The notes beneath the pieces were generated by a model. It searched no databases, was not told the origin of the DNA, and saw nothing but the letters and a program-made list of their open reading frames with translations. A program made the translations under genes and the position numbers. This document shows, piece by piece, positions 1 through 59,921 of a stretch of DNA of 59,921 nucleotides (its first letter is position 1; each line of letters begins with the position of its first letter). This DNA is from Qipengyuania sp. (GTDB lineage Bacteria; Pseudomonadota; Alphaproteobacteria; Sphingomonadales; Sphingomonadaceae). The stretch lies in contig JAIETR010000038.1 of the NCBI GenBank assembly GCA_019745075.1, positions 1 through 59,921 on the forward strand, given 5' to 3'.

Positions 1-418
1 CGACAAGCTGACCTCGACCACCGATCTCAACTACATCCGGGACGACGGCTTCAATGCCGACGGCGGCGGCGTCGCGCAATATTTGACCTATGCCGCCGGC
101 GATCGCCTCGCATTCGGAATTCGCGGGGAGGTCTGGCGCGACGACGACGGATTTTTTGTCGCTGCGTTCCCCGGCAACCGCGATTTCGCGAATGCGCAAA
201 AGGGCCTGCCCGCAACCATAATCGGGGGCGGCAGGACCACCTACGGAGCGCTTACCTTGGGCCTCAATTACAGGCAGCCGATGCCCGGGGGGACGGGTTC
301 GCTCTTGATCCGCCCGGAAGTGCGCTACGACCGCTCGCTCAACGGCACCACACCATTCGGGGCGGGCGCGAGGAAGCAGCAGTTCACGGGATCGATCGAC
401 GCCATTCTGATGTTTTGA
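1..418 (+). CDS. Outer-membrane beta-barrel protein, C-terminal part
   Basis: The reading frame is open from base 2 and ends at a TGA at 416-418, so the N-terminus lies outside the window. The visible 138 or so residues alternate short polar and hydrophobic stretches with Gly/Asp turns and end in the aromatic residue of ...AILMF, as expected for the last strands of an outer-membrane barrel. The RGEVWRDDDGF and LIRPEVRYDRS stretches resemble the putative porin family BBP2 (OmpL-like); that family name is recognition from memory. The pore substrate cannot be inferred. A TTG at 83 is in frame but is internal to the barrel, so it is not taken as a start. Confidence 0.7.
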   Translation, partial: DKLTSTTDLNYIRDDGFNADGGGVAQYLTYAAGDRLAFGIRGEVWRDDDGFFVAAFPGNRDFANAQKGLPATIIGGGRTTYGALTLGLNYRQPMPGGTGSLLIRPEVRYDRSLNGTTPFGAGARKQQFTGSIDAILMF

Positions 419-494
419 CCGCGTGAACGGCCTTCGTGCGATGGTGCGGGCCGTTTTCGCTTGCGCCCCCGGCCCGTCTGCCTAGCTATCCCGC

Positions 495-932
495 ATGGTC
501 GAGTATCTCCACAGCATGATCCGGGTTTCGGACCCGGAAGCCACAGTCGCCTTCTTCGCGTCGATCGGCCTCGAGGAGACCCGCCGCTTCGACAGCGAGC
601 AGGGTCGCTACACGCTGATCTTCCTCGCCGCGCCGGGGCAGGAGGGGGTGGCCGAGGTCGAGCTGACCTACAACTGGCCGCCGCAGGACGGCAGCCCCCC
701 GGAGGAGTATGCGGGCGGGCGCAACTTCGGGCACCTGGCCTATCGCGTCGACGACATCTACGCCGTGTGCGAGCGGCTTCGGGCCGCCGGACACACCATC
801 CACCGTCCCCCGCGCGACGGGCATATGGCCTTCGTGAAATCGCCCGACGGCATTTCGGTCGAGCTGCTCCAGGAAGGGCATCTGCCGCCGCGCGAGCCGT
901 GGGCGAGCATGCCCAATACCGGCAGCTGGTAA
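495..932 (+). CDS. VOC family (glyoxalase I-like) protein
   Basis: This 145-residue protein has the length and fold pattern of single-domain lactoylglutathione lyases: two beta-alpha-beta-beta-beta modules. The four likely metal ligands of the glyoxalase I layout are visible: His6 (YLHSMIRV), Glu56 (AEVELTYNW), His80 (NFGHLAYRV) and Glu123 (ISVELLQ). In the family these hold Zn or Ni and isomerise the methylglyoxal-glutathione hemithioacetal in the cytosol. It could be a different VOC enzyme, because many relatives keep the ligands. The gene is monocistronic and convergent with nhaA; the two stop codons are one base apart. Confidence 0.85.
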   Translation: MVEYLHSMIRVSDPEATVAFFASIGLEETRRFDSEQGRYTLIFLAAPGQEGVAEVELTYNWPPQDGSPPEEYAGGRNFGHLAYRVDDIYAVCERLRAAGHTIHRPPRDGHMAFVKSPDGISVELLQEGHLPPREPWASMPNTGSW

Positions 933-933
933 G

Positions 934-2184
934 TCAGATCGCGGCGGCTGGGCTTTCTTCGTCGAGGCTCTCGCCGCGCGGGTTCCGCGAGGTCAAGCGC
1001 AGGATCGTATAGCCGAGCAGCGCCGAGACGATCGAACCGCCGAGGATGCCGATCTTGGCCTCGTCGCGCAGCAACCACGCCGCTTCGCCCGCGCCGGGAA
1101 AGGCCAGCTCGCCGATGAAAAGCGACATCGTGAAGCCCACTCCGCACAGCACCGAGACGCCCCACACCTGCGGCCAGCTCGCGTTGGCAGGCCGCTTCGC
1201 GACGCCGAGCCGGTGCGCGCCGTAGACGCAGGCGAAAATCCCGACTTGCTTGCCGATCGCCAGTCCCAGGGCGACCGCCAGGGGGAGGGGCGCCAGCACC
1301 CCTGCGACCCCCAGGCCGCTCAGCTCCACACCGGCATTGGCGAAGCCGAACAGCGGCACGATCAGATAGGCGCTCCACGGCGCCAGCCTGTGCTCGATAC
1401 GCTCGAGCATCGTATCGCCGTTCCTCCCGCGCATCGGGATGGCGAAGGCGGCGAGCACCCCGGCGATCGTGGCATGGACGCCCGAATGCAGGACGCAATA
1501 CCACAGTACCATCGCCAGCAGGACATAGGGCCAGGGCCGCGCGCAGCCCCCGCGATTGAGCGCGGTCATCGCCGCCAGGATCGCGGCCGCGCCCGCCAGC
1601 CAGGCGAGTTTCAGCCCGGCGGTGTAAAACAGCGCGATGATCGCCACCGCGCCGATGTCGTCGACGATCGCCACCGTCAGCAGGAACAGCCGCAGCGAGG
1701 CGGGCACGCGCTTGCCGAGCAGGCCCAGCACCCCCATCGCGAAGGCGATGTCGGTCGCCGCGGGAATGGCCCAGCCGCGCGCCAGCCCCGGCTCGCTTCC
1801 GGCGATCAGCAGATAGACCAGCGCCGGCGCCACCATCCCCGCGCCGGCGGCGAGCACCGGCAGGCGGCGCTGCGCGGGGCTCGAGAGCTGCCCCTCGATC
1901 AGCTCGCGCTTCACCTCCAGCCCGACGACGAAGAAGAACACCGCCATCGGCCCGTCGTTGATCCACAAGTGGAGATTGGCGAGCTTGGCAATGGGAGTCC
2001 ACGCCAGCGAGCCGTGGAACAGCGCGCGATAGCCGGGCGCGAGCGCGGTGTTAGCCGCGACCAGCGCCGCCGCGGCGACCAGGATGAGCAGCACGCCGGC
2101 CTTGGCGTCGCCGACGAACAGCGCCTTCACCGGCGCGGCGAGCACAGACAGCAGCGCGGGCTTGGGTGAGGGGGCGTTCGACAT
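934..2184 (-). CDS. nhaA: Na+/H+ antiporter NhaA
   Basis: This 416-residue inner-membrane protein expels Na+ (or Li+) in exchange for protons and supports pH and sodium homeostasis. NhaA hallmarks are present: the FFFVVGLEVKREL segment near residue 84, the unwound-helix motif ATDIAFAMG with Asp145, and the paired aspartates of VDDIGAVAI at 175-176 that bind ions in the family. The frame is open further upstream, but ATG 2184 is chosen because GGAGGG lies just before it and the family starts here. The 85-bp gap to the divergent glycosyltransferase gene must hold both promoters. Confidence 0.95.
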   Translation of the reverse strand: MSNAPSPKPALLSVLAAPVKALFVGDAKAGVLLILVAAAALVAANTALAPGYRALFHGSLAWTPIAKLANLHLWINDGPMAVFFFVVGLEVKRELIEGQLSSPAQRRLPVLAAGAGMVAPALVYLLIAGSEPGLARGWAIPAATDIAFAMGVLGLLGKRVPASLRLFLLTVAIVDDIGAVAIIALFYTAGLKLAWLAGAAAILAAMTALNRGGCARPWPYVLLAMVLWYCVLHSGVHATIAGVLAAFAIPMRGRNGDTMLERIEHRLAPWSAYLIVPLFGFANAGVELSGLGVAGVLAPLPLAVALGLAIGKQVGIFACVYGAHRLGVAKRPANASWPQVWGVSVLCGVGFTMSLFIGELAFPGAGEAAWLLRDEAKIGILGGSIVSALLGYTILRLTSRNPRGESLDEESPAAAI

Positions 2185-2269
2185 GCCGCCCTCCCTTCGC
2201 GAACCGGCGGCGCGTTGCAAGGCCCGGCGGCATTGCGTAGGCATTGCCGAATTTTCAGGGGGACAGGGG

Positions 2270-4408
2270 TTGAGCCTCGCGGATCTGACGGCGGGCGACT
2301 GGTTCGTGCTGGCGCGGCACGAGCTGATCCTGTTCGCCGCGACCTTCTTCCTGATCGGTGCGCTCGACGAGCTGGCGCTCGATTTCACCTATGTCTGGCT
2401 GCGATTGACGGGCAGGGTCCGCACCCCACACATCGACGAGGAGGTGTTTCTGCGTCGGCCGTTGTCGGGGCGGTGCGCGGTGTTCATACCCGCCTGGCGC
2501 GAGCATCGCGTCATCGCCGCGACGGTCAGGCATGCGCTCGAAGCCTGGCCGCAGGGCGGCTTGCGCCTCTACGTCGGTTGCTATCGAGAGGATCTCGCCA
2601 CGCTTTCCGCGGCCATGCTGGGGTGCCGCGGCGATCGCCGGGTGCGGATCGTCGTTCACGACAGCGCGGGGCCGACCTGCAAGGCCGACTGCCTGAACCG
2701 GCTCTTTCGCGCGCTTCAGGTGGACGAAGCGCGCGAGGGCGCGGCGGCGCGGATGGTGGTTCTGCACGACGCCGAAGACATGGTCGATCCCGCGGCGCTG
2801 CCGCTCATCGATGCCGCCTTGCTCCACGCGGATTTCGTCCAGCTGCCGGTGCTGGCCCTGCCGCATGCGGCCTCGCCGCTGGTTTCGGGGCACTATGCCG
2901 ACGAGTTCGCGGAGGCCCATGCCAAGGCGATGGTGGTTCGCAGCGCGCTCGGCCAGGGCATTCCCGGTGCGGGTGTGGGCTGCGCGATCGAGCGGGGATG
3001 GCTTCGCCGCCTCGACATGCAGCGCGGCGGGGCCGGACCGTTCGCCAGCGGCGCGCTGACCGAGGATTACGAGCTGGGGCTGCAGTGCGCCGCGCTGGGC
3101 GCGCGCGGACTCTTCCTCCGCGTGCGGACGGCGAGCGGCCGGCTGATCGCGACGCGCGCCTATTTCCCGAGCTCCATGCAGGCCGCGATCCGGCAGAAGG
3201 CGCGCTGGATCAACGGCATCGCGTTACAGGGCTGGGATCGGCTCGGCTGGCGCGGCTCGCCGGCGGCGTTGTGGATGCAGCTACGAGACCGGCGCGGGCC
3301 GCTCGCCGCGCTCCTGCTGGCGCTCGCCTATCTCCTCGTGGTCGTCGCCGGCATCGAGATGGCGCTGGCGCAGGCCGGGCTGCCGGTCGGCCGCCCGCTG
3401 CCACCGGCGATGCAAACCCTGCTGTGGCTCGATCTCGCGGCCCTGGTCTGGCGCCTCGCCGCGCGGGCGGTATTCACCGCGCGCGAGTTCGGCGTGGTCC
3501 AGGGCCTGCTGGCGATTCCGCGGGTAATCGTGTCCAACACGGTGGCGATCGTCGCGGCGCGGCGGGCGCTGTTCGCCTATGCCCGGTCGCTCCGGGGGGC
3601 GCAGATTGCCTGGGACAAGACCGAACATACCAGCCATCCCGCCTTTGCCGAGGCGGTGCCGAGAGACAGCGCATCCAGACCGCCGGCGCGCCCGCCAGGA
3701 CCGGTAGCGGCCAGCCCCTGTGGGCTCTGGCCGGGCTCCTGCTGTGCTGGATCGGCCTGCGCGCCGCGCTGTTCGATCTGCCGCCGGCGCCGGCGCCGCT
3801 GGTCGCGCCGACCGGGTTCGAGGCGTCGATGGTGGAGAATGCGGGAGCGCGGCCGCGCGGCCGGGCGGGGGACCATGCGGCAACCCTTCCGGGAGCGGTC
3901 CGGCAGCCGGCCCTTTCCGATCCGATCGCGTGGGCCCCGCGTCGATCGAACGAGCAGGTGCCCGGCGCGCTGTTACCCCCCGCTCCATTGCCCGAAGCTG
4001 TCCCGGTCGCGCAAACGCCGCGTCGCGCCGCGGGCCACAATCTGTTGTGGATGGCCGCGATGCGGGCGATTCCACTCCTCCCCGAAGTCGCGGCCGTCCT
4101 TGCGCGGACGCCGCCGGCACCGACGTCCGCCGCGCCCCCGGCGGAGCCGATGCGGCCGCGCCCCTCGCGATGGAGCGGCGACGGGTGGCTGGCGTGGCGG
4201 CCTGGCTCGTCCGCACCGCTTGGGCCGGGCGCCATCACGCCGGTCTATGGCGGCAGCCAGGCGGGCGCGATCCTGCGCTACGAACTCGCGCCAGGGTCGC
4301 GGCGCCGTCCCGCTGGATATGTCCGCGTCGTGCAGGCGCTGGGCGGGGGGCGCGAAGGCGATTTGGCCGCCGGGCTTGCGCTGCGCCCGCTGGCGGGTCT
4401 GCCCGTGA
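2270..4408 (+). CDS. NfrB-like glycosyltransferase (frame reads through; probable frameshift near 3660)
   Basis: Residues 1-460 look like the membrane glycosyltransferase domain of phage N4 adsorption protein B (NfrB) relatives. There is an N-terminal TM segment (HELILFAATFFLIGAL), a GT2 fold with HDAEDMVDP as the metal-binding acidic motif, TEDYELG, and QKARWING as the Q/RxxRW-like motif, followed by several C-terminal TM helices. A TTG at 2270 with AGGGGGA seven to eight bases upstream is the best start. Similarity stops after AWDKTEHTSHPAFAE near 3655. Beyond that the frame is low-complexity Arg/Pro sequence with no family character up to the stop at 4408, while the -1 frame becomes protein-like. 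The true product is therefore probably shorter, or fused to the next part by an indel. Confidence 0.6.
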   Translation: MSLADLTAGDWFVLARHELILFAATFFLIGALDELALDFTYVWLRLTGRVRTPHIDEEVFLRRPLSGRCAVFIPAWREHRVIAATVRHALEAWPQGGLRLYVGCYREDLATLSAAMLGCRGDRRVRIVVHDSAGPTCKADCLNRLFRALQVDEAREGAAARMVVLHDAEDMVDPAALPLIDAALLHADFVQLPVLALPHAASPLVSGHYADEFAEAHAKAMVVRSALGQGIPGAGVGCAIERGWLRRLDMQRGGAGPFASGALTEDYELGLQCAALGARGLFLRVRTASGRLIATRAYFPSSMQAAIRQKARWINGIALQGWDRLGWRGSPAALWMQLRDRRGPLAALLLALAYLLVVVAGIEMALAQAGLPVGRPLPPAMQTLLWLDLAALVWRLAARAVFTAREFGVVQGLLAIPRVIVSNTVAIVAARRALFAYARSLRGAQIAWDKTEHTSHPAFAEAVPRDSASRPPARPPGPVAASPCGLWPGSCCAGSACAPRCSICRRRRRRWSRRPGSRRRWWRMRERGRAAGRGTMRQPFRERSGSRPFPIRSRGPRVDRTSRCPARCYPPLHCPKLSRSRKRRVAPRATICCGWPRCGRFHSSPKSRPSLRGRRRHRRPPRPRRSRCGRAPRDGAATGGWRGGLARPHRLGRAPSRRSMAAARRARSCATNSRQGRGAVPLDMSASCRRWAGGAKAIWPPGLRCARWRVCP

Positions 4409-4818
4409 CCGCTCACGGCGAAGCCCGGCTCTCGCGGCGCGGCGCCGCGCTCGAGGTGCGCCCCGCGGCCTTCCTGAGCGGCGGCGTCGAGGCCGCTCCA
4501 CTGGCAGCCGGGTTCGCGGCTCGCGGCTATGCCCAGGCGGGCTATGTCGGCGGCCGCGATGCGACAGCCTTCGCGGACGGCAGCCTGATCGCGGATAGGC
4601 CCGTCTGGCGCGACCGGGAGACTGCGCTGAGCGCCGGCGGCGGCGTGTGGGGCGGCGCGCAGCGCGGCGCGGCCCGGCTCGACCTCGGCCCCAGCGCCAG
4701 CCTGCGCTTCCGCCTCGGCGAGGGGACCGCCCGCCTCTCGGCCGACTATCGCCTCCGCATCGCCGGCAATGCCGAGCCCGCCGCCGGCGCCGCGCTCACG
4801 CTGTCCGCCGGATTTTAG
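3661..4818 (+). CDS. Barrel-like C-terminal protein, possibly the continuation of the NfrB-like gene
   Basis: In the frame ending at 4818 there is a TM segment (LWALAGLLLCWIGLRAALF), a Pro/Ala-rich linker, then about 220 residues of alternating short strands ending in TLSAGF, like an outer-membrane barrel. No ATG, GTG or TTG precedes the TM segment closely in this frame; the first ATG (3829) would remove it. This argues that the segment was translated from the upstream glycosyltransferase frame after a one-base shift, or that its own start was lost. NfrB and the outer-membrane NfrA work together in the N4 receptor, so a linked barrel would make sense, but no direct NfrA similarity is claimed. 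Confidence 0.45.
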   Translation, partial: ERQRIQTAGAPARTGSGQPLWALAGLLLCWIGLRAALFDLPPAPAPLVAPTGFEASMVENAGARPRGRAGDHAATLPGAVRQPALSDPIAWAPRRSNEQVPGALLPPAPLPEAVPVAQTPRRAAGHNLLWMAAMRAIPLLPEVAAVLARTPPAPTSAAPPAEPMRPRPSRWSGDGWLAWRPGSSAPLGPGAITPVYGGSQAGAILRYELAPGSRRRPAGYVRVVQALGGGREGDLAAGLALRPLAGLPVTAHGEARLSRRGAALEVRPAAFLSGGVEAAPLAAGFAARGYAQAGYVGGRDATAFADGSLIADRPVWRDRETALSAGGGVWGGAQRGAARLDLGPSASLRFRLGEGTARLSADYRLRIAGNAEPAAGAALTLSAGF

Positions 4819-4875
4819 CGGGCGAACTCCGCTTCCGCAGCTTCCAACCCCGCGCGCGCTGCGATACGGCCAGGC

Positions 4876-5784
4876 ATGGACGTTTACTTGCCGATCGCGA
4901 ATCTCGCCGTGAACGGGCTGGTGATCGTCGGGCTGGGATTGCTCACCGGCATCCTCTCGGGCCTGTTCGGGGTCGGCGGCGGGTTCCTGACCACCCCGCT
5001 GCTGATCTTCTACGGCGTCCCGCCCACCGTCGCCGCCGCCTCGGCCTCGACCCAGGTGACCGGGGCCAGCGTTTCGGGGCTCATCGCCCATTCCAGGCGC
5101 GGAGGCGTCGATTTCAAGATGGGCGGCATCATGGTCGCGGGCGGGGCGATCGGCGCGGGGATCGGCGCGCTGTTGTTCCGGTTCTTCCGCGCGGTGGGCC
5201 AGATCGACGTGGTCATCAACGCGCTCTACGTCGTGCTGCTCGGCTCGATCGGGGCGCTGATGGCGCGCGAGGCGTGGCAGTCGATCAAGGGCGACGCGGC
5301 CGCCGCGCAGCCGCGCCGCCGCCGCCACCATCCGCTCGTCGCCGCGCTGCCGGGGCGCTGGCGGTTCTACGGCTCGGGCCTCTACATCTCGCCGCTGGCG
5401 CCGCTCATTCTGGGCGTCGCGACCGGCACGCTGACCATGCTGATGGGCGTGGGTGGCGGCTTCATCCTGGTGCCCGCCATGCTCTACATCCTGGGCATGA
5501 GCGCCAATGTCGTGGTCGGCACCAGCCTTTTCAACATCGTGTTCGTGACCATACTCACCACCATGATGCACGCGCTCACCACCCAGGCGGTGGACATGGT
5601 GCTGGTGCTGTTCCTGCTGATCGGATCGGTGACCGGTGCGCAGATGGGGACGCAGTTCGCGGGCAGGGTGCGGCCCGAGGTGCTGCGGCTGGCGCTGGCG
5701 GGGATCGTGCTGCTGATCGCCTTCCGCATGCTGTTCGGCCTGGGCGTGCGGCCCGACGAGGTGTTCACGGTGAGCCCGCTGTGA
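4876..5784 (+). CDS. TauE/SafE (TSUP) family anion exporter
   Basis: This 302-residue protein has about eight hydrophobic segments and the two-fold repeat of the TSUP family. The Gly-rich signatures GLFGVGGGFLTTPLL (near residue 34) and LMGVGGGFILVPAML (near residue 195) are the paired family motifs. Members move sulfite, sulfonates or other organosulfur anions across the inner membrane; the substrate is not readable here. Its stop TGA overlaps the GTG start of the next gene, so the two are translationally coupled. Confidence 0.9.
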   Translation: MDVYLPIANLAVNGLVIVGLGLLTGILSGLFGVGGGFLTTPLLIFYGVPPTVAAASASTQVTGASVSGLIAHSRRGGVDFKMGGIMVAGGAIGAGIGALLFRFFRAVGQIDVVINALYVVLLGSIGALMAREAWQSIKGDAAAAQPRRRRHHPLVAALPGRWRFYGSGLYISPLAPLILGVATGTLTMLMGVGGGFILVPAMLYILGMSANVVVGTSLFNIVFVTILTTMMHALTTQAVDMVLVLFLLIGSVTGAQMGTQFAGRVRPEVLRLALAGIVLLIAFRMLFGLGVRPDEVFTVSPL

Positions 5785-6536
5785 CCCGTCTCGCGCTCCT
5801 GCTCGCCTTCGCCGCGCTGCTGATGGGCCAGCGCGACCCGGTGCTGGTGCCCGAGGTCAGTCAGCACGAGATCGAGGTGCGGCAGGGCTTCACCGGCACG
5901 GAGCTGCTGCTGTTCGGCGCGATCCTCGATCCCGCCGGACGCGCGGCGGCGCGCGACTACGATGTGATCGTGGTGCTCCAGGGGCCCTCGCAGCCCATCA
6001 GATTGCGCGAGAAGGAACGCTTCGGCGGCATCTGGGTCAATGCCGCGAGCACCGATTACCGCTCCGCGCCATCGTTCTTCGCGGTCGCCAGCACGAGGCC
6101 GATCGACCGGATCGTGGATGAGCGCACCGCGGCGATCTACGAGTTCGGCACCCGCTACATCCAGCTCAGCCCCAGCGGCGCGATCGAGCCCGGGGAGCAG
6201 GCACGCTTTTCCGAAGGGCTGGTCGATCTGCGCACGCGGCAGGGCCTCTACCGGGAGGACATCGGCGGCGTCTCGGTGAGCGAGCGGGTGCTCTACCAGG
6301 CGCGCATCAAGCTGCCCTCGACAGTCGTCACCGGCACCTACACCGCGGAAACCTTCGCCATCCGGCAGGGGCGGGTCATCGCCTCCGCGCTGGCCGAGGT
6401 GGAGGTCAAGAAGGTCGGCTTCGAACGCTTCATCGCCGACACGGCGCGGGAATATTCGCTGCTCTACGGCCTGGTGGCGGTGACGCTCTCGATCGGGATG
6501 GGCTGGGCGGCGGGGCGGTTCTATTCCTGGATGTGA
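5781..6536 (+). CDS. TIGR02186 family transmembrane protein
   Basis: The GTG at 5781 forms a GTGA overlap with the exporter stop, giving a 251-residue protein. It has an N-terminal signal-like segment (LALLLAFAALLMG), a large soluble beta-rich part presumably in the periplasm, and one C-terminal TM helix (LLYGLVAVTLSIGMGWAAG). This matches the alphaproteobacterial family TIGR02186 (Alph_Pro_TM), which is known to sit beside TauE/SafE genes. Its role is unknown; the conserved coupling suggests a periplasmic partner or substrate-handling subunit of the exporter. Confidence 0.85.
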   Translation: MTRLALLLAFAALLMGQRDPVLVPEVSQHEIEVRQGFTGTELLLFGAILDPAGRAAARDYDVIVVLQGPSQPIRLREKERFGGIWVNAASTDYRSAPSFFAVASTRPIDRIVDERTAAIYEFGTRYIQLSPSGAIEPGEQARFSEGLVDLRTRQGLYREDIGGVSVSERVLYQARIKLPSTVVTGTYTAETFAIRQGRVIASALAEVEVKKVGFERFIADTAREYSLLYGLVAVTLSIGMGWAAGRFYSWM

Positions 6537-6632
6537 CGCTCGCGCGGCGCGCCAGGGTTGACCCGATCTTAACCCCATCGGCGCTATCCCGAAGGCACGA
6601 ATTCGCCATAATTCAGGGACCGGCGCCTTTTC

Positions 6633-8543
6633 ATGACCGACGCGAGCCATTCCTCTTTCCGCACCTTCGACCCCGCACTGGAAGAAGGCGCCCAACCGCC
6701 CCAGCGCAGCGCGCTCCGCGACCGGCTGCGGCAGGGCACGCCGCCGGCCGCCGACGCGCCGGCGCCGCGGCTGTCCCACGATCCAGCCACAATGGCCCCG
6801 GCGAGCGCGCCAGTTTCCGGCGACGACGGCCTGCGCCCGCTGACCCGGGATGAGCTGACCGAGCGCGCGCCGCCGCGCCCCGAGGCCGCCAAGCCCGAAC
6901 CCAGGCCCGAGCCCGCGCCCGCGCGCGAGCCCGAGGTGCTCAGCGAAGGCGCCACCCAGCCGATCGGCGTGGTGCTCGAGATCTCGGGCTCGGGCTCGCA
7001 AATCGCGATCGATCTCCAGCGCCTCAACCAGTGCATGGAGGACAGCGATCCTTCGGTTGCGCTCGCCGGGCAGGTCGGCAGCCAGATCAAGATCCGCGTC
7101 GGCCAGACCTGGCTGCTCGCCAGCGTCCGCAACCAGAAGCAGGGCCGCACCGAGGGTTCGATCATCGCCAATATCGACTTCCTGGGGGAAGGGCAGGAGG
7201 AGCGGCTGACGGGCAAGCTGCACGGCTTCAAGCGCGGCGTCACGCGCTATCCCGTGCCCGGCGCGCTGGTCTATCCCGCGACCACGCCCGACCTGCGCCA
7301 GGTCTATGCCAGCGACGGGCGCGACGCGATCACCATCGGCAAGGTTTATCCGACCAAGGACATTCGCGCGGGGCTCTATGTCGATGCCATGCTGGGCAAG
7401 CACTTCGCGCTGCTCGGCTCGACCGGCACCGGTAAATCGACCAGCGCGGCGCTGATCCTGCACCGCATCTGCGAGGCCGCGCCCGAGGGTCACATCGTGA
7501 TGATCGACCCCCACGGCGAATATTCCGCCGCGTTCCGCAACACCGGCGTCATCCTCGACGTCTCGAACCTCAACATGCCCTATTGGCTGATGAATTTCGA
7601 GGAGCACTGCGAGGTTCTGCTCACCGCGCAGGGCGCGGACCGCAACGTCGATGCCGACATTCTCGCCAAATGCCTGCTCGCCGCGCGCGCCAAGAGCCGG
7701 CTGGCGAGCACCATGGGCAAGATCACCGTCGACAGCCCGATCCCCTATCTGCTGTCCGATCTCACCAACGAGATCGTCACCCAGATGGGCAAGCTCGAGA
7801 AATCGACCACGACCGCGCCCTATATGCGGATCAAGAACAAGCTCGACGAGATCAAGGCCGATCCGCGCTACCAGTTCATGTTTTCGGGCATGCTGGTGGG
7901 CGACACGATGGCCGATTTCATCCGCAAGATCTTCCGCATGCCCGCCGACGGCCGCCCGATCTCGATCATCGACGTTTCGGGCGTCCCCTCCGACATCACC
8001 GCCACCGTGGTCGCCGTGCTCAGCCGGCTGGTGTTCGACTTCGCGATCTGGGGCCGCGAGGAGAAGACCCGGCCGGTGCTGCTGGTCTGCGAGGAAGCGC
8101 ATCGATACGTGCCGTCCGAGAAGAACGCCGACGGCAATTCGGTGGGCAAGATCCTGAGCCGCATCGCCAAGGAAGGGCGCAAATACGGCATCAGCCTGGG
8201 CCTCGTCACCCAGCGCCCCTCCGACCTGGCCGAAGGCGTGCTCAGCCAGTGCGGCACGATCATCTCGATGCGCCTCAACAACGACCGCGACCAGCAGTTC
8301 GTGAAGGCGGCCATGCCCGAAGGCGCGCGCGGCTTCCTCGACTCGATCCCGGCGCTCCGCAACCGCGAATGCATCATCTGCGGCGAAGGCGTCGCGATCC
8401 CGATGCGCGTCGCCTTCGACACGCTCGACGAGAGCAAGCGCCCGGCCTCCGAAGACCCGAGCTTCGTCGAGCTGTGGAGCAAGAGCGGAGGCGAGGACGA
8501 GGCCGTCGAGCGCATCGTCCAGAGGTGGCGGTCGCAGGGCTGA
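6633..8543 (+). CDS. HerA-like ATPase (DUF87 family)
   Basis: This 636-residue protein begins with about 100 Pro/Ala-rich, probably disordered residues, followed by a HAS-barrel-like region and a RecA-type ATPase domain. The Walker A motif GSTGTGKST starts at residue 262 (Lys268), IDPHGEYS follows, and Walker B is LLVCEEAHRY with Glu487 and Glu488. VTQRPSDLAEGVLSQCGT is typical of the HerA/FtsK clade. HerA proteins form hexamers that translocate DNA in end processing or defence. No NurA nuclease gene is adjacent. The gene appears monocistronic. Confidence 0.85.
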   Translation: MTDASHSSFRTFDPALEEGAQPPQRSALRDRLRQGTPPAADAPAPRLSHDPATMAPASAPVSGDDGLRPLTRDELTERAPPRPEAAKPEPRPEPAPAREPEVLSEGATQPIGVVLEISGSGSQIAIDLQRLNQCMEDSDPSVALAGQVGSQIKIRVGQTWLLASVRNQKQGRTEGSIIANIDFLGEGQEERLTGKLHGFKRGVTRYPVPGALVYPATTPDLRQVYASDGRDAITIGKVYPTKDIRAGLYVDAMLGKHFALLGSTGTGKSTSAALILHRICEAAPEGHIVMIDPHGEYSAAFRNTGVILDVSNLNMPYWLMNFEEHCEVLLTAQGADRNVDADILAKCLLAARAKSRLASTMGKITVDSPIPYLLSDLTNEIVTQMGKLEKSTTTAPYMRIKNKLDEIKADPRYQFMFSGMLVGDTMADFIRKIFRMPADGRPISIIDVSGVPSDITATVVAVLSRLVFDFAIWGREEKTRPVLLVCEEAHRYVPSEKNADGNSVGKILSRIAKEGRKYGISLGLVTQRPSDLAEGVLSQCGTIISMRLNNDRDQQFVKAAMPEGARGFLDSIPALRNRECIICGEGVAIPMRVAFDTLDESKRPASEDPSFVELWSKSGGEDEAVERIVQRWRSQG

Positions 8544-8584
8544 TGTCCGCCAGGGCGGGGCAGCTTTCCGCTGTAACTCCCCAT

Positions 8585-8674
8585 CCGTTCGTGTCGAGCG
8601 AAGTCGAGACATGCGTGTGCTCCGCCCCCGTATCTCGACTTCGGCGCTGACGCGCCTGCGCTCGATACGAACGG
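8585..8674. repeat. Inverted-repeat (REP-like) element
   Basis: A 90-bp intergenic palindrome between the HerA-like gene and queE. The left arm starts CCGTTCGTGTCGAGCG and continues AAGTCGAGA; the right arm has TCTCGACTTC and ends CGCTCGATACGAACGG. The arms mismatch only slightly. Such elements are dispersed in sphingomonad genomes. It may also end transcription for the two convergent genes. Confidence 0.75.
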
Positions 8675-8698
8675 ATTTTACAGGATGGGCAACGCCCG

Positions 8699-9454
8699 TC
8701 ACGTCCCCCGCGTATCGCCGAACAAGTGGATGTGCAGGCGGTCGCTGAGGCGGAACCCGTGCTCCAGGCACAGCGGCACCAGCCATTGCTCGCGCGCGCG
8801 CAGCGTGGCGCCGTCGGTGCCTTCGGGCATCAGGAAGATGCGCGCCGACGGGATCGCGTAGGCGCGCTGGAGCGCCAGCATCTCGGCGACATCCTCCGGC
8901 GCGGCGATCACGAACTTGAACCAGGCGCGCGGATCGGCGGCATAGGCGGCGAGGCGCTCGGGGAGGAGCGCCAGCGCCGCCGGATTGCCCGAATGCGCGA
9001 GCTTGGGGCTGACGTTGTACTGGTCGATGCGGATATCGAGCCGGGGCGGGGCCCTGGTGGTGCCGTTGGTCTCGATCTCCACGGTCATGTCGTCGAGCAT
9101 CTCGAGCAGCTCTGCCAGCGGGCCGGCCTGGAGCAGCGGCTCGCCGCCGGTGACGACGAGGCGCTTCTGCCCGAGGGCGCGGATGCGCTCCGCGACCTCG
9201 GCCACCTCCAGCGACACCTGATTGGCGCGGCGATCCCAGGTGGCGCCCGAACGGTGCGGGCGCTGGTCGCCCTCGAAGTGCCAGGTGTAGGCCGTGTCGC
9301 ACCAGACGCAGGCGAGATTGCACCGCGAGAGCCGCACGAAGGCGACGGGAGTGCCCGCGCTCGGGCCTTCGCCCTGCACAGAGGCGAAGATCTCGGGCTC
9401 CGCCCGAGCTCCGCTTCCCGGCTCGCCCGGCGCTTGCGTAGCCAGCGCCAGCAT
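8699..9454 (-). CDS. queE: 7-carboxy-7-deazaguanine synthase QueE
   Basis: A radical SAM enzyme of 251 residues that converts 6-carboxytetrahydropterin to 7-carboxy-7-deazaguanine in queuosine biosynthesis. The 4Fe-4S cysteines are in RCNLACVWCDT (Cys45, Cys49, Cys52), preceded by SVQGEGPSAGTP, and VVTGGEPLLQ is the SAM-binding GGE motif. The ATG at 9454 is preferred; the frame extends to an ATG at 9502 but adds only unconserved residues. The 254 bp between this start and the end of valS hold no gene and should contain the promoter. The first two bases of the family motif suit a cytosolic enzyme. Confidence 0.9.
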   Translation of the reverse strand: MLALATQAPGEPGSGARAEPEIFASVQGEGPSAGTPVAFVRLSRCNLACVWCDTAYTWHFEGDQRPHRSGATWDRRANQVSLEVAEVAERIRALGQKRLVVTGGEPLLQAGPLAELLEMLDDMTVEIETNGTTRAPPRLDIRIDQYNVSPKLAHSGNPAALALLPERLAAYAADPRAWFKFVIAAPEDVAEMLALQRAYAIPSARIFLMPEGTDGATLRAREQWLVPLCLEHGFRLSDRLHIHLFGDTRGT

Positions 9455-9708
9455 CACGCGGCGGCCCCGCTCCGAGGGGACAGGGCGACACCTGTCACCC
9501 ATCTGTCACCCAGAAAAACCCAATCACGATCAATGGTTTGCTTACTAGAAGGCGACAGTTTCGCTGTTTCCGGTGCGCTTCTTCGTGGGGGCCTCCGCCA
9601 GACCGACTCAATTTGTAGCATCGGCGTCATCCCGCAGGATAGACGCTATTTCGGGTCGTGTAGGAAAGCATTTTCTTTGCCTCCCATCGCCGGTGGGGGG
9701 CGCGTGCC

Positions 9709-12700
9709 TCACCCCAGCCGCGCCAGCGCCGCCTCCAGCCGCGCCGCTTCGGCGGCGTGATGCGCACGATCGGCGCGCGCCTTCTCGACCGCCTCGGGCC
9801 TGGCCTTCTCGACGAAGGCGGCGTTGGAAAGGCGTCCCTCGAGCGATTTGGCTTCCTTGCGGCTCGCCTCCAGCGCCTTACCAAGCCTAGCCTTTTCGGC
9901 GGCGACATCGATCACACCTTCGAGGGGCAAGGCATAGGTCGCGCCATCTGCGACAACAAATGCCGCCGCACCTTCGAAGGGACCGCTAGTTGGCGTGACG
10001 CGAGCCAATCTCCGAAGCATTTCGCTGCTTTGGCTGACACGCAGGCCCACGTCGGGGCCCAACTCAACAACATGGAGCGCGAGACGTGCGCTCGGCGGCA
10101 CATTTAGCTCCGATCTCGTCGCCCGGATGCCGCCCACCAGCCGAATGAGCCAATCGACGTCTGCCTTGGCTTGTGCCTCGAGCGCCGCCTCCGGCTCGGG
10201 CCATTTGGCGAGGATCAGGTCGTAGGGTCGCGCGCCCTGGCCGTGCCACAGCTCCTCGGTGACGAAGGGCATGAAGGGGTGGAGCATGACGAGGATCTGG
10301 TCGAGCACCCAGCCGGCGACTGCGCGGGTTTCGTCGATCTCCCCCTCCCCTTCAGGGGAGGGGGTCGGGGGGAGGGGGCTGTCGGAAACGTCGCTCGACT
10401 CCCCCTCTCCCAACCCTCTCCCCTGAAGGGGAGAGGGCTTTTGGCTCAGCACCGGCTTGATCAGCTCCAGATACCAGTCGCAGAAGCGGTCCCAGACGAA
10501 GCGGTAGATCGCGCTGGCGGCCACATCGAAGCGCAGCTCGGCGAAGGCTTTGTCGAGCGCCTCGACGGTCTGGACCACCTCCCCGACGATCCATTTGTTG
10601 ACCGCGCTGGTAGCCTCGGGCGCGGCGATGGACTGCGAGGCGCCGATCCCGTTCGCCTGGCAGAAGCGTGCCGCGTTCCACAGCTTGGTGGCGAAGTTGC
10701 GGTATCCTTCGACCCGCTTCTCGTCCATCTTCACGTCGCGGCCCTGGCTTTCCATCGCCGCCATGAAGAAGCGCAGCGCATCGGCGCCGTATTTGTCGAT
10801 CAGGCCCAGCGGATCGACGACATTGCCCTTGGACTTGGACATCTTCTGCCCGTCCGCCGCGCGCACGAGGCCGTGGAGATAGAGCCGCTTCCATGGGTTC
10901 TGGCCGGTCAGCTGGCGCCCCATCATCATCATCCGCGCATCCCAGAAGAACAGGATATCGAAGCCCGAGATGAGCAGGTCGTTGGGGTAGTGCTTGGCCA
11001 AAAGCCCCTCCCCTTCAGGGGAGGGGTTGGGGTGGGGCAGGTGCTGCGCACCGTCATCAGCGACAGCCCCCACCCCACCCGCCGCTTCGCGGCTGGGTCC
11101 CCTCCCCTGGAAGCGAAGCTGGCCCGCAGGGCCAACGGGAGGGGCTTGCTCGGGCCAGCCGAGCGTCGCGAAGGGCCACAGCGCGCTCGAGAACCAGGTA
11201 TCGAGCACGTCCTCGTCGCGCTTAATATTGACGTGCTGGAACGGAGTGAATTGGGCGAATACGTTCGCGTTGCTGTCAATAGTTTCGCCGTCGTCGGCCT
11301 CGTTTATGATAGTGCCTTCCGGATAATATTTGCGGGCCTGCTCAACGGCACCGCCGAAATCTTCCGCCACGAACACCTTGTATCCGGGTTCGGTATCTCC
11401 ATTTTTTCGTAGTCCATACCACGCCGGAATCCGGTGTCCCCACCACAATTGGCGGCTCACGCACCACGGCTGGATGTTCTCCATCCAGTTGAAGAAGGTC
11501 TTTTCCCAGCTCTTGGGCACGATCTCGATTTCGCCCGAGCGCACCGCCTCGATCGGCGCCTGCGCCAGCTTTTCGGCATCGACATACCACTGGTCGGTCA
11601 GCCACGGCTCGATCACCACCCCGCCGCGGTCGCCGAATGGGGTTGCGATCACGCGCGGTTCGGCGTCATGCTCGATCCGCTCGCCGTCCTTCTCGGTGAT
11701 ATGCGGAATGAGGTGCCCGCTTTCCTTGAGCATCGCGACGACGCGGGCGCGGGCATCGAAGCGGTCGAGGCCGATCAAGTCTTCGGGTATGGTCGGGACC
11801 AGAACAATTTCTGGGCCTAACTCCAATCCTGTCCCTTCATCAATTTGGCCTGCGGTTGTGTGGTCAAATTGTTCATCGAAAATCTGGCAAACCTTGGCCT
11901 CGGCATCGAACATGTTGAGCATGTCGGACGGCGCGATGCCCGCGCGCTTGCCGACCTCGAAATCGTTGAAATCATGCCCCGGCGTGATCTTGACCGCGCC
12001 CGAACCGAGCTCGGGATCGGCGTGCTCGTCGGCGATCACCGGCACGCGCCGCCCGGTGATCGGGAGGACGACTTCCTTTCCGACAACGCTCCGATATCGC
12101 TCGTCCGTGGGATGCACCGCCACCGCCATATCGGCCAGCATCGTCTCCGGCCGGGTGGTGGCGACCAAGATGTAATCGGCGCCGTTGTCCAACTTCACGC
12201 CATCCGCCAGCGGGTATTTGAAGTGCCAGAACCCGCCCTGGACCTCGCGGCTCTCGACCTCGAGATCGCTGATCGCGGTTTTGAGCGCCGGGTCCCAGTT
12301 CACCAGCCGCTTCGCGCGGTAGATCAGCCCCTGATTGTAGAGGTCCACGAAGACCTTGGTCACCGCGGCGCTGAAATGCGGGTCCATCGTGAACTGCTCG
12401 CGGCTCCAGTCCATCGAGCAGCCGAGCCGGCGGAGCTGGCGGGTGATGGCGCCGCCCGACTGCTCCTTCCACTCCCAGACATGCTCGACGAAGGCCTCGC
12501 GCGGCATGTCGGTGCGCTTGAGTCCTTGCGAATTGAGGTTGCGCTCGACCACCATCTGGGTGGCGATGCCGGCGTGGTCGGTGCCCACCACCCACAACGC
12601 GTCCTTGCCGCGCAGCCGCTCGTAGCGGACGATCACGTCCTGCAGCGTGTTGTCGAGCGCGTGGCCGATGTGCAGGCTGCCGGTCACATTGGGCGGCGGG

Positions 12701-12837
12701 TTGACGATGGTGAAGGGCTCGGCATCGGGCCGCTCGGGGCGGAAGGCGCCGCTTTCCTCCCAATGCGCATACCATTTCGCCTCGATCGCGGCGGGGTCGA
12801 AGGTCTTGGAGATGGTCTGGGTCATCGGATCGCTCAT
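9709..12837 (-). CDS. valS: Valine-tRNA ligase with two in-frame repeat insertions
   Basis: This 1042-residue class I aminoacyl-tRNA synthetase charges tRNA-Val and edits threonine. HIGH is at 56-59 (GSLHIGHAL), KMSKS at 665-669, and the C-terminal coiled coil starts near residue 980. The start [22 protein letters not shown] fits the family. It is longer than usual for a bacterial ValRS because two segments translated from GC-rich palindromes interrupt conserved blocks: about 49 residues between GWPEQ and [10 protein letters not shown], and about 35 residues between LELIKPVL and [11 protein letters not shown]. Both keep the frame, so the gene is probably functional, as it is essential and single in this window. 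Confidence 0.95.
10338..10443. repeat. GC-rich palindromic element inserted in valS
   Basis: About 105 bp with two inverted copies of CCCTCCCCTTCAGGGGAGGG-like hairpins. On the minus strand it encodes roughly [15 protein letters not shown]...[11 protein letters not shown] inside the linker before the anticodon-binding domain of ValRS. The length is a multiple of three within the precision of boundary placement, and the valS frame is unbroken. Same family as the copy at 11002-11148. Confidence 0.8.
11002..11148. repeat. GC-rich palindromic element inserted in valS
   Basis: About 147 bp (49 codons) starting at the minus-strand 3' side with the CCCCTCCCCTTCAGGGGAGG hairpin and ending at the other side with GGGAGGGGCTT. 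It contains further small inverted repeats (CCGCCGCTTCGCGG). It splits the catalytic domain between GWPEQ and [10 protein letters not shown], positions that are close together in ordinary ValRS. The minus-strand product is Pro/Gly/Glu-rich and likely a surface loop. Confidence 0.8.
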
Positions 12838-12941
12838 TCGCGGTGCCTTTGCCAGCGCCTCCGCTGCGGCGCAACATACCGCGCGCGCCGGTCGCGCAAT
12901 CGCTTGTCCCGTGGCCGAAATCCCCGCATAGCGTGCGCCCT

Positions 12942-14054
12942 ATGGAGCGCTTCGCGGGTTTCGAGGTGGACGGGGAGCAGGGGCGGGGCGCCACTCTGGC
13001 GCTCACGGGCCCCTGGCTGGTCTCGACCATCGGCGCGGTGGAGACGGCCCTCGACGCCTCCGAGGACGCCGCCACGCGGCTCGACCTGTCGCGCATCACC
13101 GAGATCGACACCGCGGGCGCCTGGCTGATCGGCCGCGCGGCGGAGAAGCGCGGGGCGGGGATTTCCGGCGCCAGCGCGCGTGCGCAGCGGCTGATCGACG
13201 CGGTCGCGGGCCTGGGCTTCGACGCCGACGTTAGCGCCCCGCGTGAGGCGCTGGCCACGCGCGTGACCGAGCGCATGGGCGAGATGGTCTACAACGCGCG
13301 CCGCGGCAGCTATGGCCTCATCGGCTTTCTCGGCGCGCTGATCCTGGCAATCGCCAGCATCGCGCGCCACCCGCGGCGCTTCGCGGGCAAGGCCTTCGTC
13401 CGCCAGCTCGAGCTGGTCGGAGTCGCGGCGCTGCCGATCATCGGATTGATGAGCTTCCTGATCGGCATCGTCATCGCCCAGCAGGGCGCGGTCCAGCTGT
13501 CGCAGTTCGGGGCCGAGACGCTGACCGTGAACCTGGTCGGCCGCATCACCCTGCGCGAGCTGGGCGTGCTGATGACCGCGATCATGGTCGCGGGCCGTTC
13601 GGGCAGCGCCTTCGCCGCGCAGATCGGGACGATGAAGCTGACCGAGGAGATCGACGCCATGCGCACCATCGGTATCTCGCCGATGGAGGCGCTGGTGATC
13701 CCGCGCATCATGGCCTGCGTGTTCATGATGATTTTCCTCGGCTTCTACAGCATGGTGATGGCGATCGTCGGCGGGGCCTTCGTGGGCGACGTGATGCTCG
13801 GCATCCCCTTCCTCACCTTCCTCGCCCGCATCCAGGAAGTGGTGCCGCTCTACGATCTGTGGGTGGGGCTGATCAAGGCGCCGGTGTTCGGGCTGATCGT
13901 GGCGCTGGCCGGCTGCTATCACGGCATGCAGGTCAAGGGGAATTCGGAGGAAGTGGGGCTCAGGACCACGCTGGCGGTGGTCTCGGCGATCTTCGCGGTG
14001 ATTGTGCTCGATGCCTTCTTCGCGGTGTTCTTCACCAATGTGGGCTGGGGCTGA
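12942..14054 (+). CDS. mlaE: MlaE-family ABC permease with N-terminal STAS domain
   Basis: This 370-residue inner-membrane permease belongs to a lipid (phospholipid/MCE) transporter. Residues 1-95 form a STAS-like domain (LDLSRITEIDTAGAWLIGRA), equivalent to MlaB fused in cis. The rest is the MlaE domain with GIVIAQQGAVQLSQFGAE, the long conserved loop RELGVLMTAIMVAGRSGSAFAAQIGTM, and TEEIDAMRTIGI. ATG 12942 is chosen over an upstream in-frame CTG/ATG extension whose sequence is not protein-like. It is first in an operon and overlaps the ATPase gene by one base (TGATG). It is divergent from valS, about 100 bp away. Confidence 0.9.
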   Translation: MERFAGFEVDGEQGRGATLALTGPWLVSTIGAVETALDASEDAATRLDLSRITEIDTAGAWLIGRAAEKRGAGISGASARAQRLIDAVAGLGFDADVSAPREALATRVTERMGEMVYNARRGSYGLIGFLGALILAIASIARHPRRFAGKAFVRQLELVGVAALPIIGLMSFLIGIVIAQQGAVQLSQFGAETLTVNLVGRITLRELGVLMTAIMVAGRSGSAFAAQIGTMKLTEEIDAMRTIGISPMEALVIPRIMACVFMMIFLGFYSMVMAIVGGAFVGDVMLGIPFLTFLARIQEVVPLYDLWVGLIKAPVFGLIVALAGCYHGMQVKGNSEEVGLRTTLAVVSAIFAVIVLDAFFAVFFTNVGWG

Positions 14055-15007
14055 TGGCCGAGCGCGAGGTCGATCCGCTGCCCGAGGTCGAGCCGCTGCC
14101 CGACGAGGACCGCGAGGGCGACGAGCCCGTCCTGGGCCGCCACGAGCGCTACCGCGGCGAGTTTCCGATCGAGGTCAAAGGGCTCAAGAACAGTTTCGGC
14201 GAGCAGATCATTCACGGGGGCCTCGACCTAGCGGTCAGACGCGGCGAAATCCTTGGGGTGGTGGGCGGCTCGGGCACGGGCAAATCGGTGCTGATGCGCT
14301 CGATCATCGGCCTCCAGCTTCCCGATGAAGGCCAGATCGATGTGTTCGGCCGCTCGATCACCACCGGCGACCCCGACGATGTGGTGGGCGTGCGCAACCG
14401 CTGGGGGGTGCTGTTCCAGGGCGGCGCGCTGTTCAGCACGCTGACCGTGGGCGAGAACGTCGAGGTGCCGCTCAAGAAGTTCTACCCCGAACTGAGCGAT
14501 GAGCTCACGCACGAGATCGCGCGCTACAAGATCAAGCTGTCGGGCCTGCCCGAGGAGGCGGTGAGCAAATACCCGAGCGAGCTGTCGGGAGGGATGAGGA
14601 AACGCGCCGGCCTCGCGCGCGCGCTCGCGCTCGACCCCGAGTTGCTGTTCCTCGACGAGCCGACCGCCGGGCTCGACCCGATCGGCGCGGCCGCCTTCGA
14701 TGTACTGACCCGCGAATTGAAGCAGACGCTCGGCCTGACCGTGTTCCTGATCACGCACGATCTCGATACCCTGCACGAGATCTGCGACCGGGTGGCGGTG
14801 TTGGCCGATCGCAAAGTCATCGCGGTCGACACCGTGCCCAATCTGATGAAGATCGATCACCCCTGGATCCAGGAATATTTCAACGGCCCGCGCGGGCGCG
14901 CCGCGCTGACCGCGCAGGCGCTCGACGAGCTGAGGAAGCACATGGACATGCCGATCGCGGCCAACGCGGTCAAAGCGTTGGACAAGTCGAGCGGGAAAAA
15001 GGCATAG
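14054..15007 (+). CDS. mlaF: MlaF-type ABC transporter ATPase
   Basis: This 317-residue cytosolic ATPase powers the Mla-like lipid transporter. The Walker A GGSGTGKS is at 71-78, the signature SELSGGMRKRAGLARAL and Walker B LLFLDEPTAGLDP follow, and the H-loop is FLITHDLDT. An acidic N-terminal extension of about 38 residues (EVDPLPEVEPLPDEDREGDE) precedes the ABC fold. The start overlaps the permease stop and the next gene follows after nine bases, so the operon is tight. Confidence 0.92.
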   Translation: MAEREVDPLPEVEPLPDEDREGDEPVLGRHERYRGEFPIEVKGLKNSFGEQIIHGGLDLAVRRGEILGVVGGSGTGKSVLMRSIIGLQLPDEGQIDVFGRSITTGDPDDVVGVRNRWGVLFQGGALFSTLTVGENVEVPLKKFYPELSDELTHEIARYKIKLSGLPEEAVSKYPSELSGGMRKRAGLARALALDPELLFLDEPTAGLDPIGAAAFDVLTRELKQTLGLTVFLITHDLDTLHEICDRVAVLADRKVIAVDTVPNLMKIDHPWIQEYFNGPRGRAALTAQALDELRKHMDMPIAANAVKALDKSSGKKA

Positions 15008-15016
15008 ACGAGGCGG

Positions 15017-15964
15017 ATGGAAACGCGGGCAAATCACGTCTGGGTGGGGGCGGTCACGCTGGTGCTGCTGGCGATGCTGGCGGCCTTCATCATCTGGCTC
15101 GCGCGGCTGGGGCAGGGCGACCAGAAGGACTACGACATCTTCTTCAAGCAATCGGTCGCCGGGCTCGCCAAGGGATCGCAGGTCAACTTCGCCGGCGTGC
15201 CCGTAGGCCAGGTCAGCCAGATCGTGCTGTGGGACAAGGACCCCGAATTCGTGCGTGTGCGAATCAAGGTGGAGAAGGACGTGCCGATCCTGGTCGGTAC
15301 CACCGCCACCATCCAGTCCAGCTTCACCGGCGTGTCGACGATCATGCTCGACGGCGCGCGGCGCGGGCGCCCGCCGATCTCCTGCGACACCACCGCCTGC
15401 ACCGAGGGGGTGCCGATCATTCCGCCCAAACCGGGCGGCTTCGGCGAGATCCTCGCCAACGCGCCGCTGCTGCTCGAGCGGCTGGCGACGCTGACCGAGC
15501 GGATGACCCAGATCCTATCGGACCGCAATCAGGAAGAGCTGTCGGGCATCCTCGCCAACGCCAACCGGCTTTCGAGCAATCTCGCCAACGCCAGCCCGCA
15601 GATCGAGCGCACGATGCTCGAACTTCAGGTGACGCTGCGCGAGGCGAGCGAGGCATTGGATCAGTTCGAGAAGGTTACCGCCTCGACCGACCGCCTGCTC
15701 AACCAGGAAGGCGCCCAGATTGCACAGCAGCTGCGCGCGACGCTCACATCGGCGAGCGGCGCCGCCGCGGAGCTGGAGAAGACGCTCAAGGAAGTGCAGC
15801 CCGCAACCAAGCAGCTCACCGAAAGCACCCTCCCCGCGGTCGAGGCGACGATGCTCGATCTGCGCGCGACCAGCAAGGCGCTGCGCTCGGTGACCGAAAA
15901 GATCGACAACCATGGCGCCGGGGCGCTGCTCGGCGGACCCAATCTGCCGGATTACAAGCCGTGA
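15017..15964 (+). CDS. mlaD: MlaD-type MCE domain substrate-binding protein
   Basis: This 315-residue protein has an N-terminal signal-anchor (VTLVLLAMLAAFIIWLA, residues 12-28), then an MCE domain (KQSVAGLAKGSQVNFAGVPVG and VPILVGTTATIQ), then a long helical region with heptad character from residue 150 to 295. MCE proteins form hexameric rings that hold lipid in the periplasm and dock on the permease. The order permease, ATPase, MCE is the standard one for this system. Confidence 0.92.
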   Translation: METRANHVWVGAVTLVLLAMLAAFIIWLARLGQGDQKDYDIFFKQSVAGLAKGSQVNFAGVPVGQVSQIVLWDKDPEFVRVRIKVEKDVPILVGTTATIQSSFTGVSTIMLDGARRGRPPISCDTTACTEGVPIIPPKPGGFGEILANAPLLLERLATLTERMTQILSDRNQEELSGILANANRLSSNLANASPQIERTMLELQVTLREASEALDQFEKVTASTDRLLNQEGAQIAQQLRATLTSASGAAAELEKTLKEVQPATKQLTESTLPAVEATMLDLRATSKALRSVTEKIDNHGAGALLGGPNLPDYKP

Positions 15965-15992
15965 GGATGGCCATGCCGAGGGAGCGCGAACG

Positions 15993-16091
15993 GTGATAGG
16001 CAGAACCCTCAAGATATTCGTCGTGCTCGCGGCCATCCTTCTCGCCGGTTTTTGTGCCTACAATGCTGGCTTCTTCGTGGGACAATACTGA
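15993..16091 (+). CDS. Small single-pass membrane protein in the mla operon (32 aa)
   Basis: A GTG at 15993 with GAGGGAG eight to ten bases upstream starts a 32-residue peptide that ends in a TGA overlapping the ATG of the next gene (TGATG). It reads MIGRTLKIFVVLAAILLAGF and then CAYNAGFFVGQY, one clear TM helix with a short basic N-terminus. The position between mlaD and the lipoprotein gene, a good ribosome-binding site and coupled translation support a real gene. It may be a small accessory subunit of the transporter; no family is recognised. Confidence 0.6.
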   Translation: MIGRTLKIFVVLAAILLAGFCAYNAGFFVGQY

Positions 16092-16744
16092 TGGCAGACC
16101 GTTCTTCCGTGTCCTACACCGTCGAGCAGCACGAGCGCCGGGGCGGGTTCGGCCTTGCGACCGCCGTATTTCGTTCCGCCGCAATGGCGTTCGCGCTGTT
16201 CGGCCTCACCGGTTGCCTCGGACTCGGCGGCAAGACGCCCAGGAGCCTGATCACGCTCACCCCGACCGCCACCGCGCCCGCGGGCTCCGGCGCGAGCGGC
16301 AATGCCGCGACCGCGATCGCGATGAGCGAGTTCGAGGCGCCGGCCAAGCTCGACGTCACCCGCGTGCCGGTCCAGGTAACCGACAGCGAGATCGCCTATG
16401 TCAAGGACGCGGTCTGGAACGAGAAGCCCGCGCGCCTGCTCCGCCGGTTGATCGCCGAGACCATGCGCGCGCGCGGCGACCGGCTGGTGAGCGACGGCGA
16501 CGACCCCGGCGCCCAGGCTCGGTTGCGCGTCTCGGGGGCCCTGCGCGAATTCGGCTACGACGCGCGCACCGGCGAGGTGGTGCTGGTGCTCGACGCGGCG
16601 AAAGCGGGCGCGGGCAGCAACGTCGCCACCCGCCGCTTCGAAGCGAGGGTGCCGGGCGTGGTGGCCGAAGCGGCGCCGGTGGGCGCGGCGCTCAACCAGG
16701 CGGCGAACCAGGTGGCGGGCGAGGTCGCGGCCTGGGTGGGGTGA
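16091..16744 (+). CDS. ABC-type transport auxiliary lipoprotein (PqiC/YmbA-like)
   Basis: This 217-residue lipoprotein has a signal segment AMAFALFGLTGC with a lipobox cysteine near residue 41, followed by a domain resembling ABC_trans_aux (PF03886): LITLTPTA, then EFEAPAKLDVTRVPVQVTDSEIAYVKDAVW, and ARLLRRLIAETMRARG. Such proteins sit on the outer membrane or periplasm and serve MCE transporters of the Pqi/Mla type. ATG 16091 is used because it overlaps the stop of the small upstream gene; the first 25 residues before the hydrophobic stretch are an unusual extension. Last gene of the operon. Confidence 0.8.
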   Translation: MADRSSVSYTVEQHERRGGFGLATAVFRSAAMAFALFGLTGCLGLGGKTPRSLITLTPTATAPAGSGASGNAATAIAMSEFEAPAKLDVTRVPVQVTDSEIAYVKDAVWNEKPARLLRRLIAETMRARGDRLVSDGDDPGAQARLRVSGALREFGYDARTGEVVLVLDAAKAGAGSNVATRRFEARVPGVVAEAAPVGAALNQAANQVAGEVAAWVG

Positions 16745-16779
16745 GGGCTAATTGAGCGCCATTGAGCCTCCCCGATTAT

Positions 16780-16806
16780 GTATACTGTCCCCGGAACTCC
16801 CGGAAC
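16780..16806. repeat. GTATAC-type REP element, left copy
   Basis: Reads GTATACTGTCCCCGGAAC followed by TCCCGGAAC. It is inverted relative to the elements at 17720-17836. It lies between the mla operon and the lipoprotein gene. Confidence 0.7.
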
Positions 16807-17013
16807 TTAGGACATTGCTGACCGCCAGACTCGCGTCTGTCGGCTGTTGGGGGGGCTGTCGGTCATGGGCAGTAGGCTTGGGCAACGCTTCCGTCCGCTA
16901 GGACGGGCCAGGGTATCACCACAGCGCAAGCCATGTGAGTGGCGACGCACCGTTCTGACCTTCGCATCGTCGATTGCCGGAGAGGGCGCGGCTGTCTGGT
17001 GCGAGTTCGCCGC

Positions 17014-17718
17014 ATGATGGCGCGCCGCGGGGTGATGGGTGTGCTCGCTGGCGGGTTGGCGCTGGTACTGGGCGGATGTGGATCGCTGTTCCCGGCGCGA
17101 TATCGGTTTCGGCTGACGGTCGAGGTGGAGACGCCGCAGGGCTTGCGCAGCGGATCTTCGGTGTACGAAGTGAAGGCTTGGAATGAGCCGGGGATGGACC
17201 CGAGTGGGAAGGTTCGCAAGTGGAGGGCACGCGGCGAGGCGGTGGCGGTCGACCTGCCGGGAGGCAAAACGCTGTTCGCACTACTCAAGACTGGCGCGCA
17301 TTTCGAGGACATGGTCGGACTCTCGATGAGCACGCTTTACCCGGCCTTTCGCGCCGAGGGATACGATGTGGTGGGCGTAGCGCGCGAACTGGCGCGCGCA
17401 GATGTGGGCGAGAAGGCCGAGGTCGCGCCCGCTGACTATCCCATGCTGGTGGTGTTCGGTGACATTGCCGTTCCGCGCACCATCGAATTGGTCGACCCAA
17501 CGAAACTTGCAGCGGCGTTTGGCTCAAGCGTGAGGCTTAGAGCTATCACCGCAAGCGTGACCAATGACGCAGTCACTAAGGGAATTGAGGGAAGACTGCC
17601 TTGGTTGGGTAGTCATCGAGGAACACTCATTCCAAACCCTCCCCGTCTGTTAAAAGATACTACTCCAATTCGACTGATATCACCGTCGGATTTTAGCACG
17701 GAGCTCTACGCATCATGA
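17014..17718 (+). CDS. Hypothetical lipoprotein between REP copies
   Basis: This 234-residue protein starts MMARRGVMGVLAGG and has a lipobox LVLGGCGS near residue 26, so it is probably a lipidated periplasmic-side protein. The mature part begins RYRFRLTVEVETPQG and is beta-rich; no enzyme motif is seen. Related hypothetical proteins occur in several copies in sphingomonads (memory-based). The 3' end (from about 17560) has a lower GC content than its neighbours. It is flanked by GTATAC-type repeats in opposite orientations, which suggests it may have moved as a cassette. The start could also be 17017. Confidence 0.7.
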   Translation: MMARRGVMGVLAGGLALVLGGCGSLFPARYRFRLTVEVETPQGLRSGSSVYEVKAWNEPGMDPSGKVRKWRARGEAVAVDLPGGKTLFALLKTGAHFEDMVGLSMSTLYPAFRAEGYDVVGVARELARADVGEKAEVAPADYPMLVVFGDIAVPRTIELVDPTKLAAAFGSSVRLRAITASVTNDAVTKGIEGRLPWLGSHRGTLIPNPPRLLKDTTPIRLISPSDFSTELYAS

Positions 17719-17719
17719 G

Positions 17720-17836
17720 GTCCGGGGACAGACGTCCGGGGACAGTATACTTAATTGACCGCAGAGGGTTCCGGGGTTCCGGGGACAGCGGGGTTCCGGG
17801 GGGTTCCGGGGACAGGGGGTTCCGGGGACAGTATAC
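17720..17836. repeat. Tandemly expanded REP array upstream of the transposase
   Basis: Contains two complete ends of the form TCCGGGGACAGTATACYTAWTTGACCG (17738-17760 and 17820-17847) and several partial units of GGTTCCGGGGACAG between them. The array lies directly between the lipoprotein stop and the RAYT gene and is inverted relative to the array at 18569-18719. Confidence 0.8.
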
Positions 17837-17875
17837 CTATTTGACCGTAGGGCTGGCTGATGTTAACCCCTCCTC

Positions 17876-18568
17876 ATGGCCCGTCTCGCCCGCATTGTCA
17901 TCCCCGGCGTCGCGCATCACGTCACTCAGCGCGGCAACCGCCGGCTGCCGGTGTTCTTCTCCGACGAGGACCGCCGAACCTATCTCGAGCTCTTGGCGGC
18001 GGCTTCCGGGCGGAGCGGGACGCGCTGCCTCGCCTGGTGCCTCATGGATAACCACGTGCACCTCGTCCTCGTGCCCGAGACCGCCGACGGCCTGCGCGCC
18101 ATGCTCGGCGAGGCGCACCGGCGCTACACCCGAGCGGTCAACTTTCGTGAAGGCTGGCGCGGCCATCTGTTCCAGGCGCGATTCGCCAGCTATCCAATGG
18201 ACGATGCGCATCTGATGGCGGCGGTGCGCTACGTCGAAAACAATCCGGTCGCGGCGGGGCTGGCGCGGCGCGCCGAGGCCTGGCCGTGGTCGAGCGCGCG
18301 CAGCCATGTGGCGGGCAAGCGCGTAGAGGGCGATCCGCTCACCGATGTCGCGGCGCTCGGCCGGCATGTCCGCAATTGGCGAGCCATGCTGCGTCACGGT
18401 CTGGAGGCGGGCGATCTGGGCGAGACCGAGGAAGCCGAGGCGGAGGCGATCGAAGCGCGCTTGTCGACCGGCCGTCCCCTTGCCGCGGCGGAGTGGATCG
18501 CGGAGCAGGAGAAGGCGACCGGGCGGGCGATGGCGCGGAGGAAACCGGGGCCGAAGCCTGGAAGATAA
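17876..18568 (+). CDS. REP-associated tyrosine transposase (RAYT, Y1_Tnp family)
   Basis: This 230-residue protein is a single-strand-DNA HUH transposase relative. The N-terminal MARLARIVIPGVAHHVTQRGNRR is typical. The metal-binding HUH motif is MDNHVHLVLVP near residue 60, and the catalytic tyrosine probably lies in VRYVENNPVAAG. RAYTs recognise and mobilise or regulate REP palindromes, and here both flanks carry expanded REP units. The protein is full length, without frameshift, and has a Lys/Arg-rich C-terminus. Confidence 0.92.
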   Translation: MARLARIVIPGVAHHVTQRGNRRLPVFFSDEDRRTYLELLAAASGRSGTRCLAWCLMDNHVHLVLVPETADGLRAMLGEAHRRYTRAVNFREGWRGHLFQARFASYPMDDAHLMAAVRYVENNPVAAGLARRAEAWPWSSARSHVAGKRVEGDPLTDVAALGRHVRNWRAMLRHGLEAGDLGETEEAEAEAIEARLSTGRPLAAAEWIAEQEKATGRAMARRKPGPKPGR

Positions 18569-18719
18569 GTATACTGTCCCCGAAACCTGTCCCCGAAACC
18601 TGCTGCTGTCCCCGAAACCTGCTGTCCCCGAAACCTGAAACCTCCCTGTCCCCGAAACCTCCGAAACCTGTCCCCGAAACCTGTCCCCGAATCCTGCCGA
18701 AACGCTCCCCGAAACGCTC
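18569..18719. repeat. Tandemly expanded REP array downstream of the transposase
   Basis: Starts GTATACTGTCCCCGAAACC one base after the transposase stop and contains seven TGTCCCCGAAWCC units plus shortened GAAACC pieces, ending with two CCCCGAAACGCT variants. It is inverted relative to the upstream array, so the RAYT gene is enclosed by inverted repeats of the same core CTGTCCCCGRAACC. Confidence 0.85.
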
Positions 18720-18776
18720 ATGGCTCGGGCCCCTCCGTCAGCCGCGCGGCTGCCATCTCCCCAACGACTGGGAGGA

Positions 18777-19472
18777 TCATCGGGCGACCGATCTCGCAAA
18801 CGCCATCGCCGCCAGAAAATCGGCCTTGCGCCTCTCCCGCCGCTCTTCCGCCCCGGCGTCGCGGCCCCAGCGCTCGGTTTGCCAGTCTTCCTCGAGGTTG
18901 GCGGCGTTCCACAGCGCCTCGCCGTCGGCGTCGGGCTCCAGCGCGGCGAGGCCCACCACCAGCGAGCACGCCAGCGAGGCGAGGGTGGTGAGCGCGGCGA
19001 GGGTGAAATAGTTCATGGCTTCCAGACGCGCGCGCAGCTTCCCCAGCGCCGCCTCCTCCTGCGGGCGGTGGATCACGCCGCCGACGCGCTGGAAACGGAT
19101 GCCCTCGCGCGCCTCGCATGCGGCGAGCAGCGGCTCCCACCGCTCCTGCTGGCGTTTCCACAGCGGCTCGTCGGGATCGGCGCGATAGCACAGCGTGTCG
19201 GTTTCGGCATAGCGCAGCAGCGCCGCCACGACGGCTGCCTTGTCCTCAGCCACCACGTCGAGCGCATAGTCCGCCAGGTCGCGCATCGGCAAGCCCCGCG
19301 GGTCGATCTCCGGCCCTTGCGCGTCCCATTCCGCCGCCAGCAGCACCGCGGTCGCCTCGTTGGGCAATACCAGCACATGGCCGCCCTGGCTCTTCACTTG
19401 CCGTCCGTCGAGCGCGACGTGCCAGCCGTCCGCGCCGCGCACCACCGCGGCCTGGCGGTAGAAGCGCTTCAC
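18777..19472 (-). CDS. ATP12 family F1-ATPase assembly chaperone
   Basis: This 231-residue protein resembles ATP12, the chaperone that binds the alpha subunit during F1 assembly in mitochondria and alphaproteobacteria. Family stretches are VKRFYRQAAVV, ALDGRQVKSQGG, LADYALDVVAED, LLRYAETDTLCYRADPDEPL and RWEPLLAACEAREG. A GTG at 19472 is chosen because homology begins there and because it sits 19 bp after the preceding gene. Last gene of the crcB-to-ATP12 run. The C-terminal EEDWQTERWGRDAGAEERRERRKADF block is typical of the family. Confidence 0.9.
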   Translation of the reverse strand: MKRFYRQAAVVRGADGWHVALDGRQVKSQGGHVLVLPNEATAVLLAAEWDAQGPEIDPRGLPMRDLADYALDVVAEDKAAVVAALLRYAETDTLCYRADPDEPLWKRQQERWEPLLAACEAREGIRFQRVGGVIHRPQEEAALGKLRARLEAMNYFTLAALTTLASLACSLVVGLAALEPDADGEALWNAANLEEDWQTERWGRDAGAEERRERRKADFLAAMAFARSVAR

Positions 19473-19491
19473 TTTGCCAGGCCCCGCCAGG

Positions 19492-19764
19492 TCATTTTGG
19501 CAGGCTCCTCCACATCCTGGCGAACACCGGCGGGATGACAAAGAAATCGATCAGCCCGACGATGGCGAGCACCTTGCCCACGCCCTCGCCCCAGTCGAGC
19601 ACGCCCTGCATGGCCAGCATGCCGAGGATGACCAGCGCCGCGCCCACAACCCGGTGGCCAGCGATGAAATAGAACCGGGCCCTGGCCGGATCGCCGCTCG
19701 GCGGAGGATCGGACGCGGGCGGGGGCGTCGATCCGGGGCGGTCGTCGGCTTGCGGTTCAGGCAT
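19492..19764 (-). CDS. Hypothetical membrane protein (90 aa)
   Basis: A Pro/Asp-rich N-terminus of about 28 residues is followed by two hydrophobic segments, AALVILGMLAMQGVL and VLAIVGLIDFFVIPPVF, separated by DWGEGVGK. It overlaps the HAD gene by eight bases and precedes ATP12, so it is co-transcribed. The family is not recognised. Its position beside an F1 assembly chaperone is conserved-looking, but no role can be assigned. Confidence 0.75.
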   Translation of the reverse strand: MPEPQADDRPGSTPPPASDPPPSGDPARARFYFIAGHRVVGAALVILGMLAMQGVLDWGEGVGKVLAIVGLIDFFVIPPVFARMWRSLPK

Positions 19765-20410
19765 CGATCATCTCCTCCAGCTCCTCCGCGCTCCGCGCTA
19801 TCCCCGCAGCCCCGGCGGCGAGCAGTTCGCCCGGCTCGTGATAGCCCCAGGCGACGCCGATCGCGCGCACCCCCGCGGCATGCGCCATGGCGACGTCGAA
19901 CACGGTATCGCCCACCAGCACCGCCTCGCCAGGCGCGGCGTCCGCCTCGAACAGCGCGGCCTCGAGCATGGCGGGATGCGGCTTGGACGGGTGGCGGTCG
20001 GCGGTCTGGAGCGTGGTGAACAGCGCGCGGATATCGTGACGCGCGAGGCAGGCGCGAAGGCCGCGCTCGCTCATGCCGGTGGCGACGCCGAGCGCGCGGC
20101 CTGCCGTATGGAGCCGGCCAAGCAGCCCCGCCATGCCGGGGTAGAGCGGCTGCTCGAGCGTGCCCTCGCTGCGCGCGGCACGGAAGCTCGCCTTGTAAGC
20201 CTCGAGCGCGTGGCGGCGCCGATCCTCGGGCGCATCGGGGGCGAGCTCGAGCAGCGCCTGCGGCAGGCTGAGGCCGACGATGCGGCGCACCGCGGCGCGA
20301 TCGGGTGCGGGCAGGCCGGCGGCGGCGAAAGCCGCATCCATCGCGCGGCAGATCGCGGCCTGGCTATCGACCAGCGTGCCGTCGCAATCGAAGACCACCA
20401 GCTTGATCAT
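19757..20410 (-). CDS. HAD-superfamily hydrolase (phosphoglycolate phosphatase-like)
   Basis: This 217-residue cytosolic phosphatase has all HAD motifs: motif I VFDCDGTLVDS (Asp8 and Asp10), a C1-type helical cap, motif II GVATGMS, the Lys of SKPHPAM, and motif III LVGDTVFDVAMAHAAG. This arrangement matches the Gph/PpaX type; the substrate is uncertain. The ATG at 20410 overlaps the stop of the upstream gene by four bases (ATGA). Confidence 0.9.
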   Translation of the reverse strand: MIKLVVFDCDGTLVDSQAAICRAMDAAFAAAGLPAPDRAAVRRIVGLSLPQALLELAPDAPEDRRRHALEAYKASFRAARSEGTLEQPLYPGMAGLLGRLHTAGRALGVATGMSERGLRACLARHDIRALFTTLQTADRHPSKPHPAMLEAALFEADAAPGEAVLVGDTVFDVAMAHAAGVRAIGVAWGYHEPGELLAAGAAGIARSAEELEEMIDA

Positions 20411-21006
20411 TCGACGAGCGTTCGCATCAATTGCGCCAGCGCCGGCGAGCCCGCGGCTTCCAGGCCGGCGGCGATCGCCGCGCGCTCGTCGGGCGATTTC
20501 TTCTGCGACAGCTTGATCGTCGGCCGCCACGCCAGCACTTCCATCTCGAAGCCCACGATGCCGCGCAGCAGCCCGGCCCATAACGCCTCGCTCGCCTCCT
20601 CGGCGCGCCACGGATCGCCGGGGGTGCGGGCCTCGTGCTTCTCGATGAGAGTGTAAAGGAAGGCTTCGAGCCCCTCTTCCGCCATGCGCCGCGCGCGGCC
20701 CTCTATTTCGAGCGCGACATAGTCCCAGGTCGGCACCGTGTCGCGGTCCGCATACCAGCGCGGGCTGATGTAGCCGTCCGGCCCGTTGACGGCGATGAGC
20801 GCGGTCGCCCCGTCGAGGTGGCGGGTGAGCGAATTGCCCCGCGCGAGGTGGAATTGCACCGCGCCGTCTCCGGTCGAGAGCAGCGGGGCATGCGCGACCC
20901 GCGGGCCGTCGGGGGTGGTGAGGAACACCATGCCGAACCCGATCTCTTCGATCAGCGTCTCCAGCAGCGCGCGGTCTTGGGAGCGGAAGAGCGGATTGGG
21001 ATGCAT
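20407..21006 (-). CDS. PaiB-like FMN-binding negative transcriptional regulator
   Basis: This 199-residue protein starts MHPNPLFRSQDRALLETLIEEIGFG and has the PaiB/FMN_bind_2 pattern, including FLTTPDGPRVAHAPLL, QFHLARGNSLTRHL, ISPRWYADRDTVPTWDY and LLRGIVGFEMEV. PaiB proteins have an FMN-binding split-barrel fold and repress sporulation or protease genes in Bacillus; the role in this lineage is unknown. It overlaps the pseudouridine synthase gene by one base (TGATG). Confidence 0.88.
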   Translation of the reverse strand: MHPNPLFRSQDRALLETLIEEIGFGMVFLTTPDGPRVAHAPLLSTGDGAVQFHLARGNSLTRHLDGATALIAVNGPDGYISPRWYADRDTVPTWDYVALEIEGRARRMAEEGLEAFLYTLIEKHEARTPGDPWRAEEASEALWAGLLRGIVGFEMEVLAWRPTIKLSQKKSPDERAAIAAGLEAAGSPALAQLMRTLVE

Positions 21007-22160
21007 CAGCGCTTTGGTTTCCTGGGGCCGGGCCCGGACTTGCTCGCACCGCTTCCGCGCGGCCTGGTTTGCCCGGAAGGCACGGCGGCGCGCCCGCGGC
21101 GTTCGCCGCGCCTGGCCTTGCGGTACTGCTTGGCGTGCTGGCGCGCGGCCTGCTTCTTCTCTTCCGGAGAGCGCTCCAGCGTGCTCTGGCGCAGCGGCTC
21201 GGCCCGGCTCGCGGCGGGATCGAAGCCGAGCTGCGCCATGCTCGCCGCGAAATGCTCGGGCAGCTCGGCGGTGGCGTCGATTTCGCCCTTGTCGGGCGCA
21301 TCGATCACCAGCCGGCGGGCATGAAGGTGCATCTTGCGGCTGATGCTGCCGGTCAGGAACGCGTCCTGACCGCCATATTTGCCGTCGCCCACGATCGGGT
21401 GGCCCATCGCCGCGCAATGGACGCGCAGTTGATGCGTGCGCCCGGTCAGTGGCTCGAGCTCGAGCCAGGCGGCCTTGTCGCCGGCCTTGTCGACCACGCG
21501 GTAGCGCGTCCTGGCCGGCTGCCCGCCCTCGTGATCGACATGCATCTTTTCGCCGCCGCTGCCCGGCTGCTTGGCCAGCGCGGCGTCGATCGTGCCCTCG
21601 CGCACCTCGGGCACGCCGACCACCAGCGCCCAATAGACCTTCCTGGCGCTGCGACCGGAAAAGCGCCTCGCAAAGAACGCCGCGCTGCCGGGCGTCTTCG
21701 CGATCAGCAGCACCCCGCTGGTATCCTTGTCGAGCCGGTGGACGAGCCGCGGGCGGGGCTGGTCGCCCTCGACGAAGGCATCGAGCAAGCCATCGACATG
21801 CTTCGTCGTCCTCGTCCCGCCCTGGGTGGCGAGGCCCGGCGGCTTGTCGAGCACGAGCGCCGCGGCGGTCTCGAGGATCACCATCGCCCGCGCGGCGGCG
21901 CGGTCCTCCTCGGACAGCGGCTTGCGCGCGGGGGCGGGTCTCGCCGCGGTCTCGCCACCCGGCGGCACGCGAATCTGCTGGCCGCTTTCGAGCCGGTCCT
22001 CGGGCTTGACGCGCTTGCCATCGACCCGGACCTGCCCCGTGCGCGCCCAGCGGCTCACCGTGGCAAAGCCGATCTGCGGGAGGTGGCGTTTGAACCAGCG
22101 GTCGAGCCGGACACCGGCATCGTCCTCGCCGACCGTGAACTGGCGCACGTCCTCGGGCAT
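21006..22160 (-). CDS. RluA-family pseudouridine synthase
   Basis: This 384-residue enzyme isomerises uridine to pseudouridine in rRNA, RluC-like by domain layout. An S4 RNA-binding domain occupies residues 17-65, the catalytic motif HRLDKDTSG contains Asp144, and GRTHQLRVH is motif III. After residue 320 the protein ends in a Lys/Arg/Pro-rich tail, probably disordered and RNA-binding, which makes it longer than typical family members. It overlaps both neighbours by one base in TGATG junctions. Confidence 0.9.
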   Translation of the reverse strand: MPEDVRQFTVGEDDAGVRLDRWFKRHLPQIGFATVSRWARTGQVRVDGKRVKPEDRLESGQQIRVPPGGETAARPAPARKPLSEEDRAAARAMVILETAAALVLDKPPGLATQGGTRTTKHVDGLLDAFVEGDQPRPRLVHRLDKDTSGVLLIAKTPGSAAFFARRFSGRSARKVYWALVVGVPEVREGTIDAALAKQPGSGGEKMHVDHEGGQPARTRYRVVDKAGDKAAWLELEPLTGRTHQLRVHCAAMGHPIVGDGKYGGQDAFLTGSISRKMHLHARRLVIDAPDKGEIDATAELPEHFAASMAQLGFDPAASRAEPLRQSTLERSPEEKKQAARQHAKQYRKARRGERRGRAAVPSGQTRPRGSGASKSGPGPRKPKR

Positions 22161-22573
22161 CAGGCGGCCGCCCGCATCAACGCGAGCCCCGCGAACAACC
22201 CGCTGATGCCGAGCGCCACCGAGAGCAGCGCATAGAGCGCCGCGAGCGCGAGCTGGCCGCGCTCGATCAGGAGCACGAGTTCCAGGCTGAACGCCGAAAA
22301 GGTGGTGAAGCCGCCGAGCAACCCGACCCCGAGCAACAGCCGCAGCTGCTCGCCGCTCGCCCCGCCGCGAAACGCCAGCCAGCCGGCGAGGAGGCCCATC
22401 GCCAGGCTGCCGATCGCGTTGACCGCCAGCGTCGCCCAGGGAAAGGCGGTCATCGCCGCGGGTCCCAGCCATGCCGTCATCGAGCGGCCGAGCTGGTAGC
22501 GCAGCACCGCGCCGAACGCCCCGCCGATGGCGACGTTGACGAGCGCGGCGACGGGAGAGAGGCTGGCGGACAT
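22160..22573 (-). CDS. crcB: Fluoride ion channel CrcB/Fluc
   Basis: This 137-residue protein has four TM helices and forms a dual-topology dimer that exports fluoride. Family signatures are GGAFGAVLRYQLGR, PWATLAVNAIGSLAMG and GGFTTFSAFSLE, the last carrying the phenylalanine and threonine residues lining the pore. The ATG at 22573 is used because homology begins near it. First gene of the operon. A fluoride riboswitch was looked for upstream and not found. Confidence 0.93.
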   Translation of the reverse strand: MSASLSPVAALVNVAIGGAFGAVLRYQLGRSMTAWLGPAAMTAFPWATLAVNAIGSLAMGLLAGWLAFRGGASGEQLRLLLGVGLLGGFTTFSAFSLELVLLIERGQLALAALYALLSVALGISGLFAGLALMRAAA

Positions 22574-23016
22574 CGCACCGGCCCTAGCGGGCGACGGGGA
22601 ATCAGGGAAGGGCGCTGGGGCCTGCTTCCGGCGGTGACGCATTCTGAGTTTGGGGGGTTAGCACTACATTGGCAGATTTGTGGGAGGCGGGTCGTAGACG
22701 CTGGATCCGCGCGGAAGAGCAGTTTTTGCCGGCGGTGACACTTTACCGCCGCCGGTAAAGTGTCATTCGCGAGATGGCTGGGGATGCTGACCGGCATGTG
22801 CGGAAACGCTTGATCTCGACCCCCCGCGCGCTAGTCTTCGCCGCGTGGGATGGGATGGAACTCCCCGACAACCGCCTGCTCGAGGCTGATAGCTCCTGCC
22901 GCGGGGGCCATCGGCTCGGTGCGGCGGGACCGCGTCCGAAAACGAACCCGCCGCCGGCGGGCTGCCGGTGCCCTCTCGGGTAAAGGAACCGCGCCGTCTT
23001 GAAGGAGCACTGGCCT
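22574..23016. other. Intergenic region between crcB and the iron permease gene
   Basis: These 443 bp separate two divergent genes. No gene is supported. The region must hold promoters for the crcB operon and the FTR1 gene. A long perfect hairpin at 22736-22765 is listed separately. GAAGGAG at 23001-23007 is the ribosome-binding site for the permease. Confidence 0.6.
22736..22765. repeat. Perfect 13-bp inverted repeat with 4-bp loop
   Basis: The arms are TGACACTTTACCG and CGGTAAAGTGTCA around CCGC. No T-tract follows on either strand, so it is not a typical intrinsic terminator. It could be a remnant of a mobile element end or a regulator site. Confidence 0.7.
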
Positions 23017-24969
23017 ATGCCGCATGGGAGTACAGTTTGGCTCAAACTCGCGCTGGCGCTGGTCGCCTCGGTTTGTTTGTTGTCTTCGCCCGCCGCTGCA
23101 ACCGGCAAAAATGCGGGTGCCCAAACGATTTGGCGGCTGCTCGACTATATGGCGGTCGATTACGGTGGCGCGGTTGCTGACGGTCGCGTGACGAATGCAG
23201 CCGAATATGCGGAAATGACGGAGTTCGCCGCCGAGATTGTAGCCCGCCTGGGCGCGCTTCCGGCCGATGCCGATCGTGCGGCGCTGATAGACCGGGCATC
23301 CCAACTCCAAAATGCGGTTGCGAGCAAGAGACCGCCGGACGACGTCGCGGCGCTGGCCCTTGGTCTCGCCGCCGACCTGTTGAGAGTCTATCCAGTGCCG
23401 CTCGCGCCGACCAAGGCGCCCGACTTAACGGCGGTTTCAGGTCTGTTCGCGCAAGGCTGCGCATCCTGCCACGGCGCCAACGGCAACGGGCGCGGGCCGG
23501 ACGCCGCCAGCCTCGCGGTCCCGCCGATCGCGTTCACCGATGTCGAGCGTGCGCGCCAGCGCAGCGTATTCGCGCTTTACCAGGTAATAAGCCAAGGCAT
23601 CGAGGGCACCGCGATGCAGAGCTTCGCGGATTTGCCGAACGACCAACGCTGGGCGCTCGCGTTCCGCGCCGGTAGCTTCGCGTTTACCGACGCCCAGGCC
23701 GCCGAAGGCGAACGGCTGTGGAAATCGGACGCGGGGTTGCGAACACGCATCCCCGATCTGCGGACGCTGGTCGCGCTCACCCCCGCGGCTCTTGCCGATC
23801 GCATCGGACCGGCAAGAGCCGATGCGGTGCTCGCCTATCTGCGCCGCCGCCCCGAACAGGTGACACGACAGGCACCAGGCTCGCTAGCGGTCGCGCGCGC
23901 CAAGCTCGCGCAGAGTGTCGCAGCGGCGCGGCGCGGCGATCGACGCGCCGCGAAAGAGCTGGCGTTATCGGCCTATCTCGATGGATTTGAGCCGGTAGAA
24001 CCGATACTATCGGCACGCAACGGCGCGCTGATGGGCCGGATCGAAGGCGCGATGGGTGAGTATCGCGCAGCGATCGATCGCGGCGCATCCCCAGACGATC
24101 TAGCGGCCAAGGCGGCAGTGCTGAGCGGCCTGCTCATCGACGTGGAAGACGCACTCGCCCCCGACACCACGACACAATTTTCCACCTTTTTGGGTGCGTT
24201 CACGATCCTGCTGCGCGAAGGGCTTGAGGCGCTTCTTGTCGTCGTCGCCATGATCGCCTTTGTCCGCAAAGCCGAGCGCCCAGAGGAATTGCGGTACGTT
24301 CATGGCGGTTGGATCGGCGCGCTCGTCGCCGGCGCACTCACCTGGGTCGTTGCCACTTACGCGATCGGGATCAGCGGCGCGGGCCGCGAGCTGACCGAAG
24401 GGTTCGGCTCGCTTCTGGCGGCGGTGGTGTTGCTCTCGGTCGGGATATGGATGCACGGCAAGTCGCAAGCCGACCAATGGCAGCGTTACATTCGGGACAG
24501 AATGTCGCGCGCTCTGTCGCGCGGATCGGGCTGGTTCCTGTTCGGACTCGCGTTCGTGGCGGTCTATCGCGAAGTGTTCGAGACGATCCTGTTCTACGCG
24601 GCGCTATCGGCGCAAGGCAACAACGGGATGCTCCTTGCAGGCGCCGGCGCGGCGATCGGGCTGCTGGGTTTGATTGCCTGGGCGATGCTTCGTTACAGTC
24701 GCCAGCTGCCGATCACCCAATTCTTCCGCTACAGCTCGTGGCTGATGGCGGGGTTGACCATCGTGCTCGCCGGCAAGGGCGTCGCCGCTCTACAGGAAGC
24801 GGGGATGATCGACATCTCGCCCCTCGCGGATGTGCCCCGGCTCTCGATGTTGGGCTTGTTTCCCACGACCCAATCGGTGCTGGCGCAACTCCTCATGGCG
24901 GTTGCTATCGGGATCGGGTTTGCCTGGAACGGTTGGAAGGAGACAGCCGGGCGGTCGAGGCGGGACTAG
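23017..24969 (+). CDS. Cytochrome c / FTR1 family iron permease fusion
   Basis: This 650-residue protein has a signal segment (LALALVASVCLLSSPAAA), a helical periplasmic region, a class I cytochrome c domain with CASCH at 148-152, a second helical region, and a C-terminal FTR1 permease domain with about seven TM helices. The two iron-exchange motifs are REGLE at 400-404 and REVFE at 518-522. Members oxidise ferrous iron or pass electrons while importing ferric iron, comparable with EfeUOB or FetMP systems. ATG 23017 has GAAGGAG nine bases upstream, better than the in-frame TTG 22999. No Fur box could be assigned. Confidence 0.9.
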   Translation: MPHGSTVWLKLALALVASVCLLSSPAAATGKNAGAQTIWRLLDYMAVDYGGAVADGRVTNAAEYAEMTEFAAEIVARLGALPADADRAALIDRASQLQNAVASKRPPDDVAALALGLAADLLRVYPVPLAPTKAPDLTAVSGLFAQGCASCHGANGNGRGPDAASLAVPPIAFTDVERARQRSVFALYQVISQGIEGTAMQSFADLPNDQRWALAFRAGSFAFTDAQAAEGERLWKSDAGLRTRIPDLRTLVALTPAALADRIGPARADAVLAYLRRRPEQVTRQAPGSLAVARAKLAQSVAAARRGDRRAAKELALSAYLDGFEPVEPILSARNGALMGRIEGAMGEYRAAIDRGASPDDLAAKAAVLSGLLIDVEDALAPDTTTQFSTFLGAFTILLREGLEALLVVVAMIAFVRKAERPEELRYVHGGWIGALVAGALTWVVATYAIGISGAGRELTEGFGSLLAAVVLLSVGIWMHGKSQADQWQRYIRDRMSRALSRGSGWFLFGLAFVAVYREVFETILFYAALSAQGNNGMLLAGAGAAIGLLGLIAWAMLRYSRQLPITQFFRYSSWLMAGLTIVLAGKGVAALQEAGMIDISPLADVPRLSMLGLFPTTQSVLAQLLMAVAIGIGFAWNGWKETAGRSRRD

Positions 24970-25076
24970 GTTTTGCATGGGAACTATGCTGCCTGTTGGC
25001 TCTCCGCCCATGACCTCGGCATCGCCGTTCGGTTTTATGTGCGACATGGAGACGATCGGTTCGTGAGCACACCGGC

Positions 25077-25949
25077 TCAACCCGCGCCGAAAGTCCAGCC
25101 TTCGGTGCGCGCTATTCCGGGCGTCATCCCCTCGGGCGACCAGCGGCGCGGATCGTGGGCGACCGCGCGCAGCCAGGCGGCGGCGAGCAGGGCGTCGGAG
25201 GAATGGTCGTCGATCGCGCCTTCCTGCGGCACCGGCGGCGAGCCGAGCGAGCCGAGCGCCTGGTTGAGCTCGGCGACAGTCCGCATCTTGGCGCGACTTG
25301 CGCTGCGTCCGGCCTCGCGCGCGGCGAGCGTGGTGTAGATCTCCACGACGGCCGAACCGCCCAGAGGCAGCGGATCGACCGGCCACACCGGCAAATGGCC
25401 GCGAAGCTGGTGCAGCATGCGCATCCCCGTCAGGCTCGACTTGCCCACCTGCGCCGCGCCGACGAGGTTGAAGTTCGAATAGGGCTTGCAGCCCATCCGC
25501 GCCTGGGCGAGCTCGGTCGCGCGGAAGCGGCCGCGGCCGTGCCCGGCCCCGTCGCAGCCGAACCGCGCGCCGGTCTCGGCGCCATCGCGGAAGTAGGGCC
25601 GCAGCGCCGGATGCGCGACCACGGTGTTGGCGCCCAGATTGGGCTCGTCCGCCGCTATCCGGTCGATCATGGCCCACAGGGCGCGCGCGTCGGGCGGAGT
25701 GTCGGGCCAGCCGGGGAAATAGGCGCCGCAGTCGGCGAAGGGCAGCGCGATGCCGAGATCGAGCCCGACCAGCGTGTCGGGCGGCAAGTCGTCGCGTAGC
25801 ACCGCCAGCACGTCCTGGCGCGACCACAGGTGCCGGACCAGCACCGGCGGGCCGCCCGCGCCGTCGGCAATGGCCAGCGCGATGCCCTTCTGCCGCGCGC
25901 CCATCGCGCCCGACCAGTCGATGGCGAGGAAGTGCCGAAAGCGCTTCAC
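25077..25949 (-). CDS. Hypothetical protein, possible DUF429/RNase H-like
   Basis: A 290-residue protein starting with GTG (VKRFRHFLAIDWSGA). The early AIDWSG motif followed by VGLDLGIALPF resembles the first acidic motif of RNase H-fold predicted nucleases such as DUF429, but the match is only motif-level. The frame runs upstream to 25997 through the palindromic element at 25959-26033, so the extra residues are repeat-derived and the GTG start is preferred. It follows rarA in the same direction. Confidence 0.7.
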   Translation of the reverse strand: MKRFRHFLAIDWSGAMGARQKGIALAIADGAGGPPVLVRHLWSRQDVLAVLRDDLPPDTLVGLDLGIALPFADCGAYFPGWPDTPPDARALWAMIDRIAADEPNLGANTVVAHPALRPYFRDGAETGARFGCDGAGHGRGRFRATELAQARMGCKPYSNFNLVGAAQVGKSSLTGMRMLHQLRGHLPVWPVDPLPLGGSAVVEIYTTLAAREAGRSASRAKMRTVAELNQALGSLGSPPVPQEGAIDDHSSDALLAAAWLRAVAHDPRRWSPEGMTPGIARTEGWTFGAG

Positions 25950-25958
25950 GAAGCTGAG

Positions 25959-26033
25959 TCCCCGCGAAGGCGGGGACCTCCATCGGCGGAGCACCATGCC
26001 GCAGGAGATCCCCGCCTTTGCGGGGAATCAGTG
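25959..26033. repeat. CCCCGCGAAGGCGGGG palindromic element
   Basis: About 75 bp: a GTCCCCGCGAAGGCGGGGAC hairpin, a spacer, and a second hairpin ATCCCCGCCTTTGCGGGGAAT. It lies between rarA and the next gene and its right edge contains the TGA (26028-26030) that ends rarA. It is a sister of the element in rlmN at 29455-29527. Confidence 0.85.
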
Positions 26034-27359
26034 AGGCCAATCACCGCGTCGCTCGCTCCTCAGCCTCTCCCAGTACTCCAGCCGCTTGGCGATCTCTCGC
26101 TCGAAGCCGCGTTCGACCGGCTGATAATAGACCTGCGGCGCCAGCTCATCGGGCCAGTAATTGTCGCCCGAAAAGCCTTCGTCGGCCTCGTGGTCGTAGT
26201 GGTAGCCCGCGCCGTAGCCGATGTCCTTCATCAGCTTCGTGGGCGCGTTGAGGATGTTGGCGGGCGGCATCAGGCTGCCGGTTTCCCTGGCGCTCTTCCA
26301 GGCCGCGCCCATAGCCTTGTAGGCGGCGTTCGATTTGGGCGCGGTGGCGAGGTAGAGACAGGCCTGCACCAGCGCCAGCTCGCCCTCGGGGCTGCCGAGG
26401 AACTCATAGGCGTCCTTGGCCGCGAGGCACACCGCCAGCGCCTGCGGATCGGCGAGGCCGATATCCTCCACCGCCGTGCGGATCAGGCGGCGGGCGAGAA
26501 AGCGCGGCTCTTCGCCGGCGGTGAGCATGCGCGCGAGGTAATAGAGCGCCGCCTGCGGATCGCTGCCGCGGATCGCCTTGTGGAGCGCGGAAATGAGGTT
26601 GTAATGCCCCTCGCGGTCCTTGTCGTAGACCGCGACCCGGCGCTGGAGAAAGGCCCCGAGCCCGGCCGGATCGAGCGGCTCGGACAGTTCCGCATTGTAG
26701 AGCGTTTCGGCCTGGTTGAGCAGGAAGCGCCCGTCGCCGTCGGCTGAGGCGACCAGCGCCTCGCGCGCGGGCGGGGTGAGCGGGAGCGTTCCAGCCAGCC
26801 GTTCGGCGCGTTCCAGCAGCCGTTCGAGCGCCGCGAAGTCGAGGCGGTGGAGGATCAGCACCTGCGCGCGGCTGAGCAGCGCGGCGTTGAGCGCGAAGCT
26901 CGGGTTCTCGGTGGTCGCGCCCACCAACGTCACCGTGCCGCGCTCGACGAAGGGCAGGAAGCCGTCCTGCTGCGCGCGGTTGAAGCGGTGAATCTCGTCC
27001 ACGAACAACAGCGTGCGCTGGCCCGCCTCGGCGGCCCGGTCGGCCTCCGCAAAGGCCTTCTTGAGATCGGCCACACCGCTGAACACGGCGCTGACGCTCA
27101 CGAAGCGCATCCCCACCGCGTCGGCCAGCAGCCGCGCGATGGTCGTCTTGCCGGTGCCCGGCGGGCCCCACAGGATCATGCTCGACAGCCTGCCCGCCGC
27201 CACCATCCGGCCGATCGCGCCCTCGGGGCCCGTCAGGTGCGCCTGCCCCACCACCTCGGCGAGCGAGCGAGGGCGGAGCCGGTCGGCAAGCGGCGCATTC
27301 TCGCGCGGCGCGGGAGGCGCAGGGGCGGGCGGCAGATCGTGGGCGAAAAGGTCGGCCAT
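26028..27359 (-). CDS. rarA: Replication-associated recombination protein A (RarA/MgsA)
   Basis: This 443-residue AAA+ ATPase of the clamp-loader clade acts at stalled replication forks. Walker A is GPPGTGKTT near residue 66, Walker B is LLFVDEIHRFN, sensor 1 is VGATTENPSF, and the C-terminal part has AVEDIGLADP and the tetramerisation segment MPPANILNAPTKLMKDIGYG. The start is ATG 27359; the longer frame to 27410 crosses the PadR promoter. It is divergent from the PadR gene. Its last residues and stop lie at the edge of a palindromic element. Confidence 0.95.
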   Translation of the reverse strand: MADLFAHDLPPAPAPPAPRENAPLADRLRPRSLAEVVGQAHLTGPEGAIGRMVAAGRLSSMILWGPPGTGKTTIARLLADAVGMRFVSVSAVFSGVADLKKAFAEADRAAEAGQRTLLFVDEIHRFNRAQQDGFLPFVERGTVTLVGATTENPSFALNAALLSRAQVLILHRLDFAALERLLERAERLAGTLPLTPPAREALVASADGDGRFLLNQAETLYNAELSEPLDPAGLGAFLQRRVAVYDKDREGHYNLISALHKAIRGSDPQAALYYLARMLTAGEEPRFLARRLIRTAVEDIGLADPQALAVCLAAKDAYEFLGSPEGELALVQACLYLATAPKSNAAYKAMGAAWKSARETGSLMPPANILNAPTKLMKDIGYGAGYHYDHEADEGFSGDNYWPDELAPQVYYQPVERGFEREIAKRLEYWERLRSERRGDWPH

Positions 27360-27416
27360 TGCCAGGAGATAGACGTGGGGCGGGAATTTTACAGCAGGGG
27401 GCTTGCACATGTGGGA

Positions 27417-27432
27417 CCAAGATATATCTTGG
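27417..27432. promoter_or_regulatory. Perfect 16-bp palindrome, likely PadR operator
   Basis: CCAAGATATATCTTGG lies 31 bp upstream of the PadR start codon in a strongly AT-rich core within a GC-rich region. PadR regulators usually repress their own promoter through such dyads, so autoregulation is inferred. It also lies upstream of rarA. Confidence 0.65.
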
Positions 27433-27462
27433 AAGCATCGTAACGAGTCGAAGGATTATCTT

Positions 27463-28206
27463 ATGTACAGACATGGACGGGGCTGGCGGCGCAGCTTCGG
27501 GTGGCCGATTCCGATGGCGATCGAGGTCAATGGCTGCGGGGACGGTGAGCGCGGATCGCGTGCCGGCGGCGGATTCTTCGGGCCCGATGGCATCTTCGGT
27601 CCGCGTGGTCCGTTTGGGCCCGAGGGCCCGTTCGGACCGACCGGTCCGTTTGGCCCGACCGGCCCCTTCGGCGCCGGCGACGGCGAGGCCTGGAATCGCC
27701 GCGCGCGCGGCGGCGCGCGCGGGCGCCGCCGCGGCCGCATGTTCGGCCAGGGCGAGCTGCGGCTGGTGCTGCTCAAGCTCATCGCCGACGAGCCGCGCCA
27801 CGGCTACGAGCTTATCAAGGCGATCGAGGAGATGACCGCGGGCAGCTACGCGCCGAGCCCGGGCACGGTCTATCCCACGCTCTCCTTGCTCGAGGACGAG
27901 GGCGCGATCCGCGAGGTCGCGGGCGGCGACGAGCCGCGCAAGGCTTTCGAGGCCACCGAACAGGGCCGCGCGGAGCTGGAGACCCGCAAGGAGGAAGCCG
28001 ACGGGCTCATGGCGCGGCTGTCCGAGCACGGCGAGCGCCACGCCGAGCGCGGCAAGGCCTTCGCCACGCCCGAGATGTTCCGCGCGCTCGGCAACCTGGC
28101 CCAGGTGGTCAAGATGAAGGCGCGCGGCGGCAAGCTCGACGACCAGGCGCTGGCGCAGGTGGTCGATCTGATCGACGAGATGGCGCGCAAGATCGAGCGG
28201 CTCTGA
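27463..28206 (+). CDS. PadR family transcriptional regulator with GPFG repeats
   Basis: This 247-residue protein joins an unusual N-terminal tract to a PadR winged helix. Residues 36-70 repeat GPFG/GPxG units (FGPRGPFGPEGPFGPTGPFG). An Arg/Gly-rich basic stretch follows at 79-92, then the winged helix at 96-170 (ELRLVLLKLIADEPRHGYELIKAIEEM, and SPGTVYPTLSLLEDEGAI), and a C-terminal dimerisation helix. ATG 27463 has AAGGA nine bases before it. A palindromic operator lies just upstream. The GPFG tract may be disordered or mediate self-association. Confidence 0.88.
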   Translation: MYRHGRGWRRSFGWPIPMAIEVNGCGDGERGSRAGGGFFGPDGIFGPRGPFGPEGPFGPTGPFGPTGPFGAGDGEAWNRRARGGARGRRRGRMFGQGELRLVLLKLIADEPRHGYELIKAIEEMTAGSYAPSPGTVYPTLSLLEDEGAIREVAGGDEPRKAFEATEQGRAELETRKEEADGLMARLSEHGERHAERGKAFATPEMFRALGNLAQVVKMKARGGKLDDQALAQVVDLIDEMARKIERL

Positions 28207-28278
28207 CACCGCGGATTTTGACGCGGCCAATCACCGTGTTATCCTCCCTCGGGGTCGGGCGCTTGGGGGAGGACGACA

Positions 28279-28773
28279 ATGGTGGATTTCATGGAGGGAG
28301 CCGAGCCGGAGGCGGCCATCACCGCACCGGCCGAACACAGCAAGGCGCCCTGGCACCTGTGGGCCGTGGGCCTGATCTCGCTGGCATGGAACCTGATCGG
28401 CGCCACCGACTACACGCTATCGCAGTTCCGCAATCGCAGCTGGATCGGCGCCGCGGCGGAGAACATGGGCGTCGCGACCGAGGAGATGATCGCCTATCTC
28501 GACAGCTTCCCTGCCTGGCTCCATGCCTTCTGGGCGCTCGGTGTATGGGGCGCGACGATCGGCTCGATCCTGCTGCTTCTGCGCTCGCGCCACGCGGTCT
28601 GGTCGTTCGCCCTCTCATTGCTGGGCCTCGCGGTGACCCAGTTCCACCGCCTCCTCGCCCCGCAACCCGAATGGGTGCGCGAGGATGTGGTCCTGAACCT
28701 GGCGCTCTGGTCGGTCGCCACCTTTCTGCCGATCTACGCGGTCAGCATGCGCAACAAGGGGGTGCTGCGGTAG
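28279..28773 (+). CDS. Hypothetical four-TM membrane protein
   Basis: A 164-residue protein with a short acidic N-terminus and four hydrophobic helices: LWAVGLISLAWNLIGA, AWLHAFWALGVWGATIGSILLLL, AVWSFALSLLGLAVTQ and LALWSVATFLPIYAVS. The NLIGATDYTLSQ stretch is common in sphingomonad proteins of this size (memory-based). Function unknown. It is convergent with rlmN with no intervening bases to spare (stop 28773, rlmN stop 28775). Confidence 0.8.
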   Translation: MVDFMEGAEPEAAITAPAEHSKAPWHLWAVGLISLAWNLIGATDYTLSQFRNRSWIGAAAENMGVATEEMIAYLDSFPAWLHAFWALGVWGATIGSILLLLRSRHAVWSFALSLLGLAVTQFHRLLAPQPEWVREDVVLNLALWSVATFLPIYAVSMRNKGVLR

Positions 28774-28774
28774 G

Positions 28775-30073
28775 CTACGCGGCCGCGGCCGCCGCTTCGC
28801 GGTCGCGCTCGGCGCGGCTCTTTTTCTCCGCCGCGGTCTTGAGCTGGCCGCAGGCGGCGTCGATGTCGCGGCCGCGCGGCGTGCGCACCGGCGCGCTGAT
28901 CCCGGCCGCGAACACGATCTCGGAGAAACGCCGCACCCGCTCGGGCGTCGAGGTTTCGTAGCCCGCGCCCGGCCAGGGGTTAAAGGGGATGAGATTGACC
29001 TTGGCGGGCAGCTTGTAGCGGCGGAGCAGCGCCACGAGCTCGCGGGCGTGCTCGTCGCTGTCGTTCTTGTCCTTGAGCATGACATATTCGAAAGTGATGC
29101 GCCGCGCATTGCTCGCGCCGGGATAGGCGGCGCAGGCTTCCAGCAGCTCCTCGATGCCGTATTTCCTGTTGAGCGGGACGATCTCGTCGCGGATTTCCTT
29201 GTTGGTGGCGTGGAGCGAGACCGCGAGATTGACCCCGATCTCCTCGCCGGCGCGGGCCATCATCGGCACCACGCCGCTGGTCGAGAGCGTGATCCGCCGC
29301 TTCGACAGGGCCAGGCCGTCGCCATCCATCACGATGCCGAGCGCGCCCTTCACATTGTCGAAATTGTAGAGCGGCTCGCCCATGCCCATCATCACGATGT
29401 TGGTCAGCAGGCGGCCATCGGAGGTGTAGGCGGCCTCGTCGGCCTCGTCGTCCCGATCCCCCGCGAAGGCGGGGGCCTCAGGAGGGTAAGCGCTGGGACG
29501 AATGAGATCCCCGCCTTCGCGGGGACTAGTTCCCGGCCATTCGCCGAGCGCATCGCGGGCGAGCATGACCTGGCCGACGATCTCGCCCGCTGTGAGATTG
29601 CGCACCAGCTTCATCGTGCCGGTGTGGCAGAAGGTGCAGTTCAGGGTGCAGCCGACCTGGCTCGACACGCACAGCGTGCCGCGGTCGGCGTCGGGGATAA
29701 AAACCATCTCGAAATCGTGGCCGTCGGCGGTGCGCAACAGCCATTTGCGCGTGCCATCGACCGAATGCTGCGCTTCGATCACCTCGGGCCGGCCGATCAC
29801 GAAGCGTTCCTCCAGCCACGGCCGCATCGGTTTGGCGATGTCGGTCATCGCGGCGAACTCGGTCGCGCCGCGGTGGTAGATCCAGTGGAACACCTGCTTG
29901 GCGCGCAGCTTGGTCTGGCGCGCGTCGAGCCCCGCTTCGGCGAACAGCGCGCGGATCTGCTCTCGGGGCAGACCGAGCAGATCTGCGCGGCCATCGGCGC
30001 GCGGCGTGATGTCGCGCGCGACGGGCACCGGATCGAGCTGTCCGGGGATCGGCATGAGTGCGGTGTCGGCCAT
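28775..30073 (-). CDS. rlmN: 23S rRNA (A2503)-C2 / tRNA (A37)-C2 methyltransferase RlmN
   Basis: This 432-residue radical SAM methyltransferase methylates A2503 of 23S rRNA and A37 of some tRNAs. The cluster cysteines are in [13 protein letters not shown], the GEP motif is in [13 protein letters not shown], and the C-terminal DIDAACGQL carries the methyl-relay cysteine. ATG 30073 is chosen by family length. A palindromic repeat at 29455-29527 adds about 25 residues between LGEWPG and [11 protein letters not shown], just before the GEP motif, and keeps the frame. Confidence 0.95.
29455..29527. repeat. CCCCGCGAAGGCGGGG palindromic element inserted in rlmN
   Basis: Two hairpins, CCCCCGCGAAGGCGGGGG and ATCCCCGCCTTCGCGGGGA, enclose about 30 bp. 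Translated in the rlmN frame it gives [20 protein letters not shown] and so on. Same family as 25959-26033. Confidence 0.85.
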
Positions 30074-30295
30074 GGGAAGCGCCTCATATAGGGCCGACCG
30101 GCGTTTCGCGCCAGCGGTGAACCGTGCTCGCCTCGATGGTACGCGGTTGGCCCCATCGGTGCCCCGGCCCGGCGCAATTAAGTTACATTTTTGCCACAGA
30201 AACATGTTGTCTCAGGTTCATGAAACTTCGCGACCTGCCACCCATTTTACTGGTCTACCTGCCCACTGCGGGTTCGAGTGAATGGAGTACCTACA

Positions 30296-30961
30296 ATGAA
30301 AATGACCACCGCCCTTCTCGCCGCCGCTTCGCTTGTGGCCATTGCCACGCCCGTCGCTGCGCAGGACGAGGCGCCCTTCAGCGGGCTTCGCGTCGGCGCC
30401 GAAGCGGGCTATGACATGCTGCGTTCGGGCAGTTCCGCGACCACCGACACCACCCGGAACCTCGATCAGTCGATCGACGGCGTGAACTACGCCGCCGTCG
30501 TCGGATACGACGCCGCGGTCGGAGAGAAGCTGCGCATTGGTGCGGAGGCATCCTTCGGCGACAGCACCGCCAAATGGCGCGACTCCAGCCCTCGCCCCAC
30601 GGTCTTCAACCTCGGGCGGGTCGAGGCGCAGCGCGAAATCTATGTCGGTGGTCGCGTGGGCTATGTGACCTCGCCCGATCTGATGTTTTATGCCAAGGCC
30701 GGCTACACGAACCAGCGCTTCGGGCTCGAAGGCAGCGACGGCACGGCCAGTGCCAGCCAGCGGCTCGACACCGATGGGTATCGTCTGGGCGCGGGTGCCG
30801 AATATGCCTTTTCGGGCAACGTCTACGGTGGGCTCGAATATCGCTATTCGAACTATCGCAAGGGCGAGTTCGACTTCAACGGCACGACCCCCGATTCGAG
30901 CCGCTTCGACATCGATACCGACCGCCACCAGGTCGTCGCCACCGTCGGCGTGCGCTTCTGA
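30296..30961 (+). CDS. Small outer-membrane beta-barrel protein (opacity/OmpA-barrel type)
   Basis: This 221-residue protein has a clear signal peptide ending LVAIATPVAAQ and a barrel of about eight strands (LRVGAEAGYDML, YAAVVGYDAAVGEKLRIGAEASFG, YVGGRVGYVT, MFYAKAGYTNQRFGL, YRLGAGAEYAF, VYGGLEYRYSNYRKGEF). It ends in VVATVGVRF with the terminal phenylalanine used by the BAM machinery. GGAG at 30284-30287 supports the start. Similar to porin_OmpW/OMP_b-brl families; ligand unknown. Monocistronic. Confidence 0.88.
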   Translation: MKMTTALLAAASLVAIATPVAAQDEAPFSGLRVGAEAGYDMLRSGSSATTDTTRNLDQSIDGVNYAAVVGYDAAVGEKLRIGAEASFGDSTAKWRDSSPRPTVFNLGRVEAQREIYVGGRVGYVTSPDLMFYAKAGYTNQRFGLEGSDGTASASQRLDTDGYRLGAGAEYAFSGNVYGGLEYRYSNYRKGEFDFNGTTPDSSRFDIDTDRHQVVATVGVRF

Positions 30962-31013
30962 TCGAACCCGCGGAACCACCAGTGGGGCGGGGGTCGCGGT
31001 CGCGGCCTCCGCC

Positions 31014-31538
31014 CTATTCGTGCGACAATCGCCTATCGCGTCGGACCGAGGGGGCGGCGTAGGCGATCGCCAGCACTTCCCATTCCTTCTCCCCGCAGGG
31101 CAGGCGCACCGTCCTCAACTCGCCCACCGCCGCGCCGCGCAGGGCGCGCGCGAGCGGGCTCGACCAGCCGATCCGGTCGGCGCTCGCCTCCTGCTCGTCG
31201 TCGCCCACGATTGTCACGGTGCGGCGCGCATCGTCGGCGTCGGCGACGGTGACGGTGGCGCCGAAGAACACGCGTTCCTTGTCGGGCTGAGCGGCGGGGT
31301 CGAGCACGCGCGCGGCCTTCATGCGGCGCGCCAGATGCGCCAGCTCGCGGTCGATCTCGCGCATCCGCTTGCGGCCGTAGAGGTAGTCGCCGTTCTCGCT
31401 GCGGTCGCCGTTCCCCGCCGCCCAGCTCACGATCTCGACGATCGCCGGCCGCTCGGTCCCGAGCAGGTGATCGTAGCGCGCGCGCAGAGCGGCGTAGCCG
31501 GCGGGCGAAATGGGGTTGGAGGGCCCGGCGCCGCTCAC
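31014..31538 (-). CDS. GreA/GreB family transcription elongation factor
   Basis: This 174-residue protein rescues backtracked RNA polymerase by stimulating transcript cleavage. The coiled-coil tip acidic residues are in [20 protein letters not shown] and the C-terminal globular domain has [25 protein letters not shown] and [25 protein letters not shown] at 31538 overlaps the accC stop (GTGA), so it is preferred over the ATG at 31574. The sequence is GreB-like, but the subtype is not certain. Confidence 0.88.
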
Positions 31539-32887
31539 GCCGTCTCGCGCGCGGCCAGCCACTCCTCGAGCCACTTAATCGTGTAGTTGCCGCTGAGCAC
31601 GTCGTCCTGCTTGATCAGCGCCTGGTGGAGCGGGATGTTGGTCTTGACCCCCTCGACCACCATCTCCTCGAGCGCGCGCCGCAGCCGCATGATGCAGCGT
31701 TCGCGGTTGCGGCCGTAGACGATCACCTTGGCGATCATGCTGTCGTAATAGGGCGGCACCTTGTAGCCGGCATAGAGCCCGCTATCGACCCGCACATGCA
31801 TGCCGCCGGCGGCGTGGTAATAGCTCACGGTCCCCGGGCTGGGCGCGAAAGTCCACGGATCCTCGGCATTGATGCGGCATTCGATGGCGTGCCCGCGGAA
31901 GGTCACGTCTTCCTGCTTGCAGCTGAGATCCTTGCCCTCGGCGATGCGGATCTGCTCGCGGACGAGGTCGATGCCGGTGATCATCTCGGTCACCGGATGC
32001 TCGACCTGGAGCCTTGTGTTCATTTCGATGAAGTAGAACTCGCCGTTCTCCCACAAGAACTCGATCGTGCCGGCGCCGCGATAGCCCATGTCGGCCATCG
32101 CCTTGGCGCAGATGCCGCCCATGCGGTCGCGCTCCTCGGCGCTGAGGACGGGCGAGGGTGCCTCTTCGAGCACCTTCTGGTGGCGGCGCTGGAGCGAGCA
32201 GTCGCGCTCGCCCAGATGGATGGCGTTGCCGCGCCCGTCGCCGAAGACCTGGAACTCGATGTGGCGCGGGTTGCCGAGGTATTTCTCGAGATAGACGGTG
32301 TCGTCGCCGAAGGCGGCCTTGGCCTCGCTTCCGGCTTGGCGCATCAGCGTCTCCAGCTCGTCTTCGCCGGTGCAGACCTTCATCCCGCGCCCGCCGCCGC
32401 CGCTCGCGGCCTTAATGATGACCGGATAGCCGACATCCGCGGCAATCCGCCGCGCCTGGTCGAAATCGCTGACCGCGCCGTCGCTGCCGGGCACCAGCGG
32501 CAGGCCGAGCGCGCCCGCGGTGCGCTTGGCCTCGACCTTGTCGCCCATGGTGCGGATGTGCTCGGGCTTGGGGCCGATCCAGGCGATGTTGTGCGCCTCG
32601 ACGATCTCGGCGAAGCGGGCGTTTTCGGAAAGGAAGCCATAACCCGGATGGATCGCGTCGGCCTGGCCGATCTCGGCCGCGGAGATGATGTTGGCGACGT
32701 TGAGATAGCTGTCGCCGGCTGCCGGAGGCCCGATGCAGACCGCGTGGTCGGCGAGCCGGACGTGCATCGCATCGGCATCGGCGGTGGAGTGCACCGCCAC
32801 CGTCTCGATCCCCATCTCGTGCGCGGCGCGGTGGATGCGCAGCGCGATCTCGCCGCGGTTGGCGATCAGAATGCGGGTAATGGCCAT
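31535..32887 (-). CDS. accC: Acetyl-CoA carboxylase, biotin carboxylase subunit
   Basis: This 450-residue ATP-grasp enzyme carboxylates biotin on AccB in fatty acid synthesis. The N-terminal [17 protein letters not shown], the glycine-rich loop [13 protein letters not shown], catalytic [23 protein letters not shown] and [14 protein letters not shown] are all present. Starts seven bases after accB and overlaps the Gre factor gene. Full length for the family. Confidence 0.97.
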
Positions 32888-32894
32888 CTCTGGA

Positions 32895-33401
32895 TTAGCC
32901 GATCACGACCAGCGGCTGGCCGAATTCGACCGGCTGGGCGTTGTCGACCAGGATCGCCTTGACCGTCCCGGCCTTGTCGGCGGCGATCGGGTTCAGCACC
33001 TTCATCGCCTCGATGATGACCAGCGTCTGGCCTTCCTTCACCTCGTCGCCGACCGACACGAAATTGGGGGTGCCGGGCTCGGCGGCGAGATAGACGGTGC
33101 CGACCATCGGCGAAGTCAGCGTGCCGGCGACATCCGCATCGACAACTTCGCCCGCCGGAACGGCGGGCGCGGGGGCCGGAGCGGCTGCCGAGGTCGCGGC
33201 AGGCGCGGGCGGCGGCGCGTGATAGGTGGCAGCGGCAATCGGTGCATGTTCGCGCGCGACCCGGATGCGGCGGTCGTTGTCCTCGACCTCGATCGCGGTC
33301 AGCCCGGTTTCGGCGAGCAATTCGGCCAGCGCGCGCACGAGCGAGGTATCGACTTCGAGCCTGCCCTTGTCGGCGCCCGCGGGTTTGCTGGTTTCGGCCA
33401 T
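32895..33401 (-). CDS. accB: Acetyl-CoA carboxylase biotin carboxyl carrier protein
   Basis: This 168-residue protein carries biotin on Lys134 in EAMKVLNPI. An N-terminal helical region ([20 protein letters not shown]) and an Ala/Pro-rich flexible linker at 60-85 lead to the biotinyl domain, which starts near [16 protein letters not shown]. It is followed directly by accC, the standard arrangement. Confidence 0.96.
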
Positions 33402-33541
33402 AACGCCCCTATGGTTTGATGGCCGCGCCTATGCTCGCGGAGCGGCTGAGAGGCAAGGGGGCGCCCGAGGCCGCTCCCAAAGGCGACACGAAAGCGACAC
33501 CTCCAGCATGGCTGGGGAACAGTCCATGCCGGGGCGCCGCG

Positions 33542-33976
33542 TCACAGCGCCGCCGCCCGCTCGAGCGCAACCAGATAGCTGTCCGGCCCCAGCCCCTGCA
33601 CGCAATCCGCCGCGCCCATCCCGACATAGGAGACATGGCGGAACGGCTCGCGGCTGTGCGGATCGGAAAGGTGCACCTCGATCACCGGCACCCCGATCGC
33701 CTTGATCGCATCGAGCAGCGCGATCGAGGTGTGGGTATAGGCGCCGGCGTTGAGCAGCACCGCCTTCGCGCCGGCCTCGCGCGCCTCGTGCAGCCAGTCG
33801 ACCAGCACGCCCTCGTGGTTGGTCTGGCGGAAGTCGATGGCGAGCCCGAGGTCGGCGCCCTTGGCCCGCACCTTCCCTTCGATGTCGGCGAGCGTATCGG
33901 TGCCGTAAATCCCCGGCTCGCGCGTGCCGAGCAGGTTGAGATTGGGGCCGTTGAGGACGAAGACGGTGGCGCTCAT
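33542..33976 (-). CDS. aroQ: Type II 3-dehydroquinate dehydratase
   Basis: This 144-residue enzyme dehydrates 3-dehydroquinate in the shikimate pathway. NGPNLNLLGTREPGIYG contains the catalytic Arg19 and Tyr24; NHEGVLVDWLHEA, LNAGAYTHTSIAL and VHLSDPHSREPFRH complete the active site. Its ATG at 33976 overlaps the stop of the upstream toxin gene in an ATGA junction, so aroQ translation may be coupled to the toxin. The 140 bp between aroQ and accB hold no gene. Confidence 0.95.
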   Translation of the reverse strand: MSATVFVLNGPNLNLLGTREPGIYGTDTLADIEGKVRAKGADLGLAIDFRQTNHEGVLVDWLHEAREAGAKAVLLNAGAYTHTSIALLDAIKAIGVPVIEVHLSDPHSREPFRHVSYVGMGAADCVQGLGPDSYLVALERAAAL

Positions 33977-34254
33977 GGCCGTCTGGTCGAGTAATGGTAG
34001 CGGCACTGAACAAGCTCAACAATTTGGTCACTCGCAGGCCCACTGACACGATATACCAGGCGATGCTCCTGATCGATCCGGCGCGACCATAAACCCTTGA
34101 GTTCGTGCTTCAGCGGCTCGGGCTTGCCAATACCTTTGAAGGGATCGCGGCGGACTGCTTCGATAAGTGTGTTCAGCCGCGCCAGGATCAAAGCATCGGA
34201 TTGGGCCCAATGAAGATAATGCGCCCAAGCCCGCGCCGTGAAGAGAACCTTCAA
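33973..34254 (-). CDS. yoeB: YoeB family mRNA interferase toxin
   Basis: This 93-residue RelE-superfamily toxin cleaves mRNA at the ribosomal A site. YoeB catalytic positions are visible: Glu46 (GKPEPL), Arg65 (QEHRLVYRV) and His87-Tyr88 (CRYHY). A TTG start at 34254 overlaps the antitoxin stop (TTGA). The start may look weak, but weak toxin starts next to antitoxin stops are usual. Its own stop overlaps the start of aroQ. Confidence 0.9.
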   Translation of the reverse strand: MKVLFTARAWAHYLHWAQSDALILARLNTLIEAVRRDPFKGIGKPEPLKHELKGLWSRRIDQEHRLVYRVSGPASDQIVELVQCRYHYSTRRP

Positions 34255-34505
34255 GGCTCGATCAGGTCGTGTTCGGCCACCTTCCCGCTGTCCAGCTCGG
34301 CAATCGATGCGCGCAATTCGGCGGCGTTGGCGGGGTCGGAGAGGAGGTACTCGGTTTCCTCGAGAGAACGCCACGTATCCAGTGAAATCAGCACAACCGG
34401 CTTGCCACCACGACGCGTGACGATGACTTCAGAGCAATCATCGACTACGCGGTCCATCACGCTCTTCAGATTGTTGCGAACCTCGCTGTAGCTCATCACG
34501 TCCAT
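34251..34505 (-). CDS. yefM: YefM/Phd family antitoxin
   Basis: This 84-residue protein starts MDVMSYSEVRNNLKSVMDRV and continues DCSEVIVTRRGGKPVVLISLDTWRSLEETEYLL, the Phd/YefM fold that binds DNA by its N-terminal domain and neutralises YoeB by the C-terminal tail (AELDSGKVAEHDLIEP). AGGAGA precedes the ATG at 34505; an upstream ATG at 34568 is rejected as it crosses the operator. Confidence 0.92.
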   Translation of the reverse strand: MDVMSYSEVRNNLKSVMDRVVDDCSEVIVTRRGGKPVVLISLDTWRSLEETEYLLSDPANAAELRASIAELDSGKVAEHDLIEP

Positions 34506-34528
34506 GATCGGTCTCCTGGCACCTTGTA

Positions 34529-34546
34529 TGTGCAATTTGTTGCACA
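34529..34546. promoter_or_regulatory. Inverted repeat, likely operator of the yefM-yoeB module
   Basis: TGTGCAA and TTGCACA are separated by four bases, followed by a further AAGTGCAA half-site at 34546-34553. The repeat lies 24 bp upstream of the antitoxin start, where YefM-YoeB complexes bind in other bacteria. Autoregulation is inferred. Confidence 0.6.
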
Positions 34547-34627
34547 AGTGCAAGGGTCCGTTTCGCACAGCATTTCACCTATGCCACAGCTGGGCACGAT
34601 CTTGAAGAACCGACAGACGCGCTTGGC

Positions 34628-35041
34628 TCACCCCTCCACCCCCTTGACCTTGCCCCACTGGCGGGCGGCGGTGTAGCCGAGGTAGCCGGTGCCGAAGAGG
34701 GCGTAGAGGCTGTCGGGGAGCGACGCGAGGTAGCCGGTGATGCCGGCGCCGATGGCGCGGGCGGTGGTGGGATCGAAGGCGGCGACCATGCCCATCGGGA
34801 CGCTGAACAGGATCAGCGCATACATCACATAGAGGAAGCTCGGGCGGGCGCGGCTGGTCCAGGGGTCGGGGCTCCGCGCCTCGGCGACGATGGCGGACAG
34901 GCGCGCCTCGATGAGCGCCATCTCCTGGCTGCCCTGCAACTGGAGCAGCTCGAGCTTGGCCTTTTCGCGCGCGGTCTTGTCGGGAATGACCTTGTCGATG
35001 ATCGAGAGGATGGGGGCGAGGAGCGAATCGAAAATGGGCAT
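34628..35041 (-). CDS. Holin family protein (GTA-type three-TM)
   Basis: This 137-residue protein starts MPIFDSLLAPILSIIDKVIPD, has a charged helix (KTAREKAKLELLQLQGSQEMALIEARL) and then hydrophobic segments FLYVMYALILFSVPMGMV and AIGAGITGYLASLPDSLYALFGTGYLGY. This matches the GTA_holin_3TM family, which permeabilises membranes for release of phage-like gene transfer agents. AAAGGAAC lies just upstream. No lysin or other phage gene is nearby, so it is an orphan. Confidence 0.82.
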   Translation of the reverse strand: MPIFDSLLAPILSIIDKVIPDKTAREKAKLELLQLQGSQEMALIEARLSAIVAEARSPDPWTSRARPSFLYVMYALILFSVPMGMVAAFDPTTARAIGAGITGYLASLPDSLYALFGTGYLGYTAARQWGKVKGVEG

Positions 35042-35065
35042 GACGGTTCCTTTAAAAGACGTCAT

Positions 35066-35082
35066 ATAACCATATAGGTTAT
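35066..35082. promoter_or_regulatory. AT-rich inverted repeat upstream of the holin gene
   Basis: ATAACC and GGTTAT surround ATATA, 25 bp before the holin start. The AT-rich dyad stands out from GC-rich surroundings. It may be a promoter with a repressor site, but no regulator is identified. Confidence 0.45.
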
Positions 35083-35166
35083 TTGAGTCAAGCCCTCGGC
35101 CCAGCGAAGCGGTCGCGCTCGCGGTCGAGCTGGCGCTCGCGCACCGGCAGGAAAGGTGAATGGCCC

Positions 35167-35694
35167 CTACAGGGGCCGCATGCCAAGCCCGCGCTGGTAG
35201 TTCATCACGATATCGATGCGCGTCGGCGTGCCGCCCGCGCTGGCGCTGGCCCTGGCGGCCTTGGGCTTGCTAAGTCCCAGCTTGGGGTTGGAGGCGAAGC
35301 CGATCCCATCCACGCGCCAGCCGAACCTGCGGTTGGAATCGCGGTCGTGGAGCAGCGACACCCCATAGCGCCCCGCCGCCGGCACGCGCACGCACAGCAC
35401 CGGGGCGCCGCTGCCGGGGACATCGACCTCGACCCGGCGAAAGGTCTTGCCGGCCGCGACCAGGACATTGTCGTCCGCCAGGAAGTCCTTGTCGTTGGCG
35501 GGATAGACCTCCAGCTTCAGCCGGCCGGTGCGGTCCTTGAGGCCGTTCACATGGACCAGGAACGCCGGGCCGCTTTCGCCAGGACGGCACTTGCCTTCGG
35601 CCTTGCCGAGATCGGGGGTGGAGGGGATCGGGGCGGCGGCTGCGAGCAGGGGGAGCAGCACCGCGCCGATGACGAAGCGGCCGAAGCTGGGCAT
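35167..35694 (-). CDS. DUF2141 domain protein
   Basis: This 175-residue secreted protein has a signal peptide (FVIGAVLLPLLAAAAP) and the DUF2141 pattern: VHVNGLKDRTGRLKLEVYPANDKDFLADD, then AGRYGVSLLHDRDSNRRFGW and DGIGFASNPKLGLSKP. The family is of unknown function and is common in outer parts of the envelope. Its start overlaps the upstream membrane-protein gene by one base. Confidence 0.88.
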   Translation of the reverse strand: MPSFGRFVIGAVLLPLLAAAAPIPSTPDLGKAEGKCRPGESGPAFLVHVNGLKDRTGRLKLEVYPANDKDFLADDNVLVAAGKTFRRVEVDVPGSGAPVLCVRVPAAGRYGVSLLHDRDSNRRFGWRVDGIGFASNPKLGLSKPKAARASASAGGTPTRIDIVMNYQRGLGMRPL

Positions 35695-36689
35695 CACGTC
35701 TTGTCTCCTTTGGCGAGGTCGTGGAGCCCGAAGATCAGGGCCAGGATGAGATGGGTCGAAAGAATGAGCGCGGCCATCATCGCCATCAGCGCGGCGATCT
35801 CGACGTCCTGGCCGAGCGCCAGCACGGCGATGCCGGCAAAGACCACGTCCTTGTTGGGCACGAAGGGCAGCCGGCTCACCAGCAGCCGGATCGCCGAGAG
35901 CACCAGCCACCAGCCGATCTGGACGTCCGGCAGCACCAGCGCCCACAGCACGGCGCTGAGCAGCGTGGTGGCGACGATGCGGCCGATGTGGACGCCGAAC
36001 ACGAACCACAGCTCGCGCCTCGCGAGCGAGAAGATCTGCCGGCGCCACACGAAGGGCACGAGCGAGATCGCGACCACGAAAGCCAGCGACCAGAAGATGT
36101 CGTTCGCATATTGGGCCAGCGGCAGCAGCGACAGATAGGGATAGGCGAGCGCGATGAGCGCCAGCGTCATGATATTGCCCGCGATCGCCGACATGATCGC
36201 CACGTCCTTGACCGCGCCGAACGGAGACGCGTCGGTTGGCAGCTTGCGCCGGGCCCAGGTGTAGAAATAGACCTCGCCCAGATAGCCCAGCAGCAGCTCG
36301 TTGTAGATCAGCTTGCGGATCAGCGCGTCGAACGCGCGCCGGCCGACGCCCCACAGCTTGCGGAAGATGATCCAATCGCTCGCCGGGCCGGCGAGATAGC
36401 TGACCGCGAACACCGCCCAGAACAGCGGCGATGCGGGCACCAGCGCGGCGATGTCGGCGAGGTCGAGGCCGCGCGCCTGCCACACCGCCGCGGCCAGCAC
36501 CAGCAGCGACAGCGCCATGACGAGAACCCGGCTCCAGGTCCATCCCGAGCCGCGGTCCCGCGGCTCGAACGCAGAGCCTTGCGCGCGGGCGCCGGCGGAG
36601 GCGAAGGCGAGAGTGGCGTCGGTCATCGGTCTCTGGGGCGCGGGATCGGCGAGCGCTCCGGCGCCGGAAGGTTCGGGCGGGTTCAGCAT
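35694..36689 (-). CDS. Multi-pass membrane protein, possibly lysylphosphatidylglycerol synthase-like TM domain
   Basis: A 331-residue inner-membrane protein with about seven helices, beginning with a disordered 50-residue N-terminus. Segments such as RVLVMALSLLVLAAAVWQARGLDLADIAALVPASPLFW and LAGPASDWIIFRKLWG, as well as LGEVYFYTWA, resemble the UPF0104/AglD-type integral membrane domain. ATG 36689 overlaps the glycosyltransferase stop; an alternative start is 36626. It probably acts in envelope lipid or glycan transfer with its neighbours. Confidence 0.7.
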   Translation of the reverse strand: MLNPPEPSGAGALADPAPQRPMTDATLAFASAGARAQGSAFEPRDRGSGWTWSRVLVMALSLLVLAAAVWQARGLDLADIAALVPASPLFWAVFAVSYLAGPASDWIIFRKLWGVGRRAFDALIRKLIYNELLLGYLGEVYFYTWARRKLPTDASPFGAVKDVAIMSAIAGNIMTLALIALAYPYLSLLPLAQYANDIFWSLAFVVAISLVPFVWRRQIFSLARRELWFVFGVHIGRIVATTLLSAVLWALVLPDVQIGWWLVLSAIRLLVSRLPFVPNKDVVFAGIAVLALGQDVEIAALMAMMAALILSTHLILALIFGLHDLAKGDKT

Positions 36690-37840
36690 GATGCGGCGGG
36701 CCCCGCGCGGTTGCCCGCCTTGGCCGTCCGATGCAAGCTGGCATCGTCGACGAGCGCCTGCATCTCCGCGAGGTAGGGGGGGGCTGCTTTCCCGAGTGTG
36801 AACAGGCTGGAAAAGCTGTGCATTTCGGCTTGCGGCGGGGTCATCGCCGCGGCCCGTTCCATTGCCGCGCCGAGCGCCGCGGCGTCATCCACCGGAGCCA
36901 GCGCGCCGAAGGCGCCGTCCGAAAGCAGCCAGCGCATGCTCGCGCAGCAGTCGGTGGTGGCGATCGGCCGCCCGGCCGCGAGCGCCTCGACGACCGCCGC
37001 GGGCACCCCCTCGTAATAGGACGACAGCACCAGCGCGTGGGCGGCGTCGAGCAGCGGGCGGACATCGGCGACATGGCCGGCCAGCGCGACCCGCGCGCCG
37101 AGCCCGAGCTGGGCGATGCGGCGCTCGATGCGAGGGCGCTCGGGCCCTTCGCCGGCGATGGTCAGCCGGTCGCCGGGCCCGGCGATGCGCGCGAATGCCT
37201 CCAGCAGCAGCGGGATGTTCTTCTGCCGGTTGAGCCGGGCGACCGCGAGGAAGCTGCGGCCCGTGGCATCGGAAGGGCGCGGCGTGGGCAGCGCGGCGAT
37301 CTCGTCGTCGCGAAGCGCCGGGTCGGGAATCGCGACCGTGCGCTCCGCCGCCACCCCCAGCTCTTCGATCAGCTGCGGCAGCATCGGATCGGCGAGCGCG
37401 ACGAAGCGCTCGAGCAGCTTGCCCTGGACCCTGAGCCACAACCGGTACAGCGGCCGGACCGGCGCGGGGAAATCGGGGCGGACGAGGTCGTTGCTGATCT
37501 TGACCAGCACCGGCGGGCAGCGGCGCCCGAGCAGCAGCTTCATTGCCACGCAGACGACGGTGTAAGTGTTGCCCGCACAGAAGATCACGTCCGCTTGGTG
37601 GCGACGAAGATAGCCCCACAGGCGCCAGATCAGCCACGGCGTTTCCCACGCGGCGGTCGAGAAGGGTTCGGGCCGGGTGACATAGCGCAGCACCGGGGCC
37701 TGGGCGCGCGCCGGCCCGCGGTCGCGTCCGAGCACCACCGCCACCTCATGCCCCGCCGCCTGCCAGCGCTCGGCGAGCCGCAGGCCGACTCGCTCCACCC
37801 CGCCGGGCTCGAAGCTGTGGATGGGGATGCAGATGCGCAT
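36683..37840 (-). CDS. Glycosyltransferase family 4
   Basis: This 385-residue protein is a GT-B enzyme that uses nucleotide sugars to build envelope glycans. The N-terminal PIHSFEPGGVERVGLRLAERW is the acceptor-side Rossmann motif. The C-terminal half has FLAVARLNRQKNIPLLLEAFARI, LTIAGEGPERPRIERR and SSYYEGVPAAVVEALAAGRPI, where the E-x7-E motif binds the sugar-nucleotide. It overlaps the next membrane-protein gene and forms an operon with it and the DUF2141 gene. Confidence 0.9.
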   Translation of the reverse strand: MRICIPIHSFEPGGVERVGLRLAERWQAAGHEVAVVLGRDRGPARAQAPVLRYVTRPEPFSTAAWETPWLIWRLWGYLRRHQADVIFCAGNTYTVVCVAMKLLLGRRCPPVLVKISNDLVRPDFPAPVRPLYRLWLRVQGKLLERFVALADPMLPQLIEELGVAAERTVAIPDPALRDDEIAALPTPRPSDATGRSFLAVARLNRQKNIPLLLEAFARIAGPGDRLTIAGEGPERPRIERRIAQLGLGARVALAGHVADVRPLLDAAHALVLSSYYEGVPAAVVEALAAGRPIATTDCCASMRWLLSDGAFGALAPVDDAAALGAAMERAAAMTPPQAEMHSFSSLFTLGKAAPPYLAEMQALVDDASLHRTAKAGNRAGPAASC

Positions 37841-37855
37841 GCGTCGCGGAGGGGC

Positions 37856-38083
37856 TCAGGCGGCCAGCAAAGCGGCACGGGGGCCGGCGTCGCGCTTGCG
37901 CGCGAAATCGGCACGCGCCGCGTCGATCCTCGCCAGGGCGCCGGGCTTGGTCACGTCGCCGCGATGGCGTGCGAGATGGTCGGCCGGCCGCTCGACCGCC
38001 GCGGCCGATCCGGGATCGACATCGTGAATCGAGGCGAGCAGGCGCTTCGCCCGGCGCGCGGCGGAGTGATTGGTCCCGGTCAT
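37856..38083 (-). pseudogene. Truncated polysaccharide deacetylase family gene remnant
   Basis: ATG 38083 begins a 75-residue frame whose residues 13-38 (KRLLASIHDVDPGSAAAVER, then PADHLARH) match the N-terminus of polysaccharide deacetylase/DUF2334 proteins, in which HDV follows the first strand. The remainder, GDVTKPGALARIDAARADF and so on, could be the far C-terminus, implying a large internal deletion. Intact deacetylases normally have 220 or more residues. In related clusters this gene sits next to the GT4 gene (recall, not verified). Confidence 0.5.
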
Positions 38084-38430
38084 CGATCCCTGTGATGGCT
38101 GAAGCGCAGGGAGATGTAGGTTCTCGCGGGCCAAACGGCAAATCGCCCCGCGCCGGCTCGACGCCACGGGACGGTTGCACCGGTGCGGGCCGTGGACGAC
38201 TCGATCCGGGAGGTGCGGGCACATAGAAGAAGCATCCCGAATGTCGTCCACCGACTGCGCGAAGCTGCCGGATTCGCGGGTGACTCAGCCCAAGGGTCGC
38301 GGCGTCGGACAGATTGTTGACGCCGGGCTCGAAGCCGAACTTGCCCTCCTGTCCGACGGAGAAGCGCCGCTGGATCGGTGTAGAACACCGAATCAATCTC
38401 GTTTCCGCCCGTCCCGGCGACGCGGGTCAC
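38080..38430 (-). pseudogene. Degenerate TonB-dependent receptor C-terminus
   Basis: Three frames together resemble the last part of a TonB-dependent receptor. NEIDSVFYTDPA is in one frame, FGFEPGVNNLSDAATL (like GVNNLFD) in another, and GRFAVWPARTYISLRFSHHR (like a last strand ending in an aromatic) in the first again. At least two frameshifts are needed, so this is scored as a decayed fragment. Its stop overlaps the ATG of the deacetylase remnant. Confidence 0.4.
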
Positions 38431-38600
38431 GGCGATCGGGGCGTCACCCCACCCTGCGCGGTCCCTTCATCGGCCTCGAAGAGAAGACCACTGGTCGGGA
38501 CGAGAGGATTCCCGACCAGGAAATCGCGCTCAACGCCAACTTGCCAAAAACCGCGGAAATCCGCCGTTTTCTGTTCGTGACCTGCTTGTGAATCGCGCGC

Positions 38601-38648
38601 GGTTCACAGTCAAGTGCACAGTTTGGTTCACACTTTGGTGCACAGTCG
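38601..38648. repeat. Two tandem 24-bp imperfect repeats
   Basis: Copies start GGTTCACAGTCAAGTGCACAG and GGTTCACACTTTGGTGCACAG; each contains two related half-units (GGTTCACA and GTGCACAG). They lie 37 bp downstream of the hsdR stop at the edge of the restriction island. The sequence between 38431 and 38685 otherwise shows nothing recognisable. Confidence 0.6.
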
Positions 38649-38685
38649 TATGCCCGCATTCTTGAGAGCTTCGCCGGTTGACCTC

Positions 38686-41010
38686 TTAGTGCGCCCCGGC
38701 CGCGAAGAGGTGGCGTTGGATATCGAGGAACGCGGTACGGATTTCGCCGGTCGAACCGAGCCGGCCTTTCGCGTCGTTTATGCTTCCATATCGGCTGCGA
38801 ATGAAATGGCTGAGGCGTTGGGGATCTAGTTCGCGCACACCATCTTTCACGTACGAGCTCAGCACATAGTCGAGAAACTTGCGCATCTCGTCCTCATAGC
38901 CGTCCATTCCAGTCGACTTCGCCGTTTCCGCACGCTCTGCCCGCGCCAGTGGTGCAAGCGTGAAGCGGATGTAGCCGAGCACGTCGAAGATGTCCGAGTT
39001 CGGCGCGTCGATCAGGCGGCGCATGTCGGACAGACGCTCGCGGTCGTAGCCCATCTCCACCAGACGCTGCAGGAACGCGTTGCGGCGATCGGGGTCGCTC
39101 CAGATCCCGCGTAGCTCGTCCTCGGTGGTCACCAGCGTGCCCAAGTCGCCGAAGAGGTGCTCCATGAACTCCTGCGCGGTGATTGGGCGACCGTTGAACA
39201 TGTAGGTCGTGGCGGCGAGGTAGCGGATCTTCCGCTCCTTCCCGTCGGCCAGCTTTACCACGATTTTCTCGGTGGGCTCCGTTGGTTCGATAGGGTCATC
39301 GGGATCGTCCGGCCTATCGGGCCCACCAGGTCCAGGAGGCTTGGGCCTCGGCTCGGCCGGATCCTCTGGTTCGCCGTCCCACTCGGGATCGTTGAAATGC
39401 TCGTAGGCTTTCACGAAGTCGTAGATCGTGAAGAAGTCCTTCCCGTCGAAGGTGCGGGTGCCGCGCCCGATAATCTGCTTGAACTCGATCATCGAGTTGA
39501 TCGGCCGCAGCAGCACAATGTTGCGCACATTGCGTGCGTCCACGCCCGTCGACAGCTTCTGCGATGTCGTTAGGATGGTTGGCAGCGTCTTCTCGTTATC
39601 CTGGAATTCGCGCAGGTGCTGCTCGCCCAGCTTGCCATCGTCGGCAGTCACCCGCTCGCAGTAGTGCGGGTCGGGATTGTCCTTGATCTGGTTGATGAAG
39701 TTGCGGACGCGGGCGGCGTGGTCCTGCGTGGCGCAGAAGACGAGCGTCTTCTGACGCTGGTCGATTTGGTCCATGAACTCTTGCACCCGGCTCATCTCGC
39801 GCTCGTCGATGATGAGCTTGGTGTTGAAGTCGGCTTCCTTGTATTCCTTGTCCGGGTCGATATCGCCCGACAGAACCTCGTCCTCATCGCTGAAGGTATA
39901 GGTGTCCATGGTGCTCGCCATCTGACGCACCTTGAACGGGGTAAGGAAGCCGTCGCCGATGCCTTCCTTCAGCGCATAGGTGTAAACCGGCTCGCCGAAA
40001 TACTTGTAGGTGTCGGCGTTGACGTCGCGCTTGGGCGTAGCAGTCAGACCGAGCTGCACCGCAGGCGAAAAATATTCGAGGATCGCGCGCCACGTGCTTT
40101 CGTCCCGCGCGCCGCCGCGGTGGCATTCGTCGATCACGATGAAGTCGAAGAAATCTTTCGCATAGCCTTCGAATGTGAACTCGGTCTCTCCGTCCTTCCC
40201 ACCGGTCATGAAGGTCTGGAAGATCGTGAAGAAGATGTTGGCATTGGTGGGCACGCCGCCCCGTTTGCGCACTTCGTCGGGGTCGATGCGGCACAGCGCG
40301 TCGGGCGGGAAGGCGCTAAAGGCGTTGTAGGCCTGGTCGGCAAGGATGTTGCGATCGGCGAGGAACAGGATACGCGGGCGGCGGGTCGGCTCGCGGGTCA
40401 GGTTCCAACGCGACTGGAACAGCTTCCACGCGATCTGGAACGCAATCGACGTCTTGCCCGTGCCCGTGGCAAGCGTCAGCAGGATGCGCTGCTGATCCTT
40501 GGCGATCGCCTCGAGCACGGCAGTGATCGCGTTGTGCTGGTAATAGCGCGGCTGCCACTTGCCGCCGCCAGTCTCGAAGGGAACCGCGCCGAAGCGTTCG
40601 CGCCATGCATTTCCGGTTGGGAAGCAGCGGTGCCACAGCTCGTCGGGCGTCGGGAAAGGCGGAGCGATGGCCCCCTCCTTGCCCGTGTGCATGTCGACCT
40701 GATACCACTCGGTCCCGTCGGATGCGTAGGCGAAGCGGGCTTTCAGCCGGCTCGAATAGTCCTTGGCCTGACCGACGCCCGCGCCTGCGCCCTTGCCGTG
40801 GCGCTTGGCCTCCATCGTTGCGAGCTTGTGGCCGCGATATTCGAGGACGTAGTCGGCTGAGAGGGGAGCTCCGCGCTGACCGCCGGGCATGATCCGGCCG
40901 GGGCAGATCGCCTCCCGCCGGATATGCGCGCCCTCGACCACACCCCAGCCGGCCGCGCGCAGCACGGGATCGATGCGATTGGCGCGGGTATCGGCTTCGG
41001 TTTCCTGCAT
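38686..41010 (-). CDS. hsdR: Type I restriction enzyme R subunit (HsdR)
   Basis: This 774-residue subunit cleaves DNA after translocation. The N-terminal nuclease domain shows Asp53 and the EAK motif (Glu67, Lys69). Helicase motif I ATGTGKTSIAF has Lys186, motif II is DECH at 294-297, motif III is TATPKR, and motif VI lies in QIIGRGTR. An acidic, Pro-rich linker (EPRPKPPGPGGPDRPDDPDD) precedes the C-terminal domain that binds the methyltransferase. The layout is EcoEI-like. It starts four bases after hsdS. Confidence 0.95.
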   Translation of the reverse strand: MQETEADTRANRIDPVLRAAGWGVVEGAHIRREAICPGRIMPGGQRGAPLSADYVLEYRGHKLATMEAKRHGKGAGAGVGQAKDYSSRLKARFAYASDGTEWYQVDMHTGKEGAIAPPFPTPDELWHRCFPTGNAWRERFGAVPFETGGGKWQPRYYQHNAITAVLEAIAKDQQRILLTLATGTGKTSIAFQIAWKLFQSRWNLTREPTRRPRILFLADRNILADQAYNAFSAFPPDALCRIDPDEVRKRGGVPTNANIFFTIFQTFMTGGKDGETEFTFEGYAKDFFDFIVIDECHRGGARDESTWRAILEYFSPAVQLGLTATPKRDVNADTYKYFGEPVYTYALKEGIGDGFLTPFKVRQMASTMDTYTFSDEDEVLSGDIDPDKEYKEADFNTKLIIDEREMSRVQEFMDQIDQRQKTLVFCATQDHAARVRNFINQIKDNPDPHYCERVTADDGKLGEQHLREFQDNEKTLPTILTTSQKLSTGVDARNVRNIVLLRPINSMIEFKQIIGRGTRTFDGKDFFTIYDFVKAYEHFNDPEWDGEPEDPAEPRPKPPGPGGPDRPDDPDDPIEPTEPTEKIVVKLADGKERKIRYLAATTYMFNGRPITAQEFMEHLFGDLGTLVTTEDELRGIWSDPDRRNAFLQRLVEMGYDRERLSDMRRLIDAPNSDIFDVLGYIRFTLAPLARAERAETAKSTGMDGYEDEMRKFLDYVLSSYVKDGVRELDPQRLSHFIRSRYGSINDAKGRLGSTGEIRTAFLDIQRHLFAAGAH

Positions 41011-41014
41011 CGGC

Positions 41015-42253
41015 TCAGGTCAGCTCCCCGGAGAAGGCCTGCTGTAACAAGGCTTGGCGAAGCGATGCGAGGTCATCGAGCTTCGCCTGATAGTCACCGA
41101 TCAAACGCTCCGCACGATCATGAAGCTGCCGCACTTCCGCCTTCGCCTTTCGCTGAATGTCCAAGCTGGGTCGGACAAATTTCAGCTCGCGCACATCCTT
41201 GATGTTTATCTGCATCAAGGCCGCGCCATAGGTCTTCTTAGCGATCTGCTTCCGCATGAAGGGCGAGCGCATCTGAAAATAGGCGAATTCGAGGTCGACT
41301 TTAGCAGGATCGAACCTCACCGGGACAATGCCTCTGGTAACGTTCGCCCCCGCCAGTTCGGGTGATGCCATCGAGACTTCGCCGGTTGTGCCTCGCACGC
41401 ACAGCAGCAGTTCTGCACCCGTCAGCTTGGTGCGTGAAAAACCATCAGCCCGATCAGATGATATACGCTTCAGGCCGGCCAGTGAAATGATCGGACGGCC
41501 AAGGTCGACCGGACGAACAATGGGTAATCCGCTAGCGACATCGTCACCAGGTTGAACGATGCCGTATGAAAGCTTGCAATCAGGATGGACGGCTTCGCCA
41601 AGAGGCAAGATCAGATCGGATGACGCAAACTGCTCGAAAACTGCTTCGAGGGTGTTCTCAAACAACTCTTCCGCATCCCCCAAATTGGCTTCGGCGAGGG
41701 CACGGGCGCGGTCGAGTGCGGCGAAGGCCTGATCCAGCACCGCAACAATCCGCTTCTGCTCCTCCAGCGGGGGGATCGGAACGGCGAGCTTGCCTAGGTC
41801 ACTGAATTTCAGGTTATTGATGTTTGCGCCGTCCGAGAGGCTGTCGATGAAATCATCGTAAAGCGACGACCGCGTCACATAGAACAGGTATCGCGGATCG
41901 AGCCCTGGGTTCGGGATGAGGAGGCCCATGAACCCGCCAAATGCGAAATCCAGCGCCTCTTCGATGAGAGCGACCTTGCCGAGGTGAGATTTGCTTCCGC
42001 TTGCAGTGCAGATAAGCAGACTTCCCGCGCGAACTTTCAGCCGGTCATGCACCTCAACGTCATCACGGATGTATCGGATCTCTTCGAGGTTCAGCATGCC
42101 GGTTAGGCGGTCGATGTTGTTGGCCCGCAAAACAGCGTTGCCCGAGAATGGAACTTCATCGGACTTTTTATAGGTAAGCCCCCGCTGGAATTGGACCCAT
42201 TCAGCTAATGGCCGCGTTTCCCAACCCAAATTCTTCACAGAGTGTGCCGTCAC
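41015..42253 (-). CDS. hsdS: Type I restriction specificity subunit (HsdS)
   Basis: This 412-residue protein chooses the DNA target. It has two target-recognition domains: the first begins WETRPLAEWVQFQRGLTYKK, the second runs over ILPLGEAVHPDCKLSYGIVQ. Each is followed by a conserved helix (PIPPLEEQKRIVAVLDQAFAALDRARAL, and DIQRKAKAEVRQLHDRAERLIGDYQAKL). The GTG at 42253 overlaps the hsdM stop (GTGA). The two domains differ, so the target is bipartite and asymmetric. Confidence 0.93.
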   Translation of the reverse strand: MTAHSVKNLGWETRPLAEWVQFQRGLTYKKSDEVPFSGNAVLRANNIDRLTGMLNLEEIRYIRDDVEVHDRLKVRAGSLLICTASGSKSHLGKVALIEEALDFAFGGFMGLLIPNPGLDPRYLFYVTRSSLYDDFIDSLSDGANINNLKFSDLGKLAVPIPPLEEQKRIVAVLDQAFAALDRARALAEANLGDAEELFENTLEAVFEQFASSDLILPLGEAVHPDCKLSYGIVQPGDDVASGLPIVRPVDLGRPIISLAGLKRISSDRADGFSRTKLTGAELLLCVRGTTGEVSMASPELAGANVTRGIVPVRFDPAKVDLEFAYFQMRSPFMRKQIAKKTYGAALMQINIKDVRELKFVRPSLDIQRKAKAEVRQLHDRAERLIGDYQAKLDDLASLRQALLQQAFSGELT

Positions 42254-43701
42254 AGCATCCCCCGAATTTCTGCGAGGATCTGCCGGGTCTCCTCGTCGCG
42301 TGCGAGTATGTCGGCGATGATCTGCTCGGGCGCGCGCAGCGGCGCTTCCTTCGGCGTGGTGGGGTTGCGGACCGAAAGGTCCCACGTCGCCTTGTCGAGA
42401 TCGTCGACGCTTACCGCCCAGCTCTTGGCGCTGTCCACCTTATCCGGCTGGTGCGAGACGAACTCGGCAAGGTCTGCATCGTTCAGCGCATTGGTCTTGC
42501 CGAGCGAGCGGCCCGGATCGAGCTGGCAATACCATACCTGCCGCGTGGGTGCGCCCTTCTCGAAGAACAGCACCACCGTCTTCACGCCCGCGCCCTGGAA
42601 CGTGCCGCCGGGGCAATCTAGCACGGTGTGGAGGTTGCAACTGGTCAGCAGTTCCTTGCGCAACTCAACGCTGGCGTTGTCGGTGTTGCTGAGGAAGGTG
42701 TTCTTGATCACCACCGCCCCACGCCCGCCCGCCTTCAGCTTGCGGATGAAGTGCTGCAGGAAGAGATAGGCGGTCTCCCCCGACTTGATCGGGAAGTTCT
42801 GCTGCACCTCCTTGCGCTCACCCCCGCCGAAGGGCGGGTTGGCCAGCACGATGTCGTGACGGTCAGCCTGCTGGATGTCCATCACGTTCTCGGTGAGCGT
42901 GTTGGTGTGGCGGATTTGTGGCGCCTCTATGCCGTGCAGGATCATGTTCATGACGCCCAGCACGTAAGCGAGCGACTTCTTCTCCTGTCCGTAGAACGTG
43001 CGTTGTTGGAGCGCCTCCCACTCCTCGCCGGAGAGGTCCGGGCGGCGCAGGTGATCCCACGCCTCGCACAGAAACCCTGCCGACCCGCAAGCGCCGTCGT
43101 AGATCGTCTCGCCGATCTTGGGATCGACGACCTTGATCATCGCGCGGATCAGCGGACGCGGCGTGTAATACTCGCCTCCGTTGCGCCCGGCATTGCCCAT
43201 GCGCTTGATGCGGGTCTCGTAGAGGTCAGACAGCTCGTGCTTGGCGTCGGTGCTGCCGAAGTCGAGCGTGTCGATGATGTCGATCACCTCGCGCAGCGAA
43301 TAGCCCGACCGGAACCGGTTTGCGAGCTCGGAGAAGATCTCGCCAACCTTGTACTCCAGCGTGTCGGCATCGGCATCGCTGGTGTTGAAGGTCTTGAGGT
43401 AAGGGAAGAGCTTGCCGTTGACGAAGTCGATCAGGTCCTGCCCGGTCTTCGCGGCGTTGTGGTCGAGCGCGCCGTTGGCATCCTTCGGTGCGGCCCAGGT
43501 CTGCCAACGATAGGCCTCTTCCAGGATTGGCGTGTAGTCGCGACCCTCCAGCTCGGCCTGATCCTGCCGCTCCTGCTCAAGATCGTCGAGATACTTGAGG
43601 AACAGGAGCCAGCTGGTCTGCTCGGCGTAATCCAGTTCCGACGACAGGCCCTCGTCATTGCGCATGGCCCGATCGATATTGTTGAACGCGTTCTCGAACA
43701 T
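42250..43701 (-). CDS. hsdM: Type I DNA adenine methyltransferase subunit (HsdM)
   Basis: This 483-residue N6-adenine methyltransferase has an N-terminal helical domain (residues 1-160), the SAM motif DGACGSAGFL at 202-211, and catalytic NPPF at 288-291. With HsdS it modifies host DNA, and with HsdR it forms the restriction complex. First gene of hsdM-hsdS-hsdR; ATG 43701 follows GAGGGGC. The frame extends 17 codons upstream without homology. Confidence 0.95.
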   Translation of the reverse strand: MFENAFNNIDRAMRNDEGLSSELDYAEQTSWLLFLKYLDDLEQERQDQAELEGRDYTPILEEAYRWQTWAAPKDANGALDHNAAKTGQDLIDFVNGKLFPYLKTFNTSDADADTLEYKVGEIFSELANRFRSGYSLREVIDIIDTLDFGSTDAKHELSDLYETRIKRMGNAGRNGGEYYTPRPLIRAMIKVVDPKIGETIYDGACGSAGFLCEAWDHLRRPDLSGEEWEALQQRTFYGQEKKSLAYVLGVMNMILHGIEAPQIRHTNTLTENVMDIQQADRHDIVLANPPFGGGERKEVQQNFPIKSGETAYLFLQHFIRKLKAGGRGAVVIKNTFLSNTDNASVELRKELLTSCNLHTVLDCPGGTFQGAGVKTVVLFFEKGAPTRQVWYCQLDPGRSLGKTNALNDADLAEFVSHQPDKVDSAKSWAVSVDDLDKATWDLSVRNPTTPKEAPLRAPEQIIADILARDEETRQILAEIRGML

Positions 43702-43835
43702 TGATGCCCCTCGTTGGGTGCCATGCCTATGGGGCGCAACTGGCAGCGGCAAGCCTGATCATCCGCCTCGCGCGCGCGAGTCAGTTTTTTCGTCGGAGCC
43801 TTTGGGCTGCCCAGAATTTCATTCTAAAATGAGGA

Positions 43836-43864
43836 GACACTTCTTTCTGGAGACCCAAAGTGTC
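43836..43864. promoter_or_regulatory. Inverted repeat at the start of the mobile gene block
   Basis: GACACTT (43836-43842) and AAGTGTC (43858-43864) flank GGAG and the GTG start at 43860. The hairpin could hide the ribosome-binding site or serve as an operator between the divergent hsdM and mobile-block genes. A second near-palindrome, CATTCTAAAATG, lies at 43820-43831. Confidence 0.4.
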
Positions 43865-44771
43865 ACTCTCAACGCCCAACCAACCCACGGCGGCATCGGC
43901 AGGCAGCGAGCGCAGCAAGGCCGCCGGTGCTGCTAGCGCAACTTCCAAGTCTCCCACGCGGCGCAAGGAAACCGCTGCCGAGGTGGAAGCCCGCAAGCTA
44001 AGAAAGCTGCAGGTGAAGTACGGCGACACCGTGATCGACGGTAGCGAGCCCCATCTGCCCGTCGGCTTCCCGCGGAACGCGCTCGCCTGCGCGTTCAATC
44101 TCGCTCGCAGCATCATGACAAGTGCCAAGCGGAAGCGCTTCGATCCCGAACGCATCGCCGATCAGACGGTCAAAATCTGCAAGCAGGCAGCACCCTACCG
44201 CGCCGACCTGGTCGTATGGCTTGAGTGGCTCAAGCCCCGGCGCTTCGTCGCGACCGATCCGTATTCGTCCCCGGCACTGCTCTGGGCGCTGTCCAAGTCG
44301 CCACGCAGTGCCGAGTGGGACGGAGACCCCTCCAACATCTGGGCGTCGGCGGTCGAGGCGGAACACGACAGGCGGAAAGCCGCGAAGTTGGACAAGGCCA
44401 CCAAACCCTCCGGTGGGTCCGGTGCGTCCGGACACGCGTCGTTCGACGTGAAGGCACCAACCACCGTTTCCAATGGCAGCCGGTTCGGGGGTTCTCAGGT
44501 TGCTGAGGCAACCTCGTATCCCCCAGTCACCCGTGCGCTGCACCGTCCCAAGATCCCGTATGGATCATTCAAAGGCGGTGCTTCGGACGGAAACGCATTC
44601 TTCGAGGCGCTTCGCGATAGTTCGGACGAGCTTATCATCGCAAAGGCCAAAGCTTTTGCGATGAACCGGACCGAATTGCGCGCTGCCCTCAATCGCACCC
44701 CGGAGGTGCGCCAGTGCATCGAGAATATCTTCAAGCAGATCGGGCTCCCGCTTCCGGAGGCAGACTCGTGA
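43860..44771 (+). CDS. Hypothetical protein of the mobile island (303 aa)
   Basis: The GTG start at 43860 is preceded by GGAG at 43849-43852. Residues 1-45 are Ser/Ala/Thr-rich and then basic (RRKETAAEVEARKLRKLQ). The middle reads GDTVIDGSEPHLPVGFPRNALACAFNLARSI and GDPSNIWASAVEAEHDRRKAAK, and the C-terminal 60 residues are helical. No family is recognised. It precedes the mobilization genes, so it may be a mobilization-associated protein. Weaker GC bias than the core suggests transfer. Confidence 0.7.
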   Translation: MSLSTPNQPTAASAGSERSKAAGAASATSKSPTRRKETAAEVEARKLRKLQVKYGDTVIDGSEPHLPVGFPRNALACAFNLARSIMTSAKRKRFDPERIADQTVKICKQAAPYRADLVVWLEWLKPRRFVATDPYSSPALLWALSKSPRSAEWDGDPSNIWASAVEAEHDRRKAAKLDKATKPSGGSGASGHASFDVKAPTTVSNGSRFGGSQVAEATSYPPVTRALHRPKIPYGSFKGGASDGNAFFEALRDSSDELIIAKAKAFAMNRTELRAALNRTPEVRQCIENIFKQIGLPLPEADS

Positions 44772-44894
44772 AGCGGGGCCAGTTTTTTCTGCAGGATGGG
44801 GGTGGGGGTCCCACCCTTATCGCCATCGTGTCGCTGACGCTCCGTGACGGCGTTTCTTTGCGCGCCCGCGGTGCAGACGGGAAGTGCCTTGATC
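44772..44894. other. Candidate origin of transfer region
   Basis: This 123-bp gap precedes the mobilization accessory gene. It contains a perfect 7-bp inverted repeat with 3-bp loop, GGGTGGG and CCCACCC, at 44800-44816, a T-run at 44783-44788, and a smaller GACGCTCCGTGACGGCGT dyad. An oriT is usually placed just upstream of such genes, but no known nic consensus is readable. Confidence 0.3.
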
Positions 44895-45377
44895 GTGGCT
44901 AAAAAGACCACCGACGCCACGCCGAAAGACCCTCGCAAACGCACCAAGGTCGGCGTGTACTTTCGCGCTGACGAGCTGGCGGATATCCAGCGCCAGGTGC
45001 CGCGTGGCGACTGGTCCGCCTATTGCCGGAACGCCATACTCTTCCCTCTCAGATCACCTGACCCGGTAATCCAGGTTGGCGCGAGGCTCCTCGCAATGGT
45101 GGCATCGATCAGGCGTGTCGAGGCGCTAACCGAGGCGGTCAAGGAGCGCCTGAGAACCGATCTTCATCGTGTCCGTGCGGTGACGGACGAGGACGATGAT
45201 TTTCTGCTGGGCCTTCTCGCCCAGCAGAAATTCAACGAACTCAGCGAGCTCCTGTCAGAGGCATCGAACGCTGCGCGCGCATTGCTGGAGGCGGCCCAGG
45301 ATCTGCGAGGCGCTATTGCTCATGGCCAGGAGCAAGTCGTCGCCATCCCCGAAATCGAGAAGCGACCGAAACGATGA
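44895..45377 (+). CDS. MobC-like ribbon-helix-helix mobilization accessory protein
   Basis: This 160-residue protein starts with GTG (AKKTTDATPKDPRKRTKV) and continues GVYFRADELADIQRQVPRGDWSAYCRNAIL, resembling the RHH domain of relaxosome accessory proteins that bind oriT. A helical C-terminus follows with LTEAVKERLRTDLHRVRAV. TTG 44889 is an alternative start. Its stop overlaps the next small ORF in ATGA, and the relaxase gene follows. Confidence 0.6.
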   Translation: MAKKTTDATPKDPRKRTKVGVYFRADELADIQRQVPRGDWSAYCRNAILFPLRSPDPVIQVGARLLAMVASIRRVEALTEAVKERLRTDLHRVRAVTDEDDDFLLGLLAQQKFNELSELLSEASNAARALLEAAQDLRGAIAHGQEQVVAIPEIEKRPKR

Positions 45378-45619
45378 TCATCAGGATCTCGCAACATGTC
45401 CATCGTAAGGCTGGTATCGCCGTTCCTCTTCGCACGCAGGACGCAGGCCAAAGGACCGCTCAGCCGTATTCGCATTTGGTGTGCAGCTCCCAGCCGATTG
45501 ATCACATTACGACGGCGAAGCTGCTGCAAGATACCGAACACCAGTTAAATTTGGCGAGCCCCGTTTCGAAGCCGGTATCGTCACGGGGAATCGCAAAACG
45601 GCGTGTCGACCGATGGTGA
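45374..45619 (+). CDS. Small protein coupled between the accessory and relaxase genes (81 aa)
   Basis: ATG 45374 overlaps the upstream stop (ATGA) and the stop at 45617-45619 overlaps the relaxase start at 45613. The first 19 residues, MIIRISQHVHRKAGIAVPL, resemble the relaxase N-terminus MVINIWQYADLQTGIAAPS at 8 of 19 positions (M, I, I, Q, G, I, A, P). The rest is basic with no recognised domain. It may be a decayed or regulatory duplicate of the relaxase start, or a genuine small protein. Confidence 0.45.
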   Translation: MIIRISQHVHRKAGIAVPLRTQDAGQRTAQPYSHLVCSSQPIDHITTAKLLQDTEHQLNLASPVSKPVSSRGIAKRRVDRW

Positions 45620-48255
45620 TTAACATCTGGCAGTATGCCGATCTCCAGACCGGAATCGCCGCTCCGTCGCTCAAGCAACAGCTTGCCTATTCGACCGCGC
45701 TGTCGAGGGCCCGCTACATCTTCGACATGCAGCTGAGTGACCGGGACGTTCAGGTCATGCTTCGGGTGAAACCGGTTGGCGACTACATTCACAAAGATGG
45801 GCACCGCGCGGAGCGGATCACGGGTCGCTATGCCTACAATCTGCCGTCCGACGAACCGGAAGGATGGTCGGAGGATATGGCCATCCAGGGCGCGGCCGGC
45901 GGTCTCGACCGTTTCTGGCATATCGTGGTCAGCAGCCGTGAGGGAGAGGATCTTACTGAGGAGCAACTTGCACATGTTCGCAAGGTTGTGCTCGACGTCC
46001 TTGGGATAGCGAGATGCCCGTCAATTTGGGCAACACACGGCGACACGAAAACGCAGCATTCCCATGGGCTAGTGTCTAGTTTCTTGGCCCAGTCCGATGA
46101 ACGCGTCACTTTCGGTCAAGGCTGGTGGAAGGAGGCCGGGCAGATCGCCATGGCTATCATCGAGCGCGATTTGGGTCTCGATCCCGAACCTAACCGCCGG
46201 TTCGTCGCCGACCGCACGGGTGTCTACTCCACCTTCACCGATATGAAGGTTGCCGACGAGCACGGGCGAATTATCGATCGTGCAGCCATCACCGCCATGC
46301 ACAAGGCGCACGACAAGTGGAGAGCGCAAAATTACGCGTCGGAAGGCCAGGAGCCCGGGGGCGAATGGGACCTCGCGCGAGCGGTGAAGCAGATTGCTGC
46401 GCAGCGCATCCAATTGGCAGATACACCTGAAGAAATGCATGAAAGCTTGGCCCGCGTAGGACTGCGATATGTGGCGAGCGCGACAGGTGCTTGGCTTGTC
46501 GCGAATGACTTTCGACCCGGCTCGGGCAAGAATGCTGGGGGACAATCCATTGCTGCCGGCAAAGCCTACGCGAACGCTGCTCTCGGCAAATTGAACGACA
46601 GATTCAAGAAGGTCGGCGGATATCGGCCAGCTGCCCCTTCTCTTTACGTCAGGCCATTCGTGATGCCGCGGTTCAACAAGCTGGATGGGGAATCGGCGCG
46701 GACCTATGCCGAGCATCAGGCCGAAATCGAAGAGGCGGACGCGCTCCTTCAGCACCTCAACATTGACAATGGCGAGTCCTACCGACGTCGTCGCGATAAA
46801 CTGAAGGGGGCGGGGGCCAATGCGGCCCACCAAGCGCGGAAATTAGACCATCAGGATGAAATCGCAGCCGCATTGACACTCAGGGATGAACTGAACGTCA
46901 AGTCGAGCGACATCAAAGGGGGCACGCAACAGGCGCCGGGAGACGCAGACCATCAAACAGTGGCGCTCATTTGGGGGCCTCCTCCGGGTAAGCCCAACGC
47001 CAAAAAGCAGGAACGGTCGGAGGCTGACCGACGTGACATAGAAGCACGGTACCACATTGAACGCAGCAATCGCGAAGCCCGCTACTGGCTCGACGGCCAT
47101 CTCGCTTTCATCGAGCGTCGGCGCACGATCGAACTCGTAACCCGCAAGCGCCGTGCTCTGATCGACGCCCTGAAAATTGCCCGTGACAAGTTTCGCGCAA
47201 TCCGGGTTGCTGCAAGGCATCGCATTAGAGCGAGCATGGCGCGCATCGCGAGTGAACTTCGCCTCCGCATCCACGCCGGTTGGCTGAACAAGATCGGGCG
47301 CCAGCACCGGGAATTGCTGGCTGAGGGCAAAGCCGAAAGTATCGTTGACAGGTCGATGCGCTATCACGCGACCGCACCGGATCGTATCAACGCTCGCGGG
47401 CGTGCCCGGTCTCAGAGATTACACGCTCAACAGGGGCTTGAGACTCCGAATGGCCCTACCGAGGGGCTGGGTGCGGATGGACTTGTCGCCCGTTATCTCA
47501 GCGCAGACGACCGCAGGACGATGGCTGGCAATGCGGAGAGGGACCGCGCCACCCGCGATGCGCTGGAAATCATCATCACGGAAATTGATCACGACAGCCT
47601 TGCGCTCGCGTCCTCCCGGCAAACCTACTCGGCTTTGAATTCACCGATCAGGTATTTGGATGATGCGCGCCTCATCCAGTCCATGGGCGGTTCTCCGGAG
47701 CTGCTGGTCGATGCGGACATCCAGCGGGCGCTGCGCGCTAGTGAATTGCTCCAACTTGAAAAGCGTCGCTGGGTGGCCGGCGCTATCGCGTCCGGCCACG
47801 CTACGCTCGAAGAAGGTCGGGTCTCTGTTAGTGGCCACCCGGGTCATTGGGCGGAGCGATACTGGGAAGCGCAGCGGCACGACCCATCGTTTTTGCGCCT
47901 TGTCCACGTTGCCAGGGCCCGGCCAGAAGGGTTTCCCTTTGATCATGATGCGACACCGGAGACGAGGGCGATGGAGGCCGCAAAGCGCGATGGCGATTGG
48001 AAGCTACAATGGTTTCTCGCTGGGGTCGTCCAACGGACATCGCCATTCGCGCTCATTGCAAAGGCGCGACGGGAAGCGGCGGGTGTGAACACGCGGGCTG
48101 TGTCGAATGCCTCGTCGCAAGCCGCTCCGGAGCGGGAGTCGACGCGGCCCTCTGAAATTGAAGTGCCAACGCGCGCACCTGATCCCACAATGCCCTCACA
48201 TCGTGACAGGCCGAACCAAGCTCCATCGCATGATATTGGCAGTCCACAGCGATGA
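45613..48255 (+). CDS. Relaxase/mobilization nuclease
   Basis: This 880-residue protein probably nicks the transfer origin and pilots the strand. The N-terminal region carries FWHIVVSSREGED and the metal-binding set ATHGDTKTQHSHGLV (His142, Asp144, His149, His151), like VirD2/MobA-type relaxases with the pattern HxDTxxxHxH. The catalytic tyrosine is likely Tyr26 or Tyr35. The long C-terminal part is highly charged and helical (about residues 480-640), with no helicase or primase motif seen. No coupling protein or T4SS lies in the window. Confidence 0.78.
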   Translation: MVINIWQYADLQTGIAAPSLKQQLAYSTALSRARYIFDMQLSDRDVQVMLRVKPVGDYIHKDGHRAERITGRYAYNLPSDEPEGWSEDMAIQGAAGGLDRFWHIVVSSREGEDLTEEQLAHVRKVVLDVLGIARCPSIWATHGDTKTQHSHGLVSSFLAQSDERVTFGQGWWKEAGQIAMAIIERDLGLDPEPNRRFVADRTGVYSTFTDMKVADEHGRIIDRAAITAMHKAHDKWRAQNYASEGQEPGGEWDLARAVKQIAAQRIQLADTPEEMHESLARVGLRYVASATGAWLVANDFRPGSGKNAGGQSIAAGKAYANAALGKLNDRFKKVGGYRPAAPSLYVRPFVMPRFNKLDGESARTYAEHQAEIEEADALLQHLNIDNGESYRRRRDKLKGAGANAAHQARKLDHQDEIAAALTLRDELNVKSSDIKGGTQQAPGDADHQTVALIWGPPPGKPNAKKQERSEADRRDIEARYHIERSNREARYWLDGHLAFIERRRTIELVTRKRRALIDALKIARDKFRAIRVAARHRIRASMARIASELRLRIHAGWLNKIGRQHRELLAEGKAESIVDRSMRYHATAPDRINARGRARSQRLHAQQGLETPNGPTEGLGADGLVARYLSADDRRTMAGNAERDRATRDALEIIITEIDHDSLALASSRQTYSALNSPIRYLDDARLIQSMGGSPELLVDADIQRALRASELLQLEKRRWVAGAIASGHATLEEGRVSVSGHPGHWAERYWEAQRHDPSFLRLVHVARARPEGFPFDHDATPETRAMEAAKRDGDWKLQWFLAGVVQRTSPFALIAKARREAAGVNTRAVSNASSQAAPERESTRPSEIEVPTRAPDPTMPSHRDRPNQAPSHDIGSPQR

Positions 48256-48570
48256 CCACGATCATCCTGAGCATTCTCGGCATCGTGGTTGCCAACGTTA
48301 GGCTCAACATCGATACGATCATCAATAGGCGCTGCTCGGAACGCTTTAAGGCGTTTGCAGGATCGATGATGGTCAACATTCGGCGATCGCTCCAGTCCTC
48401 TCCATTCCTTCGCTGTCTTCGCTGCGCTGAAAATCTCTCGGATGCCTCCGAACTCGCTGATTTTACGTGATTTCATTCGAGTCGTTGCCCAGCAGCGACC
48501 CGTCAAACTGAATTCAGCGAAGCCAGCGAACTTCGTTCCGTTCGCTGGACCGCATCGAGAGGTCGATCCG
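48256..48570. other. Intergenic stretch between relaxase and KfrA-like gene
   Basis: No gene is well supported in these 315 bp. An ORF of 72 codons (48252-48470) starts in an ATGA overlap with the relaxase stop and begins with a hydrophobic MTTIILSILGIVVANV, but has no other support. AGAGG at 48557-48561 serves the next gene. Confidence 0.4.
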
Positions 48571-49293
48571 ATGAAACATGGCAATATCACGATCACGCAG
48601 GATGACGTGGACAGGGTAGCTGACCGTCTGGTCAGAGAAGCGGGCGGGGACACCGGCCAGGTCAATGGCAACAAAGTCGCGGTTACTTGCGGGATGGCGA
48701 AAGCGAATCCCGAGTTCTACAAGCTCTATAGCGATTGGGAGATGCGGCGAACGGCGGAGGGCATTGCGTTCGTCCAACAGGCCCCTCCGGCGTTGGCAGA
48801 CGAGTTGAAGGCGCATCTCGCGCGTAGCGGCGAGCTGTTGGTTAACCTGACCCTCGGCGTCACCGGTAAGGTAGTCGCCGAGGAACGCCAGAAATGCGCA
48901 ATCACCATGGCGGCTCTCGGCGAGAAGCTCGCAGCATCGGAGGCTGAGCTCGCTACGCTTCGGGCTCAGATTGATCGTCTACTCGAAGCAAACGCCGAGC
49001 TCGAGGTCGATAACCTGCGATTGCAGCGAGATGGCAAGGTGTTGGCGGAAGCCGCCGCTCAGAGCGAGGCGAGCAAGGCCGAGCTTCAGCGGCAGCACGA
49101 CATGTTGCTGGATCGGCTCGCTCGAGGAGAGCCGGCCGTAATTGGCGATGCGCCAAGTGACGCTCCATCATCGACCACCGAACCAGCCGGAATGCGTGGT
49201 GCGGAAATCAGGGCCAGAGATGACAACTACTGGTTGTATCCTGCCGGCGACCCCCGTCGCTATGATCTCGAAACCGACGAGGACTGCGCGTGA
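48571..49293 (+). CDS. KfrA-like plasmid DNA-binding coiled-coil protein
   Basis: This 240-residue protein begins MKHGNITITQDDVDRVADRL, then GNKVAVTCGMAKANPEFYKLYSDWEMRR, a pattern of the KfrA N-terminal DNA-binding domain. A coiled coil follows at about 110-190 (GEKLAASEAELATLRAQIDRLLEANAELEVD). The C-terminal tail reads NYWLYPAGDPRRYDLETDED. KfrA proteins of plasmids are nucleoid-like autoregulators that assist stability. An intrinsic terminator follows seven bases after the stop. Confidence 0.65.
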   Translation: MKHGNITITQDDVDRVADRLVREAGGDTGQVNGNKVAVTCGMAKANPEFYKLYSDWEMRRTAEGIAFVQQAPPALADELKAHLARSGELLVNLTLGVTGKVVAEERQKCAITMAALGEKLAASEAELATLRAQIDRLLEANAELEVDNLRLQRDGKVLAEAAAQSEASKAELQRQHDMLLDRLARGEPAVIGDAPSDAPSSTTEPAGMRGAEIRARDDNYWLYPAGDPRRYDLETDEDCA

Positions 49294-49299
49294 TAACAG

Positions 49300-49326
49300 G
49301 GGTGGCTTGCGGGCCACCCTTTTTTT
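49300..49326 (+). terminator. Rho-independent terminator after the KfrA-like gene
   Basis: Stem GGGTGGC (49300-49306) and GCCACCC (49313-49319), six-base loop, followed by seven T residues. It ends the mobilization transcript. Confidence 0.9.
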
Positions 49327-49484
49327 GCATTGCGGCAGAAAGAGCGACCGCGCCTCGCGGGCGAATTGATTGAGGAACTGCAGAGAAAGTGACGGGCCGG
49401 GCGGGAACCGGCCTGAGAGAGGAAAAAAGGGGTTGCGAGAGCGCTCCCCGCCTCGCCGGTTCCGTCAACGACGGAGTACCTGAC

Positions 49485-50375
49485 ATGCATACCGACCACC
49501 TGCCGCCGAACAGCGAACGGCTCGCTCACTGCCTCGAGCGCGACCTTCGCTATCGCGTCCTGCGCGAAATCCCCAAACCCTACTCGATGATGCCCCAACA
49601 GGGCGCGCCGCCCGAAGGCAGGTGCATGGCCATCGTCGACCTGGAGACCACGGGCCTCGACCCGACCGAGGACGCGATCATCGAGATCGCGATCCTGCTC
49701 GCATTCGTGGACGAAGACGGCGCAATCCTCGGCCACTTCGGACCTTTGTCCTGGACCGAGGAGCCGGAGGTGCCGCTGTCGCCGGAGATCACCATGATCA
49801 CGGGGCTGACTGCGCAGGCCTTGGCGGGCACGAGCATCCCCGACAAGCAGGTAATGGGATTGCTGTCGCGCGCTGACTTGCTGGTCAGCCACAATGCGGC
49901 GTTCGAGATCGGATTTCTCGAGCGGCGTTACCCCGACCTCAAGGGTAAGGCCTGGGCGTGTTCGTGTAAGGACATTCCGTGGCTCAAGCTCGGCCTCGAC
50001 GGGCGCGGCCAAGGGCACCTCCTGATGCAGCATGGCTGGATGTCGTCGGCGCATCGCGCTGGGCCCGATGTGTGGGCCCTGTTCGTGCTCCTGAACGAGG
50101 CGCGGACCGGTTGGCTCAAGGGCCCGAAGCGCACGCATCTCCAGCGCCTGCTCGGGGCCGCGGATCGGACGACCACGATGGTCGAGGCGCGGGGCGCGCC
50201 GTACTCCAAAAAGGAACAGCTCCGAGCTCGCGGATATCGCTGGAATGCTCGCGAGAAATTCTGGGAGAAGGAGCTGGAGCCCCACCAGGTCGAGCATGAA
50301 GAAGCCTGGCACTACCGCAGCGGCCTTCGGACACCGTCGCTGCGCGCCATAACCGCCCACGAGCGGCACCGCTGA
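49485..50375 (+). CDS. Predicted 3'-5' exonuclease (DnaQ-like)
   Basis: This 296-residue DEDD nuclease has Exo I VDLETTG (Asp52, Glu54), Exo II VSHNAAFE (His136-Glu141, with Glu where Asp is usual) and Exo III HRAGPD (His190, Asp195). Such enzymes remove nucleotides from DNA or RNA 3' ends. The N-terminal 45 residues and the C-terminal tail (SKKEQLRARGYRWNAREKFW) are added parts; the latter resembles a small domain seen at the end of plasmid exonucleases. ATG 49485 is chosen; an earlier in-frame GTG lacks support. Confidence 0.82.
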   Translation: MHTDHLPPNSERLAHCLERDLRYRVLREIPKPYSMMPQQGAPPEGRCMAIVDLETTGLDPTEDAIIEIAILLAFVDEDGAILGHFGPLSWTEEPEVPLSPEITMITGLTAQALAGTSIPDKQVMGLLSRADLLVSHNAAFEIGFLERRYPDLKGKAWACSCKDIPWLKLGLDGRGQGHLLMQHGWMSSAHRAGPDVWALFVLLNEARTGWLKGPKRTHLQRLLGAADRTTTMVEARGAPYSKKEQLRARGYRWNAREKFWEKELEPHQVEHEEAWHYRSGLRTPSLRAITAHERHR

Positions 50376-50473
50376 CGCGCGGCTCGCCGCCACACCAACC
50401 CAACCCAAATTGACGTCGCGAATGCTTGCCAGTCGAGCGCGCCTTCGCGCGTCCACGATAAGGACGAACGACC

Positions 50474-51358
50474 ATGATCATCACCACCGAACCTGACGGC
50501 GCGAGCGACGCCTTCGAGCTCGCGCTCCACCGTTCCATGCGCAGCTTCCTGACCGCCAAGCAGGACGGCGTCCCGAGCTCGCGGCGCTACATTGTCTACG
50601 ACGCCGAATACAGCTGGGACCGCGCAGCCCACGACGCTTACAAGGTGACCGAGGGCAAGGACGCGGAACAGGATACGCGCTGGCCGTTCCACCGCATCGC
50701 GGCGGTCTCGTGGCTGACGCTGACATTCCATTCCGGCGAGGCGATCCCGACGGTTGGCGATTCCATCGTCATGACTGCCGAGGATACGAGCGAGGAGGAG
50801 ATGGTCGCGGCATTCTTCGATGCGCTGAAGCTGATACCGAGCGCGAGGCTCGTCACATGGGGCGGCGAAGTAAAGGACCTCGCGGTCCTCCGGCGCTGCG
50901 CAGCGAGTTACGATCGGCTGCTGCCGCCACAGCTTTTCGACCTCTCACCCTACGCGCAGGAGCGGCTTGACCTGTGCAGCGAGGTGTCGGTCCGTGCGAA
51001 GCCGGTTCACCTTCCCGAGTATGCCATGGCGGTCGGCGTGCCAGCGAAGCCGAGTCCGTCCAAATCCATTGGCGCCCTGGTCGAGAATGGTCGCTGGCCC
51101 GAAGTGCGGGACCAGGTCCTCGCTGACGTGCTGGCCACGGCCATGCTCGCGATCCGGCACCTCACCTCGCGTGGCGAGATCACCTGCAACCGCCACGACA
51201 CCCAGCTGGCGATCGCGGAGGCGGCATCCACCGCTCTGCCAGCGAGCGCATTCGTGAAGCGCGCTTTCCTACCGTGGGCGCGCGGACAGAAGGCCCGCGC
51301 AAGCCTGAAGGGCGCCGTGTTCCGGTGCGAGGAGCCGCTGGTCCGACGGTCGGCCTGA
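50474..51358 (+). CDS. Predicted PolB-type 3'-5' exonuclease
   Basis: This 294-residue protein has a DxE motif in YIVYDAEYSW (Asp43, Glu45), then LVTWGGEVKDLAVLRR and FDLSPYA, which together look like the exonuclease fold of predicted 3'-5' exonuclease PF10108 (DNA_pol_B_exo2). No polymerase domain is present. The remaining acidic ligand may be Asp124 or so in KSIGALVENGRWPEVRDQVLADVLAT. It follows the other exonuclease gene by 98 bp in the same direction. Confidence 0.65.
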   Translation: MIITTEPDGASDAFELALHRSMRSFLTAKQDGVPSSRRYIVYDAEYSWDRAAHDAYKVTEGKDAEQDTRWPFHRIAAVSWLTLTFHSGEAIPTVGDSIVMTAEDTSEEEMVAAFFDALKLIPSARLVTWGGEVKDLAVLRRCAASYDRLLPPQLFDLSPYAQERLDLCSEVSVRAKPVHLPEYAMAVGVPAKPSPSKSIGALVENGRWPEVRDQVLADVLATAMLAIRHLTSRGEITCNRHDTQLAIAEAASTALPASAFVKRAFLPWARGQKARASLKGAVFRCEEPLVRRSA

Positions 51359-51486
51359 TCGATAAGGAGGACGAAGGAAAGGAGGGAAAGGAAAAGATGA
51401 TCTGATCGATCCACGATGACGACCGCACGCGAGGTCGCCGTCCGCAGCCATTCCGTGAGCACCCATGCCCGGTCAGCCGGGCGAAC

Positions 51487-51518
51487 AGCCGCCGCCATCC
51501 CATCAGGGATCGGCGGCT
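51487..51518 (+). promoter_or_regulatory. Hairpin upstream of the 228-residue protein gene
   Basis: AGCCGCCG (51487-51494) pairs with CGGCGGCT (51511-51518) across 16 bases. Only a weak T-rich run (TCTTCGT) follows. It may be an attenuator or a terminator for the exonuclease transcript, 26 bp before the next start codon. Confidence 0.4.
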
Positions 51519-51543
51519 TCTTCGTATCTGAAGGACAATAGAA

Positions 51544-52230
51544 ATGACCAAGAAGAAGACCGCCGGCACTACGCTGCCCGCCCGCACGACCGCGGCGAAG
51601 AACCTGCCGCTCCCGCGATCGTATCCGCTCGCTGGGACCGCCATCCAGCCCACGCAGATCATCGCCATTCCCGATCGCCACCCGCGCGGTCAGGGACCGT
51701 GGACCGACGAGCCCGATCGGATCGCGTGGCGCGATGCCAAGACCGGGCTCGACTGCCTCGTCCTGCGTCAGGCTGACGGCACCATGAGCGGCTATGTGGC
51801 GGTGCCGCCGTCGCATCCGCTATCTGGCTACAGGTACGATGCGGTGCCCGCGGAGATCAGGTCCACTCCGCACCGCGGTCTGCACTATAGCGCCGCATGC
51901 AGCCGGCGAGGCCCCGAGGCCATCAGCATCTGCCACATCGATGTCGTGCCGCAGGGTCGCGCGGCACCAACCCTCGAGCATATGTCCGAAGGCGCCGACG
52001 CCTGGTGGTTCGGGTTCGATACGGACCACCCGGGCGACTTGGTGCCGAAGGGCCCCGCGCCCAATCTCCACCGTGAGGAAGGCGAGGTCTATCGCGACCT
52101 CAACTACGTCGCCGCTGAGACGATCAAGCTCGCCGCGGCGCTCAAGGCGCTCGACCCGGCCGGGGTGCCGATCGAACCATCCGCTCCCCTGTCGCTCGGT
52201 GCGCCTTTGCCGCGCCTCGGCAAGTCGTGA
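51544..52230 (+). CDS. Conserved phage/plasmid protein of unknown function
   Basis: This 228-residue protein has a basic disordered N-terminus and a region TDEPDRIAWRDAKTGLDCLV, GYVAVPPSHPLSG, HRGLHYSAAC, then WWFGFDTDHPGDLVP and YRDLNYVAAETIKLAAAL. This series of motifs (H-x-G-L-x-Y, then WWFGFDxxHxGDxVP) recurs in actinophage and plasmid proteins of unknown role (memory). The conserved His and Asp residues would suit a metal site. It overlaps the following gene's GTG frame. Confidence 0.65.
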   Translation: MTKKKTAGTTLPARTTAAKNLPLPRSYPLAGTAIQPTQIIAIPDRHPRGQGPWTDEPDRIAWRDAKTGLDCLVLRQADGTMSGYVAVPPSHPLSGYRYDAVPAEIRSTPHRGLHYSAACSRRGPEAISICHIDVVPQGRAAPTLEHMSEGADAWWFGFDTDHPGDLVPKGPAPNLHREEGEVYRDLNYVAAETIKLAAALKALDPAGVPIEPSAPLSLGAPLPRLGKS

Positions 52231-52241
52231 GGGAGGCGGCC

Positions 52242-53042
52242 ATGACCCAGAAACCGATCCCTTACGAACGGCGGCGCAATCCCAACTTGCCCTGGGGCTA
52301 CTGGTGCGTCGCCCAGGAAGGCAAGTCCGGCATCCGAGACGAGTTCGGCGAGGAGTGGGGAAGCTTACGGTCCTACCTGTGGTTCTCCCGGCTCGGCATG
52401 GGCGGCTCGAGCAACTATGGCCTGGAGGCGCAGCTCGAGCTGCTCCTTGCCGTGCTTGCAGCGCTGGCGCGCGGCGTGGTGGCGGTCGAGGGCCTCGCCA
52501 AGGACCTGTTCCTCGGCGGGTGGGAAGCGACCCGGCACTACGAGTGCTGGTTGGTCGGCCACAAGCTCGTCAAGAACGGCTTGTCGGGTGGCCTGACGCC
52601 AGAAGGTCATGCGATCCTGGTTATGCTCGCCTCGACGCGCAGTGCGCAGTCAGCTGCCGTCCCGATCGGCCTCCCGACCATCGCACCGGCACGCGGGCTG
52701 GACTGGGGTGAGACGCGTGACGAGCGCGAGCGCGTGTTCGCGGCCAACGAGGCGTTCGCGCAGGGCCTCCCCAACAGGTTCGAGCGCGTCGAGGCTATCG
52801 ACCAGCCGGGGATCCGGCTCGTCGGCTATCCCGAAGGGCCCAACGTCCCGATGGCGCGCGTCCTCTGGTCGCTCGCCTTCCGCGAGGACCACGATCGCGA
52901 CCGGTTCTACGCCTGGCTCATGAACCGCATCGACCGCTGGGAGGCCTGGGCCGACATGGCGCGGCGCCAAGGGGCGCAGCAGCTGTTCGAACACCTGCTG
53001 CAGTTGGCGCATGCCGATCGGCCTGCGCTCGCGACCGACTAG
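52242..53042 (+). CDS. Hypothetical protein (266 aa)
   Basis: ATG 52242 with GGGAGG seven to twelve bases before it is preferred over the GTG at 52227. The sequence starts MTQKPIPYERRRNPNLPWGYW; conserved-looking parts include LFLGGWEATRHYECWLVGHKLVKNGLSGGLTPEGHAIL and FREDHDRDRFYAWLMNRIDRWEAW. No motif is recognised. It lies in the mobile block and is co-oriented with its neighbours, ending 80 bp before the next gene. Confidence 0.6.
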   Translation: MTQKPIPYERRRNPNLPWGYWCVAQEGKSGIRDEFGEEWGSLRSYLWFSRLGMGGSSNYGLEAQLELLLAVLAALARGVVAVEGLAKDLFLGGWEATRHYECWLVGHKLVKNGLSGGLTPEGHAILVMLASTRSAQSAAVPIGLPTIAPARGLDWGETRDERERVFAANEAFAQGLPNRFERVEAIDQPGIRLVGYPEGPNVPMARVLWSLAFREDHDRDRFYAWLMNRIDRWEAWADMARRQGAQQLFEHLLQLAHADRPALATD

Positions 53043-53122
53043 CCACGGGCTCAAGCCCCCAACTCAAGTACCCCAGGCGGGCTGCATCGGCGGTGCCGCC
53101 CGCATTTTCATGGATATAAGCA

Positions 53123-53695
53123 ATGCGCACACCTCTCCTTCGCGACATCCCAGAGCGGATGGTGGTGCTCTCGATCTTGCCGCCACCGGCGGCCAACAAG
53201 CCTCCTCGCCCGTTCGGGTGGGGGTCGCTGACGGTCACCGCTGGAAGGCGCGGCCACGCCTCGTTCTCGTCGCTCTCGCACGGCTATGCCGCGCGTTATC
53301 CGGCTAATCGGATGCGCCGCGACCTTGCCCGCGTGTTCCGCCCCGACGACGCGGCGCTGATCTATCTGCCGGTGCCGATCTTCAACCACTACGACCGTGC
53401 CGGCCGGCTCATCTGGCCGCGTGATCACGAGCACATGGTCCCGAAGGCAGGCTCGCGGAACATGTCCGTGGTCGCGATCCCACACTTCGCGATCACCGAT
53501 GCGGCAGCCGCCGCGCAAGTGATCGTCCCGCCGGAGTTTCCGACGCCGCTCTCGCGCCTCCTTCGCATCGGCGCGGAGGCGCAGGCGGCATGGGTTTATT
53601 GGATTTACTCGTGCTGCACGCCGCGTCTGCGCCGTGACCTGCTCGCGAGCTTTGCCGCTTGGCAGACGCTTGAAAGGGTGAAGCGCGCTGCGTGA
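53123..53695 (+). CDS. Hypothetical protein (190 aa)
   Basis: The product starts MRTPLLRDIPERMVVLSILP and contains RPFGWGSLTVTAGRRGHASFSSL, a basic ARYPANRMRRDLARVF, then DDAALIYLPVPIFNHYDRAGRL. A helical C-terminus (ALVYWIYSCC-like segment around residue 160) follows. No domain is recognised. A Rho-independent terminator starts four bases after its stop, so it ends a transcript with the genes before it. Confidence 0.6.
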   Translation: MRTPLLRDIPERMVVLSILPPPAANKPPRPFGWGSLTVTAGRRGHASFSSLSHGYAARYPANRMRRDLARVFRPDDAALIYLPVPIFNHYDRAGRLIWPRDHEHMVPKAGSRNMSVVAIPHFAITDAAAAAQVIVPPEFPTPLSRLLRIGAEAQAAWVYWIYSCCTPRLRRDLLASFAAWQTLERVKRAA

Positions 53696-53698
53696 TCA

Positions 53699-53723
53699 AG
53701 AGGGGGCGTGAGCCCCCTTTTTT
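53699..53723 (+). terminator. Rho-independent terminator
   Basis: Stem GGGGGC (53702-53707) and GCCCCC (53712-53717), loop GTGA, then six T residues. Adjacent AAG and CTT bases extend the stem. Confidence 0.9.
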
Positions 53724-53890
53724 GCAGGTACATTCGCCACCGGAGAACGCCGCGCACGCCCTAGTCCCGCCCCGCCGGCAGCGCACCGACAATCAGGAAT
53801 CGCTCGCGTTTACTTGTCGTTAGCGAGCCAGAGCCTACATCAGGGGCAGAGCGTGTCCATATCGCCCGCCACCGTGCGGGAGATTTCGAA

Positions 53891-54007
53891 GCCTTATGTG
53901 GGCGTTCAGCTGAGAGTGGCTTGATCCGCCGGCGTCCCCGTGAACTCTGAACGACAGGAGGGGTACGCCTTGCGCGCACCAACTTTGGCGTTCGGCCCAC
54001 ATAAGGC
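53891..54007. promoter_or_regulatory. Distant 13-bp inverted repeat upstream of the methyltransferase fusion gene
   Basis: GCCTTATGTGGGC (53891-53903) and GCCCACATAAGGC (53995-54007) are perfect inverted copies 91 bp apart, the second ending nine bases before the ATG at 54016. Inside lie GTTCAGCTGAGAGT and AACTCTGAAC, a near-inverted pair. With an HTH protein as the product, an autoregulatory operator or loop is plausible. AGGAGGGG at 53957-53964 may be unrelated. Confidence 0.5.
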
Positions 54008-54015
54008 TGAAATCG

Positions 54016-55674
54016 ATGAAATCGACAACCATCGCGAAGGCGTGCGCGTCCGCCACGCTCACCTGCACCGCACCTGTTCCCTTCGACCTGCTGAGCGAGC
54101 TGAAGGCGGAGCGAGAAGCTCATGGCATCTCCCAGGCCGAGCTTGCGGCACGGATGGGGTGCACTCAATTCGAGATTCATGCAGTCGAATGCGGCTATGG
54201 CCGTTTCGAGATCCTCGTGCGGATGATGGACGCCCTACACGTCGATCTGACTAAGATCGCGTCCGGGACATTCCTGCACCTTCGCCTGAAGAAAACCCGG
54301 GAGAAAACGCGCCGTTGGACTGTCGTGAGGCTCGCGGAAAAGTCGGGCCTGCCCATCCACGTCATCGAGAACCTCGAGCTCGGCTTCGGCCTGGTGCGAG
54401 ACTTTCTCCACGTTCTCCGCATCCTCGCGCCGAAATACAACAGGCGCGGAGGCAAAGGCGGCAAAGGAGAGGACAAGGATAGTTGCTTCACCCACCCGTT
54501 GACGGTCACGGCGCTGAAGACTTCGTTCGGCCGGATCACCTTCGATCCCTGCGCGCATCGTCTCAGCCCGGTGAAGCCCGTGAACGGCTGCTATTTCGAA
54601 CGGGGTCAGGATGGCCTAGCTACGCCATGGGAGGGTCGCTTCGTTTTCATGAACCCTCCGTTCTCCAGGCTGACCGCGTGGACGACCTACGCGCTCGAGC
54701 AGTGGAGGGGGGGCAAGATCAAACTCCTTGCTTGCCTGATACCGACCCGGACCGACACGCTGTTCTTCATCGAGGCTCTGCTGGCCGGAGCCGCGGTCTT
54801 CTTCTTCGGCAATCGGCTGAAGTTCAAGAAGCCTGATGGTACGATCGAGGCATCCAAGATCACGACGATGCTGGTCGTCTTCGGGTCCAACCCCAAGCAG
54901 CGCGCGCAATTCGGAAAGCAGCAGGAAGGGGTATGGGTGAAGCTTGCCGCCGGGCCGGGCGGGAAGACCACGCTTCGGGAAGCACCGGAAGCTGCTTCCT
55001 CCCCGGATAAGCGCCGTGAACAAAATTCTCGGACATCATGTCCGAATTCCGCCGCTTCGGCGCATGCGGAAGAGAAAGCGTGGGCATGTCCCGATAAAGC
55101 CCCATGTCCGATCATGCAGGAGCTCGAGGCCGAGTTTCGAAATCCACATGGGCTGCGGCAGTGTGCCGAGTATTACGGCCGACGCTGCCAGACTGACCCG
55201 GACGACCTCCTGAGTACGGCTATTGAACGAGCGTTGAGGCGGCCCCAGTGGGATAGGGGTGTGCGTGAGCGGATCGAGAGCATTCTGTCGTCCATCGCAT
55301 CGACGATCAATCGTGCGCGGGCTCGGGCGAAGTTTCGCGGAACCGATCTGATTTCGCTCGACGACGGCACGATCGTCGACCGCCAGTTTCCATGCTTGCA
55401 TGATCCTGCCGAAGCCGCCGAGATGGAGTCCCGGCGCCGAGGGAGCGAGAAGGCGCTGGACATGATCGCCAGGGGTGAGCCGAAGTTGCGTGCCCTGATC
55501 AATGGCATCGGCCTCGGGCTGAGGGGCAAGCACCTGCAAATCAATATGGGCGTCACCGAACTCCAACTCGCGACGTTACGTCGGCGGCTCAAGCGTTCGG
55601 CTCAGGTCGTTTGCGCGCCACTATGTTCGGGAGGCTGCATCGAAGCGGATCGGCTGGTTGAGTTAGTCTCGTGA
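54016..55674 (+). CDS. Two-XRE-HTH / phage-type DNA N6-adenine methyltransferase / sigma-70-like fusion protein
   Basis: This 552-residue ORF is uninterrupted. Residues 24-80 form an XRE helix-turn-helix (LKAEREAHGISQAELAARMG), and residues 84-140 a second (LKKTREKTRRWTVVRLAEKSG). Residues 158-290 match phage DNA N6-adenine methyltransferases (Dam, PF05869): FTHPLTVTALKTSFG, ITFDPCA, DGLATPWEGRFVFMNPPFS with catalytic NPPF at 213-216, then IPTRTDTLFFIEAL. Residues 292-365 are a polar linker. Residues 366-530 resemble sigma-70-type regions of small sphingomonad proteins (QTDPDDLLSTAIERALRRPQWDRGVRERIESILSSI, split here as two stretches) and end in a helix-turn-helix (MGVTELQLATLRRRLKR). Domain joins are read from sequence and recall. 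Confidence 0.72.
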   Translation: MKSTTIAKACASATLTCTAPVPFDLLSELKAEREAHGISQAELAARMGCTQFEIHAVECGYGRFEILVRMMDALHVDLTKIASGTFLHLRLKKTREKTRRWTVVRLAEKSGLPIHVIENLELGFGLVRDFLHVLRILAPKYNRRGGKGGKGEDKDSCFTHPLTVTALKTSFGRITFDPCAHRLSPVKPVNGCYFERGQDGLATPWEGRFVFMNPPFSRLTAWTTYALEQWRGGKIKLLACLIPTRTDTLFFIEALLAGAAVFFFGNRLKFKKPDGTIEASKITTMLVVFGSNPKQRAQFGKQQEGVWVKLAAGPGGKTTLREAPEAASSPDKRREQNSRTSCPNSAASAHAEEKAWACPDKAPCPIMQELEAEFRNPHGLRQCAEYYGRRCQTDPDDLLSTAIERALRRPQWDRGVRERIESILSSIASTINRARARAKFRGTDLISLDDGTIVDRQFPCLHDPAEAAEMESRRRGSEKALDMIARGEPKLRALINGIGLGLRGKHLQINMGVTELQLATLRRRLKRSAQVVCAPLCSGGCIEADRLVELVS

Positions 55675-55899
55675 TCGACAGGGCCAAAAATTAAAAGGGG
55701 CCAAAGGCATGACTGCTTGTGGGCCGGAAGCGGAAAGGCAGCTTTTATATCTTTGAGCGGATTAAGCGGACAGCGACTGCTGACCGAATCGCAAGCCGGT
55801 GCATTAGACAATGATCTGGAGAAACCCCTCTTGGTATAGACCTTTGCCGTCGTTAAAACGCCCTTGCAGGACAGCCAACACGGAGCCGAGAGCCACAAA

Positions 55900-55920
55900 C
55901 TAAATCGGTTTACTATTTAG
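55900..55920. promoter_or_regulatory. AT-rich inverted repeat upstream of the hydrolase gene
   Basis: CTAAAT (55900-55905) and ATTTAG (55915-55920) are 24 bp upstream of the ATG at 55944, with TTTACT between. It may be a repressor operator. The 270 bp from 55675 hold no other gene. Confidence 0.45.
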
Positions 55921-55943
55921 CGCGCCTTTCCTACCATCCAGAG

Positions 55944-56848
55944 ATGGCGAGAGAAACCTTTACGATTGAGGGCGCAGGCGCGATTTCTCTTACAGCCGAG
56001 GCTGAGGGGGATGCCTACGCCATACCCGTCCTTCTTGCGCACGGCGGCGGGCAGACACGGCGCGCGTGGAGAAGGGTGGTCAGCGAGCTGCTCAAGCCGG
56101 CTTTCGCGCAATCGCCTTCGACATGGGCGGTCACGGAGACAGCGATTGGTCGCCATGCGGAGCTTACGAAATGCGCGACTTCGCGGCGGATCTGGTCGCT
56201 GCAGCGTCGCGCCTGGACCAGAAGCCAGCGCTGGTTAGCGCTTCACTGGGCGGGCTCGCCGGACTGATTGCCGAAGGGGAGCTTGCTCCATGTAGCTTTG
56301 CTTCGCTCACATTGGTCGACATTGCCCCGCGCATGGAGCCCAGCGGTGTGATGCGCGTGGTTGGTTTCATGGAAGAGCATGTCGATAGCGGCTTCGCCTC
56401 ACCAGAGGAGGCGGCCGACGTGATCGCTCGCTACATGCCGCATCGTCCCAGGCGGGGCGCGAGCGATGGTCTGAAAAGCTATCTGCGGCAGAAGCCGGAT
56501 GGGCGCTTCTATTGGCACTGGGACCCTGTGTTTATCCGTAAAATAATGTCAGCCAGACAAGGCGACCCAGACAGCCAAGAACGTCAATCGGCAATGCTGA
56601 GCCAAGCTGCGGCGAATCTCACGCTTCCGCTTCACCTCATCCGAGGCGGCTCTAGCGATCTTGTTTCCGAAGAGGCCGTTTTGCATCTGCGACAACTCGT
56701 CCCCCATGCAGAATACACCGATATTGCCGATGCCACGCACATGGTCGTGGGCGATGCGAATGATGCCTTCTCCGCCGCTATCGTCGATTTCCTAGGGCGC
56801 CATCACTCTCGCGATACGGCTCAGCCACAGGGGACGAGGGAGCTATGA
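55944..56848 (+). pseudogene. Alpha/beta hydrolase, frameshifted
   Basis: Two frames join into one hydrolase. The first (55944 on) has IPVLLAHGGGQTRRAWRRVV (oxyanion HGGG motif) up to SELLK; the second gives AGFRAIAFDMGGHGDSDWS, nucleophile region LVSASLGGLAGL, and the catalytic His region DATHMVVGDANDAF. CTCAAGCCGGC at 56091-56101 lacks one G compared with the expected AAG GCC GGC, so a single-base deletion near 56096 shifts the frame. As read, the first frame continues to a stop at 56267. It could be a sequencing error. The second part ends overlapping the thioesterase start. Confidence 0.75.
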
Positions 56849-57339
56849 TCGATCGAGAGCGCTTGCAGGAAATGCTGCATATCGCGCCGTTTCACCGATG
56901 GCTTGGGCTGGAGATTGCGACATGCTCCGCCCAGGAAATCGCGATCACCATGCCATGGCGCGAAGAGATCGTGTCGAACCCTATGATTGGGTCGGCGCAT
57001 GGAGGGATCCTGGCTTCACTGGTCGACCTCACCGGGCTTTATACTCTGCTTGCGGGGGGCGTCGCGGCGAGAGCGACGGTCGATCTGCATGTCGATTACC
57101 ACCGTCCTGCAACCTCAGGACCTCTCACTGCTCACGGACAGATCGTGAAGATCGGGCGACAGATTTCGGTGGCGGAAACCCGGGTTCTCGAGCCCGACGG
57201 CAAGTTGGTCGCCAGCGGCAGGGGCGCCTACTTCTCGTCAACAGGATCAATTGATCATCGCGGCGGGACTATTGAACTCGAACAGGCTCTTGCCACCCAA
57301 GGCCCAGCGACTTCTGCAGCGCAATCCACGCCAGCGTAA
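56845..57339 (+). CDS. PaaI-type hotdog thioesterase
   Basis: This 164-residue protein has the hotdog fold: FHRWLGLEIATCSAQEIAITMPW, IGSAHGGILASLVDLTGLYTLL (the HGG catalytic region) and VDLHVDYHRPA. Family members hydrolyse acyl- or aryl-CoA thioesters. ATG 56845 overlaps the hydrolase stop (ATGA), so both were one operon, probably acting on the same carboxylic acid or its CoA ester. Its 3' end overlaps the convergent NodT-type gene by 71 bp. Confidence 0.88.
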   Translation: MIDRERLQEMLHIAPFHRWLGLEIATCSAQEIAITMPWREEIVSNPMIGSAHGGILASLVDLTGLYTLLAGGVAARATVDLHVDYHRPATSGPLTAHGQIVKIGRQISVAETRVLEPDGKLVASGRGAYFSSTGSIDHRGGTIELEQALATQGPATSAAQSTPA

Positions 57340-58729
57340 GGGCGCTTTTTGCCCGGACGAGGTCTGCTGAGGCCTGCTGCTGTTCTCGCAGGGCCCGGTT
57401 GAGCTCAGCCTTCGAGATCGCTCCTGCGGCAAAACGTTGGCGGTTCAGGTCCGCCGCGACGTCAGCCTGCTTCTTGATTTGCATACTGGCAGCGAGCGCA
57501 ACACGCTGCTGGCCGAAGCGAGCCAAGGCACGTTCGGCGTCTTGCAGTGCCAGAAGCACCGTCTGCTGGTAATTGGCGACTGCTTCGTTGCGCGCCGCCC
57601 CGGCTTGGTCGATCGCAGCGTCTACCCTGCCGAAATCCAGAAAATTCCACTGGAGGCGCGGGATCGCGAGTGCGGAGAATTCGCCGACATCGACAACGTC
57701 GTCCAACGAGGATCCGCCGAGGCCCAGGATCCCTGTGAAGGACAATTTCGGGAACCGCGCCGCCTCGGCCACCCCGATCCGCGCCGTCGACGCGGCAAGA
57801 GACCGTTCGGCCGCCCTTATGTCAGGCCGGCGCGCCACCAGGCTTGCCGGATCCCCGATCGCGACCTGCTCTGGCGGCATGGGAATGGAATGCGCAGTCG
57901 TGAGCGCTGCATCAACTGATCCCGGCACTTGTCCGGTCAGTATAGCGAGTGCATCAGACAGGACTGCGATATCCGCTTCAGCTTCGGCAAGTTGTGACTT
58001 GAGCATCTCCAGTTCGGCATTCGCGGTGCCTACCGGGAAAAGCGGCAATGCACCGCGCTGATAGCGTTGGTATGTCAGCGCCAGGATCTCTTCCTGCAAC
58101 GAAATCTGCGCCTCAAATTGCTCTGCGCGGAATTGGGCCTCCCGCAAATTGACGTAGGTGCTGGCCACTTGGGCAGTCAACTGGACCTTTGCGTCCTCTG
58201 CATTGGCCACCGTTGCAGCAGCTTGGGCATTGCTGGCTTCAATGCGCCTGCGCGAGCCACCGGCAAACTCCAGCTCCCAGTTGGCGTTAAGGCCCACATT
58301 GTAAAAGCTGAGCGAGTCATCGGTTTCTGCGTCAGGATTGGTTTGCTCTGACGGGGGGGGCGCCCCGCCTTGAAGGTCGAGACCAGGAAGCCGGCCCTGC
58401 ACGGTAGTGGCCTGTGCCCCAAGCGTTGGCATTCGTCCCGCACGGTCTTGCCTGATGGATGCCCGTGCCTGAGCAATGCGCGCCTGCGCTGCGGCGAGCG
58501 TGGGATTGCCGGACAGCGCAGCCTCCACCAGCCGCGTCAACTCGGTATCGCCGAGCAGCAGCCACCATTGAGCGACAGCCGGGTCAGATGCGCTCACGTC
58601 ACTGCCAGCGCGTACAAAGCGAGCGCCCGTGTCTGCTGACACAACTTCCGGGGGGCCTGCATAATCGGGCCCTGCCGTGCATCCAGCTAGCAAGGCGATA
58701 GTGACAAGCGGAGGTAGCAAGTGGCGCAT
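57269..58729 (-). CDS. NodT-type outer-membrane efflux protein
   Basis: This 486-residue RND/MFS-type outer-membrane channel has a lipobox signal (IALLAGCTAGPDYAGP) and two OEP repeats (SGNPTLAAAQARIAQARASI near 95, and LVARRPDIRAAERSLAASTARIGVAEAARFP near 320). TolC-family trimers form the exit duct of a tripartite pump. The ATG at 58729 is preferred; the upstream extension lies in the next gene. The protein ends ...GLGWQEPVRVQ; the end overlaps the thioesterase gene. It follows the MFS gene by 10 bp. Confidence 0.92.
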   Translation of the reverse strand: MRHLLPPLVTIALLAGCTAGPDYAGPPEVVSADTGARFVRAGSDVSASDPAVAQWWLLLGDTELTRLVEAALSGNPTLAAAQARIAQARASIRQDRAGRMPTLGAQATTVQGRLPGLDLQGGAPPPSEQTNPDAETDDSLSFYNVGLNANWELEFAGGSRRRIEASNAQAAATVANAEDAKVQLTAQVASTYVNLREAQFRAEQFEAQISLQEEILALTYQRYQRGALPLFPVGTANAELEMLKSQLAEAEADIAVLSDALAILTGQVPGSVDAALTTAHSIPMPPEQVAIGDPASLVARRPDIRAAERSLAASTARIGVAEAARFPKLSFTGILGLGGSSLDDVVDVGEFSALAIPRLQWNFLDFGRVDAAIDQAGAARNEAVANYQQTVLLALQDAERALARFGQQRVALAASMQIKKQADVAADLNRQRFAAGAISKAELNRALREQQQASADLVRAKSALTLAWIALQKSLGLGWQEPVRVQ

Positions 58730-58739
58730 AATCTCGGGC

Positions 58740-59921
58740 TCAGTGCATCGAAAGGGAGACATTTTTCGGGAGCGGCTTGAGGAACAGGGCAAGCGGGACC
58801 GTCGCGAGTGTGAGAAGTCCCATCACCAGAAAGACGTCATTGTAGGTCATGATGAACGCTTCGCGCTGGAGAGTGCCGCCGAGTGCCGCCATCGCTCGTT
58901 CCATATCGCCCAGGCTTCGCGCCAGTCCGTCGAGATAGGTCTGCAGCGAAACGCTGTTCGCATTCAGCGTTTCTTCCATGCGCCTCGTATGGTGCCAAAT
59001 TCGCTGGTCCTGGAACGAAGCGAGGGCCGAAAGGGCGAATGATCCGCCAAGATTGCGGGCCGCGTTGAAAATGCCCGAGGCATCGCCCGCGTCTTCCTTG
59101 GCCACCGACGCGACCGTTGCCTGATTCAGGAACATCATCGCAAGTATCATTCCGGCCCCGCGGATAAGCTGACTTTCAGTGAAGACAGCGCCGCCGGATT
59201 CGGCAGTCAGACTCGTGCTGACAAAGCAGCTGATCGCCATCAGCAGCATTCCGGTGCCGACGGCAATGCGGATGTCCACCTTGCGGATCATCAGGGGCAG
59301 AACCGGCATCAGGAGAAAGGCCGGGACACCCATCCAGAAGATGACCAGTCCCGTCTGAAAAGCATTAAAGTCAGAGATGATCGCCAGAAACTGCGGAATG
59401 ACATAGGTCGAACCATACATCACCATGCCCAGGGCGAGCGCCATGATCGCGACGCTGGCGAACTGTCGATTGAGCAGAAGCCGAAGTTTCAAGACCGGCT
59501 TGCTCGCTTTCACTTGTCCGTAAATCAAACAGGCAAAGCCGATAATGGTCACCACCGTTAGCCAGCGAATGAGTGAGGACTCGAACCATTCCTCATGGTG
59601 CCCTTCCTCGAGTACAACAGTCAGACCGCCCAGTCCGAGGATCAGCCCGAGAATGCCAGCCCAATCGGCGTCCGTGAGATATTCCCACTTGGGCTTCTCG
59701 TGAGGCAGCCCGATAAACAGCAGGAGCAGCAGGATTGCGCAGACTGGCACATTGACGAAAAAGGCATAGTGCCAGCTCAGGTTCTCGGTCAGCCAGCCGC
59801 CGATCAATGGCCCCATCACGGGGCCAAGAACCACAGTCATGCCGAACAGGGCCATTCCGATTGGCTGTTGGTGCGGCGGCAATCGTTTAGCCACAATAGT
59901 CATTGCGGTCGGAATGAGGAC
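58740..59921 (-). CDS. DHA2 family (EmrB/QacA-like) efflux permease, 5' end missing
   Basis: The frame is open past the window edge, so about 100 N-terminal residues are missing. The visible 393 residues show around 10 TM helices, including VLGPVMGPLIGGWLTENLSWHYAFFVNVPV, the DHA2 motif C region, then FLLMPVLPLMIRKVDIRIAVGTG and NAARNLGGSFALSALASF. Together with the adjacent NodT-type gene it would form an Emr-like drug or fatty-acid pump; the HlyD adaptor gene is probably just outside, at the other side. Confidence 0.92.
   Translation of the reverse strand, partial: VLIPTAMTIVAKRLPPHQQPIGMALFGMTVVLGPVMGPLIGGWLTENLSWHYAFFVNVPVCAILLLLLFIGLPHEKPKWEYLTDADWAGILGLILGLGGLTVVLEEGHHEEWFESSLIRWLTVVTIIGFACLIYGQVKASKPVLKLRLLLNRQFASVAIMALALGMVMYGSTYVIPQFLAIISDFNAFQTGLVIFWMGVPAFLLMPVLPLMIRKVDIRIAVGTGMLLMAISCFVSTSLTAESGGAVFTESQLIRGAGMILAMMFLNQATVASVAKEDAGDASGIFNAARNLGGSFALSALASFQDQRIWHHTRRMEETLNANSVSLQTYLDGLARSLGDMERAMAALGGTLQREAFIMTYNDVFLVMGLLTLATVPLALFLKPLPKNVSLSMH

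Follow-up and report, generated by a model that had tools for sequence, protein, structure and literature searches.

A rare fusion of an XRE-XRE-Dam-type methyltransferase with a sigma-factor-like region, predicted in a putative mobilizable element of Qipengyuania

A DNA methyltransferase that continues, in one reading frame, into a region resembling a sigma factor raises the question of whether such a protein is real and what joining the two parts could achieve. We examined this question for an open reading frame in the draft genome of a Qipengyuania sp. (82 contigs, 3.02 Mb); the window analysed is the whole of one contig (C13, 59,921 bases). A preliminary description of the sequence had seen here a single protein uniting two XRE helix-turn-helix (HTH) domains, a phage-type adenine methyltransferase and a sigma-like C-terminus, and Pfam, profile and structure comparison, together with four relatives, confirmed that reading. 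The gene and its parts are as follows.

54016..55674, + strand: fusion gene, ATG start, 552 aa; XRE HTH, XRE HTH, Dam-type N6-adenine methyltransferase, linker, sigma2/sigma4-like region
54094..54252, + strand (residues 27-79): first XRE HTH; HTH_31 and HTH_3 above cut-off, 434 repressor match
54274..54444, + strand (residues 87-143): probable second XRE HTH, under the Pfam cut-off in the window protein; DdrOC match of the fusion profile, HTH_3 stretch in the relative P0005
54442..54945, + strand (residues 143-310): Dam-type methyltransferase domain, predicted catalytic NPPF at residues 213-216 (54652-54663)
54946..55095, + strand (residues 311-360): linker, modelled with low confidence; towards its end it is similar to the beginning of stand-alone sigma-like proteins (MRR..K.RTSCPN..AH)
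55096..55362, + strand (residues 361-449): sigma2-like domain
55393..55653, + strand (residues 460-546): sigma4-like domain

Full-length relatives were found in other records: P0001 (552 aa, 92% identity to the window protein), P0002 (548 aa, 59%), P0003 (544 aa, 51%) and P0004 (536 aa, 51%). All four keep the three-part domain order, which rules out the mis-assembly that the preliminary description had allowed for and answers its call for a survey of homologues. The HTH-HTH-Dam-sigma-like protein is, on these comparisons, a real, rare fusion.

The first HTH is recognized by Pfam as HTH_31 (29.9 bits, cut-off 27, residues 27-78) and HTH_3 (25.4 bits, cut-off 23, residues 29-79), and a profile of the five fusions searched against structures matched the 434 repressor at residues 27-63 and the XRE protein DdrOC at 87-143 (E = 8e-4). 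For the second HTH, the window protein stays short of the Pfam threshold (HTH_25, 12 bits, cut-off 24.6), so that only the first of the two XRE domains originally described passes a curated threshold, and the second is suggested by the DdrOC match. In the unfused relative P0005, HTH_3 scored in two stretches, the best for the second HTH being 84-121.

The methyltransferase domain matched the Dam family PF05869 (34.4 bits, curated cut-off 28.1, residues 153-274) and the PHROG family phrog_111, 'DNA methyltransferase' (residues 142-359, E = 1.6e-24). Its catalytic motif is intact (N213 P214 P215 F216 S217, with D177 upstream), and among 20 aligned rows NPP[FYW] is present in 18 of the 18 covering this position and the upstream Asp in 18 of 19. 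The phage-type Dam identity proposed earlier therefore holds, with adenine methylation as the predicted activity. Phage-type Dam enzymes of PF05869 and phrog_111, which are orphan methyltransferases, share this catalytic domain with its DPC and NPPF motifs, but the window protein adds two XRE HTHs before it and a sigma-like region after it. Plasmid and phage collections yielded distant Dam domains only (2 and 3 records), and the matches listed by Foldseek for the full-protein model were mostly methyltransferases, none at E <= 0.001. The host genome has a second, small Dam-type gene (209 aa, L002:1366-1995, on G000:C4), and the gene upstream of it is presumably ParB-like. Two further Dam-type relatives are split or shortened: L151:8061-8978 (two ORF pieces, G638:C2) and L070:931-1356 (a 141-aa ORF, G537).

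Within the fusions, the methyltransferase domains of P0003 and P0004 are 39-41% identical to those of the window protein, P0001 and P0002, and that of P0005 is 61% identical to the window's. For P0003 and P0004, identity to the window protein is 58 and 52% in the first HTH, 41 and 46% in the second, and 68 and 72% in the sigma part. Part of the protein thus appears to have diverged faster or been exchanged in P0003 and P0004 while the architecture stayed. Because these two fused relatives pair a strongly diverged methyltransferase domain with a similar sigma part, the comparison suggests that the fused architecture has been maintained in evolution.

The sigma-like assignment had been considered the weakest part of the preliminary description. 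In Pfam, the C-terminal 184 aa of the window protein alone gave no family at E <= 10, Sigma70_r2 and Sigma70_r4_2 included. Across the family of this C-terminus, Sigma70_r2 was the Pfam family matched by most members (9 of 26 at E <= 1, best E = 0.0014). Searched against PDB sequences, the C-terminus profile gave just two matches up to E = 10, both ECF sigma factors (a SigH/E chimera, E = 0.022, and SigH, E = 0.51). In profile-profile comparison it was co-linear over 116 columns with ECF sigmas of related genomes (E = 1.6e-5, probability 79); as controls, the reversed profile gave E = 0.26 and four other element families E = 0.2-0.64. The structure model of the C-terminus (pLDDT 84.5) has both a sigma2-like and a sigma4-like fold, in order and with a short linker between them, and all 50 of the 50 matches listed in a structure search with it were sigma factors or RNA polymerase complexes, the matched chain being the sigma subunit as judged from titles and chain letters. 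Profile, profile-profile and structure comparison therefore bear out the sigma-like C-terminus, which matches sigma factors and no other family. We take it to be, on sequence and model comparison, a distant two-domain ECF-sigma-like protein. ECF (group IV) sigma factors such as SigH, SigL and RpoE/EcfG have the same sigma2 and sigma4 folds in order, whereas the window C-terminus is very distant from them in sequence, has Ser for Gln in region 2.2 and carries an enzyme joined N-terminally. We call it sigma-like, not a member of the ECF group, because the window C-terminus has no Pfam Sigma70 match.

The genes upstream of the fusion, all in its direction, place it in an element module. They also include gene 48442, with weak coiled-coil matches only, and gene 53123.

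45613..48255, + strand: MobA/VirD2-type relaxase with an LPD7 domain, suggesting a mobilizable element
49389..50375, + strand: DnaQ/RNase T-type exonuclease (PF00929), exoT, of the same module
50474..51358, + strand: PolB-like 3'-5' exonuclease (PF10108), exo2; each stand-alone sigma-like gene counted has a relative of it upstream
51544..52230, + strand: conserved module gene, no Pfam match, syntenic in genomes G009, G314, G051 and G638
52227..53042, + strand: conserved module gene, no Pfam family above cut-off, syntenic in the same four genomes

Both halves of the fusion occur in related genomes as separate genes, one for HTH-HTH-Dam and one for a sigma-like protein of mostly 200-250 aa. A search with the fusion profile found the fusion itself in the host's own genome only, the sets searched being 397 genomes at the level of the family, 396 (order), 60 (genus) and 385 (class); these sets overlap, and in the family, order and class searches, where three first-look candidates were scored per genome, weak relatives may be missed. 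Scans of genome and viral contigs found no relative (for viral contigs: window protein, P0009 and P0002-P0004), and the plasmid collection gave no sigma-like match. Unfused HTH-HTH-Dam genes are present in 8 of the 397 family genomes against one for the fusion, so that two HTHs before a Dam domain are not the oddity they had seemed; the new element is the sigma-like part, HTH-HTH-Dam alone being commoner. The unfused proteins (P0005, G042, G205, G009 and others) have the same three N-terminal domains as the window protein, with 28-37% identity to it for the genome loci and 56% for P0005, but they end after the methyltransferase, without the sigma-like part. In G009, the unfused gene stands in the same module order as in the window.

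The order of genes around the separate halves bears on how they came together. On G638:C234 it is relaxase, exoT, exo2, 51544, 52227 and sigma-like gene; in G009 it is exoT, exo2, 51544, 52227 and HTH-HTH-Dam. The fused gene of the window occupies, after one extra gene, the slot held by the Dam gene in G009 and the sigma-like gene in G638. This shared slot, with one example each, is the best clue to the origin of the fusion and points to the joining of two same-slot genes. Adjacent split genes were looked for and rejected: at 16 separate Dam loci (12 plus G638:C2, G624:C3, G624:C12 and G629:C5) no sigma-like gene turned up within the stretch read, several of these stretches being cut short at contig ends or by the range covered. 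The alternative raised at the outset, that homologues are parts lying side by side, thus came true in none of these stretches. The G009, G314 and G051 loci have the module with a Dam gene, and the G205 locus exoT, exo2 and a Dam gene, again with no sigma-like gene in the stretch read. G624 has no match to the sigma part at E <= 1e-8 genome-wide; on its C12, the stretch covered reaches 0.6 kb past exo2. In G537 and G027, a weak Dam-like ORF (46 and 23 bits) is found at a distance of about 5 and 12 kb, respectively, from the sigma-like gene.

All 16 stand-alone sigma-like loci that score 130 bits or more have an exo2 relative upstream in the same orientation; in this count the exo2 of G638:C291 is in pieces and seven matches of at most 34 bits are left out. 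It was not found at four weaker sigma-like relatives (63-109 bits) within their 0.3-1.5 kb of flank. In these mobile elements, the exo2 and sigma-like genes may work together as one unit. Beside the element of the window are type I restriction-modification genes, hsdR, hsdS and hsdM (38686-43752, - strand); relatives of hsdR and hsdM with 85-88% identity lie next to the sigma-like gene in G549 and about 8-14 kb away in G285.

In a tree of the sigma part, the five fused proteins form one clade with P0006 and P0007 (support 90/90, which the tool does not star), and stand-alone proteins are its sister group. P0006 and P0007 are short and come from contigs of roughly 2 kb, and because they fall inside the fused clade the fused label needs three changes; a single origin of the fusion would follow only if both are fragments or were split off later. 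The Dam tree places the unfused P0005 among the fused members in an unresolved group (two changes). G551, a genome of the host's family, encodes a sigma-like protein identical to P0024, a family member that one source names as from Novosphingobium beihaiensis; the host's family therefore presumably includes Novosphingobium, a sphingomonad.

Two repeat structures accompany the fusion gene.

53890..53903, + strand: left arm of an inverted repeat, 14 nt, perfect match to the right arm
53995..54008, - strand: right arm, 14 nt, ending 7 nt before the start codon
55009..55065, + strand: nested palindrome, 57 bp, GCGCCG..TCGGACA-N3-TGTCCGA..CGGCGCAT, within the linker coding sequence

The distant inverted repeat reported before the gene is real: its perfect 14-nt arms stand 91 nt apart directly before the fusion gene, and in 300 dinucleotide shuffles of the 316 nt upstream no arm was longer than 11 nt. 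When the window was read in consecutive 316-nt stretches, 2 of 189 had arms of at least 14 nt; the 13-nt arm core is found with zero mismatches in the host genome only at these two sites, and near the starts of 14 other Dam-type ORFs the longest arm was 12 nt. We regard the repeat as a candidate operator of the fusion gene.

The cores of the nested palindrome are nearly invariant (TGCGCCG..TCGGACA-N3-TGTCCGA..CGGCGCA). Among 17 sigma-like genes (the 16 stand-alone genes scoring at least 130 bits and the fusion), eight carry it, those of the window, G027, G386, G533, G620, G549, G537 and G638:C234 (gapless alignment, 83 columns), and it was not found at the starts of the other nine. In the seven stand-alone carriers it lies at or just before the start of the gene; in G549 and G537 it precedes the called sigma ORF and would read as a short leader frame. 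The palindrome underlies the peptide RTSCPN..AH, and other members have CPN..AH without it. Its inner core occurs once, with zero mismatches, in the host genome, and folding z-scores run from -2.8 (window) to -9.4. A covarying RNA hairpin was considered and rejected: the cores are invariant, both-side changes numbered 15 pairs against a shuffle mean of 13.2, and the covariation score was reached by 43 of 500 shuffles. Paired cells fell from 65.4% to 31-42% once partners were slid, and there was no Rfam match. Because the cores are invariant and covariation is not clearly above that of shuffles, a DNA operator and an RNA hairpin are indistinguishable here.

The best-supported explanation, for which we put the chances at about even, is that an XRE-XRE-Dam orphan methyltransferase and an ECF-type sigma-like protein, each encoded by its own gene in other copies of this kind of module, have been joined into one regulator-modifier polypeptide of a mobilizable element. 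The XRE domains would target the methyltransferase to particular sites of the element, one of which may be the inverted repeat preceding its own gene, and the Dam domain would methylate adenine there. The sigma-like part would engage RNA polymerase, or at least promoter DNA, and direct transcription of element genes, for example those of the exonuclease and relaxase module. Joining the parts would tie the marking of a site to its transcription. The computations show the architecture, its presence in four diverged relatives, the conserved Dam motifs, the two sigma-like folds and the common module; XRE-directed methylation, engagement of RNA polymerase and switching of transcription by methylation are the steps that we infer.

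The main rival is that the sigma-like region binds DNA without RNA polymerase; having lost polymerase binding, it would be an extra targeting module of an orphan methyltransferase with an anti-restriction or regulatory role, and the protein may repress its own gene. D-L-x-Q is the clamp-binding signature of sigma region 2.2, and the glutamine there is important. The window protein reads DDLLS at this site, 16 of the 34 aligned rows have S, 11 have Q, 6 have H and 1 has N, and the change from Q to S in the fused clade favours this rival, as do a PADLOC 'orphan methyltransferase' match (E = 8.9e-10), the neighbouring type I restriction system and the unfused HTH-HTH-Dam genes that manage without a sigma part. 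However, the sigma2-like and sigma4-like folds are both retained in order, and family members with the canonical DDLLQ-[ED] (P0023, P0024 and P0030) are named sigma24 or sigma-70 by their sources. The stand-alone forms also stay downstream of exo2 at all 16 loci, as a module regulator might. We consider loss of polymerase binding a serious but less probable account.

At the joint, P0005 ends where the Dam part of the fusion ends, and stand-alone sigma-like proteins of the nearest clade start MRR..K.RTSCPN..AH, a stretch with a counterpart at about residues 332-350 of the fusion; two near-complete proteins are therefore joined via a short spacer. Such an end-to-end fusion could have arisen by loss of a stop codon between proteins of unrelated function that still work independently, perhaps through linker cleavage or internal initiation, which would leave a fusion without a mechanism. 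The linker is modelled with pLDDT < 50 (residues 311-361), P0001 and P0004 retain a Met at the position where the stand-alone form starts, and four of the five fusions have Met367. Yet the fused reading frame persists to 51% identity, the stand-alone start is lost in three of five (K in the window protein, E in P0002, V in P0003), and P0002 has lost Met367. Internal initiation may thus occur, though no start is universal among the five fusions. The linker is 80% identical to that of P0001 against 92-95% for the domains, faster divergence being as expected of a real fusion. Independent halves seem to us rather improbable. An assembly or annotation artefact is highly improbable: the host genome is a draft and the fusion appeared in no other genome searched, but independent records contain P0001 and three more full-length relatives (536-548 aa).

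Some ECF sigma factors carry a fused regulatory domain and so resemble the window protein in joining a sigma core to an extra domain; in the passages compared, their extensions are of SnoaL-type, anti-sigma, zinc-finger or membrane kinds (PMC8999054, PMC3426412, PMC7730460, PMC5826349), and the methyltransferase mentioned for ECF122 is a neighbouring gene, not a fused domain (PMC8999054). No methyltransferase-sigma fusion is described in the parts of the literature consulted, including PMC8999054, PMC12839542 and PMC7641849. The same literature yielded no description of an element-borne, exo2-linked sigma-like family. The RNA-guided transcription complex 9n9q pairs a nuclease-dead Cas12f with an ECF sigma factor. 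That complex consists of separate proteins and an RNA guide, whereas the window system is one polypeptide with XRE domains and a methyltransferase.

The finding highlights a family of sigma-like proteins carried by mobile elements, whose genes are associated with an exonuclease gene and partly with a nested palindrome. DNA marking and promoter recognition are normally linked only indirectly in bacteria; a methyltransferase-sigma-like fusion would link them physically, and since split relatives in the same module serve as natural controls, the benefit of joining is testable. In its boldest form, which we hold to be unlikely, the sigma factor would itself be a sequence-targeted adenine methyltransferase that binds an operator via its XRE domains, methylates this site and brings RNA polymerase to it. 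If so, the element's own transcription would be set by how far its DNA is methylated on entry or during replication, and the protein would act as a one-protein epigenetic timer for transfer genes.
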